Program-made: the position numbers and the translations under genes
From: a virus
Direction: 5' to 3' (one strand)
IMG/VR virus record: IMGVR_UViG_3300017714_000026
Location: 1 to 45,303 of that record
Length of the DNA: 45,303 nucleotides
Part shown: piece after piece, positions 1 to 45,303 of the stretch
Layout: the number at the start of each line of letters is the position of its first letter
Position numbering within the stretch: position 1 is the stretch's first letter
Notes under the pieces: generated by a model
Seen by the model: only the letters and a program-made list of their open reading frames with translations
What the model was told of the DNA's origin: nothing
Databases searched by the model: none

Positions 1-113
1 ACCAACCCAACTAAAGTTCTTTGATGGATCGCGCTCTTTATAGGCAACGATCTGTCCATCAGAGTAATAAGGGAACCGGAGTGCCGGTCCCTCTTGTCTG
101 ACGTTGAACTTTC
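1..113. repeat. Terminal redundancy, copy 1 (circular closure overlap)
   Basis: These 113 bases are repeated exactly at the other end of the window (45191-45303). The repeat lies inside the primase/helicase reading frame, and the frame continues without interruption when the two ends are joined. It is therefore most simply the overlap left when a circular or circularly permuted assembly is cut open, not the phage's physical direct terminal repeat. The unit genome length is 45190 bp. Confidence 0.95.
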
Positions 114-342
114 GACAGGTTTTCTCTGTAATCTTCCGCTTAGACAGCCGAGCAAAGTCGCCTGTGTAGTTCACCATCCGCCGCACCTTTGTTGGTTGCA
201 GATTGGTGTCACTAGAGCCTTTCTGGTGGAAACCGCAAGAGAAGCAGTAACCACCACCGTCACTGTAAATAGCGAAAGCATCACTAGAGGTACATTCAGG
301 ACAAGGGTCGTGCCGAACAAATTCATTTTCATTCGAGTTCAT
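1..342 (-). CDS. Primase/helicase, N-terminal part (gene crosses the window ends)
   Basis: This is the first 114 codons of a T7 gp4-like primase/helicase, which unwinds DNA and makes primers at the phage fork. Translation from the ATG at 342-340 shows a zinc-binding module with CPEC at residues 14-17 and CFSC at 36-39, the arrangement of the gp4 primase finger. The frame runs off position 1 and continues from 45190 down to 43940, giving one 530-residue protein (T7 gp4 is 566). An in-frame TAG lies three codons upstream, which fixes the start within a few codons. The start overlaps the end of the 43-residue gene upstream by 14 nt, which suggests translational coupling. The gene is intact; only the window splits it. 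Confidence 0.95.
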   Translation of the reverse strand, partial: MNSNENEFVRHDPCPECTSSDAFAIYSDGGGYCFSCGFHQKGSSDTNLQPTKVRRMVNYTGDFARLSKRKITEKTCRKFNVRQEGPALRFPYYSDGQIVAYKERDPSKNFSWVG

Positions 343-460
343 CAGCAATTGCTAGGTACTCCTCGAGTGCATCAAGAATCTGATCTTTTGAGAATTGTTC
401 TTCCAGACGAGCAACCAAAAGGTCTATCTCAACTAGAAGACTTGTGATTGAAGCTGTCAT
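329..460 (-). CDS. Small acidic protein between endonuclease I and primase
   Basis: This 43-residue ORF starts with MTASITSLLVEIDLL and ends with an acidic ALEEYLAIADELE tail. Its ATG overlaps the endonuclease stop (ATGA) and its end overlaps the primase start by 14 nt, so it fits tightly into an operon with no free space. It is predicted to be almost entirely helical, with heptad-like leucines. No family is recognised. The coupled overlaps on both sides are the main argument that it is real. It may be an accessory to the nuclease or primase, but that is only inferred from position. Confidence 0.75.
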   Translation of the reverse strand: MTASITSLLVEIDLLVARLEEQFSKDQILDALEEYLAIADELE

Positions 461-807
461 TCAAACCAATCAGGTGGGATATCGGGGAAAACGCACCAAA
501 GAAACCCGTGCTTATCGCACCAGCCCCCATAGGTTTGTCTGGATTTTTTACTTAGGGTGTTATTTCTTTGGAATACAAAGCGCAGATCAAGATCAGGGTG
601 TGCCTCTCGAACAGCAAGGGTTTTGCTGCGATCTCGGGGCTTAAAGAACCCTTTCGTCTCTATTACGACGCCATTAGGTAAGAAAAAGTCTGGGGTGTAT
701 CGCGATTTTGTGACGTAGTCGAACTTCTCCACCTCGTATAGGTAGGGAACTGCGTGTTTATCTAGATATTTCCCCAGCCTTTCTTCAAGGCCAGAGCGAT
801 AGTTCAT
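457..807 (-). CDS. Endonuclease I (T7 gp3-like Holliday junction resolvase)
   Basis: This 116-residue protein is close to the usual size of the phage endonuclease I family, which resolves branched DNA and degrades host DNA during T7-type infection. The catalytic layout is visible: SGLEERL near the N-terminus supplies the first Glu, YTPDFFLPNG carries the Asp, and VIETKG supplies the Glu-x-Lys pair of the PD-(D/E)XK core. The C-terminal half contains aromatic and basic residues (YGGWCDKHGF). It sits between the ssDNA-binding protein (2-nt gap) and a 43-residue ORF that overlaps its stop, the same neighbourhood as in T7-like cyanophages. The family call is firm; activity is inferred. Confidence 0.93.
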   Translation of the reverse strand: MNYRSGLEERLGKYLDKHAVPYLYEVEKFDYVTKSRYTPDFFLPNGVVIETKGFFKPRDRSKTLAVREAHPDLDLRFVFQRNNTLSKKSRQTYGGWCDKHGFLWCVFPDIPPDWFE

Positions 808-809
808 AT

Positions 810-1385
810 CTAGAAGTCGTAGCTGTCCTCACTTGCGGCAACAGCAACAGGTCGAACAGCAGGACTGTCGGCCTTAAAGCCTTCAACGTTTCCGAACATG
901 GCGGCCACGTCTTCGACGGACATATCACCGGAGTCAACTGTTCCGTTGCCTGATACCAGTTCAACAACTTGAACACCGACCACCTTCATAGAGGTGCCGA
1001 CATTGGGTCCAACCGCATAAGGACGTTGATCGACAATCAGATTGACCTTTGTTCCTTTGCGGATCCCTAACAAAGTTGCTTTGTCAATCGGGTCACCGCT
1101 GGTGTCAACAAAGACGGGCTCAGGCCGGGGCTTGCGGGAGCCATCACCTTCTCCGTATGTGTATTTACATACCCCTTTGTCGTCCCATGGGGTCATAGCA
1201 ACTTGAACACGACCTGATGCCTTGGATTTTGCCCATTCGAGAAGTTCTTCCCGGTCAACTTCAATTTGTTCGAGTTGTTTTGCAGGGATGGTGTATGCGA
1301 ACGTCCTGGTGTTGTATTTGCCGGAGTCTTCTCCAACTGAAACAAAGCCAGATAGTTCTGTAGCGAATGTGTAGCGATTAGCCAT
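810..1385 (-). CDS. Single-stranded DNA-binding protein (T7 gp2.5-like)
   Basis: This 191-residue protein is predicted to coat ssDNA at the replication fork and to contact polymerase and helicase. The signature is a beta-rich body followed by an acidic, disordered tail ending in an aromatic residue (SEDSYDF), as in gp2.5, where the terminal Phe docks on the polymerase and helicase. Features such as GTKVNLIVDQRPY fit an OB-type fold, but no residue is diagnostic alone. It is followed at once by endonuclease I and the primase, the normal T7 replication cluster. The ATG at 1385 is preceded by a short leader after the basic mini-protein gene. Confidence 0.88.
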   Translation of the reverse strand: MANRYTFATELSGFVSVGEDSGKYNTRTFAYTIPAKQLEQIEVDREELLEWAKSKASGRVQVAMTPWDDKGVCKYTYGEGDGSRKPRPEPVFVDTSGDPIDKATLLGIRKGTKVNLIVDQRPYAVGPNVGTSMKVVGVQVVELVSGNGTVDSGDMSVEDVAAMFGNVEGFKADSPAVRPVAVAASEDSYDF

Positions 1386-1408
1386 TGGTGGTTAATAGGT
1401 GTTGTGGA

Positions 1409-1534
1409 TTACTTGCCTTGGCCGCGATATGCCTTTTTTGACCCGCGTGGTTTGGAATGTGTTCCGTTGCCTTGGCGTGTTTTCTTTGGCTTGCCAGGTA
1501 CGAATGAGCCCCCGGCTAGTGCTTTGCTTCTCAT
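1409..1534 (-). CDS. Tiny basic Lys/Arg/Gly-rich protein
   Basis: This 41-residue ORF contains KKTRQGNGTHSKPRGSKKAY and ends YRGQGK. The K-K-T-R-Q-G ... R-G-Q-G-K layout is one I recognise from short proteins found across cyanophages; its function is unknown. The ATG overlaps the stop of the preceding gene (ATGA), so the two are probably translated together just upstream of ssb. The composition (about one third Lys, Arg or Gly, no hydrophobic core) suggests an RNA- or DNA-binding disordered peptide, but that is inference. It is real by position and family resemblance despite its length. Confidence 0.75.
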   Translation of the reverse strand: MRSKALAGGSFVPGKPKKTRQGNGTHSKPRGSKKAYRGQGK

Positions 1535-1704
1535 AGGTCGAACTCCTGATATCCGGCCAGATAGCGGGCATAAACATCAGGTGACATTTCGTCGAACTCT
1601 TTGCGGGTCATCCCGTAAAGCTCGATCTCACAGTTCTCAATAAGCCACTTTTCTTGCTGCGTAGCCATCGGAGATGGGTCTATTTCGTGGTAAGGCAAAA
1701 GCAT
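1531..1704 (-). CDS. Small conserved-type protein upstream of ssb
   Basis: This ORF has 57 residues from the ATG at 1704; an internal ATG at 1668 would give 45. The core reads WLIENCEIELYGMTRKEF and ends YLAGYQEFDL, an amphipathic helical pattern with no known domain. Neither start has a clear Shine-Dalgarno. The longer start lies just downstream of one copy of the repeated TCACTNCCACCTAGC-like element (1728-1740) and is preferred. The stop overlaps the next ATG. It is the first gene after the terminator at 1763-1789, so it probably heads the ssb / endonuclease / primase transcript. Function unknown. Confidence 0.65.
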   Translation of the reverse strand: MLLPYHEIDPSPMATQQEKWLIENCEIELYGMTRKEFDEMSPDVYARYLAGYQEFDL

Positions 1705-1762
1705 TAGATGTTGAAATCAGTCGGTCTGCTAGGTGGAATTGTTTAAGAACCCAGTGAGGCAT

Positions 1763-1789
1763 TAAAAAAGAGACCCCCTGAGGAGTCTC
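1763..1789 (-). terminator. Rho-independent terminator after the integrase/attP region
   Basis: On the minus strand a GAGACTCC ... GGGGTCTC stem with a short loop is followed directly by TTTTTT. It lies between the attP candidate and the ssb operon, so it would stop transcription coming from the RNA polymerase / integrase side. Confidence 0.75.
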
Positions 1790-1820
1790 ACTTCCACATG
1801 CGATCAAATCATGCGGTGCC

Positions 1821-1859
1821 TTTTAAGTCTGGTGCGTCTACCGATTCCGCCATGCCCCC
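1821..1859 (-). other. attP: Putative attP: 5' half of a tRNA-Leu(UAA) gene
   Basis: Read on the minus strand this is the 5' half of a leucine tRNA: a 7-nt acceptor strand (GGGGGCA), TG, the D-arm GCGGAATCGGTAGACGC, A26, the anticodon-stem strand CCAGA and the loop CTTAAAA with anticodon TAA. The sequence that follows (GGCACC) does not complete the anticodon stem, so tRNA identity stops at the anticodon loop, where many tyrosine integrases cross over. It lies about 85 bp beyond the integrase stop. A comparable int-adjacent tRNA-Leu match is known in the cyanopodovirus P-SSP7. It is not a functional tRNA gene. Confidence 0.82.
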
Positions 1860-1867
1860 CAAGGGAT

Positions 1868-1884
1868 CTCAGCGAAAGGCTGAG
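1868..1884. other. Short hairpin between integrase and attP
   Basis: A perfect 6-bp stem CTCAGC / GCTGAG with a GAAAG loop sits beyond the integrase stop. No U-tract follows on the minus strand, so it is more likely an mRNA 3'-end stabiliser or integrase arm-site context than a terminator. Confidence 0.4.
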
Positions 1885-1942
1885 GCCTGTTTTACCGTAA
1901 CATTCGGCAAAATTGGGGTGTTTCAGGAAACGTCAGACGCGC

Positions 1943-2803
1943 TCAGAGTGCCAGAACGGCAGATCTGGCGGCCTCATCTGTGGCCTTGCAATACTTGAGA
2001 GACATGTCGATGGTCTTATGGCCGAGGGCCTCCATCAACGTGCGGGGATGCGTAACTGCACCCATCCAAGTACCAAATGAATGACGAAGACAATGCCAGA
2101 CGTAGTCATCACTAAATCCTGCGATCTTCCTTACCTTGCAAAAGTTGCGGTAAAGCTGATCTTTGTTATCCCAGTCGGCCCTAAATAGGTACTCCTGGTC
2201 TAAGCGATCAAAAATGATCTTCTGGATTTTTGGATGCAATGTGATGTTGCGTACCCCTTTAGCATTCTTCGTCAGACGCCCGGTCTTACCGCCGATCCAG
2301 ATTTGATCGTGTGCCGAGTCGTAGTCAGCCGACTTGAGCTTGAGTAGCTCGCCTTGCCTAATCCCTGTGTAAGCAGAGACAAGCATGGCGTCCGCTAAGT
2401 CATCACCCCAGCGATCTCCAAAGAGATCACGGGAGACAGAGCAGAGCCTGTCAACGTCGTCTTTGGTGAACCACTCAATGCGGCAGGCACCTTCTTGAGC
2501 CCGTGGGAAGACGGGCATGTCGTATTTGTGAAGGCCAGCTAGATGGGTGAAGTTGAACACTGTGGAGCCAGCCGAAAGAATTCGGTTGACTGTTGATCCA
2601 CTGCGTCCTTCCTCAAGCTCAGCTTTAAGTTCCAACCACCAACCAGCAACGGTCAGTCGCTTAAGTGGAAGTGATTTGCCAGCATATTGAGTGATGTGGT
2701 TTGCATTTGTCAGAGCTGTCTTTGCTCCTCTTGTGCGCTTCCACTTGACACGCCATGTGTATTCCAAGGCGTCATTCCACGTTTTTACTGTCGTGGTTGT
2801 CAT
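1943..2803 (-). CDS. int: Tyrosine site-specific recombinase / integrase
   Basis: This 286-residue phage integrase is predicted to recombine attP with a host attB. The catalytic set is visible: Arg149 in YTGIRQGELL, His237-x-x-Arg240 in WHCLRHSFG, His262 in LGHKT and the nucleophile Tyr271 in LKYCKAT. The N-terminal roughly 110 residues form a SAM-like core-binding domain. It overlaps the winged-helix gene upstream by 32 nt, and a tRNA-Leu-derived attP candidate lies just downstream, so site and enzyme travel together. All catalytic residues are present, so it should be active. Actual lysogeny is not shown by sequence alone. Confidence 0.95.
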   Translation of the reverse strand: MTTTTVKTWNDALEYTWRVKWKRTRGAKTALTNANHITQYAGKSLPLKRLTVAGWWLELKAELEEGRSGSTVNRILSAGSTVFNFTHLAGLHKYDMPVFPRAQEGACRIEWFTKDDVDRLCSVSRDLFGDRWGDDLADAMLVSAYTGIRQGELLKLKSADYDSAHDQIWIGGKTGRLTKNAKGVRNITLHPKIQKIIFDRLDQEYLFRADWDNKDQLYRNFCKVRKIAGFSDDYVWHCLRHSFGTWMGAVTHPRTLMEALGHKTIDMSLKYCKATDEAARSAVLAL

Positions 2804-3197
2804 GAGCTTTCAGGTCCTCCTGTGCTTTGGTGAGTGTGTTTAGAGACGCTGTGGCGTAGTTGTCCAACAGGTTGGTGAAGATCTCACCTCTGGGGGTCAA
2901 ATACAAGAGATACCCGCGCCAGTTTTCCGGGTCTCTCTCCCGGCGTACAAGCCGCAGGCCTGAGCGATGCTCGAGCCTGTGTTGAGGTCCAAGCCACTTG
3001 ACACAACGGCTTACGCTGCTGCGCGAGATATTGCAGTGCTTCATCAGGTCATCCTGTTTGCACCCGTTATGAGACGCAATCCAGAAAAACACTGACATCA
3101 GTTGAGCTGGAAACTCCCGCTCTCCTGTTGACCGCAACAACTCGATAACCATGAAGGCACGCATTGCACCTTCGCTAGTTAGTTTCTCAAGTGGCAT
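2772..3197 (-). CDS. Winged-helix (MarR-like) DNA-binding protein
   Basis: This 141-residue protein carries a winged helix-turn-helix: QDDLMKHCNISRSSVSRCVK at about residues 48-67 reads as a HTH with recognition helix SRSSVSRCVKWL, followed by a wing around RSGLRLVRRERDPENWRGY and LTPRGE. That pattern is typical of MarR-type regulators. It lies between the RNA polymerase and the integrase, and its 3' end overlaps int by 32 nt, so the two are probably co-translated. A role in controlling integration or early-gene shut-off is inferred from position. It could instead be a directionality factor, although it is large for one. Confidence 0.75.
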   Translation of the reverse strand: MPLEKLTSEGAMRAFMVIELLRSTGEREFPAQLMSVFFWIASHNGCKQDDLMKHCNISRSSVSRCVKWLGPQHRLEHRSGLRLVRRERDPENWRGYLLYLTPRGEIFTNLLDNYATASLNTLTKAQEDLKAHDNHDSKNVE

Positions 3198-3220
3198 CGA
3201 CCTTAGGCCTGTGTTGCATT

Positions 3221-3364
3221 TTAGTCGAAGGTCACCTCAATGGACCAGCATTCTTCCAAAAGATCTAGGACTTGAGCCAAGACGTAACCGCCTTGAATGT
3301 CGTTGTCCCTGTACCAGTGCAAACGCTCGACGCCATTGGCGTTTGGTTCGTATGTGTAGTCCAT
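3221..3364 (-). CDS. Small acidic protein after the RNA polymerase gene
   Basis: This 47-residue ORF starts MDYTYEPNANGVERLHWYR and ends ECWSIEVTFD. The ATG begins one base after the RNA polymerase stop, a coupled arrangement. Three tryptophans or tyrosines and an acidic C-terminus suggest a compact alpha/beta peptide, but no family is recognised. No longer ORF competes on either strand. T7 encodes small inhibitors of the host polymerase near this region; assigning such a role here would be a guess. Confidence 0.65.
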   Translation of the reverse strand: MDYTYEPNANGVERLHWYRDNDIQGGYVLAQVLDLLEECWSIEVTFD

Positions 3365-3365
3365 A

Positions 3366-5690
3366 TCAACAAAAAAAATATGTGGATTGGTTAACACTCT
3401 CTAAATCAAGGGTGTTTTTAATTAAGTCAGGATCCAACTGGACCCCTACTTGATCAGCCCATTGCTGCAACACGGGAGCTTTATACATTTCAGCAAAGTG
3501 CAGCCGAATTTCAGCGGCCATGGCATCCATGTCACAAGACCGTCCCATCACGCAATCATGGATCACGCTAAAAGGCTTATCCCAAAAGGCAAAAGTCAAA
3601 TGTAAAAGGGCTGAGTCCTTAGAATGCACCGCGTTAGGAGCTAATGCAGAGCGGTGGTGACTGCGATCAGGACCAAGAAAACCATCAGCAATGGTGGATT
3701 TAATTCGTGCTCCCCCCATCAATCTGGTCTGCACCTCAATGGTGTTTGAAATGCGTAGATCTTGATTAACTACAAACCCGGAGGGTGTAGTCCATTGGAT
3801 CGACTCTTTACCAGAATCAAGGATGTCTATCGCTGATTGTTTTAACCATTTCATTACCGCAATTGGTCCAGGTAGGACCTCAGGTATCGCCTTTTTAAAT
3901 ATGGCGTTGGTAATGACAGTCAGGTCTTGACTTGTGAACTCATGACCGGCTTCTTTTAAAGCCAATCTGATGTAATTTCTTGAAGATGACTGAGTCACCC
4001 CATAGGGACAACACATCACGCTTCTTTTGGTTACGCGCCTATTCATCCAAGGATGAAACTTCTCAGGCATGTACTTCTTAGCCACCTCTGCAACAGTGCG
4101 ATAAATATCACCCGGCTTTTCAGTCGGTGTAACATTTACCTCTGCAGATGTGTCCCCGCAAAGTGTCAAAGCGGCGAGGTGTTGCAAGCCAGATGCAGTG
4201 GCGTCGATGCCACACATGAGGCCTGAGGTGTCCCTAGTGCAATCGATACAGGTGGCCTTGAACTCAAGACACGCTGCGAGGTAACTCCAGGGCTCAGCGG
4301 CGTCATGCCAACGTTTGTCATGGATTGGATCCGATGCAATTGAGTTGATTAAGTCGATGTTGTCGTCGACCCATTGAACCCGCGTGGTCATCGTCTCCTT
4401 ATCCAGTCCCGCCGTGGTGGCGAGGTGTACGGATAGCCAGTAACGGTTGACAGGACCCTCCTCTGCAAAGAGAACGAGACTTTTATCAAAGTCGGTTCCC
4501 TGAACGTTAAACGTACTTTGGAAATAAATTCTTCCCCTGTAATCCATGGAAGCACTACACCAAAAAGCAGCCTCATCGGCATACTTTCGAGCGATATACA
4601 TTACCTCAGTAGTTCTCCAGTTTTTCTGGGCTAACTGGGCGTTGTAGTTCTCCGCATCTCTGCGGGCTCGCTTGTACTCGTTAACGGTGTCATCATCAGC
4701 ATCCTTAGCCAACCTGTTTTCAGGGATGGGCATTGGAGCATCACGTTTGAATTTGCCAACTGATATGAAATTTTCATAGCAGTGATCAGCAACAGCAAGA
4801 ACCAATGAATTGATTTTATAAGGTTGTTGTTGAAGCCGGTTCAGCATCGCAATCGGAATGTCTCCCTGCTTAACTGGGGCCACTTTTGCAGCTTTACGAA
4901 TCAAAGGATTCATCTGACGAACTGACTCTGTTAGATACCCACCATTTGTGTCATTGCTCCAATCAACAGGAGGACAAAGCATCGGCCACTGGCAAAAAGA
5001 TAGAGATTCAGCAGCGGCCATGATTGTGTCTCGATGCGATAGGAACGCATCTGTGTAGGTCATCACCTTGCGCGTCCGTTTACCTCGTTTGATAAACCTT
5101 GGTACAAGCCAGCCTGTCGCCTCAATAAGGGCATTAATTAGCCAAGCACCAACTTTATGGTTGATGATGTTGGGCCAACGTTCCCATTCGATTTCTTCCT
5201 TGTTGAAAGCTCGAGTGAAGACTGTTGCCTTTTGTCCGGTACCTGTACTTTTATGGAAAAAGAACTCTGTTTTTTTGTAAAGGTCCGGCTCTTGTTCTGC
5301 GTAGTAGCACAGGCGTAGTTCGAGCTGGACATTTCGACCAACTCGCGTGGTTAGCTCTTGCAATAACGGCTCGGCTTCCTTCCCCAGAACGTCGAGAACG
5401 GTTTTCATTGCAATCAGTGCAAGTGTTTCCGCGTTGGCGTGCTTGAGATGGTTGACCACCTCCACTGCATCCATCCCAGATTTTCCGCTTGACAGTGCCC
5501 CATAACGTTTGCGGATTTGAGCAGCTACTGGCTCCAAAAGAGTTTTTACTGCTTTGCGCCCGTAAACCGTGTTTGATGCATAGCTCCTTTCAGATGCTTC
5601 CCGAGTGTTTTTAAGAAGACGGTGCCGAGCCTCTTCGTGTGCTTGGGTCTCACGCTGTAATTGTCGGCTAATGAGAGAAAGGTCGTTCAT
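3366..5690 (-). CDS. T7-like single-subunit DNA-directed RNA polymerase
   Basis: This 774-residue polymerase transcribes the middle and late genes. Motifs line up with T7 RNAP: YRGRIYFQSTFN in the palm, motif A CGIDATASGLQHL near residue 490 with the first catalytic Asp, motif B VTKRSVMCCPYG with the Lys and Tyr of the O-helix, WTTPSGF, LAPNAVHSKD, and motif C VIHDCVMG near residue 705 with the second Asp. It is shorter than T7 RNAP (883). The frame is open to a TTG at 5726, but the ATG at 5690 falls just after the stop of the upstream gene (5698) and is preferred. Promoters for it could not be identified by eye. Confidence 0.96.
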   Translation of the reverse strand: MNDLSLISRQLQRETQAHEEARHRLLKNTREASERSYASNTVYGRKAVKTLLEPVAAQIRKRYGALSSGKSGMDAVEVVNHLKHANAETLALIAMKTVLDVLGKEAEPLLQELTTRVGRNVQLELRLCYYAEQEPDLYKKTEFFFHKSTGTGQKATVFTRAFNKEEIEWERWPNIINHKVGAWLINALIEATGWLVPRFIKRGKRTRKVMTYTDAFLSHRDTIMAAAESLSFCQWPMLCPPVDWSNDTNGGYLTESVRQMNPLIRKAAKVAPVKQGDIPIAMLNRLQQQPYKINSLVLAVADHCYENFISVGKFKRDAPMPIPENRLAKDADDDTVNEYKRARRDAENYNAQLAQKNWRTTEVMYIARKYADEAAFWCSASMDYRGRIYFQSTFNVQGTDFDKSLVLFAEEGPVNRYWLSVHLATTAGLDKETMTTRVQWVDDNIDLINSIASDPIHDKRWHDAAEPWSYLAACLEFKATCIDCTRDTSGLMCGIDATASGLQHLAALTLCGDTSAEVNVTPTEKPGDIYRTVAEVAKKYMPEKFHPWMNRRVTKRSVMCCPYGVTQSSSRNYIRLALKEAGHEFTSQDLTVITNAIFKKAIPEVLPGPIAVMKWLKQSAIDILDSGKESIQWTTPSGFVVNQDLRISNTIEVQTRLMGGARIKSTIADGFLGPDRSHHRSALAPNAVHSKDSALLHLTFAFWDKPFSVIHDCVMGRSCDMDAMAAEIRLHFAEMYKAPVLQQWADQVGVQLDPDLIKNTLDLESVNQSTYFFC

Positions 5691-5697
5691 ACCTTGG

Positions 5698-5889
5698 CTA
5701 GGTGGGAGTGTCGAGCATTTGTTCAAGGTCGTTAAGCGTCAGCCCCCTGCGGTTGGCTTCTGCAATCAACCCGTTTATTAATCCGGTGGTGTAGTTGTCC
5801 ATGTAGTCCCCATAGAGAAGAGCCAAACCGTGATCGGTCAGGTCTTGCAAGGTTTCGACTAGATGTAGCTGGTATTGCTCAGGAGTCAT
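5698..5889 (-). CDS. Small protein upstream of the RNA polymerase
   Basis: This 63-residue protein (MTPEQYQLHLVETLQDL ... NDLEQMLDTPT) is acidic and predicted helical, with a Glu/Leu-rich C-terminal segment. It is separated by 2 nt from the gene before it and by 7 nt from the polymerase ATG at 5690. Its stop codon TAG is part of one copy of the repeated CACTNCCACCTAGC element. No domain is recognised. Tight packing on both sides supports it as a real early gene. Confidence 0.7.
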   Translation of the reverse strand: MTPEQYQLHLVETLQDLTDHGLALLYGDYMDNYTTGLINGLIAEANRRGLTLNDLEQMLDTPT

Positions 5890-5891
5890 AT

Positions 5892-6056
5892 TTATTCAAT
5901 CCATTTACCGCGACCCTTTAAAACATCAACGATTGCGTCATGTTGAGCGCAAAGGTTGTCATAGACAAAGTCGTTTTTTGATGTCGCAAGGATGTCGTGC
6001 GACAAGCTGTCGATGCGCTCGCAAAGCTGAGCATCGGTCATTTGGACTAAGTACAT
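5892..6056 (-). CDS. Small early protein, 54 aa
   Basis: This ORF reads MYLVQMTDAQLCERIDSLSHDI and ends VLKGRGKWIE. An internal ATG (MTDAQL) six codons in is an alternative start. It ends 2 nt before the next gene. The helical pattern with D/E-L repeats and a basic-aromatic C-terminus is typical of short phage proteins. No family is recognised. The intergenic run upstream holds a small hairpin with a T-tract (6065-6087). Confidence 0.6.
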   Translation of the reverse strand: MYLVQMTDAQLCERIDSLSHDILATSKNDFVYDNLCAQHDAIVDVLKGRGKWIE

Positions 6057-6064
6057 TTGATACC

Positions 6065-6087
6065 AAAAAAAGTGAGAATTGTTCTCA
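6065..6087 (-). other. Hairpin with T-tract / palindrome TGAGAA-TTG-TTCTCA
   Basis: The perfect 6-bp inverted repeat TGAGAA / TTCTCA with a 3-nt centre is followed on the minus strand by ACTTTTTTT. It could be a weak terminator or attenuator between two early genes, or a protein-binding palindrome; the stem alone is short for efficient termination. Confidence 0.4.
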
Positions 6088-6109
6088 ACGTGTTAGGTGA
6101 TAGTGATAG

Positions 6110-6283
6110 CTACCAGTCAAAATCAGGGCTAGGGATTATCCGCCTGATCTTGTATCCAGGTTGAAGTAGCTCTTCTGCTGAGCATTTGACATCGAAACTA
6201 TTTCTGCCATAAGTGACCCAAACCCGCTCATTACCTTCTCGGTCTTGGTAATGGACGTCATAGTTTTGGAACTTCGCGATCAT
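6110..6283 (-). CDS. Small early protein, 57 aa
   Basis: This ORF reads MIAKFQNYDVHYQDREGNER, continues VWVTYGRNSFDVKC and ends IRRIIPSPDFDW. The alternation of hydrophobic and charged residues suggests a small beta-barrel or beta-sheet fold, with a conserved-looking PSPDFDW C-terminus. A copy of the repeated intergenic element begins a few bases after its TAG stop. The start overlaps nothing and lies 28 nt after the previous gene. Function unknown. Confidence 0.65.
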   Translation of the reverse strand: MIAKFQNYDVHYQDREGNERVWVTYGRNSFDVKCSAEELLQPGYKIRRIIPSPDFDW

Positions 6284-6310
6284 TTGTTTTTTGTATCACG
6301 TTGATACTTG

Positions 6311-6490
6311 CTAGGTGTCCGCATGTTTTTTGTATCCATAGCGACTTGTTAGGTTTCGGTATTCAATTCGTAGCATTTCAGATAAAGATTTAAGTCTTAG
6401 TTTTTCTGCTTTACTGGTTGTGCTGTTCATTAGTTGAAAGCATTGGGTGAGTTGAGACCAAATAAAAGAAAGCTCTCGAACGTGCGTCAT
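6311..6490 (-). CDS. Small early protein, 59 aa
   Basis: This helical, basic protein starts MTHVRELSFIWSQLTQCF and ends RYGYKKHADT, with a Lys/Leu-rich middle (KAEKLRLKSLSEMLRIEYR) that could form an amphipathic helix. It is the first gene after the 340-bp leader that follows the terminator at 6828-6851, so it heads the transcript leading to the RNA polymerase. Its TAG stop is embedded in a copy of the repeated CACCTAGC element. No family is recognised. Confidence 0.6.
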   Translation of the reverse strand: MTHVRELSFIWSQLTQCFQLMNSTTSKAEKLRLKSLSEMLRIEYRNLTSRYGYKKHADT

Positions 6491-6827
6491 GGGTCAGTAC
6501 ATCAATCCTCGAGTGCTAGGTGAGAGTGAATAAAAAGATGAATCGACAATTACGGATCTGGAAAAGAGAGCGCGGCCTCTCGCATCAGGCATGTCGGTCT
6601 GGCGGTTTTCTCCCCGCCGTTGGTATCAACATGCCAGGTGGTAGTGACTTTGCAATGTGCGTGGCGATACACAACAACACAACAGCAGCGTTGCGTCAAA
6701 ATTAAGCCAGTGGTACCAGTGCTTTTGAGAATACTTAAGGATTTATAGAGACATTTAAACCCTCGTGAATACCCGCGTGGTCTGCTAACGATGTAACATA
6801 GTGCGACATTTTCTGGAGGTTTGCATT
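6491..6827 (-). promoter_or_regulatory. Gene-free leader of the RNA polymerase operon
   Basis: About 340 bp without a convincing gene lie between the terminator at 6828-6851 and the first ORF at 6490. On the minus strand a possible sigma70-type promoter reads TTCACG, 16 bp, TATAAA at about 6740-6770. A two-tier hairpin at 6588-6635 has an outer stem GGCATGT / ACATGCC and an inner stem GGCGG / CCGCC around an A-rich loop. Two copies of the repeated intergenic element (6515-6529, 6633-6647) flank it. A 61-codon plus-strand frame crosses the region but is not supported. This is probably where host polymerase starts the operon leading to the phage RNA polymerase. Confidence 0.5.
6588..6635 (-). 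other. Two-tier RNA hairpin in the leader
   Basis: The outer 7-bp stem (6588-6594 with 6629-6635) and inner 5-bp stem (6601-6605 with 6614-6618) are perfect matches with asymmetric internal loops. No U-tract follows, which argues against a terminator. It may be a processing site or a structured 5' leader element. Confidence 0.5.
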
Positions 6828-6851
6828 AAAAAAGCGGGCTTGATTGCCCGC
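6828..6851 (-). terminator. Rho-independent terminator closing the first early block
   Basis: On the minus strand GCGGGC - AATCAA - GCCCGC is followed directly by TTTTTT, a textbook intrinsic terminator. It lies 44 bp after the 113-residue gene at 6895-7236 and separates the early block (9.0-6.9 kb) from the RNA polymerase operon. Confidence 0.88.
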
Positions 6852-6894
6852 CTTATGCGTTGTTAATGTGGGTATTTTTTGGCTTAGGTATTAA

Positions 6895-7236
6895 TTAGTC
6901 GAGACATAAGCCCCTTACTCGAACTGCTATAGGCTCAATTAGTCCGTCTAGATCGTGCAAATAGTTTTTGACTTCCACATGACCTGCGGCCTCCATAGCG
7001 ACAAAGCTAGTATTTTCTTTTTTAATTTTAGCATTTAAAGCTAGCTGTTTTAGCTCCTTTTCGGTATATTCTTCTGGTAATTTATCAACATAAACAATAT
7101 CCTCGCCGAAATAATATTCAAGACCAGTGGCAAACACAAGCTGCATGAAATCATCAAAACGTCTGTGTTGTGCCCTTGCAATCCTGCGAAGCATCGCAAC
7201 ATCTGCAGCGCTGATCTTAATCGATAGGTCTTCCAT
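6895..7236 (-). CDS. Hypothetical early protein, 113 aa
   Basis: The N-terminus reads LSIKISAADVAMLRRIARAQ, a basic ribbon-helix-like or short HTH-like segment (a strand IKISA followed by a helix rich in Arg and Ala). An acidic middle (LPEEYTEKELKQL) and a C-terminal IAVRVRGLCLD strand follow. The pattern beta strand / helix / helix at the N-terminus is compatible with a ribbon-helix-helix DNA-binding protein, but this is weak. It is the last gene before the terminator at 6828-6851. No family is recognised with confidence. Confidence 0.7.
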   Translation of the reverse strand: MEDLSIKISAADVAMLRRIARAQHRRFDDFMQLVFATGLEYYFGEDIVYVDKLPEEYTEKELKQLALNAKIKKENTSFVAMEAAGHVEVKNYLHDLDGLIEPIAVRVRGLCLD

Positions 7237-7268
7237 GGTGTTGGTGTTGGTGTGTTGAGTGGGAGCGA

Positions 7269-7739
7269 TTAATTGAGTAAACCTAGCTTAGACATGATTT
7301 TGTGTACCATCTGTTTAATACATTCATACTGACCGACCGCCAATCGTTCCGACATCGAAGCATCGGCCATGATGCACCCCATCTCCCTTACTTGGTCGCA
7401 ATAATAAAGACGCGATCCATTCTCCGCAATCCATGCCGCTAGTTCTGCGTTATAGATAGACACAAGACCATCAGCGATTTCATGGGATGCGTCACTCCAT
7501 TCTGTATCTGCATCAAATTCAGTGATGGCATCACATATCTCTGCGATCTTTTGATATCGCCAATCATTGGGGAGTTCTTCATCATGCAATTCATAGACAA
7601 ACGTTGCGAGGTCATCAACGCTTTGGCGTGCTTCTTCAGTAAATCGCCAAAACTCTGACCCATCCTCTCGTTGCTCGAGAGTAAATGCACTCCGCAGTGT
7701 TGCTGCGGTGAGATACCAATTGATCGAGGTCACAGTCAT
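7269..7739 (-). CDS. Hypothetical acidic early protein, 156 aa
   Basis: This is the largest protein of the early block. It is strongly acidic, mainly helical and rich in Trp and Tyr (NWYLTAATLRSAFTL, FWRFTEEAR, NDWRYQKI, SRLYYCDQVREMGCIM). The acidity and size recall DNA-mimic or inhibitor proteins that T7-type phages express early, but no known anti-restriction family could be identified, so this is only a suggestion. It begins about 20 nt after a copy of the repeated intergenic element (7760-7775) and has a free leader with no strong ribosome-binding site. Confidence 0.75.
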   Translation of the reverse strand: MTVTSINWYLTAATLRSAFTLEQREDGSEFWRFTEEARQSVDDLATFVYELHDEELPNDWRYQKIAEICDAITEFDADTEWSDASHEIADGLVSIYNAELAAWIAENGSRLYYCDQVREMGCIMADASMSERLAVGQYECIKQMVHKIMSKLGLLN

Positions 7740-7774
7740 TTGTTTTAAGTGGTGGGTGTGCTAGGTGGTGGTGA

Positions 7775-7924
7775 TCAGTCGCAATAGATGGGGTTAACGC
7801 TGCAGAGCGCAGCAACTCGCGTGGTTCTGATGTCTTGAATGCCTTGGGCTGTGTTGTTCATGGCATTACCTGCAACGTTGGCAGCAACGCAGACGATGAC
7901 GAGGTAGACCAGAAGGGATTTCAT
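7775..7924 (-). CDS. Small membrane or exported protein
   Basis: This 49-residue ORF starts MKSLLVYLVIVCVAANVAG, a signal-peptide or single transmembrane segment with a basic start and hydrophobic core. A polar stretch follows and a short tail with two cysteines (CSVNPIYC). It lies between two copies of the repeated intergenic element: one overlaps its stop and the other ends 6 nt before its ATG. A membrane-located early peptide could act in superinfection exclusion or host membrane modification, but that is inferred from topology only. Confidence 0.65.
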   Translation of the reverse strand: MKSLLVYLVIVCVAANVAGNAMNNTAQGIQDIRTTRVAALCSVNPIYCD

Positions 7925-7944
7925 GATTGGCTAGGTGGTGGTGA

Positions 7945-8127
7945 TCAGCTAAGCGGTCCGAGTTCGTCGACGCTTTGTACTACGGGCATAGTGTCAAAGG
8001 GACTGTTTACGTAGAACAACCACAGAGCTTCTCCCCTTGTGTAGTGGTCAATGGTTGCGGTGTGTGGCTTCCCTTCTGTTAGAGCGTGGATGATGAAGCG
8101 GTTGATCACGGATTCTTGAGTGGACAT
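7945..8127 (-). CDS. Small early protein, 60 aa
   Basis: This ORF starts MSTQESVINRFIIHALTEG, has a middle reading RGEALWLFYVNSPFD and ends VDELGPLS. It is a mixed alpha/beta pattern with no recognised domain. The stop TGA is immediately followed by CACCACCACCTAGC, a copy of the repeated intergenic element. The start lies in a leader that carries a GAGGT stretch about 18 nt upstream, probably too far to be the ribosome-binding site. Probably a host-interaction protein of the early block, by position. Confidence 0.65.
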   Translation of the reverse strand: MSTQESVINRFIIHALTEGKPHTATIDHYTRGEALWLFYVNSPFDTMPVVQSVDELGPLS

Positions 8128-8171
8128 GGTGCTCTTGACCTCGTGGTGTGCTTAGTGGAAGTGACTATAGA

Positions 8172-8330
8172 CTAGCTGTAGGACCGTGTGATCTTGTGGA
8201 TGTAGTGAGGACGGACAAGGCTCAGATAACGGAGGAAGCGCTCGGCTTCTTGCTTGGTCCGTCTTGTGGTGATTGTCTGCCATCCATCTGTAATGCCGTG
8301 ATAGGTCTGAATGTGGGCGGTGATGGTCAT
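8172..8330 (-). CDS. Small basic early protein, 52 aa
   Basis: This ORF starts MTITAHIQTYHGITDGWQT and continues with a basic helical half (TTRRTKQEAERFLRYLSLV, ending ITRSYS). Its leader (8331-8405) is one copy of a duplicated leader module and contains a TGTC-N11-GACA dyad 22 nt upstream of the ATG. A plus-strand frame over the same bases (8148-8447) is not supported by any leader or family. No domain is recognised. Confidence 0.65.
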   Translation of the reverse strand: MTITAHIQTYHGITDGWQTITTRRTKQEAERFLRYLSLVRPHYIHKITRSYS

Positions 8331-8405
8331 GAGGTGGTGTTGGTTGAACTGTGTCTAGTGTGGCCTGACACTTGGCTTAATGGGAACAATCACACACATT
8401 TCTTA
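8331..8405 (-). repeat. Duplicated early leader module, copy A
   Basis: On the minus strand this stretch aligns with 8673-8764: both read CCAATnnTTAAGAAATGTG, then TGATT, then AGTGTC, then TAGACACAGTTCAA, and end at the ATG of a small gene. The conserved blocks are separated by diverged ones, so the two are old duplicates under selection at specific sites. In copy A the left end also encodes the last residues of the 95-residue gene. Confidence 0.75.
8352..8370. promoter_or_regulatory. Candidate operator 2 (TGTC-N11-GACA dyad)
   Basis: TGTCTAGTGTGGCCTGACA is an imperfect palindrome with the same outer half-sites and 11-bp spacing as the dyads at 8699-8717 and 9759-9777. It lies 22 nt upstream of the start of the gene at 8172-8330. 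Binding by the plus-strand HTH protein is inferred. Confidence 0.5.
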
Positions 8406-8677
8406 ATGATTGGCCAGTCCCATGACGTCATGCTTAGAGCTACATAAGCACCCATAGCTTTAAGCCCACGTTGAAGGGCTGCAACTTGTCTGAAGCAGAG
8501 CTCATCGTTAAAGCCGATATAAAAATAACCGCACTCTCCTTTGCTGCAGGGAGCTCTTTTAACTAGCCAACCCGTGCCCTGCTCGTCGGCTACATATTCA
8601 ACGAAACCCTCAAGCGTGGATTGTTTGATTCCAGCGACCATGATGGTTGTCTGAATTGTTGTCGTTGCTGTTGTCAT
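8390..8677 (-). CDS. Hypothetical early protein, 95 aa
   Basis: The protein starts MTTATTTIQTTIMVAGIKQ, then FVEYVADEQGTGWLVKR, a Cys pair in CSKGECGYFYIGF, and a C-terminus SWDWPIIKKCV. The pattern is alpha/beta and no family is recognised. Its leader is copy B of the duplicated module with a TGTC-N11-GACA dyad. A near copy of its C-terminal codons (CCAATnnTTAAGAAATGTG) appears as non-coding relic in copy B, so this gene or a relative was probably duplicated and one copy lost. Confidence 0.7.
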   Translation of the reverse strand: MTTATTTIQTTIMVAGIKQSTLEGFVEYVADEQGTGWLVKRAPCSKGECGYFYIGFNDELCFRQVAALQRGLKAMGAYVALSMTSWDWPIIKKCV

Positions 8678-8764
8678 TAGATGGGACTGATTGAACTGTG
8701 TCTATCCTGCCTCGACACTCTGCCATGTGGAAGTAATCACCCACATTTCTTAACAATTGGGTTA
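8673..8764 (-). repeat. Duplicated early leader module, copy B
   Basis: This is the counterpart of 8331-8405 (copy A). It follows the stop of the 75-residue gene, begins with a relic of a gene 3' end (CCAATTGTTAAGAAATGTGG), holds a TGTC-N11-GACA dyad and ends at the ATG of the 95-residue gene. The outer dyad bases and the TAGACACAGTTCAA block are identical in both copies while the centre has diverged. Confidence 0.75.
8699..8717. promoter_or_regulatory. Candidate operator 3 (TGTC-N11-GACA dyad)
   Basis: TGTCTATCCTGCCTCGACA shares the TGTCTA ... GACA outer sequence and exact 19-bp length with the dyads at 8352-8370 and 9759-9777. It lies 22 nt upstream of the 95-residue gene. Confidence 0.5.
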
Positions 8765-8989
8765 GTCCGTCCACTGGATGCAAGACATTTCCTCTCTAAT
8801 GCCTTTGTCCAGAATCCATTCTTCCTCAACTGATTGAACAGCGTGGACGATGTCCCATTGATCTGGTGTTAGCTCTGCCTCGTCCATGTCATCTGGTAGT
8901 GCATCCATCAACCTGTCGAGTCTTGAGTAGACCTCAACGAGTGAACGTTGCATGTTCTGCAGATAGATGGGTGTCTTGTCTTGGTTCAT
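8762..8989 (-). CDS. First early gene: acidic helical protein, 75 aa
   Basis: This ORF starts MNQDKTPIYLQNMQRSLVEV; an acidic helical body follows (LPDDMDEAELTPDQWDIV, EEEWILDKGIREEM) and it ends CIQWTD. It is the first gene after the strong terminator at 9153-9207, so it is probably among the first genes transcribed. T7-type phages place host-takeover proteins here, and the net negative charge fits an inhibitor, but no family is recognised. A TATGAT hexamer lies 25 nt upstream of the ATG. Confidence 0.7.
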   Translation of the reverse strand: MNQDKTPIYLQNMQRSLVEVYSRLDRLMDALPDDMDEAELTPDQWDIVHAVQSVEEEWILDKGIREEMSCIQWTD

Positions 8990-9152
8990 GTTGAAGATGA
9001 AAAACTACAGATCATCATAAAAATACAAAAGGAATAACTAGGCCAGCACTGCACAAAAGCTGTGCTTATTGAGAATGACCCAGAATAATTGAGAATCAGA
9101 TACCAAATTAGATGTCTAGTCTGATGAGAAGCATTGCTATGACTGGGGTTTG
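8990..9152 (-). promoter_or_regulatory. Putative early control region
   Basis: About 160 bp without genes separate the late terminator from the first early gene. A TATGAT hexamer on the minus strand (9014-9019) is a good host sigma70 -10 element at the right distance from the ATG at 8989, although no good -35 is seen. ATTCTCAAT occurs twice, 21 bp apart (about 9068-9097), and a TGTCTAG half-site matching the operator dyads is at 9113-9119. A GCACA-GCTTT-TGTGC hairpin is also present. Confidence 0.4.
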
Positions 9153-9207
9153 AGAAAAAGACCCCCACCCCCCTCCTATTTTTTATCGACAGGGGGGCCT
9201 AGGGGGT
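9153..9207 (-). terminator. Strong bidirectional-looking terminator between late and early genes
   Basis: On the minus strand ACCCCC and CCCCCCT (9191-9207) pair with AGGGGGG and GGGGGT (9161-9174), giving about 13 nearly all-G/C pairs with a small bulge, followed by CTTTTTCTC. The stem strength and position suggest it insulates the early promoter region from transcription that has passed through the terminase end of the map. Confidence 0.75.
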
Positions 9208-9256
9208 AACTGGCCGCGCCGCCATATAACGTATGGGCTTAGAAATTTATGTTGTT

Positions 9257-9427
9257 TTACTCCGAAGACTTAAAGAACTCATCTATCTCAGGATGAATCT
9301 CTAATCCTTGGAATGGATCATATTCTTCCCCACGCATTGCAGCTCTAATAGAGGCACAAAGCCAAGGATTCTTAGCCTTCATAGCGGCTCTCAGAGCGGC
9401 TTGAAGTTTCATTTCTCTGTCAGACAT
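9257..9427 (-). CDS. Small protein, 56 aa, near the genome terminus
   Basis: This ORF starts MSDREMKLQAALRAAMKAKN, then PWLCASIRAAMRGEEYD, and has an acidic end (HPEIDEFFKSSE). Its start overlaps the preceding stop as TGATG, so it is translated with the 101-residue gene upstream. It is helical, with an Ala-rich amphipathic segment. No family is recognised. It is the last gene before the strong terminator. Confidence 0.65.
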   Translation of the reverse strand: MSDREMKLQAALRAAMKAKNPWLCASIRAAMRGEEYDPFQGLEIHPEIDEFFKSSE

Positions 9428-9732
9428 CACACAACCATCTTTGTGTTGCTTGTAGGGTCTTCTAGGGCTGCCTCAGAGGCAAACGATGTATCTTTGACTC
9501 CTTCTTTTTCAGAAGAGGAATACATCTCATCCATCTCAAGACACCAAGCCTTAAGGGCTTTCCCGGTATCTGTGAACTTGGCTACACCTAGAGCACGCCA
9601 GCATTCCTTTGGGTCGTTATGACCTCTTGTGGAACCTTTGTAATGACTAACGAAATAGTTAGGACCTTCTCTGACCCGGAAATAATCAAAAGAACACCCT
9701 GGGGTATTCCCTTCAAACGGTATGACTTTCAT
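9427..9732 (-). CDS. Hypothetical protein divergent from the HTH regulator
   Basis: This 101-residue protein starts MKVIPFEGNTPGCSFDYFRV; continues PNYFVSHYKGSTRGHNDPKE, which looks like a small DNA-binding AP2/ERF-like or intron-encoded repeat (beta strands with a YFVSHYKG core); then WRALGVAKFTDTGKALKAW and an acidic disordered tail. It is transcribed away from the plus-strand HTH gene across a 48-bp region that holds a 19-bp dyad, so it is probably controlled by that regulator. The AP2-like reading is only a resemblance. Confidence 0.65.
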   Translation of the reverse strand: MKVIPFEGNTPGCSFDYFRVREGPNYFVSHYKGSTRGHNDPKECWRALGVAKFTDTGKALKAWCLEMDEMYSSSEKEGVKDTSFASEAALEDPTSNTKMVV

Positions 9733-9758
9733 GATATGTGGTAACTGTATGCTATGTT

Positions 9759-9777
9759 TGTCTAGTCAGCCTAGACA
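9759..9777. promoter_or_regulatory. Candidate operator 1 between divergent genes
   Basis: TGTCTAGTCAGCCTAGACA is a perfect 7-bp inverted repeat (TGTCTAG / CTAGACA) around a 5-bp centre. It fills the space directly upstream of the HTH gene (ending 3 bp before its ATG) in the 48-bp divergent region. It is a natural autoregulation site and the best member of a three-site family. Confidence 0.65.
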
Positions 9778-9780
9778 GCA

Positions 9781-10059
9781 ATGAAACGAATCCATTACGA
9801 CTACGGCGGTAACGCCCCTGCTGTAGTTCTGTGTGAGGACGATAGGGTCCAGATCAAGAACGCTTTAAAGGGTAAAGGCGTAACTGCTTTTGCCAAAGAG
9901 ATAGGCATCAACAGAACCCATGTCTACGGGTTACTAGACTCACATCGTATGGAACTACTACGGTTTAGTCAGATCTGTAAGGTATTAAACCTACAACTAC
10001 TAAACAAACAAGACATAGAAGAGTTTATGTTTGATTTAAACAAACAACTGTATGTATGA
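9781..10059 (+). CDS. Helix-turn-helix regulator (Cro/CI-type candidate), only plus-strand gene
   Basis: This 92-residue protein has the residue pattern of a Cro/CI helix-turn-helix at about 29-66: GVTAFAKEIGINRTHVYGLL is the HTH proper, with AFAKEIGI as the first helix, a Gly-containing turn and NRTHVYGLL as recognition helix; FSQICKVLNLQLL completes the bundle. It is a typical size for a phage repressor or antitoxin-like regulator. It is the only gene on the plus strand, opposite and divergent to the rest, with a perfect dyad 3 bp upstream and no Shine-Dalgarno, so the mRNA may be leaderless. It could instead be the DNA-binding half of a toxin-antitoxin pair, but no partner toxin is evident. 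Confidence 0.75.
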   Translation: MKRIHYDYGGNAPAVVLCEDDRVQIKNALKGKGVTAFAKEIGINRTHVYGLLDSHRMELLRFSQICKVLNLQLLNKQDIEEFMFDLNKQLYV

Positions 10060-10405
10060 GCTTGTGTTATTTGTGTGTGTTTAATTTGTGTGTGTGATTA
10101 ACACTTCACTCAGCTCTGGGACCGTCCTGCGTCACCCCTGAGGGGTTCCTCGTACTGTCTACGAGAGCCCGATGGGGTGTTGGGTTTGTGTATTTACAGT
10201 GATCCTCCCATTTGTGCTGCCCCCCATCTGTGTGCGTAAGGGACACCGAGTCTCACGGTGATAGGTCTTGATTTAGTTTTTGGTTGATTGTGTAGCAAGG
10301 AGAAGAGAGGTCCTCCGATGTAATTGCATCAGAACGAGGTACCTCAATTCTCACCGCATATCCACACAAGAGAGCACCACTTCTCTTGCTTAAGTGGGGC
10401 CACTT
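10060..10405. other. Gene-free, hairpin-rich region; probable genome terminus
   Basis: No gene is seen in these 346 bp. They hold a tandem ATTTGTGTGTGT repeat (about 10068-10098), a ACCCC-TGA-GGGGT hairpin and a CTCGTA-CTGTC-TACGAG hairpin just after the plus-strand gene, a CACCG / CGGTG hairpin, a near-palindrome GATGTAATTGCATC, and two hairpins just beyond the terminase stop: CAAGAGA / TCTCTTG (10367-10388) and AAGTGG-GG-CCACTT (10392-10405). Position between the terminase and early genes is where T7-like phages carry their terminal repeats and packaging sites. The exact ends cannot be read from a circular assembly. Confidence 0.5.
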
Positions 10406-12169
10406 TTAAGTCCAGTCCCAAACCTTAGTACTAGCAGTGGATGTGAGGTTTTTAAAGGAGCGACCTAGGGCCAACGCATCTGTTGCTAGGTGTGGATTGT
10501 TTTCAAAAGCATCCATCATTGCTTTCCATTCTTCATGCTTTCTAACTGCTTGTGCTTTATGTGCTGATTGAGCGAGGGCGTCAATAAACCACTGGACGCC
10601 TTGGGATAGGGCATCAATACGGTCATCGTGTTTGATAGCTCCACCACCTTGAACATTGCACATACGAGACATCTGATAACCAAGCATGTACTCCAGTCGT
10701 TTTTCAGGAGGTGCATCAGGGTTAGAGGCGTAGTCATATTCCCAAACCTTTGGATCAATGATCAGCTTGTGCTGGTTCATGACAGGTTCGAGAGTATCAA
10801 TAATCCTTTGTTCCTTACGAACGCTTGCACGAACTTCTTCAGTAGTAAAGTTAGCACCCATTTGAATGATGTGGCGTTTAAATAGCTCACATATCATTCC
10901 GTCTCCGAAGTTACTTTCTACAAGAAGACGACTAACATTATATTTTTTACCAAGCCTAACAATACTAGACAAGGTGGTATCAGAATAACCATCACGGAAG
11001 GCAACCATGTCTCTAACAAAGACATAACCATTTGCTTGACTAACCACAACTGCAACAGTTTCGTCAGCTCCTCGGCCTGAGGGGTCAACGCTTACGACCG
11101 ATTCGGTATATTCGCACATCCCCTCATCAATAAACATTGGGGTGTAAAAGCGGTCTCCGGGTAACCCCACGGGGTTTAGATCTTTGATCATGTATCGAGG
11201 ATCAGCAGACCAGGCATAACGCTCAGCGCATTCATTACCTAAGGGGGTGACGATTAGATCTTGGAACTTAAGTGGGAACTTTTCACTATCAGATAGCGAA
11301 GTATCCAGCATAAATTGCAACTGAAAGTTTGAGCGGCCCATAGCCGACTCACGTTCCATCAGGTCCAGGTCACTGAATCTCGTATCTGTAGGTGCGCCGG
11401 GATCCTGTCCTCTCTCAATATCTGCGACCAACTGCGGTGCGAGTAATCCTTCATACTTTGATAAATCTTCGGGGTATCTTGCGGGCCACACGAACGGCCT
11501 ATAAGATCGTTCGGCCAAGCGTCTGTAGACGGTGAAGGTCGACTGCGGAGTCCCAAGAAAAAGTATTCGGCTATCATCTTTAGGAGTTAAAATAGATTCT
11601 GATTCGGTTACTAATTGTAAAAGTTTTTCCCGTTGGATATCACTGTAGGAATTTTGTGGTACCTCAACATCATCGAATACTAGAAGGTCAGCCCTGGATC
11701 CAGTCATCTGACCTGTAATTCCGACAGACTTAACTGAGGGAGCCTGGTGTGGCTTGGCTGGACCAACATCAAAAGATATTCTTGACCAACGTTGATCGGA
11801 ATCTTTTGGGCCAAGATGTCCTAACCATTCGATATCAAGGATTAGTTTTTGACAGAAGATAGAGAAGTTATCCGCCCTTTCCTTTGAAGCTGATATAACC
11901 ATAACCTTACGGTCTGGATCGTTGAACAAAGTCCAAAGAACAAAAGCAGCAGAGATCCAACTTTTACCAACACCTCGAAAAGCTGAGATTTGAAGACGCT
12001 TAGGTCCGTGTTGCAAATAGTCAGCAATAGCTAGTTGTGCTCTTGTTGGTGTGGGTAGGTCAAGTTCACGCCAAATCAGGGTTAGAAATACTTTAAAATC
12101 AGTCTTGATTTTTATCTCTAGTTCGTTTAAATTCATAGGTATATCCAATGATATCCAAACCCTCAACAT
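10406..12169 (-). CDS. Terminase large subunit (T7 gp19-like)
   Basis: This 587-residue protein is the packaging motor ATPase and nuclease. The Walker A motif FRGVGKSW lies near residue 68, the Walker B / DE box is LLVFDDVEV, and the RNase H-like nuclease domain shows VSVDPSGRGADET, then VESNFGDG, then DRIDALSQG. The length matches gp19 (586). The ATG at 12169 overlaps the upstream gene by 71 nt; an internal ATG at 12136 (MNLNELEIKIK) would cut this to 38 nt and may be the true start. It is the last gene of the late transcript, followed by the probable genome end. Confidence 0.95.
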   Translation of the reverse strand: MLRVWISLDIPMNLNELEIKIKTDFKVFLTLIWRELDLPTPTRAQLAIADYLQHGPKRLQISAFRGVGKSWISAAFVLWTLFNDPDRKVMVISASKERADNFSIFCQKLILDIEWLGHLGPKDSDQRWSRISFDVGPAKPHQAPSVKSVGITGQMTGSRADLLVFDDVEVPQNSYSDIQREKLLQLVTESESILTPKDDSRILFLGTPQSTFTVYRRLAERSYRPFVWPARYPEDLSKYEGLLAPQLVADIERGQDPGAPTDTRFSDLDLMERESAMGRSNFQLQFMLDTSLSDSEKFPLKFQDLIVTPLGNECAERYAWSADPRYMIKDLNPVGLPGDRFYTPMFIDEGMCEYTESVVSVDPSGRGADETVAVVVSQANGYVFVRDMVAFRDGYSDTTLSSIVRLGKKYNVSRLLVESNFGDGMICELFKRHIIQMGANFTTEEVRASVRKEQRIIDTLEPVMNQHKLIIDPKVWEYDYASNPDAPPEKRLEYMLGYQMSRMCNVQGGGAIKHDDRIDALSQGVQWFIDALAQSAHKAQAVRKHEEWKAMMDAFENNPHLATDALALGRSFKNLTSTASTKVWDWT

Positions 12170-12389
12170 CAGAGGGCTCTGAGTGATAGCTAGGGGGCTC
12201 TATAACGGGGTCTTTAGGTGTGTGAGGTGCAATCCCCTTCTCGATTGCTGCAGACGCCTTAGCGTCGATCCAGCGGGTCTCTAGGCCATATAGCCAACCT
12301 TTCAAAAAGAAAGCGAGTGGCTTAGATAATTTCTTATCCAGCCACTTAGCTATATCCCGAAACTTATTGAGTCGGAATTTTATTTTCAT
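12099..12389 (-). CDS. Small basic protein upstream of the large terminase
   Basis: This 96-residue protein is basic and amphipathic at the N-terminus (MKIKFRLNKFRDIAKWLDK, then LSKPLAFFLKGWLYGLE) with a Pro-rich middle and a C-terminus ending YEFKRTRDKNQD. The N-terminal half could bind membrane. T7 places its Rz-type spanin genes here, but the sequence has no clear transmembrane helix or lipobox. It overlaps its neighbours on both sides, which supports it as a real gene of the terminase cluster. No family is assigned. Confidence 0.65.
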   Translation of the reverse strand: MKIKFRLNKFRDIAKWLDKKLSKPLAFFLKGWLYGLETRWIDAKASAAIEKGIAPHTPKDPVIEPPSYHSEPSDVEGLDIIGYTYEFKRTRDKNQD

Positions 12390-13093
12390 TTAACCTTAGT
12401 GTTGTATTGCTTGCCTTTCCAGGTGAATTCTTTTTTACCAGCCTTACGGGCAGCAGCAAAAGCTTTGTCAAAAGATTGAGCGCGAGTACCAACCTTCTTA
12501 GGGCCTACTTTTTTGGGGCCAACTTTGGCACGACTACGGACAGTGCCGTCTTTATCTTTTGTGTTGTACTTGCCAACACTAGAAGCAGCCTTACTGAGTT
12601 TCTTTTTTGCCTCGAGTTGCTTTGCTTTGCTAATAGGATTACGAAGGGCACCAGTAGCCAATGCAGTAGCCATACCAGCTAGTAGTGTTGTTTTAAGACC
12701 ACTACCACTGCGGCTACCCCCACCACGGGGAGTCAACCGGGTTGGTTTAACAGCATTTTTAGCTCCAAGCTTTGTACCAGGAGTAGGTGGTCCAGATTTA
12801 GGTGTAGAGGTAGAACCTTTGCGTGTTCCAATGATTCCTGACACCTTTCTATTGGGGCCTTGGACGGGGGGATTTCGTGGGCCCTGGGCACCACGGGGAG
12901 GTGTCCTAGTTTTGCCTTTTCCAGTAGTTACTTTTGAACTACCTTTACCTTGTTGCTTAGCGCGGTCGCTTGATGAAGTTGGTTTTGGAGTATCCTTAGC
13001 TGACGCCTTGGAACGTGCAGATCGTCCTGATGAAGAGGTGCGTAGCTGCCTACGAGTACGAGACTTCTTCCGGGGGTCTCTATTACTAGCCAT
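12386..13093 (-). CDS. Lys/Arg/Pro-rich disordered protein, 235 aa
   Basis: The protein is strongly basic and low-complexity (RKKSRTRRQLRTSSSGRSAR, KGKTRTPPRGAQGPRNPPV) with a short hydrophobic Ala/Leu segment (LLAGMATALATGAL) about two thirds along. Its C-terminus FAAARKAGKKEFTWKGKQYN is a motif I recognise from many marine phages. Such proteins often bind nucleic acid or are packaged with the virion. It is followed with a 4-nt overlap by the 96-residue gene. Function unknown; the composition is unlike its neighbours apart from the tiny basic genes beside it. Confidence 0.75.
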   Translation of the reverse strand: MASNRDPRKKSRTRRQLRTSSSGRSARSKASAKDTPKPTSSSDRAKQQGKGSSKVTTGKGKTRTPPRGAQGPRNPPVQGPNRKVSGIIGTRKGSTSTPKSGPPTPGTKLGAKNAVKPTRLTPRGGGSRSGSGLKTTLLAGMATALATGALRNPISKAKQLEAKKKLSKAASSVGKYNTKDKDGTVRSRAKVGPKKVGPKKVGTRAQSFDKAFAAARKAGKKEFTWKGKQYNTKVK

Positions 13094-13108
13094 ATTTTTA
13101 ACTTGAAA

Positions 13109-13240
13109 TTAAACTTTTTTTTTCTTTTTTGGAAAACCAGCTTTCATATTTGCGTATGATTTTGCTGAGACCGTAGATTTCTTTTTAGAGCGGGAAGTAC
13201 CAGCCTTTTTGCGCTTATTAATATTTGCGTAAAGACTCAT
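13109..13240 (-). CDS. Tiny basic protein, 43 aa
   Basis: It starts MSLYANINKRKKAGTSRSKK and ends YANMKAGFPKKKKKV. The YANIN ... YANMKAGF pattern with a Lys-rich tail resembles short proteins common in cyanophages. It overlaps the preceding stop as ATGA. Almost certainly nucleic-acid- or virion-associated by composition, but that is inference. Confidence 0.7.
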   Translation of the reverse strand: MSLYANINKRKKAGTSRSKKKSTVSAKSYANMKAGFPKKKKKV

Positions 13241-13305
13241 TTCTTTTTACCTTTGCGGGCTTTACACTTTGCACACTTGCCAGACTTACAACATTTGTAG
13301 GCCAT
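13237..13305 (-). CDS. Tiny Cys-rich peptide, 22 aa
   Basis: The peptide is MAYKCCKSGKCAKCK followed by ARKGKKK. The C-C-x4-C-x2-C arrangement could bind a metal ion, and the rest is Lys-rich. It sits between two similar tiny genes with ATGA coupling at its stop, which is the reason for annotating an ORF this short. Confidence 0.55.
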   Translation of the reverse strand: MAYKCCKSGKCAKCKARKGKKK

Positions 13306-13307
13306 GA

Positions 13308-13388
13308 TCACTTCTTCTTCTTGGGTTTTGCTTTCTTCTTAAGCGGGCGGCCCACCTTGCTTCCGTAAGTCCCCTTTCCTTGTGGCAT
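13308..13388 (-). CDS. Tiny basic peptide, 26 aa
   Basis: The peptide starts MPQGKGTYGSKVGRPLKKK and ends KPKKKK. The GKGTYGSKVGRP core is a recognisable short cyanophage peptide type, reminiscent of virion DNA-condensing peptides in other viruses. It is separated by 2 nt from the next ORF. Annotated on family resemblance and position. Confidence 0.65.
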   Translation of the reverse strand: MPQGKGTYGSKVGRPLKKKAKPKKKK

Positions 13389-13396
13389 GACGATTA

Positions 13397-13513
13397 TTAT
13401 TTTTTAAGTAATTTGTTGATGATGTCTTGCTTCTTTTGATTAGTATCTTTTAGTTTAGTAAAGATATTAATCTTTTTAGTATTTTTTTTATTGGAAGGTT
13501 TAAAACCAGACAT
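13397..13513 (-). CDS. Tiny basic helical peptide, 38 aa
   Basis: It starts MSGFKPSNKKNTKKINIFTK and ends KQDIINKLLKK. Lys-rich and helical, with no recognised family. It begins one base after the stop of the 75-residue gene upstream and belongs to the same run of small basic genes. Confidence 0.55.
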   Translation of the reverse strand: MSGFKPSNKKNTKKINIFTKLKDTNQKKQDIINKLLKK

Positions 13514-13514
13514 A

Positions 13515-13742
13515 TTAGTTTTCTACAGAAGATGCTTTACCAATTTGGTTAGCACTAACGACATGTGCACGCTTTTGATTAGCAGATAGAAGGTCCAAGG
13601 CATCAGATGCTGTGGCAGTGGCACCAAGGGCTCCAAGAGCAGTCAGGCATGTAGCGTCTAGGACATAAGCACCACCTTTCTTCTTTTCAGTAGAGAAAAC
13701 GGTGGATGGCCGCACAGTGGCGGAAGATGTAGTAGCTGTCAT
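13515..13742 (-). CDS. Hypothetical protein, 75 aa
   Basis: Thr/Ser/Ala-rich: it starts MTATTSSATVRPSTVFSTEK and continues GGAYVLDATCLTALGALGATA. A moderately hydrophobic Ala/Leu helix occupies the centre. It overlaps the spanin-like gene upstream by 4 nt. It could be a minor structural or lysis-related peptide; no family is recognised. Confidence 0.6.
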   Translation of the reverse strand: MTATTSSATVRPSTVFSTEKKKGGAYVLDATCLTALGALGATATASDALDLLSANQKRAHVVSANQIGKASSVEN

Positions 13743-13969
13743 TTTCTATTAAATAAATTGTCAATTTTGGATTCGATACGCACAAAATGTTCCTCAAAGC
13801 GTTTCATTGATTGAGTTACCTCTGCGCGGGTGATATATCTTTCAGCGACTTTCAGTTCAATACTGTCCATACGCTTATCATGTTCATGGATACGGGCACT
13901 GGTACGATTAAACATCACTCCCAGACCACTCAAAGCGGCAATTGTAATTGGAACAATTGCTTCTAACAT
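13739..13969 (-). CDS. Membrane-anchored coiled-coil protein (spanin-like)
   Basis: This 76-residue protein has one N-terminal transmembrane segment (IVPITIAALSGLGVMF) followed by a charged coiled coil (HEHDKRMDSIELKVAERYI, then KRFEEHFVRIESKIDNLF). The single anchor and extended coil match inner-membrane spanins, and in T7 the spanin gene sits in this interval between small and large terminase. No partner outer spanin with a lipobox is visible. A role in lysis is therefore likely but inferred. Confidence 0.6.
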   Translation of the reverse strand: MLEAIVPITIAALSGLGVMFNRTSARIHEHDKRMDSIELKVAERYITRAEVTQSMKRFEEHFVRIESKIDNLFNRK

Positions 13970-13970
13970 T

Positions 13971-14243
13971 TTAGGCTACGTTTAAAATAGTTTGCATAAA
14001 GACGTCTATATGCTCGGATCCCTTAGCTTGATTACAGGGACGACATGCTGTTACACAATTGTCGGCATGGTCAATACCACCCCTGCATTTAGGGTGGATA
14101 TGATCGATTGTTAAATCCTCTGTTGAGCCACAGTAAACACATTTATATCCATCCCGAGCCTTGATGCTATCCCTCCACATTCTTTTAGCGTCACCGCTTC
14201 GGAAGCAGAGGAGTTCGTGCATGAGGCTTCGGGGAGTATCCAT
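13971..14243 (-). CDS. HNH endonuclease
   Basis: This 90-residue compact HNH nuclease has paired zinc cysteines (Cys35-x2-Cys38 in YKCVYCGS and Cys67-x2-Cys70 in ACRPCNQAKG) surrounding the catalytic DHIHPKCRGG, with the HNH histidines at 48 and 50 and Asn62 in HADNC. It lies among the packaging genes. HNH proteins beside terminases help packaging in other phages; a stand-alone homing nuclease is the alternative. The protein is complete with all metal ligands. Confidence 0.88.
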   Translation of the reverse strand: MDTPRSLMHELLCFRSGDAKRMWRDSIKARDGYKCVYCGSTEDLTIDHIHPKCRGGIDHADNCVTACRPCNQAKGSEHIDVFMQTILNVA

Positions 14244-14271
14244 TGGCTCATTAGGATTAAGGTGTAGTTAA

Positions 14272-14577
14272 TTACTTTTTAGTAGACTTACCGTTCTTAC
14301 CGTTACGGCCTCGGTTTTTGGTCTTATTTTCAGCGACCAACTTATTCTTTGTAGTGTGAGACATATCGGGTCCACCTTTGCCAGCGATCCCTCTTTTTTT
14401 TCTCTCGGCCCAGCGACGAGCCCCTTCTTTATTTAACCGACGTTTTTTTGCGGAATCAGGAGCTTTAGATCCTTTTTCCTTCTTACGATATTCACGGTCA
14501 TACGCCCGCTTTTTAGCAGCAGACTTAGGGGATTTTCGGTAGTTCTTACTGGATCGACTAGGACCTGCATGTGCCAT
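14272..14577 (-). CDS. Basic low-complexity protein, 101 aa
   Basis: It is Lys/Arg-rich throughout: it starts MAHAGPSRSSKNYRKSPKSA, then KKRAYDREYRKKEKG, and ends with a GGPDMSHTTKNKLVAENK stretch and a Gly/Asn/Lys tail. The D-x-S-H-T segment followed by an N-R-G-R motif looks like a family of basic proteins I have seen in cyanophages, with unknown function. The start overlaps the stop of the small terminase by one base. Probably virion- or DNA-associated by composition. Confidence 0.7.
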   Translation of the reverse strand: MAHAGPSRSSKNYRKSPKSAAKKRAYDREYRKKEKGSKAPDSAKKRRLNKEGARRWAERKKRGIAGKGGPDMSHTTKNKLVAENKTKNRGRNGKNGKSTKK

Positions 14578-14801
14578 TAGCCATTAACATCTTCAAAGGT
14601 CAACTCAGGAATTAAACCAGCCAAAGCTGCAAGCGGGGATCCAGACACAGCAATCCCTGTTATATTATTTTTAGCTAGCCAATCAATTGCAGCCCGAAGG
14701 TCAGCAGTTGTAGCTTCGCCTGATTTAATCCTAGCGGTAATTTCATTAGTCAATAGGGCGTGAAGCTCCTCAAAGGCTTCCTCACCAGCTCGCTTAGCCA
14801 T
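14577..14801 (-). CDS. Terminase small subunit (T7 gp18-like)
   Basis: This 74-residue protein reads LLTNEITARIKSGEATTADL followed by RAAIDWLAKNNITG. The stretch ARIKSGEATTADL ... WLAKNN is the helix-turn-helix-like signature of gp18-type small terminases, which recognise concatemer DNA and stimulate the large subunit. It is slightly shorter than T7 gp18 (89). The ATG is adjacent to the stop of the holin-like gene. Position between holin and large terminase matches T7. Confidence 0.8.
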   Translation of the reverse strand: MAKRAGEEAFEELHALLTNEITARIKSGEATTADLRAAIDWLAKNNITGIAVSGSPLAALAGLIPELTFEDVNG

Positions 14802-15031
14802 CAGTCTCCTACGCGACGAAGGGTTTCTTGGAGAAGAGCAACAGCCTTACGAACCTCAGCTACTTTTTCGTCTTCTTTACGAGAAGGTTTAGCACGGTCA
14901 ATAAAACCTTTTGCAAGTTGAGCGACAGAATTTTCTTTAAGCTTGGAAGCACCAATAACCTCAGAGGCTACAAACGCAATAATCCATCCAAGCGTTTCAT
15001 AGGCAATAGTAATGCCAGCGATTTCAATCAT
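14801..15031 (-). CDS. Holin-like small membrane protein
   Basis: This 76-residue protein has an N-terminal hydrophobic segment (TIAYETLGWIIAFVASEVI) and a charged, helical C-terminus (RAKPSRKEDEKVAEVRKAV). Between the endolysin and the small terminase is exactly where T7 gp17.5 holin lies. Only one clear membrane helix is seen, as in class II/III-type holins. The role is inferred from topology and context; no sequence signature proves it. Confidence 0.6.
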   Translation of the reverse strand: MIEIAGITIAYETLGWIIAFVASEVIGASKLKENSVAQLAKGFIDRAKPSRKEDEKVAEVRKAVALLQETLRRVGD

Positions 15032-15062
15032 GGTTTTAAGTGTTTTGTGAAATGTAAATGAA

Positions 15063-15629
15063 TTAACTATTATCGTTCATTAATTTAATTAATTTAGAGA
15101 CGTAATTAGGATCTGTTGCGTAACCTTCTGTCTTAAGTAAATAAGCGCAATTGTCGCGATCGAAGGCACGATTGACACCTTTATAGCCTTTGTAATTCTT
15201 ATACCAACGATCCACAAGATACTGGACACAATCTAATGGCGTATTAAAATCCTTAAACTCAGCAGTGATATACACAGTACCCTGTCCATAATCCTCCCAA
15301 GTTTGCTTGGCTGTACCTTTGCCTTTAATACCAAAGAAATTATTCTTGCCAGATAAATACTTTCCATAGCCAGATTCCAGAGCCCACTGTGCGGCTACGC
15401 ATTCTGGGTACTTAGCACCAGCAACTGCGGCACACTGATAAATACCCTCCCAGCTATTTCCAAATACTCTCGTGGGTTGTGGTGGTGGTTGTGGCTTTGG
15501 CTCAGCCCTATATGCCCTCTTAAAGTCTTCTAGCAGGAAAGATGGGATTTTAGTCTCTAAAGCATTCCAAGCAGCGACTTGATGTGGCTCAGAGTTAAAA
15601 TACTTGGCAGCGTCAGTTAAAAAGGTCAT
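15063..15629 (-). CDS. Endolysin, glucosaminidase (GH73) type
   Basis: This 188-residue protein carries a GH73-like core, VAAQWALESGYGKYLSGKNN followed by FFGIKG, with Glu85 as the probable catalytic acid, then the aromatic motifs FKDFNTPLDCVQYLVDRWY and YATDPNYVSKLI near the end. This is the FlgJ/AtlA-type N-acetylglucosaminidase layout. A Pro-rich linker (AEPKPQPPPQPTR) separates a short N-terminal helical region. It replaces the T7 amidase gp3.5, which is absent. It lies next to the holin-like gene, so the two form the lysis module. Confidence 0.87.
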   Translation of the reverse strand: MTFLTDAAKYFNSEPHQVAAWNALETKIPSFLLEDFKRAYRAEPKPQPPPQPTRVFGNSWEGIYQCAAVAGAKYPECVAAQWALESGYGKYLSGKNNFFGIKGKGTAKQTWEDYGQGTVYITAEFKDFNTPLDCVQYLVDRWYKNYKGYKGVNRAFDRDNCAYLLKTEGYATDPNYVSKLIKLMNDNS

Positions 15630-16180
15630 ACTTGTTCTAATTCCTTAGGCCAAAGAATTAACGCATCAGGATTAATCTGGTTTTCTCTAACCTCGGGAAT
15701 CTCAGGATCATCCGTGGTTTCAGGTACAAAGTCTTGTACCACCACTGAAATCATAGCTGGTGCAGTGATTAGTTTCTCTAACTCTGCTACATCAATACAA
15801 GCATTGATTTGATTTTCACGTTGTCCTGAAATATCTCTGATATCAGCACGTTCTTGTAGAATTTCGGAAGGACATACTTCTTCAGGTACTTCTGTCTGAC
15901 GAATTAGATACCAGTCAGTTGGAGCAAGTAAGGTAGCAGCTATGTTTTTCTGTTCTGTAATCCATTGCTGTTTAAGCTCGTCAATGTCTTTAGGATTATC
16001 AATACCCCAGTAGAAACGTTGATCGAAGTAAGATTCAGGATTAGGTGCTACCCAAGTAATACCTAAGGCGTCACGTTGAGCTTGCGTTGAATTACGGAGC
16101 CAGTTGGCGGGGTATTGGTTGCCGTTGACATCAGTAAACGCCTTATCTAGAGGTAAGGGTTTGTCATTGTAGTAATACAT
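15626..16180 (-). CDS. Tail-fibre-assembly-like protein
   Basis: This 184-residue protein reads ALGITWVAPNPESYFDQRFY, then LLAPTDWYLIRQTEV and VAELEKLI. The pattern LLxPTDWY...R...E...R followed by ...VAELE is common in phage tail-fibre assembly or chaperone-like proteins encoded directly after fibre genes. Position immediately after the adhesin fits that role. It overlaps the endolysin start by 4 nt. Alternative: a minor virion protein. Confidence 0.6.
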   Translation of the reverse strand: MYYYNDKPLPLDKAFTDVNGNQYPANWLRNSTQAQRDALGITWVAPNPESYFDQRFYWGIDNPKDIDELKQQWITEQKNIAATLLAPTDWYLIRQTEVPEEVCPSEILQERADIRDISGQRENQINACIDVAELEKLITAPAMISVVVQDFVPETTDDPEIPEVRENQINPDALILWPKELEQV

Positions 16181-16200
16181 AGGTAAAAGTAGAGTTAGGT

Positions 16201-18600
16201 TTAACGGGCAATACCGCCATTACTGGAGACCGGGTGTTCAGCAAATGCGACGTATAGGTAAGTCTCGCCATTGGAATTGAACTGATTTGTAGTACCTCTT
16301 GGCTGAAAGCCATTGCTGAAAATGTCTAAATTGTAAGTAGCTGAACTGTTTTCAGTACCAGTTTGGTCAGCAAACAATATATTTCCAACGGTGTTATAAG
16401 TGGATCTGGCTGTGTCATACATAAGCCAAGAGCCTGTTCTTGATGCGGCTTTGATCAGTATCCACCTTGGCTTAAACCCAGTGTGTATATAAAAACCTTT
16501 TGTAGACCCATTACCTTTGTAACTAGACATTACGCTATAACCTTCAACAGGTGTCATGCAGTAGGCCACGTAAGTATCACCACTGTTTCCTGTGTAGCTA
16601 TCACCAGAGACAGAGACGACACTAGAAGTAGGTGATGTATTGCCCCATACGTTATATGTGTTTGCACCAGCAGTGCTGTCAAGCATCAAATACTGTGTGT
16701 TTGGAATAGCTTTATGCCATAAGCACCATGCTGCTGAAGTATTGCGCCTTTTAACCATGACAAATTCAGGAGCAGCATTTAGACCATGACCAAATGTTCC
16801 ACCTTCTGTGCCGGTATAAGTACAAATACTGACCCCAGCAGTGGGGTTGGCTCTTACTTGTGAAGTTATGCTGCCGTCAGTGTTAGATACCGTGGAATCT
16901 CCAGCGTCCCAGGCCCAACCAACTATCGTCTTCGAGTTGTTATTGACATTGGCCCACGCTCCTAAATCAAATCCGTCTGAATTAAAAGCTGTCAGTGACG
17001 TTGAATATGCCTGTTCAGCATCAGATGCATCTGATTTTAAAGCGTTTGTAGCGCCACGAATTGTGTCAAACAGAAAATGGCTTCTTGCGGATTCCGAACG
17101 TACTTTTATCCACGCAAAATCTGGACTAAATCCATAACCTGAAATTGTTTGAGTTGAACTGTTACCAGTCCATAGCTTCGTATCAAAATACTGACTGCCA
17201 TCCGCAATCGCTGGGGTCGGTAAGTTCGATGTGCATAACGCCTTGTAGCCGCTGAGAGGATAGCTGAAGGCACGTTGGCCGAAGTTGGCTGTATACGTTC
17301 CAGTTCTAGTTTGACCATCAAAATTGTAGACAAAGGGGGTGTATCTTGCAGCCGTGATCGAAGTTGAACCATTAGCTGTGCCGTTTAAGTAAGCGTAGAA
17401 ATTCTGATTGTCTAAATCGTATGCAATACCAATAACATCACCAACACTGCATTCGGTTAGCCCATCGACAATAGTATTATTGTCAGGACCTTTTATGACG
17501 CCATTTCCACCGTACTTATAACTGTGATACCTGGGATCTTTTTCTAGCGCATCTACATTAGCAATGCCGACGTTCGTTTTAAATACTCTACTTGAACTTG
17601 AAAAAGAATCAATGGTAATCTCAAAATACCACTTACCTGTTAAGGTGGCAAAAGTTCCCAAAGCAAAGTCCCTGCTAGTAGCAGTGCTAGTTGAAGTCAA
17701 AGATGCCGATAAATTACCGTTAGAAAGCGTACCACCATTACGCAAATCAAGTGGATTTAGTGTACAGTAGTTCCCACTAACTTCTCCACCAAGTCCAGTA
17801 TCTGTCTGCGTGCCGTTGGTTGGTGAGTCAACTAGGGAGTCGTTACCTGCACCGGCTGCAACACTTAAATTATGAACTGTGAAGTCATTCCCGTTTCCAC
17901 TGCTATCAGTACCAAGAGCAGAAACACTACTGTTATCACTGAAGTCAAGATGAAACCCTTGAGACCCATATGTTCCAGTGAATTCAGACATCTGCCATAC
18001 ATTGTTGGCGTCATACTGACCGAAGTCAGTTGGGTCTAATACTTGACCATCGATGAAGTTAATTTCGGCTAGATAAAAGCTAGCATATTTACCATTACTT
18101 AGTTTATTAACTCCTATGAAAATTGTGTTTGTACTATTTATAGTTGTATTACTATTTTGATTATAATTACAATTTGATGTAAATGCAAGCTCTCCATTTA
18201 CATAAAACATGAAACGATCATCACTTTTAGTTGTATCACAAGAAACAACAATGTGACGCCAAGCTGATGTATCTCTGTACAGAGCTGTTCCAGGATTATT
18301 TTGCCCATTGCCTCCAAAATGACCAATGCCTGAGCGGGAGAATCTTAACTGTGGATCAGTATTGCTACCTATATTACCAAAACCCCATGAATCATTGTCA
18401 TTGGTGCTAAAAAAATGATTATTGTTAGTACCAAGAATATCTACTTGCTTTACCCAACCACTCCAGGTCCACTCCTGGCGGTTGCCAGTAGCACTTGGGG
18501 TTCGTTTGAGATAACTTGAGTCTCCTTCGTTAAATCTAAGACTGCGTCCTGGAGGAGAGGAGCCAGTAGAAGTAGATCCATAAAAAAATTCGTTTAACAT
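16201..18600 (-). CDS. Large putative adhesin / distal tail fibre
   Basis: This 799-residue protein starts MLNEFFYGSTSTGSSPPGR. The first third looks like a LamG/concanavalin-like beta sandwich (WTWSGWVKQVDILG, RFMFYVNGELAFTS, FYLAEINFIDGQVLDP), the middle a SPRY-like domain (GKWYFEITIDSF ... VGDVIGIAYDLDNQNFYAYL). The C-terminal half has three loose repeats, each opening with a G-[FL]-x-P-x-[FW]-[VAI]-x-[VIL]-K motif (YGFSPDFAWIKVR, LNAAPEFVMVKRR, GFKPRWILIKA). Such proteins are host-recognition parts of marine phages. Overlap of one base with the fibre gene suggests the two products work together at the tail tip. Confidence 0.75.
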   Translation of the reverse strand: MLNEFFYGSTSTGSSPPGRSLRFNEGDSSYLKRTPSATGNRQEWTWSGWVKQVDILGTNNNHFFSTNDNDSWGFGNIGSNTDPQLRFSRSGIGHFGGNGQNNPGTALYRDTSAWRHIVVSCDTTKSDDRFMFYVNGELAFTSNCNYNQNSNTTINSTNTIFIGVNKLSNGKYASFYLAEINFIDGQVLDPTDFGQYDANNVWQMSEFTGTYGSQGFHLDFSDNSSVSALGTDSSGNGNDFTVHNLSVAAGAGNDSLVDSPTNGTQTDTGLGGEVSGNYCTLNPLDLRNGGTLSNGNLSASLTSTSTATSRDFALGTFATLTGKWYFEITIDSFSSSSRVFKTNVGIANVDALEKDPRYHSYKYGGNGVIKGPDNNTIVDGLTECSVGDVIGIAYDLDNQNFYAYLNGTANGSTSITAARYTPFVYNFDGQTRTGTYTANFGQRAFSYPLSGYKALCTSNLPTPAIADGSQYFDTKLWTGNSSTQTISGYGFSPDFAWIKVRSESARSHFLFDTIRGATNALKSDASDAEQAYSTSLTAFNSDGFDLGAWANVNNNSKTIVGWAWDAGDSTVSNTDGSITSQVRANPTAGVSICTYTGTEGGTFGHGLNAAPEFVMVKRRNTSAAWCLWHKAIPNTQYLMLDSTAGANTYNVWGNTSPTSSVVSVSGDSYTGNSGDTYVAYCMTPVEGYSVMSSYKGNGSTKGFYIHTGFKPRWILIKAASRTGSWLMYDTARSTYNTVGNILFADQTGTENSSATYNLDIFSNGFQPRGTTNQFNSNGETYLYVAFAEHPVSSNGGIAR

Positions 18601-20279
18601 TACGAGATACCTTCTGATACATTGCCCAATAGGATTACAGAGGCACTCTGAACATAGAACGGAATAATTGCAGGGAATGAAGCAATAGTAGGGGCTGAAC
18701 CTGATGGGAATTTAAAGTAACTACCCCATACCACAGGTCCTGCTGTAATACGAATAAGACCTGAAGTACCAGCTACACAGTTAGATGGGTTAGGAACAGT
18801 AATTGCTCCACACGTCCAGTGATTGCCTGTTGATAAATCAAATGCACTTGCTGTAATAGTGCGTTCAGTTGTTTCAAGCGTTCCTGTCATCGTGCCACCA
18901 GTCAGATCTAGTGCTCCTACATCTCCTGCATCTAAAACAACAACACCTGTAGAACTATTAACACTATCAACAGGAGCAGCGGAGGGGATTGTTGGCGTGT
19001 TACTTAAATCGGCGTAATCGCCTGAGAAAGTTGTAACCGTGACAGCACCAGTCGATCCGTTTACCGATGTCACCGCATTGACCTGAGCTCCAGCTTCGAT
19101 ACCATCGAGCTTCGTGTGATCAGCATCTGTGAAGTTCTGATCAGTCTGTACATAGTTGGCATCAATAACCGTGTTGGGATCGATTGTTGGAATTGTTGGC
19201 TTATTTGTTAGATCGTCGTAATCGCCAGAGGTTGCAACTGTAGATAAATCAGCAGGCTGAACTGCAGTACCGATATCTGTAAGCTGGGTAGAAGTAGCAA
19301 ATTTATTAGTGGTAGATGAATCATCGATATCATCAGCATCAAGTACAACAGCACCCGTGAGAGTATTAATAGACTGAACACCAGAATCCTCAAGAGCATC
19401 CTCAACTGCCTGTGCAGATGCAGCCGCAGCAGTAGCTGAAGCTTGGGCAGCAGTGGCTGAGGCTTGCGCGGCTGTAGCGGTTGTAGAAGCAGCAGTAGCA
19501 GCAGTGGTAGCATTATTGGCTGCTGTTTGAGCTGTACTTACACCACTAAGTGCTGAAGTTGCGTTTGTATTAGCAGTAGTAGCTAAAGTACTAGCTGCAT
19601 TAGCCGTAGAAATAGCGGTGGCGGCGTCGGTAGAAGCTTGTGTTGCGTCGGTAGAGGCTTGAGTAGCAGCACTCGCAGCGGAATTTGCAGTTGTAAGTGC
19701 TGTACCGGCGTCTGTTGTTGCAGTATTTGCAAAGCCCTGTGCAGATGTAGCTGCAGTTTGAGCAGCAGCAGCATCAGCAGCGGCTTGCGTGGATGCACTT
19801 ACAGCAGAAGAAACACTTGACAGGGCCGATTGAGCACTTGTTTCAGCAGTATGGGCTGAGTTTTCAGCAGCAGTAGCCGCTGTAAGAGCTGCTGCAGAAT
19901 CTATAAGGGCATCATCTGCTTTATCTAGTGCCTGATTAGCTACAGACGTTGCACTGCCTGCATCAAATGTGGCCTCCTGGACTACATACAATGCTTGGGT
20001 AAAGTTATCGTTTAAGTCCCTAGCTCTAATTGCAGAGCCAGGAAAAAACACTGCCTTTAAATCCGTATCATCTGTGTCTCTAAAAATTGAGACATTTGCC
20101 CCAGATGCAGGGGCAGAATTAAGCTGAATTGTTGTAGCATTAGCAAAGGTATATTCAGTTGTTAGTACGTCATCAATTTTTACATTGATATCCGCAATTT
20201 CGATATATGGGAATGTAAATGAATAGAGAACGGTTGAGCCATTCCCTACATAACTATTTGAAATAACTGGGTTAGACAT
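18600..20279 (-). CDS. Tail fibre (T7 gp17-like N-terminus)
   Basis: This 559-residue protein starts NSYVGNGSTVLYSFTFPYIE, continues VKIDDVLTTEYTFANATTIQ and SGANVSIFRDTDDTD, the beta-rich tail-attachment domain of T7 gp17. A long Ala/Thr/Ser repeat region follows (about residues 115-290), predicted to form a trimeric coiled coil or shaft, then short repeats with VNSxTGVVVLDAxDV and LTGGTMTGTLE. The N-terminal domain should dock to the tail adapter; the C-terminus probably connects to the separate adhesin encoded next. Confidence 0.85.
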   Translation of the reverse strand: MSNPVISNSYVGNGSTVLYSFTFPYIEIADINVKIDDVLTTEYTFANATTIQLNSAPASGANVSIFRDTDDTDLKAVFFPGSAIRARDLNDNFTQALYVVQEATFDAGSATSVANQALDKADDALIDSAAALTAATAAENSAHTAETSAQSALSSVSSAVSASTQAAADAAAAQTAATSAQGFANTATTDAGTALTTANSAASAATQASTDATQASTDAATAISTANAASTLATTANTNATSALSGVSTAQTAANNATTAATAASTTATAAQASATAAQASATAAAASAQAVEDALEDSGVQSINTLTGAVVLDADDIDDSSTTNKFATSTQLTDIGTAVQPADLSTVATSGDYDDLTNKPTIPTIDPNTVIDANYVQTDQNFTDADHTKLDGIEAGAQVNAVTSVNGSTGAVTVTTFSGDYADLSNTPTIPSAAPVDSVNSSTGVVVLDAGDVGALDLTGGTMTGTLETTERTITASAFDLSTGNHWTCGAITVPNPSNCVAGTSGLIRITAGPVVWGSYFKFPSGSAPTIASFPAIIPFYVQSASVILLGNVSEGIS

Positions 20280-20280
20280 A

Positions 20281-23200
20281 CTACGGATTGTTTAGTTCTA
20301 GTAATTGCTGATAAGACCGTTCGGCACTTTTAGATCTTCCAGCTAAAGCTTGTTTCTCGTACTCACTTTGCTTCTTTAATTTCTCGTCTAATTGTCTTGC
20401 ATCCTCAGACCTTGAATTAATATATTGATTAACTGCATAAGTTCTAAGATCTGCAATCTTCTCAACTGTGTTTGTGTACCAGGGCATTTTTTCTTTAGGA
20501 GTTGGAGACTCAAGCCACTCCTTATATTGCATTTGAAAGCCTTCAGTCTTAAAATGGTTTACTAACATTTGCTCAAGGCCCATCCTCCCATTACCTGGCT
20601 TTGCCATGATCTTATTGACTTCGTGCTTAGTAGTAGCACTAAGTGGTATCTTTTTGTAGTGATTATTTAGCTCTAGTGTGTAATCAATGCCATACCTGAC
20701 TAAACCTTCAATCGCTTTGCTTTCATTAACATCTGTAATACTAAAAGGCGTGAGAATGTTGGTTCTGGCTTGAGCATCGTTAATGATAGGCTCACCAGAT
20801 AAAGGGGAAATTTTTTCAGCACCTAAAAAGGCTTTAGAAAGGGGTAAAGTTTCAGCCATGTACCTTTCCATGCTGGAATTATATTCCCGAGCTCCAGGGA
20901 CAAGGAAATTGTTAAAGTCTTTGAGAGCCCCTCCATACTTGGTAAATGCTCTTAGGGTGTTAGCCAGCAACGTATCAGGAAGTGTGGAGTATTTTCGTCG
21001 GCCATTCAACACTTCATCAATGTAACCAACAGAATCAACCAAGCCCTTTAGCCAGGATTGCTCAAACATTGCAAATGCAACAGAATATGTAGCTTGTGAA
21101 AAAACTTCGTTATAATCATCATACCTATGGCTGTTGTTCATTACATAAGCAGCATCCGCATACATACTGAGAACCGTAGAGATGGGGCCTAAGAAACGAT
21201 GGCTATACCACTTACCATTAATTTTAAATGAATGGCGTGGAGCTTTTAATTCATCCAGCGCTCTTTCGCCTCGATCAACGTGACCAGATCCTGTTAGTAC
21301 ACCATTTAAAGCCATGTTAGTGGCTGTAATACCAATAATGTATGCAGCACCTTCACGCCCCTTGTAAACAGCCTTAAGAAGTTCATCATCTCCTTCAATA
21401 ACCTTTTTATATTCCCGCATAAAATTAAGGCCAGACGGAGTCAGCCTTGCTACCCGAGGCAAAATTGGCATAAACTGGGGGGTTTGTGCGAGAATATTTG
21501 CAGGAGTTTTGACAAAAGGAAGAGCAGCACTTGCTAGGACACCCCCTTCTTTAATGGCGTCGTCCATTTTAGCAATAAACCCTGTTAAATCTTGCTGAAA
21601 GGTATCTTCTTTAGAGCGTTTAAGGGCAATAGGATCCGTAATAGAAAAATCCTCATCAAACTTGCTCTTAATTAAGTCATTCAACTCATCAGCACTATAA
21701 GTTTTTCCATCTTTGGCAATCTGAGTTAAATAGTCAAACTTTGCAGACTGCCTTGCTGAGATGACACGGAACGCAGCGTCAGTTGAGTTCATAGCTCGCG
21801 TGGCGTATTGCCCAGCCGGGGTGGCTAGTAAGTAATACTGAGCCCTTACAAAAATTGCTGTAGCTCTCTGGCCTCCAGTTTGGGCTCGAGCATACATATT
21901 ATCAACTTGCTCAGCCATATTTCTTTGAGACATAAGGTATCCACGGGCTACCTGCGCGTCACCTGTTTTCTGCCATTGAATTCGGGCGGCCTTATAAGAA
22001 TCACCTAACCCACCAAAAATGGAGCCATACATTGCAAGAGCAGCTTTAGCTTGTTGAGGCTTGAATAAAGAACCGCCTGCAGCAAGTAAGGGTTTCATAG
22101 CAACGTTAAATCCCGTACCAAGAATGTTCCGCTCATGAGTCCTCAAAGAAGACAAATAGGCGTTATACATAGTAGTACGGAAGTTCTGACCGCTAATACG
22201 TGCAGCCTGCTCTGAAAAGACTTCAATAAGTTCAGGGTTACCATCAGCTAATACAAGGCCTTCACCCAAGACATTCATTTTATCAATGGCTTTAGGGTCC
22301 CCGGCTTTAATACCTGCACGAATACTTTCCCATTCAGCTTGAAACTCATTTAGTTTTTTATCAACTTTAGGATCTGGAGCAGTAGGGGCATCGAAAGCAC
22401 CTTGTTCTACCTTTCGGATCAAATCCTCAATTGGTTCATCGGCTTTTAAAGCTGCCATAGCTGAGCCTTTATAGCTACGTCCTTTGATAACTTCCTTACC
22501 TACACCAATAAGATCATCAATAATCATGTCTGACTGACGGGTAGCATCGCCACCCTTAGACATGATTTCCTGCATCAGAGGCACTTTTTCAGTAATCTGA
22601 TTAGCAAGATCCTGGATAATTGCACGACCAGCAAGATCACCATAGATAGTACGAATAACAGGCATAGGTAGGCCCGCGTCATCGACTACGCTATGTAAAA
22701 GCTCCATAGCTGAAGCGTCTTTATTCTTCCAGGCGGTAATGAGATCTCTAACCTTAGCTTTAGATTCGGGGGTAGTTTTTTTATTATTAGCCCGGTAATC
22801 ATTCATCTCCACCTTAAATTCTTCTGGCATCATTCCAAATGTCAGATCGCCCATACCATCTTGAGTGGCATTGAGCTGCTTCTTCATAGCATCGGTGGTT
22901 AGTGGGTTGGTGGACGTTCGAGGTACAGCAGAACCAAACTCTGGCTGTGCTGCCTGTTGAGCAGCTACGCCTCTTATAGGGTAGGAAGCAGACTTACCTG
23001 ACCTCTCATTTGGTTCGTATAGCTGTTGTTCCTTAGTTCCACTATTTGCCACATCTTCAGCCTTACGTTGTTCATACCCAGGACGGCGGGTGTGGATGGG
23101 TTTAAATGCAGGATCATCTAGTAGATCCGACATCTGTGTTTGCCTTAACCCCTGACCCTTGGTATTTACATAGTTAGGAAATTTAAACATCTCCAGCTCA

Positions 23201-24405
23201 AGCTGTTTATTGATAATTTTTGCATTTTCAATTGCTTGCTCGGCTACTTTATCACCCTTAACTTTTAATTTTAGCTCTTCAAGTTCTTTTAAAACCTCTC
23301 CGGTCTGGCGAGCTAACTGCGAATCATCTAAGCTAGTAATTTCCTGAAAGATAATCTCACCAGCCTCGGTAACTTGAGGTGGGAGTTCTTTGGCAGGAAT
23401 TTTGCGGGCATCCATAACAGGCTTATAGATATCTCCAAAGACTTTTCTAAATGCCTTATAGGTAAGATCAATACCATCCACAGCCTTTTCCATAAGGCCA
23501 CCCTCGGCCATATTTTTAATACGGCGAATGTATTCATTATCTTCATCCTTGTGGGCGAGAGCATCAAGAAACCCTGTCTTTTTCATAATATTCCCAATAC
23601 CTAAGAATTCGGTATCTTGGGCCATATTGACAAGATTTCCATCTCCCGGTGTATAAACTAAATCTGCAATTGCACCAACAGTAAAATTTCTGTGAGCCCT
23701 TTGAATTTTACCAATAAAACCAGGCTTGCTGGCTACTGATGGGCCACCAGGAATGACTGCATTAATCACTCTAGCGTTGCTCATAAAGCCTAGAAGTGCA
23801 GCTCCGAGTTCACCTATCTCAGTGACAGGTTTAGCACCTACTAAATTAAACTCGGCCCCTTCATATTCTGAAGTCCAAGGAGCTGGTTCATCACCACGCA
23901 GTCCTAGAGCAGATCCAGCCGTATCGACAACCAGTTTGCCAACTTGAGCAGCAGAGTTAATAGGGGCAGTAAAGACAGGCATAAGAGCCCTTTCTGCTTC
24001 ACCAGTGGCCTTACTTAAAACATTCTGGCTATCAAGACGCCTTACATCAGAGGCATCGATCTCCTCTCGAATTTCATCATAGTCGCGATCATCAAAAGCA
24101 TCTTTGATAAATGCAAGACCATCCTTAACATATTTGTCTACTACTGATTCATTCTCTAAAGCCTTTTCCCCATAAGATTTTTCAGGTTCAGCCGGTGGCT
24201 TTTCTGCAGGGGTTTCTGGTGGGGGTGTTTCTGGTGGTTTTTTAGAACCTTCGATATCCTCAACGGTTAGCTGGGATGGATCAATAATGTTTGTGCCTTC
24301 TGGGGCTGCTGTTTCTTGGTTGATTGATAATTGAGCTTCTTGCTCTTTGTCCGGCGTACCGTCCATACTATCAATCCATTGTTGGTACGTTGAACGCTCT
24401 TCCAT
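20281..24405 (-). CDS. Internal virion protein (T7 gp16-like)
   Basis: This 1374-residue protein matches T7 gp16 in size (1318) and position, between gp15-like and the tail fibre. gp16 is ejected with the genome and helps form the trans-envelope channel. There is no lysozyme motif at the N-terminus, which instead is acidic and Pro-rich (PPETPPPETPAEKPPAE). The C-terminal two thirds are helical with several amphipathic segments. The missing muralytic domain is found at the C-terminus of the neighbouring gp15-like protein. Assignment is by size and order. Confidence 0.8.
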   Translation of the reverse strand: MEERSTYQQWIDSMDGTPDKEQEAQLSINQETAAPEGTNIIDPSQLTVEDIEGSKKPPETPPPETPAEKPPAEPEKSYGEKALENESVVDKYVKDGLAFIKDAFDDRDYDEIREEIDASDVRRLDSQNVLSKATGEAERALMPVFTAPINSAAQVGKLVVDTAGSALGLRGDEPAPWTSEYEGAEFNLVGAKPVTEIGELGAALLGFMSNARVINAVIPGGPSVASKPGFIGKIQRAHRNFTVGAIADLVYTPGDGNLVNMAQDTEFLGIGNIMKKTGFLDALAHKDEDNEYIRRIKNMAEGGLMEKAVDGIDLTYKAFRKVFGDIYKPVMDARKIPAKELPPQVTEAGEIIFQEITSLDDSQLARQTGEVLKELEELKLKVKGDKVAEQAIENAKIINKQLELEMFKFPNYVNTKGQGLRQTQMSDLLDDPAFKPIHTRRPGYEQRKAEDVANSGTKEQQLYEPNERSGKSASYPIRGVAAQQAAQPEFGSAVPRTSTNPLTTDAMKKQLNATQDGMGDLTFGMMPEEFKVEMNDYRANNKKTTPESKAKVRDLITAWKNKDASAMELLHSVVDDAGLPMPVIRTIYGDLAGRAIIQDLANQITEKVPLMQEIMSKGGDATRQSDMIIDDLIGVGKEVIKGRSYKGSAMAALKADEPIEDLIRKVEQGAFDAPTAPDPKVDKKLNEFQAEWESIRAGIKAGDPKAIDKMNVLGEGLVLADGNPELIEVFSEQAARISGQNFRTTMYNAYLSSLRTHERNILGTGFNVAMKPLLAAGGSLFKPQQAKAALAMYGSIFGGLGDSYKAARIQWQKTGDAQVARGYLMSQRNMAEQVDNMYARAQTGGQRATAIFVRAQYYLLATPAGQYATRAMNSTDAAFRVISARQSAKFDYLTQIAKDGKTYSADELNDLIKSKFDEDFSITDPIALKRSKEDTFQQDLTGFIAKMDDAIKEGGVLASAALPFVKTPANILAQTPQFMPILPRVARLTPSGLNFMREYKKVIEGDDELLKAVYKGREGAAYIIGITATNMALNGVLTGSGHVDRGERALDELKAPRHSFKINGKWYSHRFLGPISTVLSMYADAAYVMNNSHRYDDYNEVFSQATYSVAFAMFEQSWLKGLVDSVGYIDEVLNGRRKYSTLPDTLLANTLRAFTKYGGALKDFNNFLVPGAREYNSSMERYMAETLPLSKAFLGAEKISPLSGEPIINDAQARTNILTPFSITDVNESKAIEGLVRYGIDYTLELNNHYKKIPLSATTKHEVNKIMAKPGNGRMGLEQMLVNHFKTEGFQMQYKEWLESPTPKEKMPWYTNTVEKIADLRTYAVNQYINSRSEDARQLDEKLKKQSEYEKQALAGRSKSAERSYQQLLELNNP

Positions 24406-24433
24406 TTGGATTATCTATAATGAGAAAATAGTG

Positions 24434-24463
24434 GATGATCAGAAGGCGTACCAACTGACCATC
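24434..24463. other. Hairpin between two internal-virion-protein genes
   Basis: GATGATCAG and CTGACCATC form a 9-bp stem with one G-T pair around a 12-nt loop in the 64-bp gap. On the plus strand it is followed by TAGTTTTTATTG; on the minus strand only by a short T-run. It may act as an RNA processing or stability element or partial terminator. Confidence 0.4.
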
Positions 24464-24469
24464 TAGTTT

Positions 24470-27400
24470 TTATTGACCCCAGCCATAAGTACGTGCATGA
24501 CCAAACACAAGGTCTGCATATTCCATTGACTCTTCATTCCCTGGGATAGGTCCACCGTATTTATCGACGTTGCCTTCACCAGCGTTATATGCTGTAAGAG
24601 CTAAACGGTAATCACCGTTATACTTTTTAAGCAGATATGCCATGTGTTTAGCGCCGTAATCGATAGCCTCAGTAGGGTTGAGAGGATTAACACCGGGGTG
24701 AAATTCAGTCATGATTTGGGCTACCCCTTGAGCCCCTGCGGAGCTAACTCGGGTGCCATCAATAACATCGGGCGCAAATGAATCACTTTCTTGGTGTAGT
24801 TGACCAGCATAAATACCTGGATCAATTCCGTGTTTAGCAGCAGCTTCAGCAATGGCGGAGCCATATCCTCCTGGGACGTTTGCACTCAGGAATGTTTGAG
24901 TAGAAACGCCCCTATACTGAAATGCAGTTGTGTTTCCAGTAGAGATCCTGGTGTCAATAACAGGAAAATTAACAGGCTGCTGACCTTTAAAGTATTCATT
25001 TATAGATCTGTTTATTTGGATGTCGGATGAAGAGGGGCTTCTCAAAATCCGGTAGGTATTTCGGTCAAAAGATTTAATATCATTCATTACCGCTTCGAGT
25101 TTTTTTTGTGGACTAGCACTTGCAAAGCTTCCACCCAAGTATTTCTCAGCGGCTGCCAGACGTACTGAATTGCTTTCAATTGCATCATCTAAAGCAGTAG
25201 CACCCATTGTGGTAACTTTATCTCCAAACAATACCGAAGAATTTTTAGTCATCCCAGCGGCCTGGAATGTGGTGTAAGTAGTCTGAGGTGAAGAAAAGTC
25301 TACCTTTGTTTTACTAGCAATGCCTGCGTGAACATTGTCATATTCATGAGCCACTGCTTGGGCTTCTATAAAAGCTTTAGGCGTAACGTTAAAACGTTTA
25401 GCAGCTTCCAAAGTTCTAGCAGAATAGTTAGTGCCACCCTGATTCCAAACCTCAGCATCTGCTACAAAATTTGTTCGGCTTAAAATTAAATCTTCTGTAC
25501 CGGCACCTTGGAGGAGCTCAGAGATAGGTGTATTCATATAGGCAAAACTCATCTGCCCTGTAATTGGGTTGATACGCCCATTAGGAGGTAAAGACCCATA
25601 ACCAGTACCTAAAAGGCTAAACTTAAAACCATCTCGATCAAAGGGGGCTAGGTCTGCATCTTCACTACCTAATACATTGGTAATTTTTAGAAGTTCTTTT
25701 TCAAACTTACCTGTAATGAGTCTATCTTTCTCTACTTGAGGCAAGTCCTTAGGCATCTGAGCGATAAAGGTTCTCATCTCTTGTTCCAACTTGGGAGCTA
25801 GTTGTCGAGCAGTAATGGCTATAGTTGTCCTGACATCGCCAGGATCATGTATTCCACCTCTTTCGATCTGTCCTTCATACTTGCCAACAATTGTTCTAAG
25901 GGTGGACTCAATATTACCAAGACCAGCGGCCTTCATCTCAATAGTAACTTCGTCTCGTAGTTTTATGTCCTTTTTGAGGATAGTAATAAACGCAGGGTCT
26001 AAAGATTTAGACCTTTCCCACTTAAGAACCTCTTCCATAGAAGGCGTATCACCATTAGTTATCCGTTCCTGAATTGATTTTTGAAGAGTCATAGACTCTC
26101 TACCGTCATCAACAAGAGAGTCGATCTGTTCCTGAGCATAAACATTGCCAGGAAAATTTTGACGCAAGTAGTCTTTAGTCTTATTCCTTAAATCAAGGCT
26201 CAGATCAGTATCTATAGTATTCCGCAATTTCTGGTTTAACTCACCCATTATACTGTCAACTTCAGCCTCCTTTACAGCCGATGCAGCAGTTCCTAATGTA
26301 TCTTCTAATTTTAATTTGTTTTCAATAGCTTTAAGAATTATTGGTCGATAGTAGTCATCTTTTTCAAAAGTAGTTCCTGAATTTCCTGGTACTTTTTCTA
26401 CGTTAAGTAATGCTCTAGCATCATCTGCATCGCCTAATTTTAGTAGGTCTTTGAGTGCCTGCTCTTGACGATCTCGGGTAGGAAGTTTAATAAACTTAGC
26501 TGATATGTAAGAAGCTTTATCTATGGCTTCCCAAGCCCCCTGATAATCTTTAGCGGCTGTTCGTGAAGCAGCCAAGGTCTTGCCTGAGTCATAATTATTT
26601 GCCTCAGAATATGCTCTTTGTATAGCACCCCATCTTAACTGAGTATTATTTCTAGCCATCTTTGCCTGATTACCATACGCCATCAAACCTTCGGCACCAT
26701 CAGCCTTTGTAAGCTGGTCAGAGTTACCTAAGTAGTCTGCAATATCTGCAATAGCATCATAGACATCATCCTCAGTGGCACCTGCACGGATCATCTCCAT
26801 CAGATTTAATTCTCGACCTTGAAAGGGGATTTTAGTATTCGGATCTTGCACAGCCTCATTAAGCCTTGAGGGGAACAAATTGCCTTTAGACCTAATATCA
26901 GCTTTGGCTAAGTTTCGAGCTGTCTCTACTCTTAAAGCTGGGGCTCTTAATTGCTGAGCCTCAATTACGCTTGTAGCCGTGGATTGAATACCTGCTTCTC
27001 TAGCCCTATTTTCAACATCAATTTGTGCATCATCTATAATAGAAGAATGAGCAGTACCGTCACTGATCTTAATTTTACCAGGCATGTTGTCAACGCTAGC
27101 CTGGTACTCTTCATTTTTTTTATCTACTAAGGCTGCTTGATCCTTATAGACCATACCACCAAATTGGATAAGACCCATTACAGCAGTCTTAACTACTTGA
27201 AAATTAGCATTATCAACATTGGCCTTAAACTGCATGTGTTGCAGTTGTAGGTTGTTATCAGCTCTTTTGGCAGAATGCTCTGACTTAAGCTTATTTGTAG
27301 CCTTTAACTGCTCCAGCTCTAAAGAGTTTTTTTCAACAATTTTTTTATATTCAAGTGCGTTCTTGTCTTTTAACTGATTAATACTTACTTTACCCTTTTC

Positions 27401-27742
27401 AGTTGTCTGGTCCATTTGAAGATTAGCCTGAGCCAGCATTTTGCTGATCTCATTATTGGCAGTATCAACCTGCTGCTCTAGCTTTAATTCTCTAGCAGCT
27501 TGGTCTAGTTGATCTTTAAGAACCAACGCGGCTACTTGATCGGCAGATTGACGCTCAAGGTTTGACGTTTCGTCCTTTCTTTTAGCCTCTTTATCTAATG
27601 TCTGCAGATTCCGTTGAGTACGTTTACCCTCATCTAAAATATTTTGGGTATTGGAAATAGCTTTTTCAGGATTGTATTTTACACGTCTTTCCTTGCTTTT
27701 GTATTCAGAATTGGACTGGCCGCCTTGGTAAATTCGTGACAT
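24470..27742 (-). CDS. Internal virion protein with C-terminal lytic transglycosylase (T7 gp15-like)
   Basis: This 1090-residue protein lies where T7 gp15 (747) would be. The first 250 residues are charged and coiled-coil-like (QLEQQVDTANNEISK type segments). The last 130 residues form a soluble-lytic-transglycosylase domain: GIDPGIYAGQLHQESDSFAP with the catalytic Glu near residue 985, SSAGAQGVAQIM and LALTAYNAGEGNV. In T7 the transglycosylase is at the N-terminus of gp16, so here the muralytic function has moved to gp15. It should open the cell wall during DNA entry. Confidence 0.88.
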   Translation of the reverse strand: MSRIYQGGQSNSEYKSKERRVKYNPEKAISNTQNILDEGKRTQRNLQTLDKEAKRKDETSNLERQSADQVAALVLKDQLDQAARELKLEQQVDTANNEISKMLAQANLQMDQTTEKGKVSINQLKDKNALEYKKIVEKNSLELEQLKATNKLKSEHSAKRADNNLQLQHMQFKANVDNANFQVVKTAVMGLIQFGGMVYKDQAALVDKKNEEYQASVDNMPGKIKISDGTAHSSIIDDAQIDVENRAREAGIQSTATSVIEAQQLRAPALRVETARNLAKADIRSKGNLFPSRLNEAVQDPNTKIPFQGRELNLMEMIRAGATEDDVYDAIADIADYLGNSDQLTKADGAEGLMAYGNQAKMARNNTQLRWGAIQRAYSEANNYDSGKTLAASRTAAKDYQGAWEAIDKASYISAKFIKLPTRDRQEQALKDLLKLGDADDARALLNVEKVPGNSGTTFEKDDYYRPIILKAIENKLKLEDTLGTAASAVKEAEVDSIMGELNQKLRNTIDTDLSLDLRNKTKDYLRQNFPGNVYAQEQIDSLVDDGRESMTLQKSIQERITNGDTPSMEEVLKWERSKSLDPAFITILKKDIKLRDEVTIEMKAAGLGNIESTLRTIVGKYEGQIERGGIHDPGDVRTTIAITARQLAPKLEQEMRTFIAQMPKDLPQVEKDRLITGKFEKELLKITNVLGSEDADLAPFDRDGFKFSLLGTGYGSLPPNGRINPITGQMSFAYMNTPISELLQGAGTEDLILSRTNFVADAEVWNQGGTNYSARTLEAAKRFNVTPKAFIEAQAVAHEYDNVHAGIASKTKVDFSSPQTTYTTFQAAGMTKNSSVLFGDKVTTMGATALDDAIESNSVRLAAAEKYLGGSFASASPQKKLEAVMNDIKSFDRNTYRILRSPSSSDIQINRSINEYFKGQQPVNFPVIDTRISTGNTTAFQYRGVSTQTFLSANVPGGYGSAIAEAAAKHGIDPGIYAGQLHQESDSFAPDVIDGTRVSSAGAQGVAQIMTEFHPGVNPLNPTEAIDYGAKHMAYLLKKYNGDYRLALTAYNAGEGNVDKYGGPIPGNEESMEYADLVFGHARTYGWGQ

Positions 27743-27771
27743 TTAAAGAGCCAGCCCGTAGACTGGAATAG

Positions 27772-28725
27772 TTAGGTAGGTATCTCAAAACCAACAAAGT
27801 TAGGTACTTCAGGCATTTGAGGTAGATAAGGCATTTCAGGGTTGAAGCCGACTTTGCTTTCAGCTTGTCGATTCCCTTCAAGGTTTTGTTGGAATGCGTT
27901 GTCCATATTGATTAGAGCAGTGTCATAATCAGCTTTTAACATTGCTTCTGTGGCTGCAACATCTCTACCGGCTTGCCGTTCAGTATCCAACGCTAGAAGA
28001 CCAACAGACTGTCCTGTACGGCCCGTGGCTAAGATCGAACCCTTGGCTCCGATAGATTTAGCCAAAATAGTTTGCGCTTTAAATGCAGCCTCTTTTCGCT
28101 TTTCTGATAATTGTGATTGTTCACCAAGATAAACTCTATTAGCAGCCTCAGCATTGGCTATTGACTGTTTAGTAGCAGTCTCGCGCTGGTCTTGATACAC
28201 CCGACGATCAGTCTGATTTTGTTGCATGAGCATGTTTCGCTCACGCTTAACTGCTTCACGCTGTTGCGTATATTTATCTTTTAAAGCATTATTTAATTGT
28301 TGGATCTGTAGATTTCGACCTTCTGCAGCCTGCTCAACTTGCAACCGTTGGGCTGACTGTGTTTGCTGCAGGTTTAATCTTTGTTGATCATAAGCCAGAC
28401 GCTGTTGCTGAGCCAATCCATCAGCCTGCTGACGCTGTTGCATCATCTGGTTCTGAAAGTTTTGCTGCATTGACTGCTGCATCTGCATCTGAGCTTGTTG
28501 CTGTTGCATCTGCATCTGAGCACGCTGCTGTGCTACTTGCTGAGCTTGGGATCGGTTCTGCATCTGAATACCGGCCTGTGCATTCTGATACTGCATTTCC
28601 ATGGAGGCAGCAGCTTGGGCTGATTGTTGTTGGGCTGAATAGATACCCATACCGACTGAGGCAGCAGTGGTAATACCACCAACGATGTATGTGGCTGTTG
28701 CTGCAGCGCTTATTGGTTCGCACAT
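27772..28725 (-). CDS. Internal virion protein (T7 gp14-like)
   Basis: This 317-residue protein has a short hydrophobic N-terminus (ATATYIVGGITTAASVGMGI) followed by a very Gln/Met-rich helical stretch (QQRAQMQMQQQQAQMQMQQS) and an Ala-rich end. A membrane-inserting start followed by Gln-rich coils is typical of gp14-like core proteins that form the outer-membrane part of the ejection channel. It overlaps the gp13-like gene by 16 nt. Assignment by order and composition. Confidence 0.8.
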   Translation of the reverse strand: MCEPISAAATATYIVGGITTAASVGMGIYSAQQQSAQAAASMEMQYQNAQAGIQMQNRSQAQQVAQQRAQMQMQQQQAQMQMQQSMQQNFQNQMMQQRQQADGLAQQQRLAYDQQRLNLQQTQSAQRLQVEQAAEGRNLQIQQLNNALKDKYTQQREAVKRERNMLMQQNQTDRRVYQDQRETATKQSIANAEAANRVYLGEQSQLSEKRKEAAFKAQTILAKSIGAKGSILATGRTGQSVGLLALDTERQAGRDVAATEAMLKADYDTALINMDNAFQQNLEGNRQAESKVGFNPEMPYLPQMPEVPNFVGFEIPT

Positions 28726-29168
28726 AGTTTTACTACTTCATAATATGGAATATTGAAAGGTGGTTGTGGAATTGCTCTTAAGGCTTTGAAGCCAAGAAAT
28801 CTGAGAAATCTGTGGTGTAGTTTATTTCTCGAATCGCATAAGGCATACACCATTTTATATGGCTTTGTAAGAGTATCTATATGCCTCTTAGCTTGCCTTA
28901 AGAATGTCAGACCCATAGTCTCTAAGGCAGGGGTACAGAGGGTCCAGATACCAGCATTACCATCGTCATCAGGGATTACCCCACCTATTCCTGCTAGGAC
29001 TCCTTTGTAGTTAGTGAAGGCGAAGGTGTCCTCGCACATAAGAACACCTAAGACACAATTAAAGGGTGTACGCCCTAATCCTTCTATTTCAGAAAGATCA
29101 GCAGGGCGTAGGTTTTGAGATACATAAATAGCATCCTCTAAAGTAGCTTTACGGATTAAGTGCTTCAT
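28710..29168 (-). CDS. GNAT-like protein in gp13 position
   Basis: This 152-residue protein reads HLIRKATLEDAIYVSQNLRP, then GVLAGIGGVIPDDDGNAGIW, then LTFLRQAKRHID and HHRFLRFLGFKALRAIP. The order of strands and helices, including the ...HHRFLRFLGFK... C-terminal motif, resembles the GNAT acetyltransferase fold that occurs in gp13-like proteins of T7-type cyanophages. The acetyl-CoA loop is weak, so activity is uncertain. It lies between tail tube B and the gp14-like gene and probably is a minor internal or assembly protein. Confidence 0.65.
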   Translation of the reverse strand: MKHLIRKATLEDAIYVSQNLRPADLSEIEGLGRTPFNCVLGVLMCEDTFAFTNYKGVLAGIGGVIPDDDGNAGIWTLCTPALETMGLTFLRQAKRHIDTLTKPYKMVYALCDSRNKLHHRFLRFLGFKALRAIPQPPFNIPYYEVVKLCANQ

Positions 29169-32100
29169 CGTCTAGCGATTCCTCTCGTGGAGTAGTGGCC
29201 TTCCCATGAGTAGGAGGTGAGAGCAGCAGGTAGGGGTCCATCTGCTTTGATAGTAAGGCGGGTTAGATCACCACGACCATAGACACCAATGGCTCGAACA
29301 CCATCTTCCTGAATAGACGCTGTATCAGCTTCATAAATATCAGCCTGTACCACCTCTAGCGGGATAGTTCGTGTTGCATAGCCCTTCTGATCTACTGAAC
29401 ACTCATAACGACCTGACATAAATACATTGATATAGACATTCTCAATCATTGGTGGATTACGTCTATCTGCTTTGTTTTCTTCTTTTACAAAGAAAGATGG
29501 TAATTCAACAACCATGTCATAGCCAACACCAACAATAATATCGTATTCTGCCAGTCTATTGCTGACAACAAAGTAATCTCCTGTGGAGTCTGTTTGAGCG
29601 TTCCCACTGACATAGAATGTTTCAGAACCACCGTAAGTAGCAGCAAGAAACAGAACTCCATTTCCCTTGGCTAATCCACTAGGTACGGATACCTTGGTAT
29701 CACCATTTGATAGAAGTTGAAAAGTTACCCGAGTTTCATCAACCCAGTGGTCAAGTCTAGGCTGGAACCTACTACCTAATGCGGCGATAGGTGCTGTATC
29801 AGGATCATCAACTAGCTCAAGTTTAGACAGAATAGTATTAGATCCATTGCGACCAATAAAGTAACCAGTATCATGATCGAAGGAGGCTAACTTAATGTCT
29901 GTAGGCATTTTCCATGTAGTCCACCCAGCTAGCTGACGTTGGTTGCCTGTATTAAAGAACTTAAATACATAAAGATTCTCAGTACCATCCCCCATAATTA
30001 TGAGGGACTGGTTAGGGACAGAAACAATATGGCTAAGTCCTGGAGGCACTAGCTCTGGGACAATACGGGTGTTATCAGTGATTTCTGGTCTGGAAGATAA
30101 GGAGTCTGTAGCCAACTCAAAGACTTTTGTAGCTGTATTGCTTTCTGTCGTAAAGAGAATAGATACTCCAGTCTCAACAGGTTTAATAGAAGACTTATAA
30201 GCAAAATTAGACACCTCATCTAGTTTAACTGTAGATGGACCAAAAGCCACATCTTCAGTACTCATAAGAAACTGACTATTTTCCGCAAATAAAAGCAAAC
30301 CTTTAGGGGTACCAATAGCATGTTTGAGGATTGCTGGCCTTGTAGTTGAGGTTGACATATCAATGGGATCTGCATCGCTAATAGCAATAGCTGAACCCTG
30401 GAAGAAATTAAAGTAATCCCCAGCTTGAGAGAGGACAACAGTATCATCAGATAAAAAACCAAGACGATTCTGATAAAAGAATGCCTCTCTAATAGTTTTA
30501 CCCACAAACGTTGGGGCAGGTGATGTTACTTCATCCCCTACTTTTCTGTCTTGCCAAAAGTTGTTCTCGTCGAACTCCTTGGTTAACGGCCTTAGGGTAA
30601 AAGTACCATCAGACTCCCTAATGAGGGCATGTGGCATTGTATTAGGATTTAAACTTAAGGGTATACCTGGTTTAATAGTTTCTTCCCAAGCTCCTTGTCC
30701 AGGGATACTACCTTCAGTTTTAAATTTTACATAATAGTCGTCAGCATCAGATGCTTCAGTATTAGCAATTTTTAAAACTATGCCGTCCTCACATTGTGGT
30801 GGTAATAGCGATACATCATTAACGGTATCTTTAATACCATATAAAGCGTTGTTAGCTACTCCTCCTCTTGTTTGTAAGTTGAAATCGCGTCCATCTGTCC
30901 TGTCGATGATAATTACATTACCAACAGGTCTAGCAGTGTAACCACTTAATCCAACAATACTGTTTACTAGGCTAGATACAACTGAAGATGAAGTCAACAC
31001 TCCAGATGAAGTATCACTTGGTGTTGTAAATGTTGCTGAAGCTTCAGCCTCATAGCTATATGAGAAGGTTGTCTCTTCAACTTTTACTGTGTAATTTCTC
31101 CCAGAAAGAGTAACATCGACAGTGTCACCAATTTCCCAGTTTAAGCCACCATTATTTAAAGATACGGTTGTCTTATAAACAGACTTGTAATCATATTGAA
31201 ATGACTTATCACCTTGCTGCACTCCAGTCACAGTTAGTAAAAGCGAATAAGTGCTACCTACAGGAATGACACGGGGTTCTGGATCGTCTTGAAGTACTGT
31301 AATCTGTTGGGTAGTAGTATCAAGAATAATCTCCTCCATCCCCTGCGTCCAAATATCATCGGAGTTACTTATTGTGTAGCTATTAATAAAAGCATCGGTA
31401 ATGATATATTCATGGGAAATATTTCTAACTTCTACCCGGACTTCAACTCTAAATCCTAGTTCACCAGCAGGGGTCTGTATTACATGATCAGAGTATAAGT
31501 AAGACCCTTCTGCATAATTTGAGGCATCGCCATGCTCAATAGTTGCCCAAATATTTCGACCATAATCACTATGACCGAATTGAGCACCACCATCGACATT
31601 AATCCGAGTTGGATAGAAGTCACCTTCAATCTCAGTTGTTACAAGTGTTGGAGTACATGTTGTATCTAATCTAAAGCCCAGCCCTGCCTTGTTACCAGAG
31701 CCATTCTCTGTGAAGTTTTGGATGCCAACGTCTGAACAGACCCCCGTATCCTCCTCTTCAAAAGAAGCTGGAGAGACTGATAACCTCGAAGCACGTCGTA
31801 CTTTAACTTGATTTACTGCATCACCATCTCGCAGAAAATCAACTGCATAGGTGGTGTTATAGGAAACTTGGTTGATGACTACCAAAGCCTGCTTTAGACC
31901 AGCAGCTTGAGTCACAGACGACATCGATACAACCTTCTCAGAATTGACGAGGAAGGTGTAGTCATTAATCGTTAATGGGTTTAGGTTACTTACGTCATTA
32001 ACTGCAATATATGCAGAAGCCTCACCCTCCATTTGGACGGTACGTTCTTCACCTGTATCAGCCGTAAATACTCGCACCACTTGGGTGCTACCACTACGAT

Positions 32101-32338
32101 ACACACATACAACATAGCGATCTTGGTTGTCCCTAAATACAGGAAACCACTTTGCATCGACTGGAATGTCAGAGCCTAAATTTTCAATAAACTCAGTTCC
32201 TGGGCGCTTAGTACATCCAAAGGTAGGATCTAAATAGACGTTGGTTGCAAGTCTTACCTGTCCCGGTATCTTTACCGAATCAGGTTGGGCACTAATTCCA
32301 CCCAAGACATTGCCTATAGTTTGGGAGATAGCAGACAT
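29165..32338 (-). CDS. Tail tubular protein B (T7 gp12-like)
   Basis: This 1057-residue protein forms the lower nozzle of the short tail. It has the typical start (ISQTIGNVLGGISAQPDSVK) and beta-rich body: CTKRPGTEFIENL, VCVYRSGSTQVVRVF, then QDRKVGDEVTSPAPTFVG, FYQNRLGFLSDDTVVLSQ and GDYFNFF, all characteristic of gp12-type nozzle proteins. It is larger than T7 gp12 (794), the usual state in cyanopodoviruses. It starts one base beside the stop of tail tube A. Confidence 0.93.
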   Translation of the reverse strand: MSAISQTIGNVLGGISAQPDSVKIPGQVRLATNVYLDPTFGCTKRPGTEFIENLGSDIPVDAKWFPVFRDNQDRYVVCVYRSGSTQVVRVFTADTGEERTVQMEGEASAYIAVNDVSNLNPLTINDYTFLVNSEKVVSMSSVTQAAGLKQALVVINQVSYNTTYAVDFLRDGDAVNQVKVRRASRLSVSPASFEEEDTGVCSDVGIQNFTENGSGNKAGLGFRLDTTCTPTLVTTEIEGDFYPTRINVDGGAQFGHSDYGRNIWATIEHGDASNYAEGSYLYSDHVIQTPAGELGFRVEVRVEVRNISHEYIITDAFINSYTISNSDDIWTQGMEEIILDTTTQQITVLQDDPEPRVIPVGSTYSLLLTVTGVQQGDKSFQYDYKSVYKTTVSLNNGGLNWEIGDTVDVTLSGRNYTVKVEETTFSYSYEAEASATFTTPSDTSSGVLTSSSVVSSLVNSIVGLSGYTARPVGNVIIIDRTDGRDFNLQTRGGVANNALYGIKDTVNDVSLLPPQCEDGIVLKIANTEASDADDYYVKFKTEGSIPGQGAWEETIKPGIPLSLNPNTMPHALIRESDGTFTLRPLTKEFDENNFWQDRKVGDEVTSPAPTFVGKTIREAFFYQNRLGFLSDDTVVLSQAGDYFNFFQGSAIAISDADPIDMSTSTTRPAILKHAIGTPKGLLLFAENSQFLMSTEDVAFGPSTVKLDEVSNFAYKSSIKPVETGVSILFTTESNTATKVFELATDSLSSRPEITDNTRIVPELVPPGLSHIVSVPNQSLIIMGDGTENLYVFKFFNTGNQRQLAGWTTWKMPTDIKLASFDHDTGYFIGRNGSNTILSKLELVDDPDTAPIAALGSRFQPRLDHWVDETRVTFQLLSNGDTKVSVPSGLAKGNGVLFLAATYGGSETFYVSGNAQTDSTGDYFVVSNRLAEYDIIVGVGYDMVVELPSFFVKEENKADRRNPPMIENVYINVFMSGRYECSVDQKGYATRTIPLEVVQADIYEADTASIQEDGVRAIGVYGRGDLTRLTIKADGPLPAALTSYSWEGHYSTRGIARR

Positions 32339-32934
32339 TAGTATCCTTGCAGTGTATTAATTGGGTTGTATGAGTTGTATTGAGTAAAGCCATCGTTGGT
32401 GTTAAATATATTATAATCACCTTGCTGGGTGTCATATTCCATCAACGTTGCACGCGACATAACCTCTTCTCGCTGTCCAAAGGCTACGGCTTCAGAAGAG
32501 CCAACAGAGCGTCCTGCAAAGACATTGCCAGCTCTGATAGTGATGTATTCTTTAGCTGCTTCAGGTAGTTCTTCAAAGTCAAATAACCAGACTACGTCAA
32601 GGTTTTGACTACCTTCAAAAATATAAGTATGAGTTTGCTTATTATAAAGCTTACCACCACGGATTACAAGAAAGCTATTGGTACGACCATTGCTATCAAT
32701 AGCCAGAACATTATCAGGAACTCCAATGGTTCCATCAGTATTTGGAGTGAAGGGGTAGGAGTACTCAGAGTTAAAAATCCACCCTTCGGATTGGACTGCA
32801 ATATTTACCTCAGCCAAGACAGACTCAGCCATCTCAACTAAAGGGTTGCCACCATCCAATGTTGTTGTGGGGGACTGACCAATGTTAGTAAGTACCCTGT
32901 TTACTGCTGCTAGTTTTGTTGTTTTAGTAGCCAT
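32338..32934 (-). CDS. Tail tubular protein A (T7 gp11-like)
   Basis: This 198-residue protein is the adapter ring between portal and nozzle. It has the classical start KLAAVNRVLTNIGQSPTTTL followed by AESVLAEVNIAVQSEGWIFN and a LYNKQTHTYIF strand. Length matches gp11 (196). It is followed at once by the gp12-like gene, as in T7. A hairpin between it and the capsid gene (32953-32980) may reduce its transcription relative to capsid. Confidence 0.93.
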   Translation of the reverse strand: MATKTTKLAAVNRVLTNIGQSPTTTLDGGNPLVEMAESVLAEVNIAVQSEGWIFNSEYSYPFTPNTDGTIGVPDNVLAIDSNGRTNSFLVIRGGKLYNKQTHTYIFEGSQNLDVVWLFDFEELPEAAKEYITIRAGNVFAGRSVGSSEAVAFGQREEVMSRATLMEYDTQQGDYNIFNTNDGFTQYNSYNPINTLQGY

Positions 32935-32952
32935 TAATTTCTAGGGAATGAG

Positions 32953-32980
32953 AAGCCCCGAGGACCCGAAGGTCCAAGGA
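32953..32980 (-). terminator. Hairpin after the capsid gene (possible T7 T-phi analogue)
   Basis: On the minus strand GGACC-TTCG-GGTCC forms a stem with a UUCG tetraloop, extended by CC / GG beyond a small internal loop, 9-36 bp after the capsid stop. T7 carries its terminator T-phi directly after gene 10. The U-tract is poor (CTTCTCATT), so partial termination or 3'-end protection is more likely than full stop. Confidence 0.6.
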
Positions 32981-32988
32981 GTTATTTA

Positions 32989-34210
32989 TTAAGCAGCTTG
33001 GATAGAACCAGCTACAGAAACACGCAGAGTGTCACAACCCATTGCCAATTTACCGACGATTAGGTCGCCTTGGAATTGGACATGGTAGTCTCCACTTGTG
33101 GTTTCGATGCTTGGGCCAATAGCCTCAAGCGTACCGGCGGCTTCCTTTTGGAAGACAAGGCCCGCAAGATTGGAACAATCAACCTTATAGTCGTTGTTCT
33201 CGCCGCTAACATCAGTGTTGAAGTTAGTGCCATACATTTCTGCAAGCACGTTGGACTTATAGATACGAATACCGGCGATAGAGTAGAGACCTTTGCCGCT
33301 ATTCATATCACCCTGAGTATTTCCAATCTCTCGATTGAGAATATTCGTGTCCACGGAGGAAATCAAACTGTAGTACTGACGTGGGCTGAGAACAGCACAG
33401 CGTCCGTCTGCAGGAGCATTACGCTCATCAAGTACAGCAGCAGCTTCGAAAACGTGTAATTTCCTACTTTCATAGGGCACAGACTATATCTTCATCCCAG
33501 TGGGATGTCGGACGCTATTGGTGTATTACGTGACACGCTTGTCACACCACCTAGTCGTTGCACCTTCCCCGCAAGCGTGCGGGGCTTGGCTCAGGATTGC
33601 CTTAGGCTTTCGCCCTTAGGTTTCCCTGAGTTCATCCGATTTCACTTATATGTTGCCACATAAGGGGCCAATTCATTTAGCCATCTACGATTGCCTGAGC
33701 ATCATTACTATTACCAGTACCGATGTTAACTTGAAAGCCACCAGGCTCATCAGTTACAACGGAAGATTCGGTAGCGCCTTTAGCAAGAACGCGAGCGATA
33801 CGCTGATCATAATGCAGGGCTAAACTTTCACCGATTTGCTTGGAGATCTCCGAACGTGCTGACCACTGGCTGAGCATCTCATCCAGGTCATAAATGAACT
33901 GGCTGCTATAGAGCAAGTCGTCCATGATAATTGTTTTTTCGTTCGACTTCAGACCAGCGTCGGGTCCGATAGGAGTTCCAGGGGTGTGATACCCGCTGGA
34001 GAGTTTGCCAGTCAGCAAGAACTGCTTGCTCTTACCACCACGAAGGGAGTAGTTACGAACGAGTCCTTTGAAGATTGTGGCGTCGTTGAATGCGTTGAAT
34101 ACTTCGCCAGAGAAAAGTTTAAGGCTTGTGGCGTAGCGAGTATCATAATCCTGGGAAGGAGTACGTGAACCGTTAGCAACGTTGTTACCTTGAAATGCTG
34201 AAAAAGTCAT
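32989..34210 (-). CDS. Major capsid protein (T7 gp10-like), interrupted by a group I intron
   Basis: The protein is in two exons, 34210-33679 (532 nt) and 33452-32989 (464 nt). Joined, they give 996 nt: 331 codons plus stop, in frame. Exon 1 starts MTFSAFQGNNVANGSR and has SEISKQIGESLALHYDQRIA; it ends ..DAQAIVDG plus the first base of a Phe codon. Exon 2 continues FFEAAAVLDERNAPADGRCA, LSPRQYYSLISSVDTNILNR and ends SVAGSIQAA. The joined stretch AIVDGFFEAAAVLDER is what gp10-type capsids of cyanopodoviruses show here. Without splicing, the frame stops at TAA (33679-33677) right after exon 1, so capsid production needs intron removal. Confidence 0.93.
33453..33678 (-). ncRNA. Group I self-splicing intron in the capsid gene
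   Basis: The 226-nt intron has no ORF. Visible landmarks on the minus strand: exon 1 ends in U, and GGCU-AA pairs with UUGGCC (P1, with the U-G pair at the splice site). CTTATGT pairs with ACATATAAG (P2), CTCAGG with CCTGAG (P4), and CCCCGC with GCGGGG (P6a). The Q-like segment AATCCTGAGCCAAG (33585-33598), R-like GTGCAACGACTAGG (33550-33563), hairpin GTGACA / TGTCAC (P8 region) and S-like AAGATATAGTC (33482-33492) follow, with GACTA / TAGTC as P7. The last base is G. Removing it restores the capsid frame. No homing endonuclease is inside. Confidence 0.92.
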
Positions 34211-34244
34211 TATTTGTTTAAAGAGGTTTGTTAATGAATCAAGC

Positions 34245-34260
34245 CTCTAACCGGTTAGAG
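34245..34260. repeat. Perfect 16-bp palindrome upstream of the capsid start
   Basis: CTCTAACCGGTTAGAG equals its reverse complement. As RNA it forms a 6-bp stem with a CCGG loop, 35 nt before the capsid ATG. It could be a processing site or the binding site of a dimeric protein. Confidence 0.6.
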
Positions 34261-34349
34261 ATATTTAGTTGTATTGACATTTGCTCTATAACTTGAGCGA
34301 AAGCTTTCGCCAAAGGGTTATCCGTCGTAACGGGCCTCGATGGCAAAGA

Positions 34350-34392
34350 GGTAGAAAAGGAATCGAACCTTTCATTAAGCACCAGCTCTACC
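34350..34392 (-). other. tRNA T-arm-like element (possible tRNA relic)
   Basis: On the minus strand GGTAGA (34392-34387) pairs with TCTACC (34355-34350), enclosing a perfect T-arm: AAAGG, loop TTCGATT, CCTTT (34372-34356). Just inside the 5' strand is GCTGGTGCTTAATG instead of D and anticodon arms. The loop matches the tRNA T-loop consensus and the stem has the usual 5 bp. No full cloverleaf can be drawn, so it is a degraded tRNA or a mimic, not a functional tRNA. Confidence 0.45.
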
Positions 34393-34465
34393 AGACACCC
34401 CAGCCTTCCGGGTCCAGGGTTCCATAAACCATCCCCTCAGGTTTTACAACCGGAAGGTACCTGTA

Positions 34466-34582
34466 TTAGTTGCCCAGGGTAGGCACGACTTTGGCGTAAG
34501 ACACACCGCGATAGGTGAGCTTTGCCATTCTTGCAGCGGCCTTTTGAGCTTTAACTGCAGCACGTACTTGAACGTCAGTCAT
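34466..34582 (-). CDS. DUF4278-like mini-protein
   Basis: This 38-residue ORF reads MTDVQVRAAVKAQKAAARMA, then KLTYRGVSYAKVVPTLGN. The KLTYRGVSY core is the short cyanobacterial/cyanophage domain DUF4278. It is preceded by a strong ribosome-binding site (GGAG, 8 nt upstream of the ATG), one of the best in the genome, suggesting high expression with the capsid. It lies between the scaffold and capsid genes. Function unknown. Confidence 0.8.
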   Translation of the reverse strand: MTDVQVRAAVKAQKAAARMAKLTYRGVSYAKVVPTLGN

Positions 34583-34660
34583 GAGGTTTCTCCAAAAAGC
34601 CTGAGCCCCGTTCCATGCTTCAGGTGTTATGCGCCCATAAGGGTGAACGAACTTTGGAGA
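34583..34660 (-). other. Short gap after the scaffold gene with hairpins
   Basis: The gap holds the hairpin TTATG-GGCG-CATAA and a second stem, CCTGA / TCAGG (with a bulged A extending it), followed by CTTTTTGG, then the GGAG ribosome-binding site of the DUF4278 gene. The second stem could be a weak terminator or processing site before the highly expressed capsid cluster. Confidence 0.35.
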
Positions 34661-35512
34661 TCACATAAGGTCGCCAGATCGAGCCAGCTTCTCTTCAACA
34701 TCCATACGATATGCAGGATCAGATGAGTAGCGGGGATCAGCAATAGCCCTAGCCAGTTCTGCCTGACTACGGAATGCCTTGCTCTTACTGGGAGCCTTCT
34801 TACCTGTTACCAGGGGGGCCTCATATCCTTCGACAGACTTCCAACGATTGCTTAAAGCCTCAACAGCAAAGCCGAGAGCCGCTGCATTGTTGGAGTTAGC
34901 TACTTGATTGAACTGATCAATCTCAGCCTCATTCAAGTTCTGGCCTGCCCATTGGATCATCTGACCATAGGCTTCATCACCGCCAACAGAGTCACGAATC
35001 GACTTGAGCTGTGTGGCTGTAGCTGCGTCTTGAGTGTTCTTAGCTGTCTGAACAGCGTGATACTTAAAGTAGGTCTCAATCAGGGCCTTGCTATCCATAG
35101 CGGATAGGGTTTCCATATCATTAGAAGTTAACCCCCCTTCAGCATCAAAACGGGTAGCAATCTCAGTGAAGGTCTTAACATTTTCACTGATCTCTACCTC
35201 CTCCCCTTTCTCCTCTTCATCAGGCTCTGTTGACTCCTCAGAGGACTCTTCTCCTTCCTCAGGCTCAGACTTACCAAGCTTAGACTGTAGCTCGTTGTAG
35301 GCCTTTAGAAGGTCATCTTGTGAGCGGAACTTACCGCCAATGAGAGATACATCTTCCTGCTCAGATTCGTTCTGAGCCATCCGACGATCACGATCTTCGG
35401 TCTGGGCTTGGATGAGTTTCTCACCCTGCTCTAGTGCTGCAGTCTCTGCGGCTTGCTGCTCAGTGCTAACACCCTCGGAAGGGTCAAATGTAATGCGGGT
35501 TGGATTTGCCAT
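34661..35512 (-). CDS. Scaffolding protein (T7 gp9-like)
   Basis: This 283-residue protein is strongly acidic and low-complexity in the middle (GKSEPEEGEESSEESTEPDE) and helical elsewhere, the usual state of podoviral scaffolds that guide capsid assembly. The N-terminus has MANPTRITFDPSEG and a DLLKAYNELQSKLG helix; the C-terminus is basic (KSKAFRSQAELARAIADPRY), suited to contact capsid subunits. It lies between portal and capsid genes as in T7. Size is close to gp9 (307). Confidence 0.87.
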   Translation of the reverse strand: MANPTRITFDPSEGVSTEQQAAETAALEQGEKLIQAQTEDRDRRMAQNESEQEDVSLIGGKFRSQDDLLKAYNELQSKLGKSEPEEGEESSEESTEPDEEEKGEEVEISENVKTFTEIATRFDAEGGLTSNDMETLSAMDSKALIETYFKYHAVQTAKNTQDAATATQLKSIRDSVGGDEAYGQMIQWAGQNLNEAEIDQFNQVANSNNAAALGFAVEALSNRWKSVEGYEAPLVTGKKAPSKSKAFRSQAELARAIADPRYSSDPAYRMDVEEKLARSGDLM

Positions 35513-35770
35513 TTAAAATGTTGTGGAGGTTACGTTTCCAAAGGTGGGGCGTACTTTGCCTTTCTTGACATATTTACCAGCCGTAGATTTAGAGGTTCCT
35601 TCTACTTTTTGCTTGACCCCATAACTCACCTCTTTGGACGACAAGGCCTCTTCAATTGGAGTTGATTCATACGCATCGTTGTGAGGTGTTTGTGGATTGT
35701 CTGCCTTAAAAGAACCATTAGGCTTGCGGGCTCGTCGGCGCTTGTTGGCTGCCTGGGTTTTGTTGTCCAT
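35513..35770 (-). CDS. Small basic protein between portal and scaffold
   Basis: This 85-residue protein starts MDNKTQAANKRRRARKPNGS, followed by a polar middle and a C-terminus with GKYVKKGKVRPTFGN. It is basic, unstructured-looking and without a recognised domain. It overlaps the portal gene's end by 53 nt and is directly followed by the scaffold ATG. Position suggests a minor virion or assembly protein. Confidence 0.65.
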   Translation of the reverse strand: MDNKTQAANKRRRARKPNGSFKADNPQTPHNDAYESTPIEEALSSKEVSYGVKQKVEGTSKSTAGKYVKKGKVRPTFGNVTSTTF

Positions 35771-37349
35771 CTGGATTCATCATTTGTTCAACCATTGGAG
35801 ACTTAGACAGTTGTCCAGCTTGTTCCAATAGTGTTTGTTGTTGTTGCCGTTCTTGTGATGCTTGACGCTCTTGGGCGAGAGCTTGCTCATCTTTAACTAA
35901 GCCTAAGGATTCGATACCGCTAGCTGCTGCTAATCGGCGTAGAAACTCACTTGGATCGATGTATTGCATCATCACTTCAGGACCCATGCCTTGAGCAATG
36001 GTTGTCACAAACTCCATCAGAGCTTGGCGATCTTGACCACGGCCAATACCATTTAAACCAGCCACAACAGTTGGCATAACCAAACCCTTAGGAAGTTTAG
36101 GAATGCCTTCCATACGCTGAAGGGCTTGCAGCTTACGAGCCAGATAAGGCCGTAGCAAGGTTGATGTTAGACCTGAATAAATACCACCGAGCTGTTCATT
36201 CAGCTCCTGTGCAACGGCGTTAACCTCTGCAGCAGTAGTTCTCTCAGAGTCACGAACAGCACCATTCATAATCAAGAACGCCTCAGAGATTCTCTGGGTC
36301 AGGTTCTGGATCATCTGTTGGACTGTTCCGAAGTCTGCGGTCTTGCCTACTTGAACAACACCGACATCATCAGGACGTCCTTGGATAATTGCCCCATTCT
36401 GAGCGCGGGCTAATGATTGGGGCTTCGTTGTTGCAGATGGAGACACAAGAAAAACAACCTTTGCTGCTGCTGCACTACCTTCTACAAGGGCTTGCATCAA
36501 CTTTTCTAGGCTATTTAAATCCCCAAGGAACTCTTCTACGCGACCCCTACCGTAGCTTTCACCATCGCAGTGGTTAAAGGTGATCGGCATCCACGGAGTT
36601 GTTTTGACTGGTGAAGAAGATCGTGATCCGGGGATAACCTTCCCGTCACACTCTTGATACCACTTGTGTTGACCGTCCTCGAGCTTGACGTGGGTAAACA
36701 CCACAGCGTCATCGCTTTGACCTTTATTCATTGAAGAGGCCACACCAAACTTAGGCCCGTCTTCGCCTACGGCGTTCACGTCCTTGTCTGTGTCTAGAGG
36801 TTGGAAACCTTTTGGTAGTAGTTCACGGGAAATAATTTCCTTAGTGACGATCTCCTGGACGTTATCATTACCATCCCGTGCAATAACATATCGGTCTAAG
36901 GGGTAGACCTTTAATGTTTTCTTGGCGTCATAAATAAGAGCATTACCTGTAACGATCAAATGCTTCATTGCTACATGAAGTTGAACCCGGTCTGTTGTTT
37001 CAGCAATTTGCTGCATGACCATCTTCTCCATCTTGGAGAGGGCTTGATCAATCTGACTACGGGTTTCAGGTGCAGCCTCTGGGATCTTCTTTAGCTCTAG
37101 ATCATTAATCTGTAATTTAAAAAATGAGGTATTGAGAGGGAACAAACTTAACATAAGCTTGGCCGCCAGGACGTTACAGCCCTTGGCTCCTTGTGACTGC
37201 CACGGTGTAGCTAGTCGCTCTCCATTCGCATGACCTTCATCTGTAAGAAGGTATGGAAGTGTGAGTTTTGCACATGTCCGAGCTACATCTAAGAATTGTT
37301 CTCTATCTGACCTCAGGGTTTCATAACGGGCCTGAGCATTTGCATTCAT
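35718..37349 (-). CDS. Portal / head-tail connector protein (T7 gp8-like)
   Basis: This 543-residue portal starts YETLRSDREQFLDVARTCAK followed by LTLPYLL and TPWQSQGAKGCNVLAAKLML, the classic opening of gp8-like portals. The body has SPVKTTPWMPITFNHCDGES, YGRGRVEEFLGDLNSLEKLM and RTTAAEVNAVAQELNEQLGG, diagnostic of the connector family. The Gln-rich C-terminus (QERQASQERQQQQTLLEQA) is disordered. Length is near gp8 (536). It overlaps the gene upstream by one base. Confidence 0.95.
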   Translation of the reverse strand: MNANAQARYETLRSDREQFLDVARTCAKLTLPYLLTDEGHANGERLATPWQSQGAKGCNVLAAKLMLSLFPLNTSFFKLQINDLELKKIPEAAPETRSQIDQALSKMEKMVMQQIAETTDRVQLHVAMKHLIVTGNALIYDAKKTLKVYPLDRYVIARDGNDNVQEIVTKEIISRELLPKGFQPLDTDKDVNAVGEDGPKFGVASSMNKGQSDDAVVFTHVKLEDGQHKWYQECDGKVIPGSRSSSPVKTTPWMPITFNHCDGESYGRGRVEEFLGDLNSLEKLMQALVEGSAAAAKVVFLVSPSATTKPQSLARAQNGAIIQGRPDDVGVVQVGKTADFGTVQQMIQNLTQRISEAFLIMNGAVRDSERTTAAEVNAVAQELNEQLGGIYSGLTSTLLRPYLARKLQALQRMEGIPKLPKGLVMPTVVAGLNGIGRGQDRQALMEFVTTIAQGMGPEVMMQYIDPSEFLRRLAAASGIESLGLVKDEQALAQERQASQERQQQQTLLEQAGQLSKSPMVEQMMNPDGQQNPGSQQAPTSPQA

Positions 37350-37972
37350 TAGTTTCTAAGGCTAGAGGTACCACGAGTTGCTCTACGTGAGCGGGCTTGG
37401 ATAGATTTAGGCGAACGGATAATTGCCATACGGTTGCCAGTATTTGTTAATTCTGGTGCAGGTGGAGCAGCAATACTCATAGGAGTGTTAGGAGCGGGGG
37501 CCGGTAACATTGGCTCCTGCTGCCGCCTAGGGGCTTGTACGACAGGCATCTGTTGCTGCTTTGGCATATAAACGGGCTGATTCATCATCTCTTCCATCAG
37601 CTTCTGCTGTGTCTTAGCGTCAGCTAACTGATCGGCACGCATACGTTCATATTGTTCTTCTAGCTGCTTCTGTTGATCCCTAGACTGGCTTTCATATGTG
37701 TTCTTGTCGACCTGAGCGTAAATCCTGTCCATCTCAGATTGCTTATCAATATTATTAATGTCTAGATCTCTTGCAGCTCTCCTGAAGTATTTATCGCCCA
37801 TTGCATCATCGACACGATTCTTAAATACCTGTTCATTGATCTTTGCTAAATGTTTGTTCTTCTTAATCTTATTAATGCCAAGCTGTTGCTGCGCTCTAAA
37901 AATCTCAGGGTTAGCATTTATACCTTGATAAGGATTAACCTTCCTGGCTTTTGGTGGGGAGGGACTAGACAT
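37349..37972 (-). CDS. Gln/Met-rich putative virion protein in gp7.3 position
   Basis: This 207-residue protein has basic and Gln-rich helical segments (SRDQQKQLEEQYERMRADQL, AKTQQKLMEEMM), a Pro-rich linker and a C-terminus SPKSIQARSRRATRGTSSLR. That Arg-rich, Gly-Thr-Ser-Ser-Leu-Arg end is a motif seen in several tail-assembly proteins of podoviruses. In T7 the tail assembly protein gp7.3 precedes the portal, so this is its likely counterpart. Family assignment is by position and the tail motif only. Confidence 0.6.
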   Translation of the reverse strand: MSSPSPPKARKVNPYQGINANPEIFRAQQQLGINKIKKNKHLAKINEQVFKNRVDDAMGDKYFRRAARDLDINNIDKQSEMDRIYAQVDKNTYESQSRDQQKQLEEQYERMRADQLADAKTQQKLMEEMMNQPVYMPKQQQMPVVQAPRRQQEPMLPAPAPNTPMSIAAPPAPELTNTGNRMAIIRSPKSIQARSRRATRGTSSLRN

Positions 37973-38135
37973 TATTCATCTTAGATAAAATGTATTCCAC
38001 AACTGAACGTTGACCAGCTCGATACATAATCGTTCTGTTTTCGTCTGTAGGTGTGGGGTTGATCGGTGGATACATTTCCTCCAGCTCATCGACCAAGGCT
38101 TGGAGGTTCTTATTACCTGGCAGGATATTATCCAT
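37965..38135 (-). CDS. Small acidic protein between nrdB-like and virion genes
   Basis: This 56-residue ORF starts MDNILPGNKNLQALVDELEE, then MYPPINPTPTDENRTIMYRA, and ends YILSKMNNV. It overlaps the R2-like gene by 8 nt and the next gene by 8 nt, and fills a gap of otherwise unused sequence. The GQRSVVEYI segment with preceding helix is typical of small podoviral unknowns at the end of the replication cluster. Function unknown. Confidence 0.75.
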   Translation of the reverse strand: MDNILPGNKNLQALVDELEEMYPPINPTPTDENRTIMYRAGQRSVVEYILSKMNNV

Positions 38136-38847
38136 ACTTAGGGAGGTTTACATTTGAGGTCTCAAAAAAGCTGGGCATCCTAGCCCTTTGCGTTTCAGCA
38201 AGTCCTGCAGCCTTTCCAGAGGCGTAGAGGCTGTCGCTTTGTTTGAGCCAGAAGTCTTTGTCAAGGTACTTGTCCTCATTGGTTGATAGGCCATCCATCA
38301 CCCAAGACACGGTTGCCTTGCGTAGACGATTAAGGGCTGGGGTTGATACTTCGCCCAGGTCTTTTGCACACATAGCATGGAGAAGTACGTGGGTCTGTTC
38401 GTCTCGTGAGATATCGGCAGATATACTTCGCAAGAACATATCTCCATTAAATCTGAACAATGGGAGAAGTACAAAAAAGACTGAACGCTCCAGAATCGCC
38501 GTCTTGAGAATTGGATGTGACGGATCGCTGAGCCAAGCTTTGCGTATGTTTTGGGCTTCGCGTTCATACTTTGGGTTAGTCCCGTGAGCGTCAACGACGT
38601 AGCTAAGAGCAAGATCGTGTTTATCTTCATCAGCCATGTTTGATCGAAGAGCAGGAATGACACCAGGGTCATCAGGTAGATCCCGCTCTAAGCCTTGGGC
38701 AAGCATCTCCTTTACTGGTAATTCAAGAGTGCGAAGGGCTAGTGCCCTATAAATTGCATCTTCAGAGCCTGCTTTAAATTTTCCTTTTTCACCGGCAACG
38801 GGGGTCCAGGTCCTCTTACGGGACATCACTTTCAAATAGTTAGACAT
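38128..38847 (-). CDS. Ribonucleotide reductase small-subunit-like (R2, ferritin-like) protein
   Basis: This 239-residue protein follows the reductase gene with no gap. Ferritin-type metal ligands can be placed: Glu74-x-x-His77 in DEDKHDLAL, Glu120 in AILERSVFF, and Glu150-x-x-His153 in SRDEQTHVL; Glu42 may be the first ligand. The radical tyrosine that follows E-x-x-H in class Ia (His+4) is Leu81 here, so a tyrosyl radical at the usual site is impossible. The cyanophage Syn5 reductase has been reclassified as class I with an adjacent small subunit, and this pair looks the same. The protein is short (E. coli NrdB is 376). Function is inferred. Confidence 0.7.
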   Translation of the reverse strand: MSNYLKVMSRKRTWTPVAGEKGKFKAGSEDAIYRALALRTLELPVKEMLAQGLERDLPDDPGVIPALRSNMADEDKHDLALSYVVDAHGTNPKYEREAQNIRKAWLSDPSHPILKTAILERSVFFVLLPLFRFNGDMFLRSISADISRDEQTHVLLHAMCAKDLGEVSTPALNRLRKATVSWVMDGLSTNEDKYLDKDFWLKQSDSLYASGKAAGLAETQRARMPSFFETSNVNLPKYG

Positions 38848-40233
38848 TTACTCAGCACAAGATGAACAAAGAAGAGGATCATCTTCGGTATCAAAACCAA
38901 AGAGATCTGCGTAGTCGTCTCCCTCTAGCAATGACGCAGCATCATCCTTGCGGAGTGTGTCTGGATTTACTTGCAAAGAGTAATAAATAGAGGTTTGGGG
39001 AGAGTCAAACCAATCATTAATAAATTTATCGTCGTATGTAATTACATCGCTCCAAGTGTTGAAACTATAGCCATGGAACAAATTTGTATCCTCAAAGGTA
39101 CGGCAGATCTCGTCTGCGACCAACCGGTATGTGTCCCATCCTACCGAACTCGCAATTTCGACAGGACCGTAGTCGAAAGATGCAACACCATGCGTGTCAC
39201 TATCTCTATCGACATGCCTACTAATAGGAGGAGCAATCTCAGGCGCTGTTGTATATCCATCAAGATCTTTGTAGCGGTATGAACAGCTAGCTGTAGGGGC
39301 AATGGTAAACGCTCTTTCCATTTTATTAACCCGAGCAATTTGTGCGGCTGTTGATACAGCTCGAACCCACTCTCTTGCCATAATAATTGCAGGAGTGATG
39401 TCTGTATCTGTTCCGTCATTAACTGCCTTAAGCGCCTCACCGAATTGAAGATAGGAAACACCATGAATACGAAGAAAGTTAGCTAAACCCAAAACACCTA
39501 GACCTACCTGGCGATCTTTCCAGGAAGGTAGATATTCACCAGTATCTCCAACCCCTGTCTTGCCATGTAGCTCACAAAGCTGGGACATACCTGCAGTAAA
39601 AGCAGGAACTAAGTCCTCTATATTACATTGACCGAGCTGAATGTGTTGTAGCAAACAAGTACCGCGTGAAGGAATTTTGATCTCCAAACATACATTACCA
39701 AAAAGTCTATTACCAAACCTATCATAGGTAATCTTGTTTAACCAAATATCACCAGATTGGATAGCTTTAAGGATTTTATTTCTTAATGGCTTTGACAAGG
39801 TATTCCAAGATTCACGGGTTACATCAATACATTTTTTAACCCAAGGTAGATCTTTACGTGGTGCATCTACAAACTCTTCGATATCATCATGCGTGGCGTC
39901 AATATGAATAACTACTGCGCCCCCCTTATAAAATCCTCCTCTGCGTAAAGTTTCATTAAGTCCACTGTATATCCTTGCAAACGACACTGGGCCTGAAGAG
40001 CAGAGACCCTTTCCATTCTCTGTACCCCTTGGACGGAGTTCAGATAAATGAACAGCGACTCCCGCGGCATTCCGTAGGGCGTGGCTGACGAAAGTCCAGC
40101 TCGCTTGTATTCCATCGGCTCCCTCCATGGAGTCACTAACATTAATACAGGTGCATGAGACAGGTAATTTATTATCTGGATTGTCGAGCCAATCTTGTAC
40201 TCGACCGGTGCGGGCAATAAAACGATCAGTCAT
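38848..40233 (-). CDS. Ribonucleotide reductase large subunit, short class I-like
   Basis: This 461-residue enzyme makes dNTPs from ribonucleotides for phage DNA. Visible: the substrate Cys in PVSCTCINVSD (27), the finger loop GNVCLEI with Asn180, Cys182 and Glu184, the phosphate-binding PTASCSYRYK, a YY dyad (417-418) in TSIYYSL that in class I relays the radical from the small subunit, and a C-terminal CSSC (456-459) for reduction. The YY dyad and adjacent R2-like gene favour class I over the class II label such proteins often receive. The ATP cone and N-terminal helical region of full-length NrdA are missing. Confidence 0.87.
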   Translation of the reverse strand: MTDRFIARTGRVQDWLDNPDNKLPVSCTCINVSDSMEGADGIQASWTFVSHALRNAAGVAVHLSELRPRGTENGKGLCSSGPVSFARIYSGLNETLRRGGFYKGGAVVIHIDATHDDIEEFVDAPRKDLPWVKKCIDVTRESWNTLSKPLRNKILKAIQSGDIWLNKITYDRFGNRLFGNVCLEIKIPSRGTCLLQHIQLGQCNIEDLVPAFTAGMSQLCELHGKTGVGDTGEYLPSWKDRQVGLGVLGLANFLRIHGVSYLQFGEALKAVNDGTDTDITPAIIMAREWVRAVSTAAQIARVNKMERAFTIAPTASCSYRYKDLDGYTTAPEIAPPISRHVDRDSDTHGVASFDYGPVEIASSVGWDTYRLVADEICRTFEDTNLFHGYSFNTWSDVITYDDKFINDWFDSPQTSIYYSLQVNPDTLRKDDAASLLEGDDYADLFGFDTEDDPLLCSSCAE

Positions 40234-40616
40234 TAAACAAGGTCAATAAGGGTGGGTTTTTTGTAGTTTGGGCCTTTGATTACCTTTCCGTCCTCTCGTT
40301 TAATCGGTTTCAGATCATCATCGAGTTTGGATAGGTTGGATTGATGCACACGAGTCAAGGCCTCATCTAGATCCCAGCCTGCGGTAGCGGAATACTGGTA
40401 AGCCACATACACCAAATCAGCCAATTCTTTAAGACAGGCTTCTCTTGATCGTTGGTTCTGTAGATATTCATTAGCCTCACAGTGTGCCTCGAGAAACTCT
40501 TCGTATTCCTCAGAGATCAAACGCTGCTGCATCACTAAGGTAGAGGGACTGAAGTGATTGATCGGTTGTCCCATCAGCTTCCTGAAGGTCACTGCTTCTT
40601 TCTGGTGCTCGTACAT
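40233..40616 (-). CDS. MazG-like nucleotide pyrophosphohydrolase
   Basis: This 127-residue protein matches the all-alpha NTP pyrophosphatase pattern: VTFRKLMGQPINHF, then LISEEYEEFLEAHCE with the E-E-x-x-E metal motif, and CLKELADLVYVAYQ with the E-x-x-D of the second helix. Such proteins hydrolyse NTPs or (p)ppGpp; in cyanophages they may tune host nucleotide pools. The stop overlaps the reductase ATG (TAATG). The 5' end overlaps the DUF3310 gene by 107 nt in another frame. Confidence 0.87.
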   Translation of the reverse strand: MYEHQKEAVTFRKLMGQPINHFSPSTLVMQQRLISEEYEEFLEAHCEANEYLQNQRSREACLKELADLVYVAYQYSATAGWDLDEALTRVHQSNLSKLDDDLKPIKREDGKVIKGPNYKKPTLIDLV

Positions 40617-40806
40617 CTTTAAGGGCTCGGTTTAGGTATGCGATGGCTTTGCGAAGGTCATCTTCGCGGGATTCTCCTGGTTTGGCACCAGCACGGCACA
40701 CGTACTTGATGACGTTGCCTAGTAGATAATCCATGTCTTGGTCAACAATGAAGTCCCAGACCTCAATCTTTCCAAGTTGATAATGATCAGGACTATGCTT
40801 CGACAT
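40510..40806 (-). CDS. DUF3310 protein
   Basis: This 98-residue protein reads SPDHYQLGKIEVWDFIVDQD, then YLLGNVIKYVCRAGAKPG, then EDDLRKAIAYLNRAL, the complete DUF3310 signature. The domain also occurs in T7 gp1.7, a nucleotide kinase. Residues after about 68 look less conserved (an acidic Ser/Leu tail) and overlap the MazG gene. It sits in the nucleotide-metabolism cluster, consistent with a role there. Confidence 0.87.
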   Translation of the reverse strand: MSKHSPDHYQLGKIEVWDFIVDQDMDYLLGNVIKYVCRAGAKPGESREDDLRKAIAYLNRALKDVRAPERSSDLQEADGTTDQSLQSLYLSDAAAFDL

Positions 40807-41530
40807 TTGGTGTGATGAGGATAGGCGTTTGCTTTTCGGTGTCCCAGTCTTCCGTCTGGAGGATCCGGGCTAGGCGGAGATTACGGAGGGCGTCGTCGTA
40901 TGTAAGTCCTGCATTTTTAAATGCATCAACAACAGCAGGCCAGTAATCACCTTTAGCTTTGTCAAGGATTATCCCGGCACGTTTTGGGCCAACGCCGATA
41001 CATCCGGCATAGCCATCTGTACTGTCACCTGTCAAAGTTTGCTCGTAGAGTTTTCGCTCAGCATCTGCTGGATCAACAGTCCACTCTTCTTTAAGGTTGT
41101 AAAGACGGCATGGTATTTGTTGTAGATCCTTATCAGGAGAGATTAGAACAAAGTTGGTGAACTCACCAGATGTAGCAGCAATACCTAACGCATCATCAGC
41201 TTCTAAGTTTGGGATAATGATTGATGGATAAGTTTCCATCCCCCAGTTCTTAAGCTTTAGATAACCGCAAGGCTTCCTTTTTGTCCTGTTTCCTTTGTAG
41301 CTTGGGTCAATCTGTTTCCTGAAATTTTTAGTGTCAGTGAAATAAAGAGTTAGATCATCAGAGTCAAACCTTGTTGTCAGCTTATTTATCTCTTGTTTGA
41401 CAATCTGTTTACCTCGCTTGAAGTCACCAACAATGACAGTCAGATCAGGGTTGTACTCCTGCTCCTCTTCTGCCGCTGATGCTGCTCGATACCAGAAAAA
41501 GTCTGCATCGATTAATAGCTTAGTCTGCAT
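40793..41530 (-). CDS. 5'-3' exonuclease (T7 gp6-like)
   Basis: This protein of 245 residues from the ATG at 41530 (259 from the ATG at 41572) is a FEN-type exonuclease that removes RNA primers and degrades host DNA. Motifs: LLIDADFFWYRAA with the first Asp, the flap-binding region YKGNRTKRKP, LEADDALGIAA with Glu and two Asp, VLISPDKDLQQIP, then GDSTDGYAGCIGVGPKRAG as helix-hairpin-helix with Asp ligands. The shorter start is preferred because the sequence there reads MQTKLLIDADFF and a CACTTCCACT element lies just upstream. It overlaps the nuclease gene upstream by 11 nt. Confidence 0.9.
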   Translation of the reverse strand: MQTKLLIDADFFWYRAASAAEEEQEYNPDLTVIVGDFKRGKQIVKQEINKLTTRFDSDDLTLYFTDTKNFRKQIDPSYKGNRTKRKPCGYLKLKNWGMETYPSIIIPNLEADDALGIAATSGEFTNFVLISPDKDLQQIPCRLYNLKEEWTVDPADAERKLYEQTLTGDSTDGYAGCIGVGPKRAGIILDKAKGDYWPAVVDAFKNAGLTYDDALRNLRLARILQTEDWDTEKQTPILITPNVEA

Positions 41531-41963
41531 TGGTTGGTTGAGTGGAAGTGGTTTTGTAATAGCGGTTGTCATTGGCCCAAAAGTCTTCCCATCCGCTAGG
41601 GATGCGGCCTTGAACCCAGCTCACCTCCCAATCAGCGATATCCCCCTTAGGGGTTACTGCTACTGGATAGACAGGTTCTTTAACCGTAAATGCGTTGGCG
41701 CATTTCCAGCTCCCCTGGCTCCAGGTGCGGCATTTAACGTCTACCTGTAATAGGCCAAGTTTTGGATGGATAATGACAATATCAGTAGGCCCAGTGCAAC
41801 CGACATTTTGAAAGACTTCACAGCCTTTCCAGTGGGATAACAACTTGACGTACTGCTCGGCTATGTCTCCAAGTCGGTTAGGGCTAATGACAGTCGGCCC
41901 AGGAATTTCCGATCTTATATTCAGAGTCGAGAGCGCATCGGAAACGAAATTGGTGTTGAACAT
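41520..41963 (-). CDS. PD-(D/E)XK nuclease-like protein
   Basis: This 147-residue protein reads NRLGDIAEQYVKLLSHWKGC, then VGCTGPTDIVIIHPKLGLLQ, then VDVKCRTW. The Glu in the first helix, Asp in PTDIV and D-x-K in VDVK form the PD-(D/E)XK nuclease core seen in archaeal-type resolvases and related enzymes. It lies between the DNA polymerase and the 5' exonuclease. The ATG lies 80 nt inside the polymerase gene; no better start exists downstream, so a true long overlap or a rare start is possible. Exact substrate unknown. Confidence 0.72.
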   Translation of the reverse strand: MFNTNFVSDALSTLNIRSEIPGPTVISPNRLGDIAEQYVKLLSHWKGCEVFQNVGCTGPTDIVIIHPKLGLLQVDVKCRTWSQGSWKCANAFTVKEPVYPVAVTPKGDIADWEVSWVQGRIPSGWEDFWANDNRYYKTTSTQPTNAD

Positions 41964-43635
41964 CTTTCATTGCGTAAGTGGTGATTTCGCCAGCCTGCTC
42001 TGCTTGGCTAGGTGCAACGGATAGCTGAACCTCGTCGTGGATAAAACCCAAAGGGGTGTAATCGATGCCAGCTTCCTGCAACATCTCGTTAATTCGTAAT
42101 AACCAGGCCTTGCACAAAACAGCGCCCATTGACTGCAAGCAGTAATTAAGAGCTGCATGACGTTTACCTTGTAGTCGTATAGGCCGACCATCAAGACCTC
42201 TAAGTACATCAGTCTCGGCTCTACTTTGGATTGCTTTGTTTAACTCTGCAAATCCATCTAGGTCATCCATAATACGTTTACGGATTTCCTTGCCTTTAGC
42301 TGTTGCTTTACTCTTTGATGCACCGGCAACAGTGCCAATCTTGTTATCACCACCGCCATAAATCATCGAATAAGTTACACCCTTCGATGTAGATCTGTCG
42401 GTTCCGTAGATACTGGCTAGCTTACTGTGGATGTCGCCTTCAACAACTTCTTTGGCAAACTTGCCTCCATCAAAGGGGTGCAATATATGCCCTAAGCATC
42501 GAAGTTCGAGGCCAGAAGCATCACATCCGACCTGTACTCTGCCCTTACCTGGGTAGAATAATTCACGATAATCATGGGCAGACGGGGTCTGCGCTAAATT
42601 TGGCCCAACATGGCAATTTCTGCCGGTATTTGTGTTAAGGAAGCAGGAATGATGAATCTTACCTTTCCTCTCTTTCTTCAGCCAAGCATTCTTGCCGTCT
42701 GACAATTGGCCTAGGTGTTTCTGAAGTTCAAGAATACGGGCAAACTTAAGAGCTTCTTCCGTACCGACTTCACGGAGGACCGTGTCGTCAATCTTGGCTC
42801 TACCTGATGCTGTTCTTTCTGTTGGTTCCCAGCCCCTAAAAGTTTCAAAAGCGAATGCAATGTGATCCCGGCTTGTAGGACTAAACTCTTTTAATTTACA
42901 CATTGCACTACCCTCGTGGTAACCCTGTGTTGAGTTATTGCGTTTGGGTGTGAACAATCCTCCATTAACAAAGAGGAAGGTGTTTCGCATCTCGTCTGAA
43001 AGTGCGTCGAGCTTTGTCCGTAAGCGAGACTCAAGTTGATGTGCTTTATCTACATCGAAAGGCCAACCCTCTCGTTCTTGCCATGCCATGAGGTGGGCAA
43101 CACGGTGCTCGGTGTCAATGCAATCCTTATATAGTTCGAGTTTGGGCTCAAACATTGCAGCAACTTTGCAACTGACAACAACATCCTGTTGGCAGTAAAG
43201 ACCCATCTCAGGGGTATATACTGACCAATCGCCATCAAGACTTTTCCCAAACTCCGACTTGTGAACGTTGAGACGATGCCCCCACGACTCGAGTGAATGA
43301 CGCCCATATAAGTTGGCGGGCATGTTAGCTGGGCGCGAACGGAAGTCACGCGCCAAGATGTCCGTGAAAAAGAGCCGGGAGAGAATGAGAGTGTCATAAG
43401 TCGTCCCTTGATAGGACCAAGTGGGGTAGATTTTTCGGATAGCTTCATAGTCAAATCCAAGCAGGTTGTGCCCCCATAATTGATCTGCAGTGAGCAGAAA
43501 GTCCAGGCCTTCTTTGACATCACCATTGAACCAAAAATGTTTCTCATTAGTGTCTAGGTCTTGAGCAGCAATACAGTGGATTTTTGTCAGGTCTTTAAGA
43601 AGACCATCTGTTTCAATGTCGAAAGCTAATCTCAT
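41884..43635 (-). CDS. DNA polymerase, family A (T7 gp5-like)
   Basis: This 583-residue replicative polymerase starts MRLAFDIETDGLL with the 3'-5' exonuclease Asp6 and Glu8. Motif A is VGCDASGLELRCLG with Asp372; motif B is TSKGVTYSMIYGGG with Lys418 and, at the position equivalent to E. coli Phe762, Tyr422; motif C is FIHDEVQL with Asp534. The T7 thioredoxin-binding loop cannot be placed with confidence. It is shorter than T7 gp5 (704), as is common in this group. It overlaps the thioredoxin-like gene by 4 nt, suggesting coupled synthesis of the two. Confidence 0.96.
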   Translation of the reverse strand: MRLAFDIETDGLLKDLTKIHCIAAQDLDTNEKHFWFNGDVKEGLDFLLTADQLWGHNLLGFDYEAIRKIYPTWSYQGTTYDTLILSRLFFTDILARDFRSRPANMPANLYGRHSLESWGHRLNVHKSEFGKSLDGDWSVYTPEMGLYCQQDVVVSCKVAAMFEPKLELYKDCIDTEHRVAHLMAWQEREGWPFDVDKAHQLESRLRTKLDALSDEMRNTFLFVNGGLFTPKRNNSTQGYHEGSAMCKLKEFSPTSRDHIAFAFETFRGWEPTERTASGRAKIDDTVLREVGTEEALKFARILELQKHLGQLSDGKNAWLKKERKGKIHHSCFLNTNTGRNCHVGPNLAQTPSAHDYRELFYPGKGRVQVGCDASGLELRCLGHILHPFDGGKFAKEVVEGDIHSKLASIYGTDRSTSKGVTYSMIYGGGDNKIGTVAGASKSKATAKGKEIRKRIMDDLDGFAELNKAIQSRAETDVLRGLDGRPIRLQGKRHAALNYCLQSMGAVLCKAWLLRINEMLQEAGIDYTPLGFIHDEVQLSVAPSQAEQAGEITTYAMKDVQHQFRFRCALDSEYKIGNSWADCH

Positions 43636-43925
43636 TTGGCGTTAGAACGCAGTGCAATAAGAATGCCTTTTAAATTGTTGCGTATTTGCTTGCCACCTGT
43701 AACTCGATCAAGTTCAACTCCATTGGGACCAACAATTAGGAGGACTGGATAAAGAGATAGGTCATAAGACTCAACTAAGGCTGAGTGGTTTTTTCTATCC
43801 ATCACAGAGATGTAGTTGCCTAAGTCGTTATCCGACTCAAACACCTCGCGAAGATAGTCTTTTGTTTGGGTGCAGGGGAGGCAGGCTTCTTGCGTAAAAA
43901 GGACTGCGTGGTTTGCTGTGGTCAT
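43632..43925 (-). CDS. Thioredoxin/glutaredoxin-like protein
   Basis: This 97-residue protein has the start of a thioredoxin fold: NHAVLFTQEACLPCTQTKDY, with the redox pair Cys-Leu-Pro-Cys, then a helix, and YPVLLIVGPNGVELDRVTGG containing the cis-Pro. T7 polymerase borrows host thioredoxin as processivity factor; here a redox protein is encoded directly before the polymerase with a 4-nt overlap. It could serve that role or reduce the CSSC tail of ribonucleotide reductase. The frame extends to a TTG at 43943, but the ATG at 43925 is preferred. Confidence 0.82.
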   Translation of the reverse strand: MTTANHAVLFTQEACLPCTQTKDYLREVFESDNDLGNYISVMDRKNHSALVESYDLSLYPVLLIVGPNGVELDRVTGGKQIRNNLKGILIALRSNAK

Positions 43926-43939
43926 TTCGATAGCGATTT

Positions 43940-45303
43940 TCAAAAGTCGGTGTAATCAGTGGGCTGAGTGGAATTGTTTGAAAAGTCGAGAGCCTCTTGT
44001 AGGCGTCCTGTCTCTTGGTCGTACATGAGCTGCCCCGCCGGTCCCGTGCGTCCCGTGTGCCTGTTCTTCAATACGACAAGATCAGCTCGGCTATCACCTG
44101 CGCTTATGTTTCTTTGTAAGGCAATACAAAAATCTGATAGCTGCACTATTGAATGGCTACCCCTAAGCATCTGTAATGAGATCTGTGCCCCATCCTCTGG
44201 GCCTTTGTCACCCTGAGCACGTCGAAGATGACTAATTAAAATCATCCCCACATTGCATTCCTCACAGAAACTGCGGAGCTTAGTCATAACTAAGTCCAGA
44301 GTTTTACGTTCGTCCATGTTCTCATTGCCTGAGATCAGGATCGACAGGTGATCAAGGATGATCCAATTAACCCCGTTTGTTTTTACGAGGTACCGAATGT
44401 CATTGAGTAGAACATCGGGATCGCAGCTCCCAAAGCCATCCCGTAGAAACACATGACCACTTCCAAGGGTATCTCTGAATGCACTCTCAAAATCTTTCTT
44501 AGGAATTTCATTGTTGAGGTGTAGAGGTTTGTTAGCAGCCACAGTCATGAGACGTAGGCCTGTTCTTTTAACACTCTCTTCGAGTGCTATGTAGCCAATC
44601 TTTTCGCCTTGTTTAATAAGGCTTACGGCTATTTCTCCGCAAACGGTTGACTTCCCCGTTCCTGAACCGGCGCAGATAACGACAAGCTCTGAACGCCTAA
44701 GGCCGCCACAGAGATCATTAAGGCCAGCGTAGGGATAATCACAATCGCGGCCTCGCAGCGGCGAACTAACGAGATCGAATAGATCACGTCCATCGACAAG
44801 AGAAGTAGGGACATAAGGCCTCTTTTTGTAAACGGCTTGGCGTATTGCTTCCTGATCTCCAGCCACTAATGCGTCAGAAGCATCTTTGTGGCCGCCTACA
44901 GTGCCTATAAAAACACGTTCAGGTGGAAATAGGTCAATACAATCTTGGATGGCCTTCTGACCGGGCTCGTCGTTATCAAAACAAAGAATGATCTCCTCAA
45001 ATTGGAGCAGATATTTGAGTTGATATTGAAGAGCTTTGCGGGCTCCTTGAGCACCATTAGGGAGAGAGACTACAGGCCAAGAATCTCTGCACTGATAAAA
45101 TGCGAGCGCATCAATTTCGCCCTCGACGACAACGATAGTCTTACCGCTGCCAAACAAGTGCTGGCCGAAGAGCTGGTGCTCTTCATTCTTACCAACCCAA
45201 CTAAAGTTCTTTGATGGATCGCGCTCTTTATAGGCAACGATCTGTCCATCAGAGTAATAAGGGAACCGGAGTGCCGGTCCCTCTTGTCTGACGTTGAACT
45301 TTC
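43940..45303 (-). CDS. Primase/helicase, TOPRIM and helicase part (gene crosses the window ends)
   Basis: This is the larger part of the 530-residue T7 gp4-like protein whose N-terminus lies at 342-1. It contains the TOPRIM motif VVVEGEIDALAFY, then CFDNDEPG, a RecA-type helicase with Walker A GSGTGKST near residue 290, Walker B WIILDHLSILI, a HLRRAQGDK segment and LRGSHSIVQLSDFCIAL with the DNA-binding and arginine-finger region. The final residues QPTDYTDF are acidic-aromatic, like the gp4 tail that docks to the polymerase. Bases 45191-45303 are the redundant copy of 1-113. Confidence 0.95.
   Translation of the reverse strand, partial: KFNVRQEGPALRFPYYSDGQIVAYKERDPSKNFSWVGKNEEHQLFGQHLFGSGKTIVVVEGEIDALAFYQCRDSWPVVSLPNGAQGARKALQYQLKYLLQFEEIILCFDNDEPGQKAIQDCIDLFPPERVFIGTVGGHKDASDALVAGDQEAIRQAVYKKRPYVPTSLVDGRDLFDLVSSPLRGRDCDYPYAGLNDLCGGLRRSELVVICAGSGTGKSTVCGEIAVSLIKQGEKIGYIALEESVKRTGLRLMTVAANKPLHLNNEIPKKDFESAFRDTLGSGHVFLRDGFGSCDPDVLLNDIRYLVKTNGVNWIILDHLSILISGNENMDERKTLDLVMTKLRSFCEECNVGMILISHLRRAQGDKGPEDGAQISLQMLRGSHSIVQLSDFCIALQRNISAGDSRADLVVLKNRHTGRTGPAGQLMYDQETGRLQEALDFSNNSTQPTDYTDF
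45191..45303. repeat. Terminal redundancy, copy 2 (circular closure overlap)
   Basis: Exact copy of bases 1-113 (offset 45190). Annotate the primase/helicase across it only once; the extra copy contains no additional gene. Confidence 0.95.

Follow-up and report, generated by a model that had tools for sequence, protein, structure and literature searches.

The locus and its genomic setting

The window, by which we mean the whole 45.3-kb IMG/VR virus record analysed here, has a single credible gene on its plus strand, a 92-codon open reading frame; the other plus-strand frames lie antisense to genes or are short and unsupported. A spacer of 48 bp separates it from a divergent 101-aa gene, and within that spacer a perfect 7-5-7 dyad ends 3 bp before the ATG. 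A sequence-only reading of this DNA had described the lone plus-strand gene and its layout in these terms, and both descriptions hold. The coordinates are collected in Table 1.

Table 1. Features of the plus-strand locus, of the early leaders and of the integration module
Feature	Position	Strand	Basis or remark
Inserted unit, ~320 bp (ORF and spacer), approximate extent	9735-10056	+	Alignment with sister phages L009, L010 and L034, all without the unit
92-aa Cro/C1-like HTH protein, orphan family	9781-10059	+	ORF, dN/dS, HMM near-matches, AF2 model, Foldseek
Divergent intergenic spacer, 48 bp, with dyad and TGCTATG block	9733-9780		Sequence
Perfect 7-5-7 dyad TGTCTAGTCAGCCTAGACA, candidate operator	9759-9777		Sequence; conserved in four carriers
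101-aa first early gene	9427-9732	-	Divergent from HTH gene; likely target of HTH protein
Imperfect dyad TGTCGAGGCAGGATAGACA, possible second operator	8699-8717	-	21 bp before ATG of 95-aa early gene; 4/19 differences
Imperfect dyad TGTCAGGCCACACTAGACA	8352-8370	-	21 bp before ATG of 52-aa early gene; 5/19 differences
Large terminase gene	10406-12169	-	Early genes follow on same strand, 101-aa gene first
Small terminase subunit (TerS)	14577-14801		phrog_891, E 1e-17
Tyrosine integrase	1943-2803	-	PF00589, E 5e-13; phrog_1, E 4e-35
MarR-like winged-HTH regulator, directly upstream of integrase	2772-3197	-	PF12802, E 1.5e-5, just below cut-off; phrog_9665, E 6e-33
Putative attP, 39 bp, downstream of integrase	1821-1859	-	Identical to 5' half of tRNA-Leu(UAA) in two Synechococcus genomes

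Judged by its sequence, the window comes from a marine cyanophage of the T7 type whose relatives include Syn5, S-CBP42 and P60. Its terminase gene has 71-73% DNA identity to those of these three T7-like cyanophages, and a T7-type RNA polymerase, a DNA polymerase, a primase/helicase and T7-like capsid genes are all encoded. In T7-like phages the terminal repeat sits where the late region meets the early one; since the terminase and then the early genes follow one another on the minus strand, the helix-turn-helix (HTH) gene and the dyad lie at this boundary, the site where the repeat is expected. Among the other features of the genome, a 156-aa early protein (7269-7739, minus strand) shows a weak match to an ocr-like anti-restriction profile (phrog_2568, E 1.5e-4). 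The major capsid protein gene is split by a group I intron (33461-33688, minus strand; Rfam RF00028, 107.9 bits, E 3e-27) into ORFs 33677-34210 and 32989-33480, with the best-matching phage records aligning as two pieces that flank the intron, and a glutamine-II riboswitch aptamer lies upstream of the capsid gene (34600-34652, minus strand; Rfam RF01704, 44.8 bits, gathering 33).

The 92-aa protein and the perfect dyad

The plus-strand ORF is under purifying selection, with dN/dS of ~0.1-0.2 for the divergent pairs among four genomes. In profile searches its product matched phrog_4268, a 'transcriptional repressor' family (E 6e-4), Pfam HTH_26 (E 0.0086; 16.7 bits, under the 22-bit cut-off) and the HI1420-antidote profile TIGR02684 (E 0.0069; 16.6 bits, cut-off 53.7), together with PF21716 (E 0.019). 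None of these matches passed a curated cut-off, and across the three libraries they are weak yet concordant, suggesting a protein of the repressor or HTH type. A search of solved structures by sequence returned a spurious match only. In the AF2 model, two short strands at the N-terminus precede a helical HTH core, and a long helix forms the C-terminus; because just four related sequences exist for the alignment, it is only moderate in quality (pLDDT 81.6, the five models spanning 81.6 to 43.8). Almost all of its best Foldseek matches in the PDB are regulators of the Cro/C1 fold, SinR, HipB, C-proteins and Cro among them, with probabilities mostly above 0.9, TM of about 0.5 by query and E > 0.02; against viral models, Cro/C1 or repressor proteins were again returned at high probability, with E above 0.02. 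The Cro/C1-like HTH proposed in the sequence-only reading is supported by the phrog_4268 match, the modelled core and the Foldseek neighbours, but with HTH_26 below its cut-off and the Foldseek E-values above 0.02 it is not proven; the moderate-confidence model would correspond to a Cro/C1-type (SinR/HipB-like) fold. Beyond the HTH core the protein has only its C-terminal helix; a CI-type C-terminal dimerisation or cleavage domain is absent.

The symmetry of the dyad is by itself modest evidence, and the comparative evidence is stronger. The window contains no excess of perfect dyads with arms of 7 bp (12 seen against 19 expected from first-order Markov controls), and one falls within a given 48-bp spacer by chance with p ~0.01. 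Across the four genomes that carry the gene, the dyad is invariant at 18 of its 19 positions and the remainder of the spacer at 12 of 29 (Fisher p = 0.0002); relative to the gap beyond the other end of the HTH gene, the dyad is not significantly better conserved (p = 0.22). This conservation of a candidate operator between divergent genes supports the layout of an autoregulated switch that had been suggested for the locus. The TGCTATG block adjoining the dyad is likewise invariant and is a possible -10 element of the HTH gene. As the 48-bp spacer contains no match to a sigma-70 promoter, we infer promoter positions there rather than read them from a consensus. Matches to a Syn5-type RNA polymerase promoter motif did not exceed chance. 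An exact 18-mer of the dyad occurs in contig L005, an unrelated high-GC phage with no relative of the HTH protein; because one or two chance matches are expected, by our estimate, in a collection of that size, it was not counted as evidence.

Elsewhere in the window, the sequences closest to the dyad are the two imperfect dyads of Table 1, both in early leaders; for a single site with four differences within the early region, p is ~0.01. These leaders arose by duplication and agree at about 72% over 112 bp (8325-8800, minus strand), so the two sites were counted once. In contigs L006 and L007, where the leader of the 52-aa gene is single, alignment identifies an ortholog of the 8699 site that is less symmetric. 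As further operators these sites, which were picked post hoc, are suggestive only. Neither L007 nor L008 conserves a half-site seen at 9113-9131, which was treated as chance. The leader of the 75-aa early gene (9040-9210, minus strand) has features of its own, namely a G/C-rich inverted repeat followed by a T-rich stretch, and a pair of ATTCTCAAT repeats spaced by about 20 bp.

A small insertion confined to few genomes

Scanning with the 101-aa gene identified 39 viral contigs, and in 37 genomes, the window included, this gene follows the terminase. The HTH gene is present in four of the 37, the window and three relatives, where the gap between terminase and 101-aa gene measures 669-676 bp; the other 33 syntenic relatives, some of which are near-duplicates of each other, have a gap of 210-405 bp with no HTH-like ORF in it. 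The 101-aa gene is kept in T7-like cyanophages both with and without the HTH gene. Alignment with sister phages L009, L010 and L034 places the extra DNA of the carriers between the terminase and the first early gene, and it consists of the HTH ORF and the spacer and little else. The four carriers have both the ORF and the dyad, and the 33 syntenic relatives have neither; because ORF and dyad arrived together, their co-occurrence is no independent evidence. Gain in the carriers is a simpler reading of this distribution than loss in the other genomes.

Relatives of the 92-aa protein are few. Three viral contigs encode it at about 90-100% identity, and a profile re-scan of the viral contigs recovered the same three carriers and nothing further. 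No real relative was found by tblastn in annotated phage records, nor any in bacterial and archaeal genomes, in a scan reaching close relatives only. Two Pfam Cro/C1 models had no match in nine T7-like cyanophage isolates or in four viral contigs, and a profile of the 92-aa protein had none in 14 records comprising those nine isolates, the four contigs and one further genome. The earlier remark that T7-type phages usually lack such a regulator therefore holds for the nine isolates and four viral contigs; since the 92-aa protein itself scores under the Pfam cut-off, distant equivalents could be missed by these models. Overall, the sequence-only interpretation is partly supported, and it made no mention of the confinement of the insertion to few genomes, of the integrase, of the attP or of the MarR-like module.

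The insertion is also not tied to the integration module, because L034, a sister phage that lacks the HTH gene, has this integrase, MarR-like gene and attP as well. Contig L052, assigned to a Crocinitomicaceae MAG, encodes a T7-like RNA polymerase, a MarR-like gene, an integrase and attP, all at the identities to the window that L034 shows, and is probably a misbinned cyanophage contig.

Proposed function and comparison with known systems

We consider the 92-aa protein to be probably a small Cro/C1-type repressor, acquired with its operator and controlling both the promoter of its own gene and that of the divergent early gene. In this model, a small XRE-like repressor gene entered the leader of the first early gene as a ~320-bp unit of ORF and spacer; a dimer of the protein would bind the 19-bp dyad and, once bound, would repress its own putative promoter and that of the first early gene, while the two weaker sites could possibly extend control to other early genes. 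The likely benefit would be restraint or shut-off of the early genes, or immunity against related phages. The role of the predicted repressor may lie in early-gene restraint during lytic growth, in immunity or in lysogeny.

As a lysogeny or immunity repressor, the protein could, together with the integrase, the MarR-like gene and the attP, silence the early genes of an integrated genome, which would make the lineage a temperate T7-like cyanophage. The integrase, the MarR-like regulator and the tRNA-Leu attP are present; the putative operator precedes the first early gene, and the published lack of repressor homologs has been offered as a reason why T7-like cyanophages form no stable lysogens (PMC8776855). 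However, L034 has the same integration module without the HTH gene, the CI-type C-terminal domain is absent, and the bacterial and archaeal genomes scanned hold no relative of the protein and hence, at the close range covered, no prophage with a close copy of it. We regard a lysogeny or immunity repressor as unlikely because evidence of prophages is lacking and non-carrier sisters have the same integrase. To the same degree we doubt the reading in which the HTH gene would provide T7-like cyanophages that bear an integrase and attP with their first candidate Cro/C1-type repressor, one that confers immunity or supports stable lysogeny in marine Synechococcus.

Several further readings of the locus were considered and judged weak. 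Instead of a protein operator, the dyad might be an RNA hairpin or a promoter for a phage RNA polymerase, with the HTH protein acting elsewhere. A perfect dyad can indeed form a 7-bp stem on either strand, but its predicted folding is little better than that of shuffled sequences (z -0.35 and -0.60), and the 8699 site forms no such hairpin, which argues for shared sequence and not for shared RNA structure; nor is the motif repeated before the middle or late genes of the window. We give this reading a low probability, below that of a lysogeny repressor. That the protein is an orphan antitoxin-like member of the HigA/HI1420 family, belonging to a toxin-antitoxin or addiction pair, would fit its TIGR02684 and PF21716 matches, but the former is far under its cut-off, the insertion contains no toxin ORF, and the neighbouring 101-aa gene occurs in 33 relatives without the HTH gene, so that gene content largely refutes this very improbable reading. 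Equally remote is a DNA-binding packaging or genome-end protein, similar to a terminase small subunit and acting at the expected adjoining terminal repeat, as the position between the large terminase and the early genes and a weak phrog_3218 match (E 0.14) might suggest: TerS is encoded elsewhere in the window, and 33 relatives do without the HTH gene.

The repressor that we favour resembles the single-domain Cro/C1 (XRE) regulators (SinR N-domain, HipB, C-proteins, N15 and Xfaso Cro) in its modelled HTH core, its small size and the placement of a dyad in a divergent spacer. It differs from them in a sequence that falls below all curated cut-offs, in its extra N-terminal strands and C-terminal helix, and in having an operator that is only a candidate. 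Should it act as proposed, the locus would exemplify a phage gaining control over its own early genes through a minimal repressor-plus-operator unit. An integrase combined with an XRE regulator is also found in Agrobacterium phage Atu_ph08, which has been called T7-like (PMC6630229); that phage, however, has a 59-kb genome, is only a distant relative of the T7 group and encodes P22-like repressors.

For temperate T7-like phages such as LUZ100, the regulator that has been proposed is a MarR-like protein (PMC10134795). The window phage shares with the MarR-integrase modules of P-SSP7, LUZ100 and temperate Autographiviridae a MarR-like gene directly upstream of int, whereas its Cro/C1-like gene, a separate regulator, lies on the opposite strand where the early region has its other end. 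With S-TIP37 and P-SSP7 it shares a tyrosine integrase and a downstream attP equal to the first half of a tRNA-Leu (PMC8776855). T7-like cyanophages integrate by means of attP sites of this type and do not form stable lysogens; homologs of lysogeny repressors have not been found in them, and missing regulatory genes were proposed as a cause for the lack of stable lysogens (PMC8776855). In contrast to S-TIP37 and P-SSP7, the window has a repressor-like gene. The novelty of this feature lies in its place: a repressor-like gene and an operator-like site, present in a phage group described as lacking repressors and accompanied by an integration system in the same genome. Because the tools for integration are present, the HTH gene is a testable candidate for the repressor thought to be lacking in such viruses, and, if the lysogeny role were true, the minimal repressor-plus-operator unit would supply the step reported missing in S-TIP37 and P-SSP7. 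Comparison of carriers with close non-carriers makes the idea that a missing repressor precludes stable lysogens (PMC8776855) open to test.
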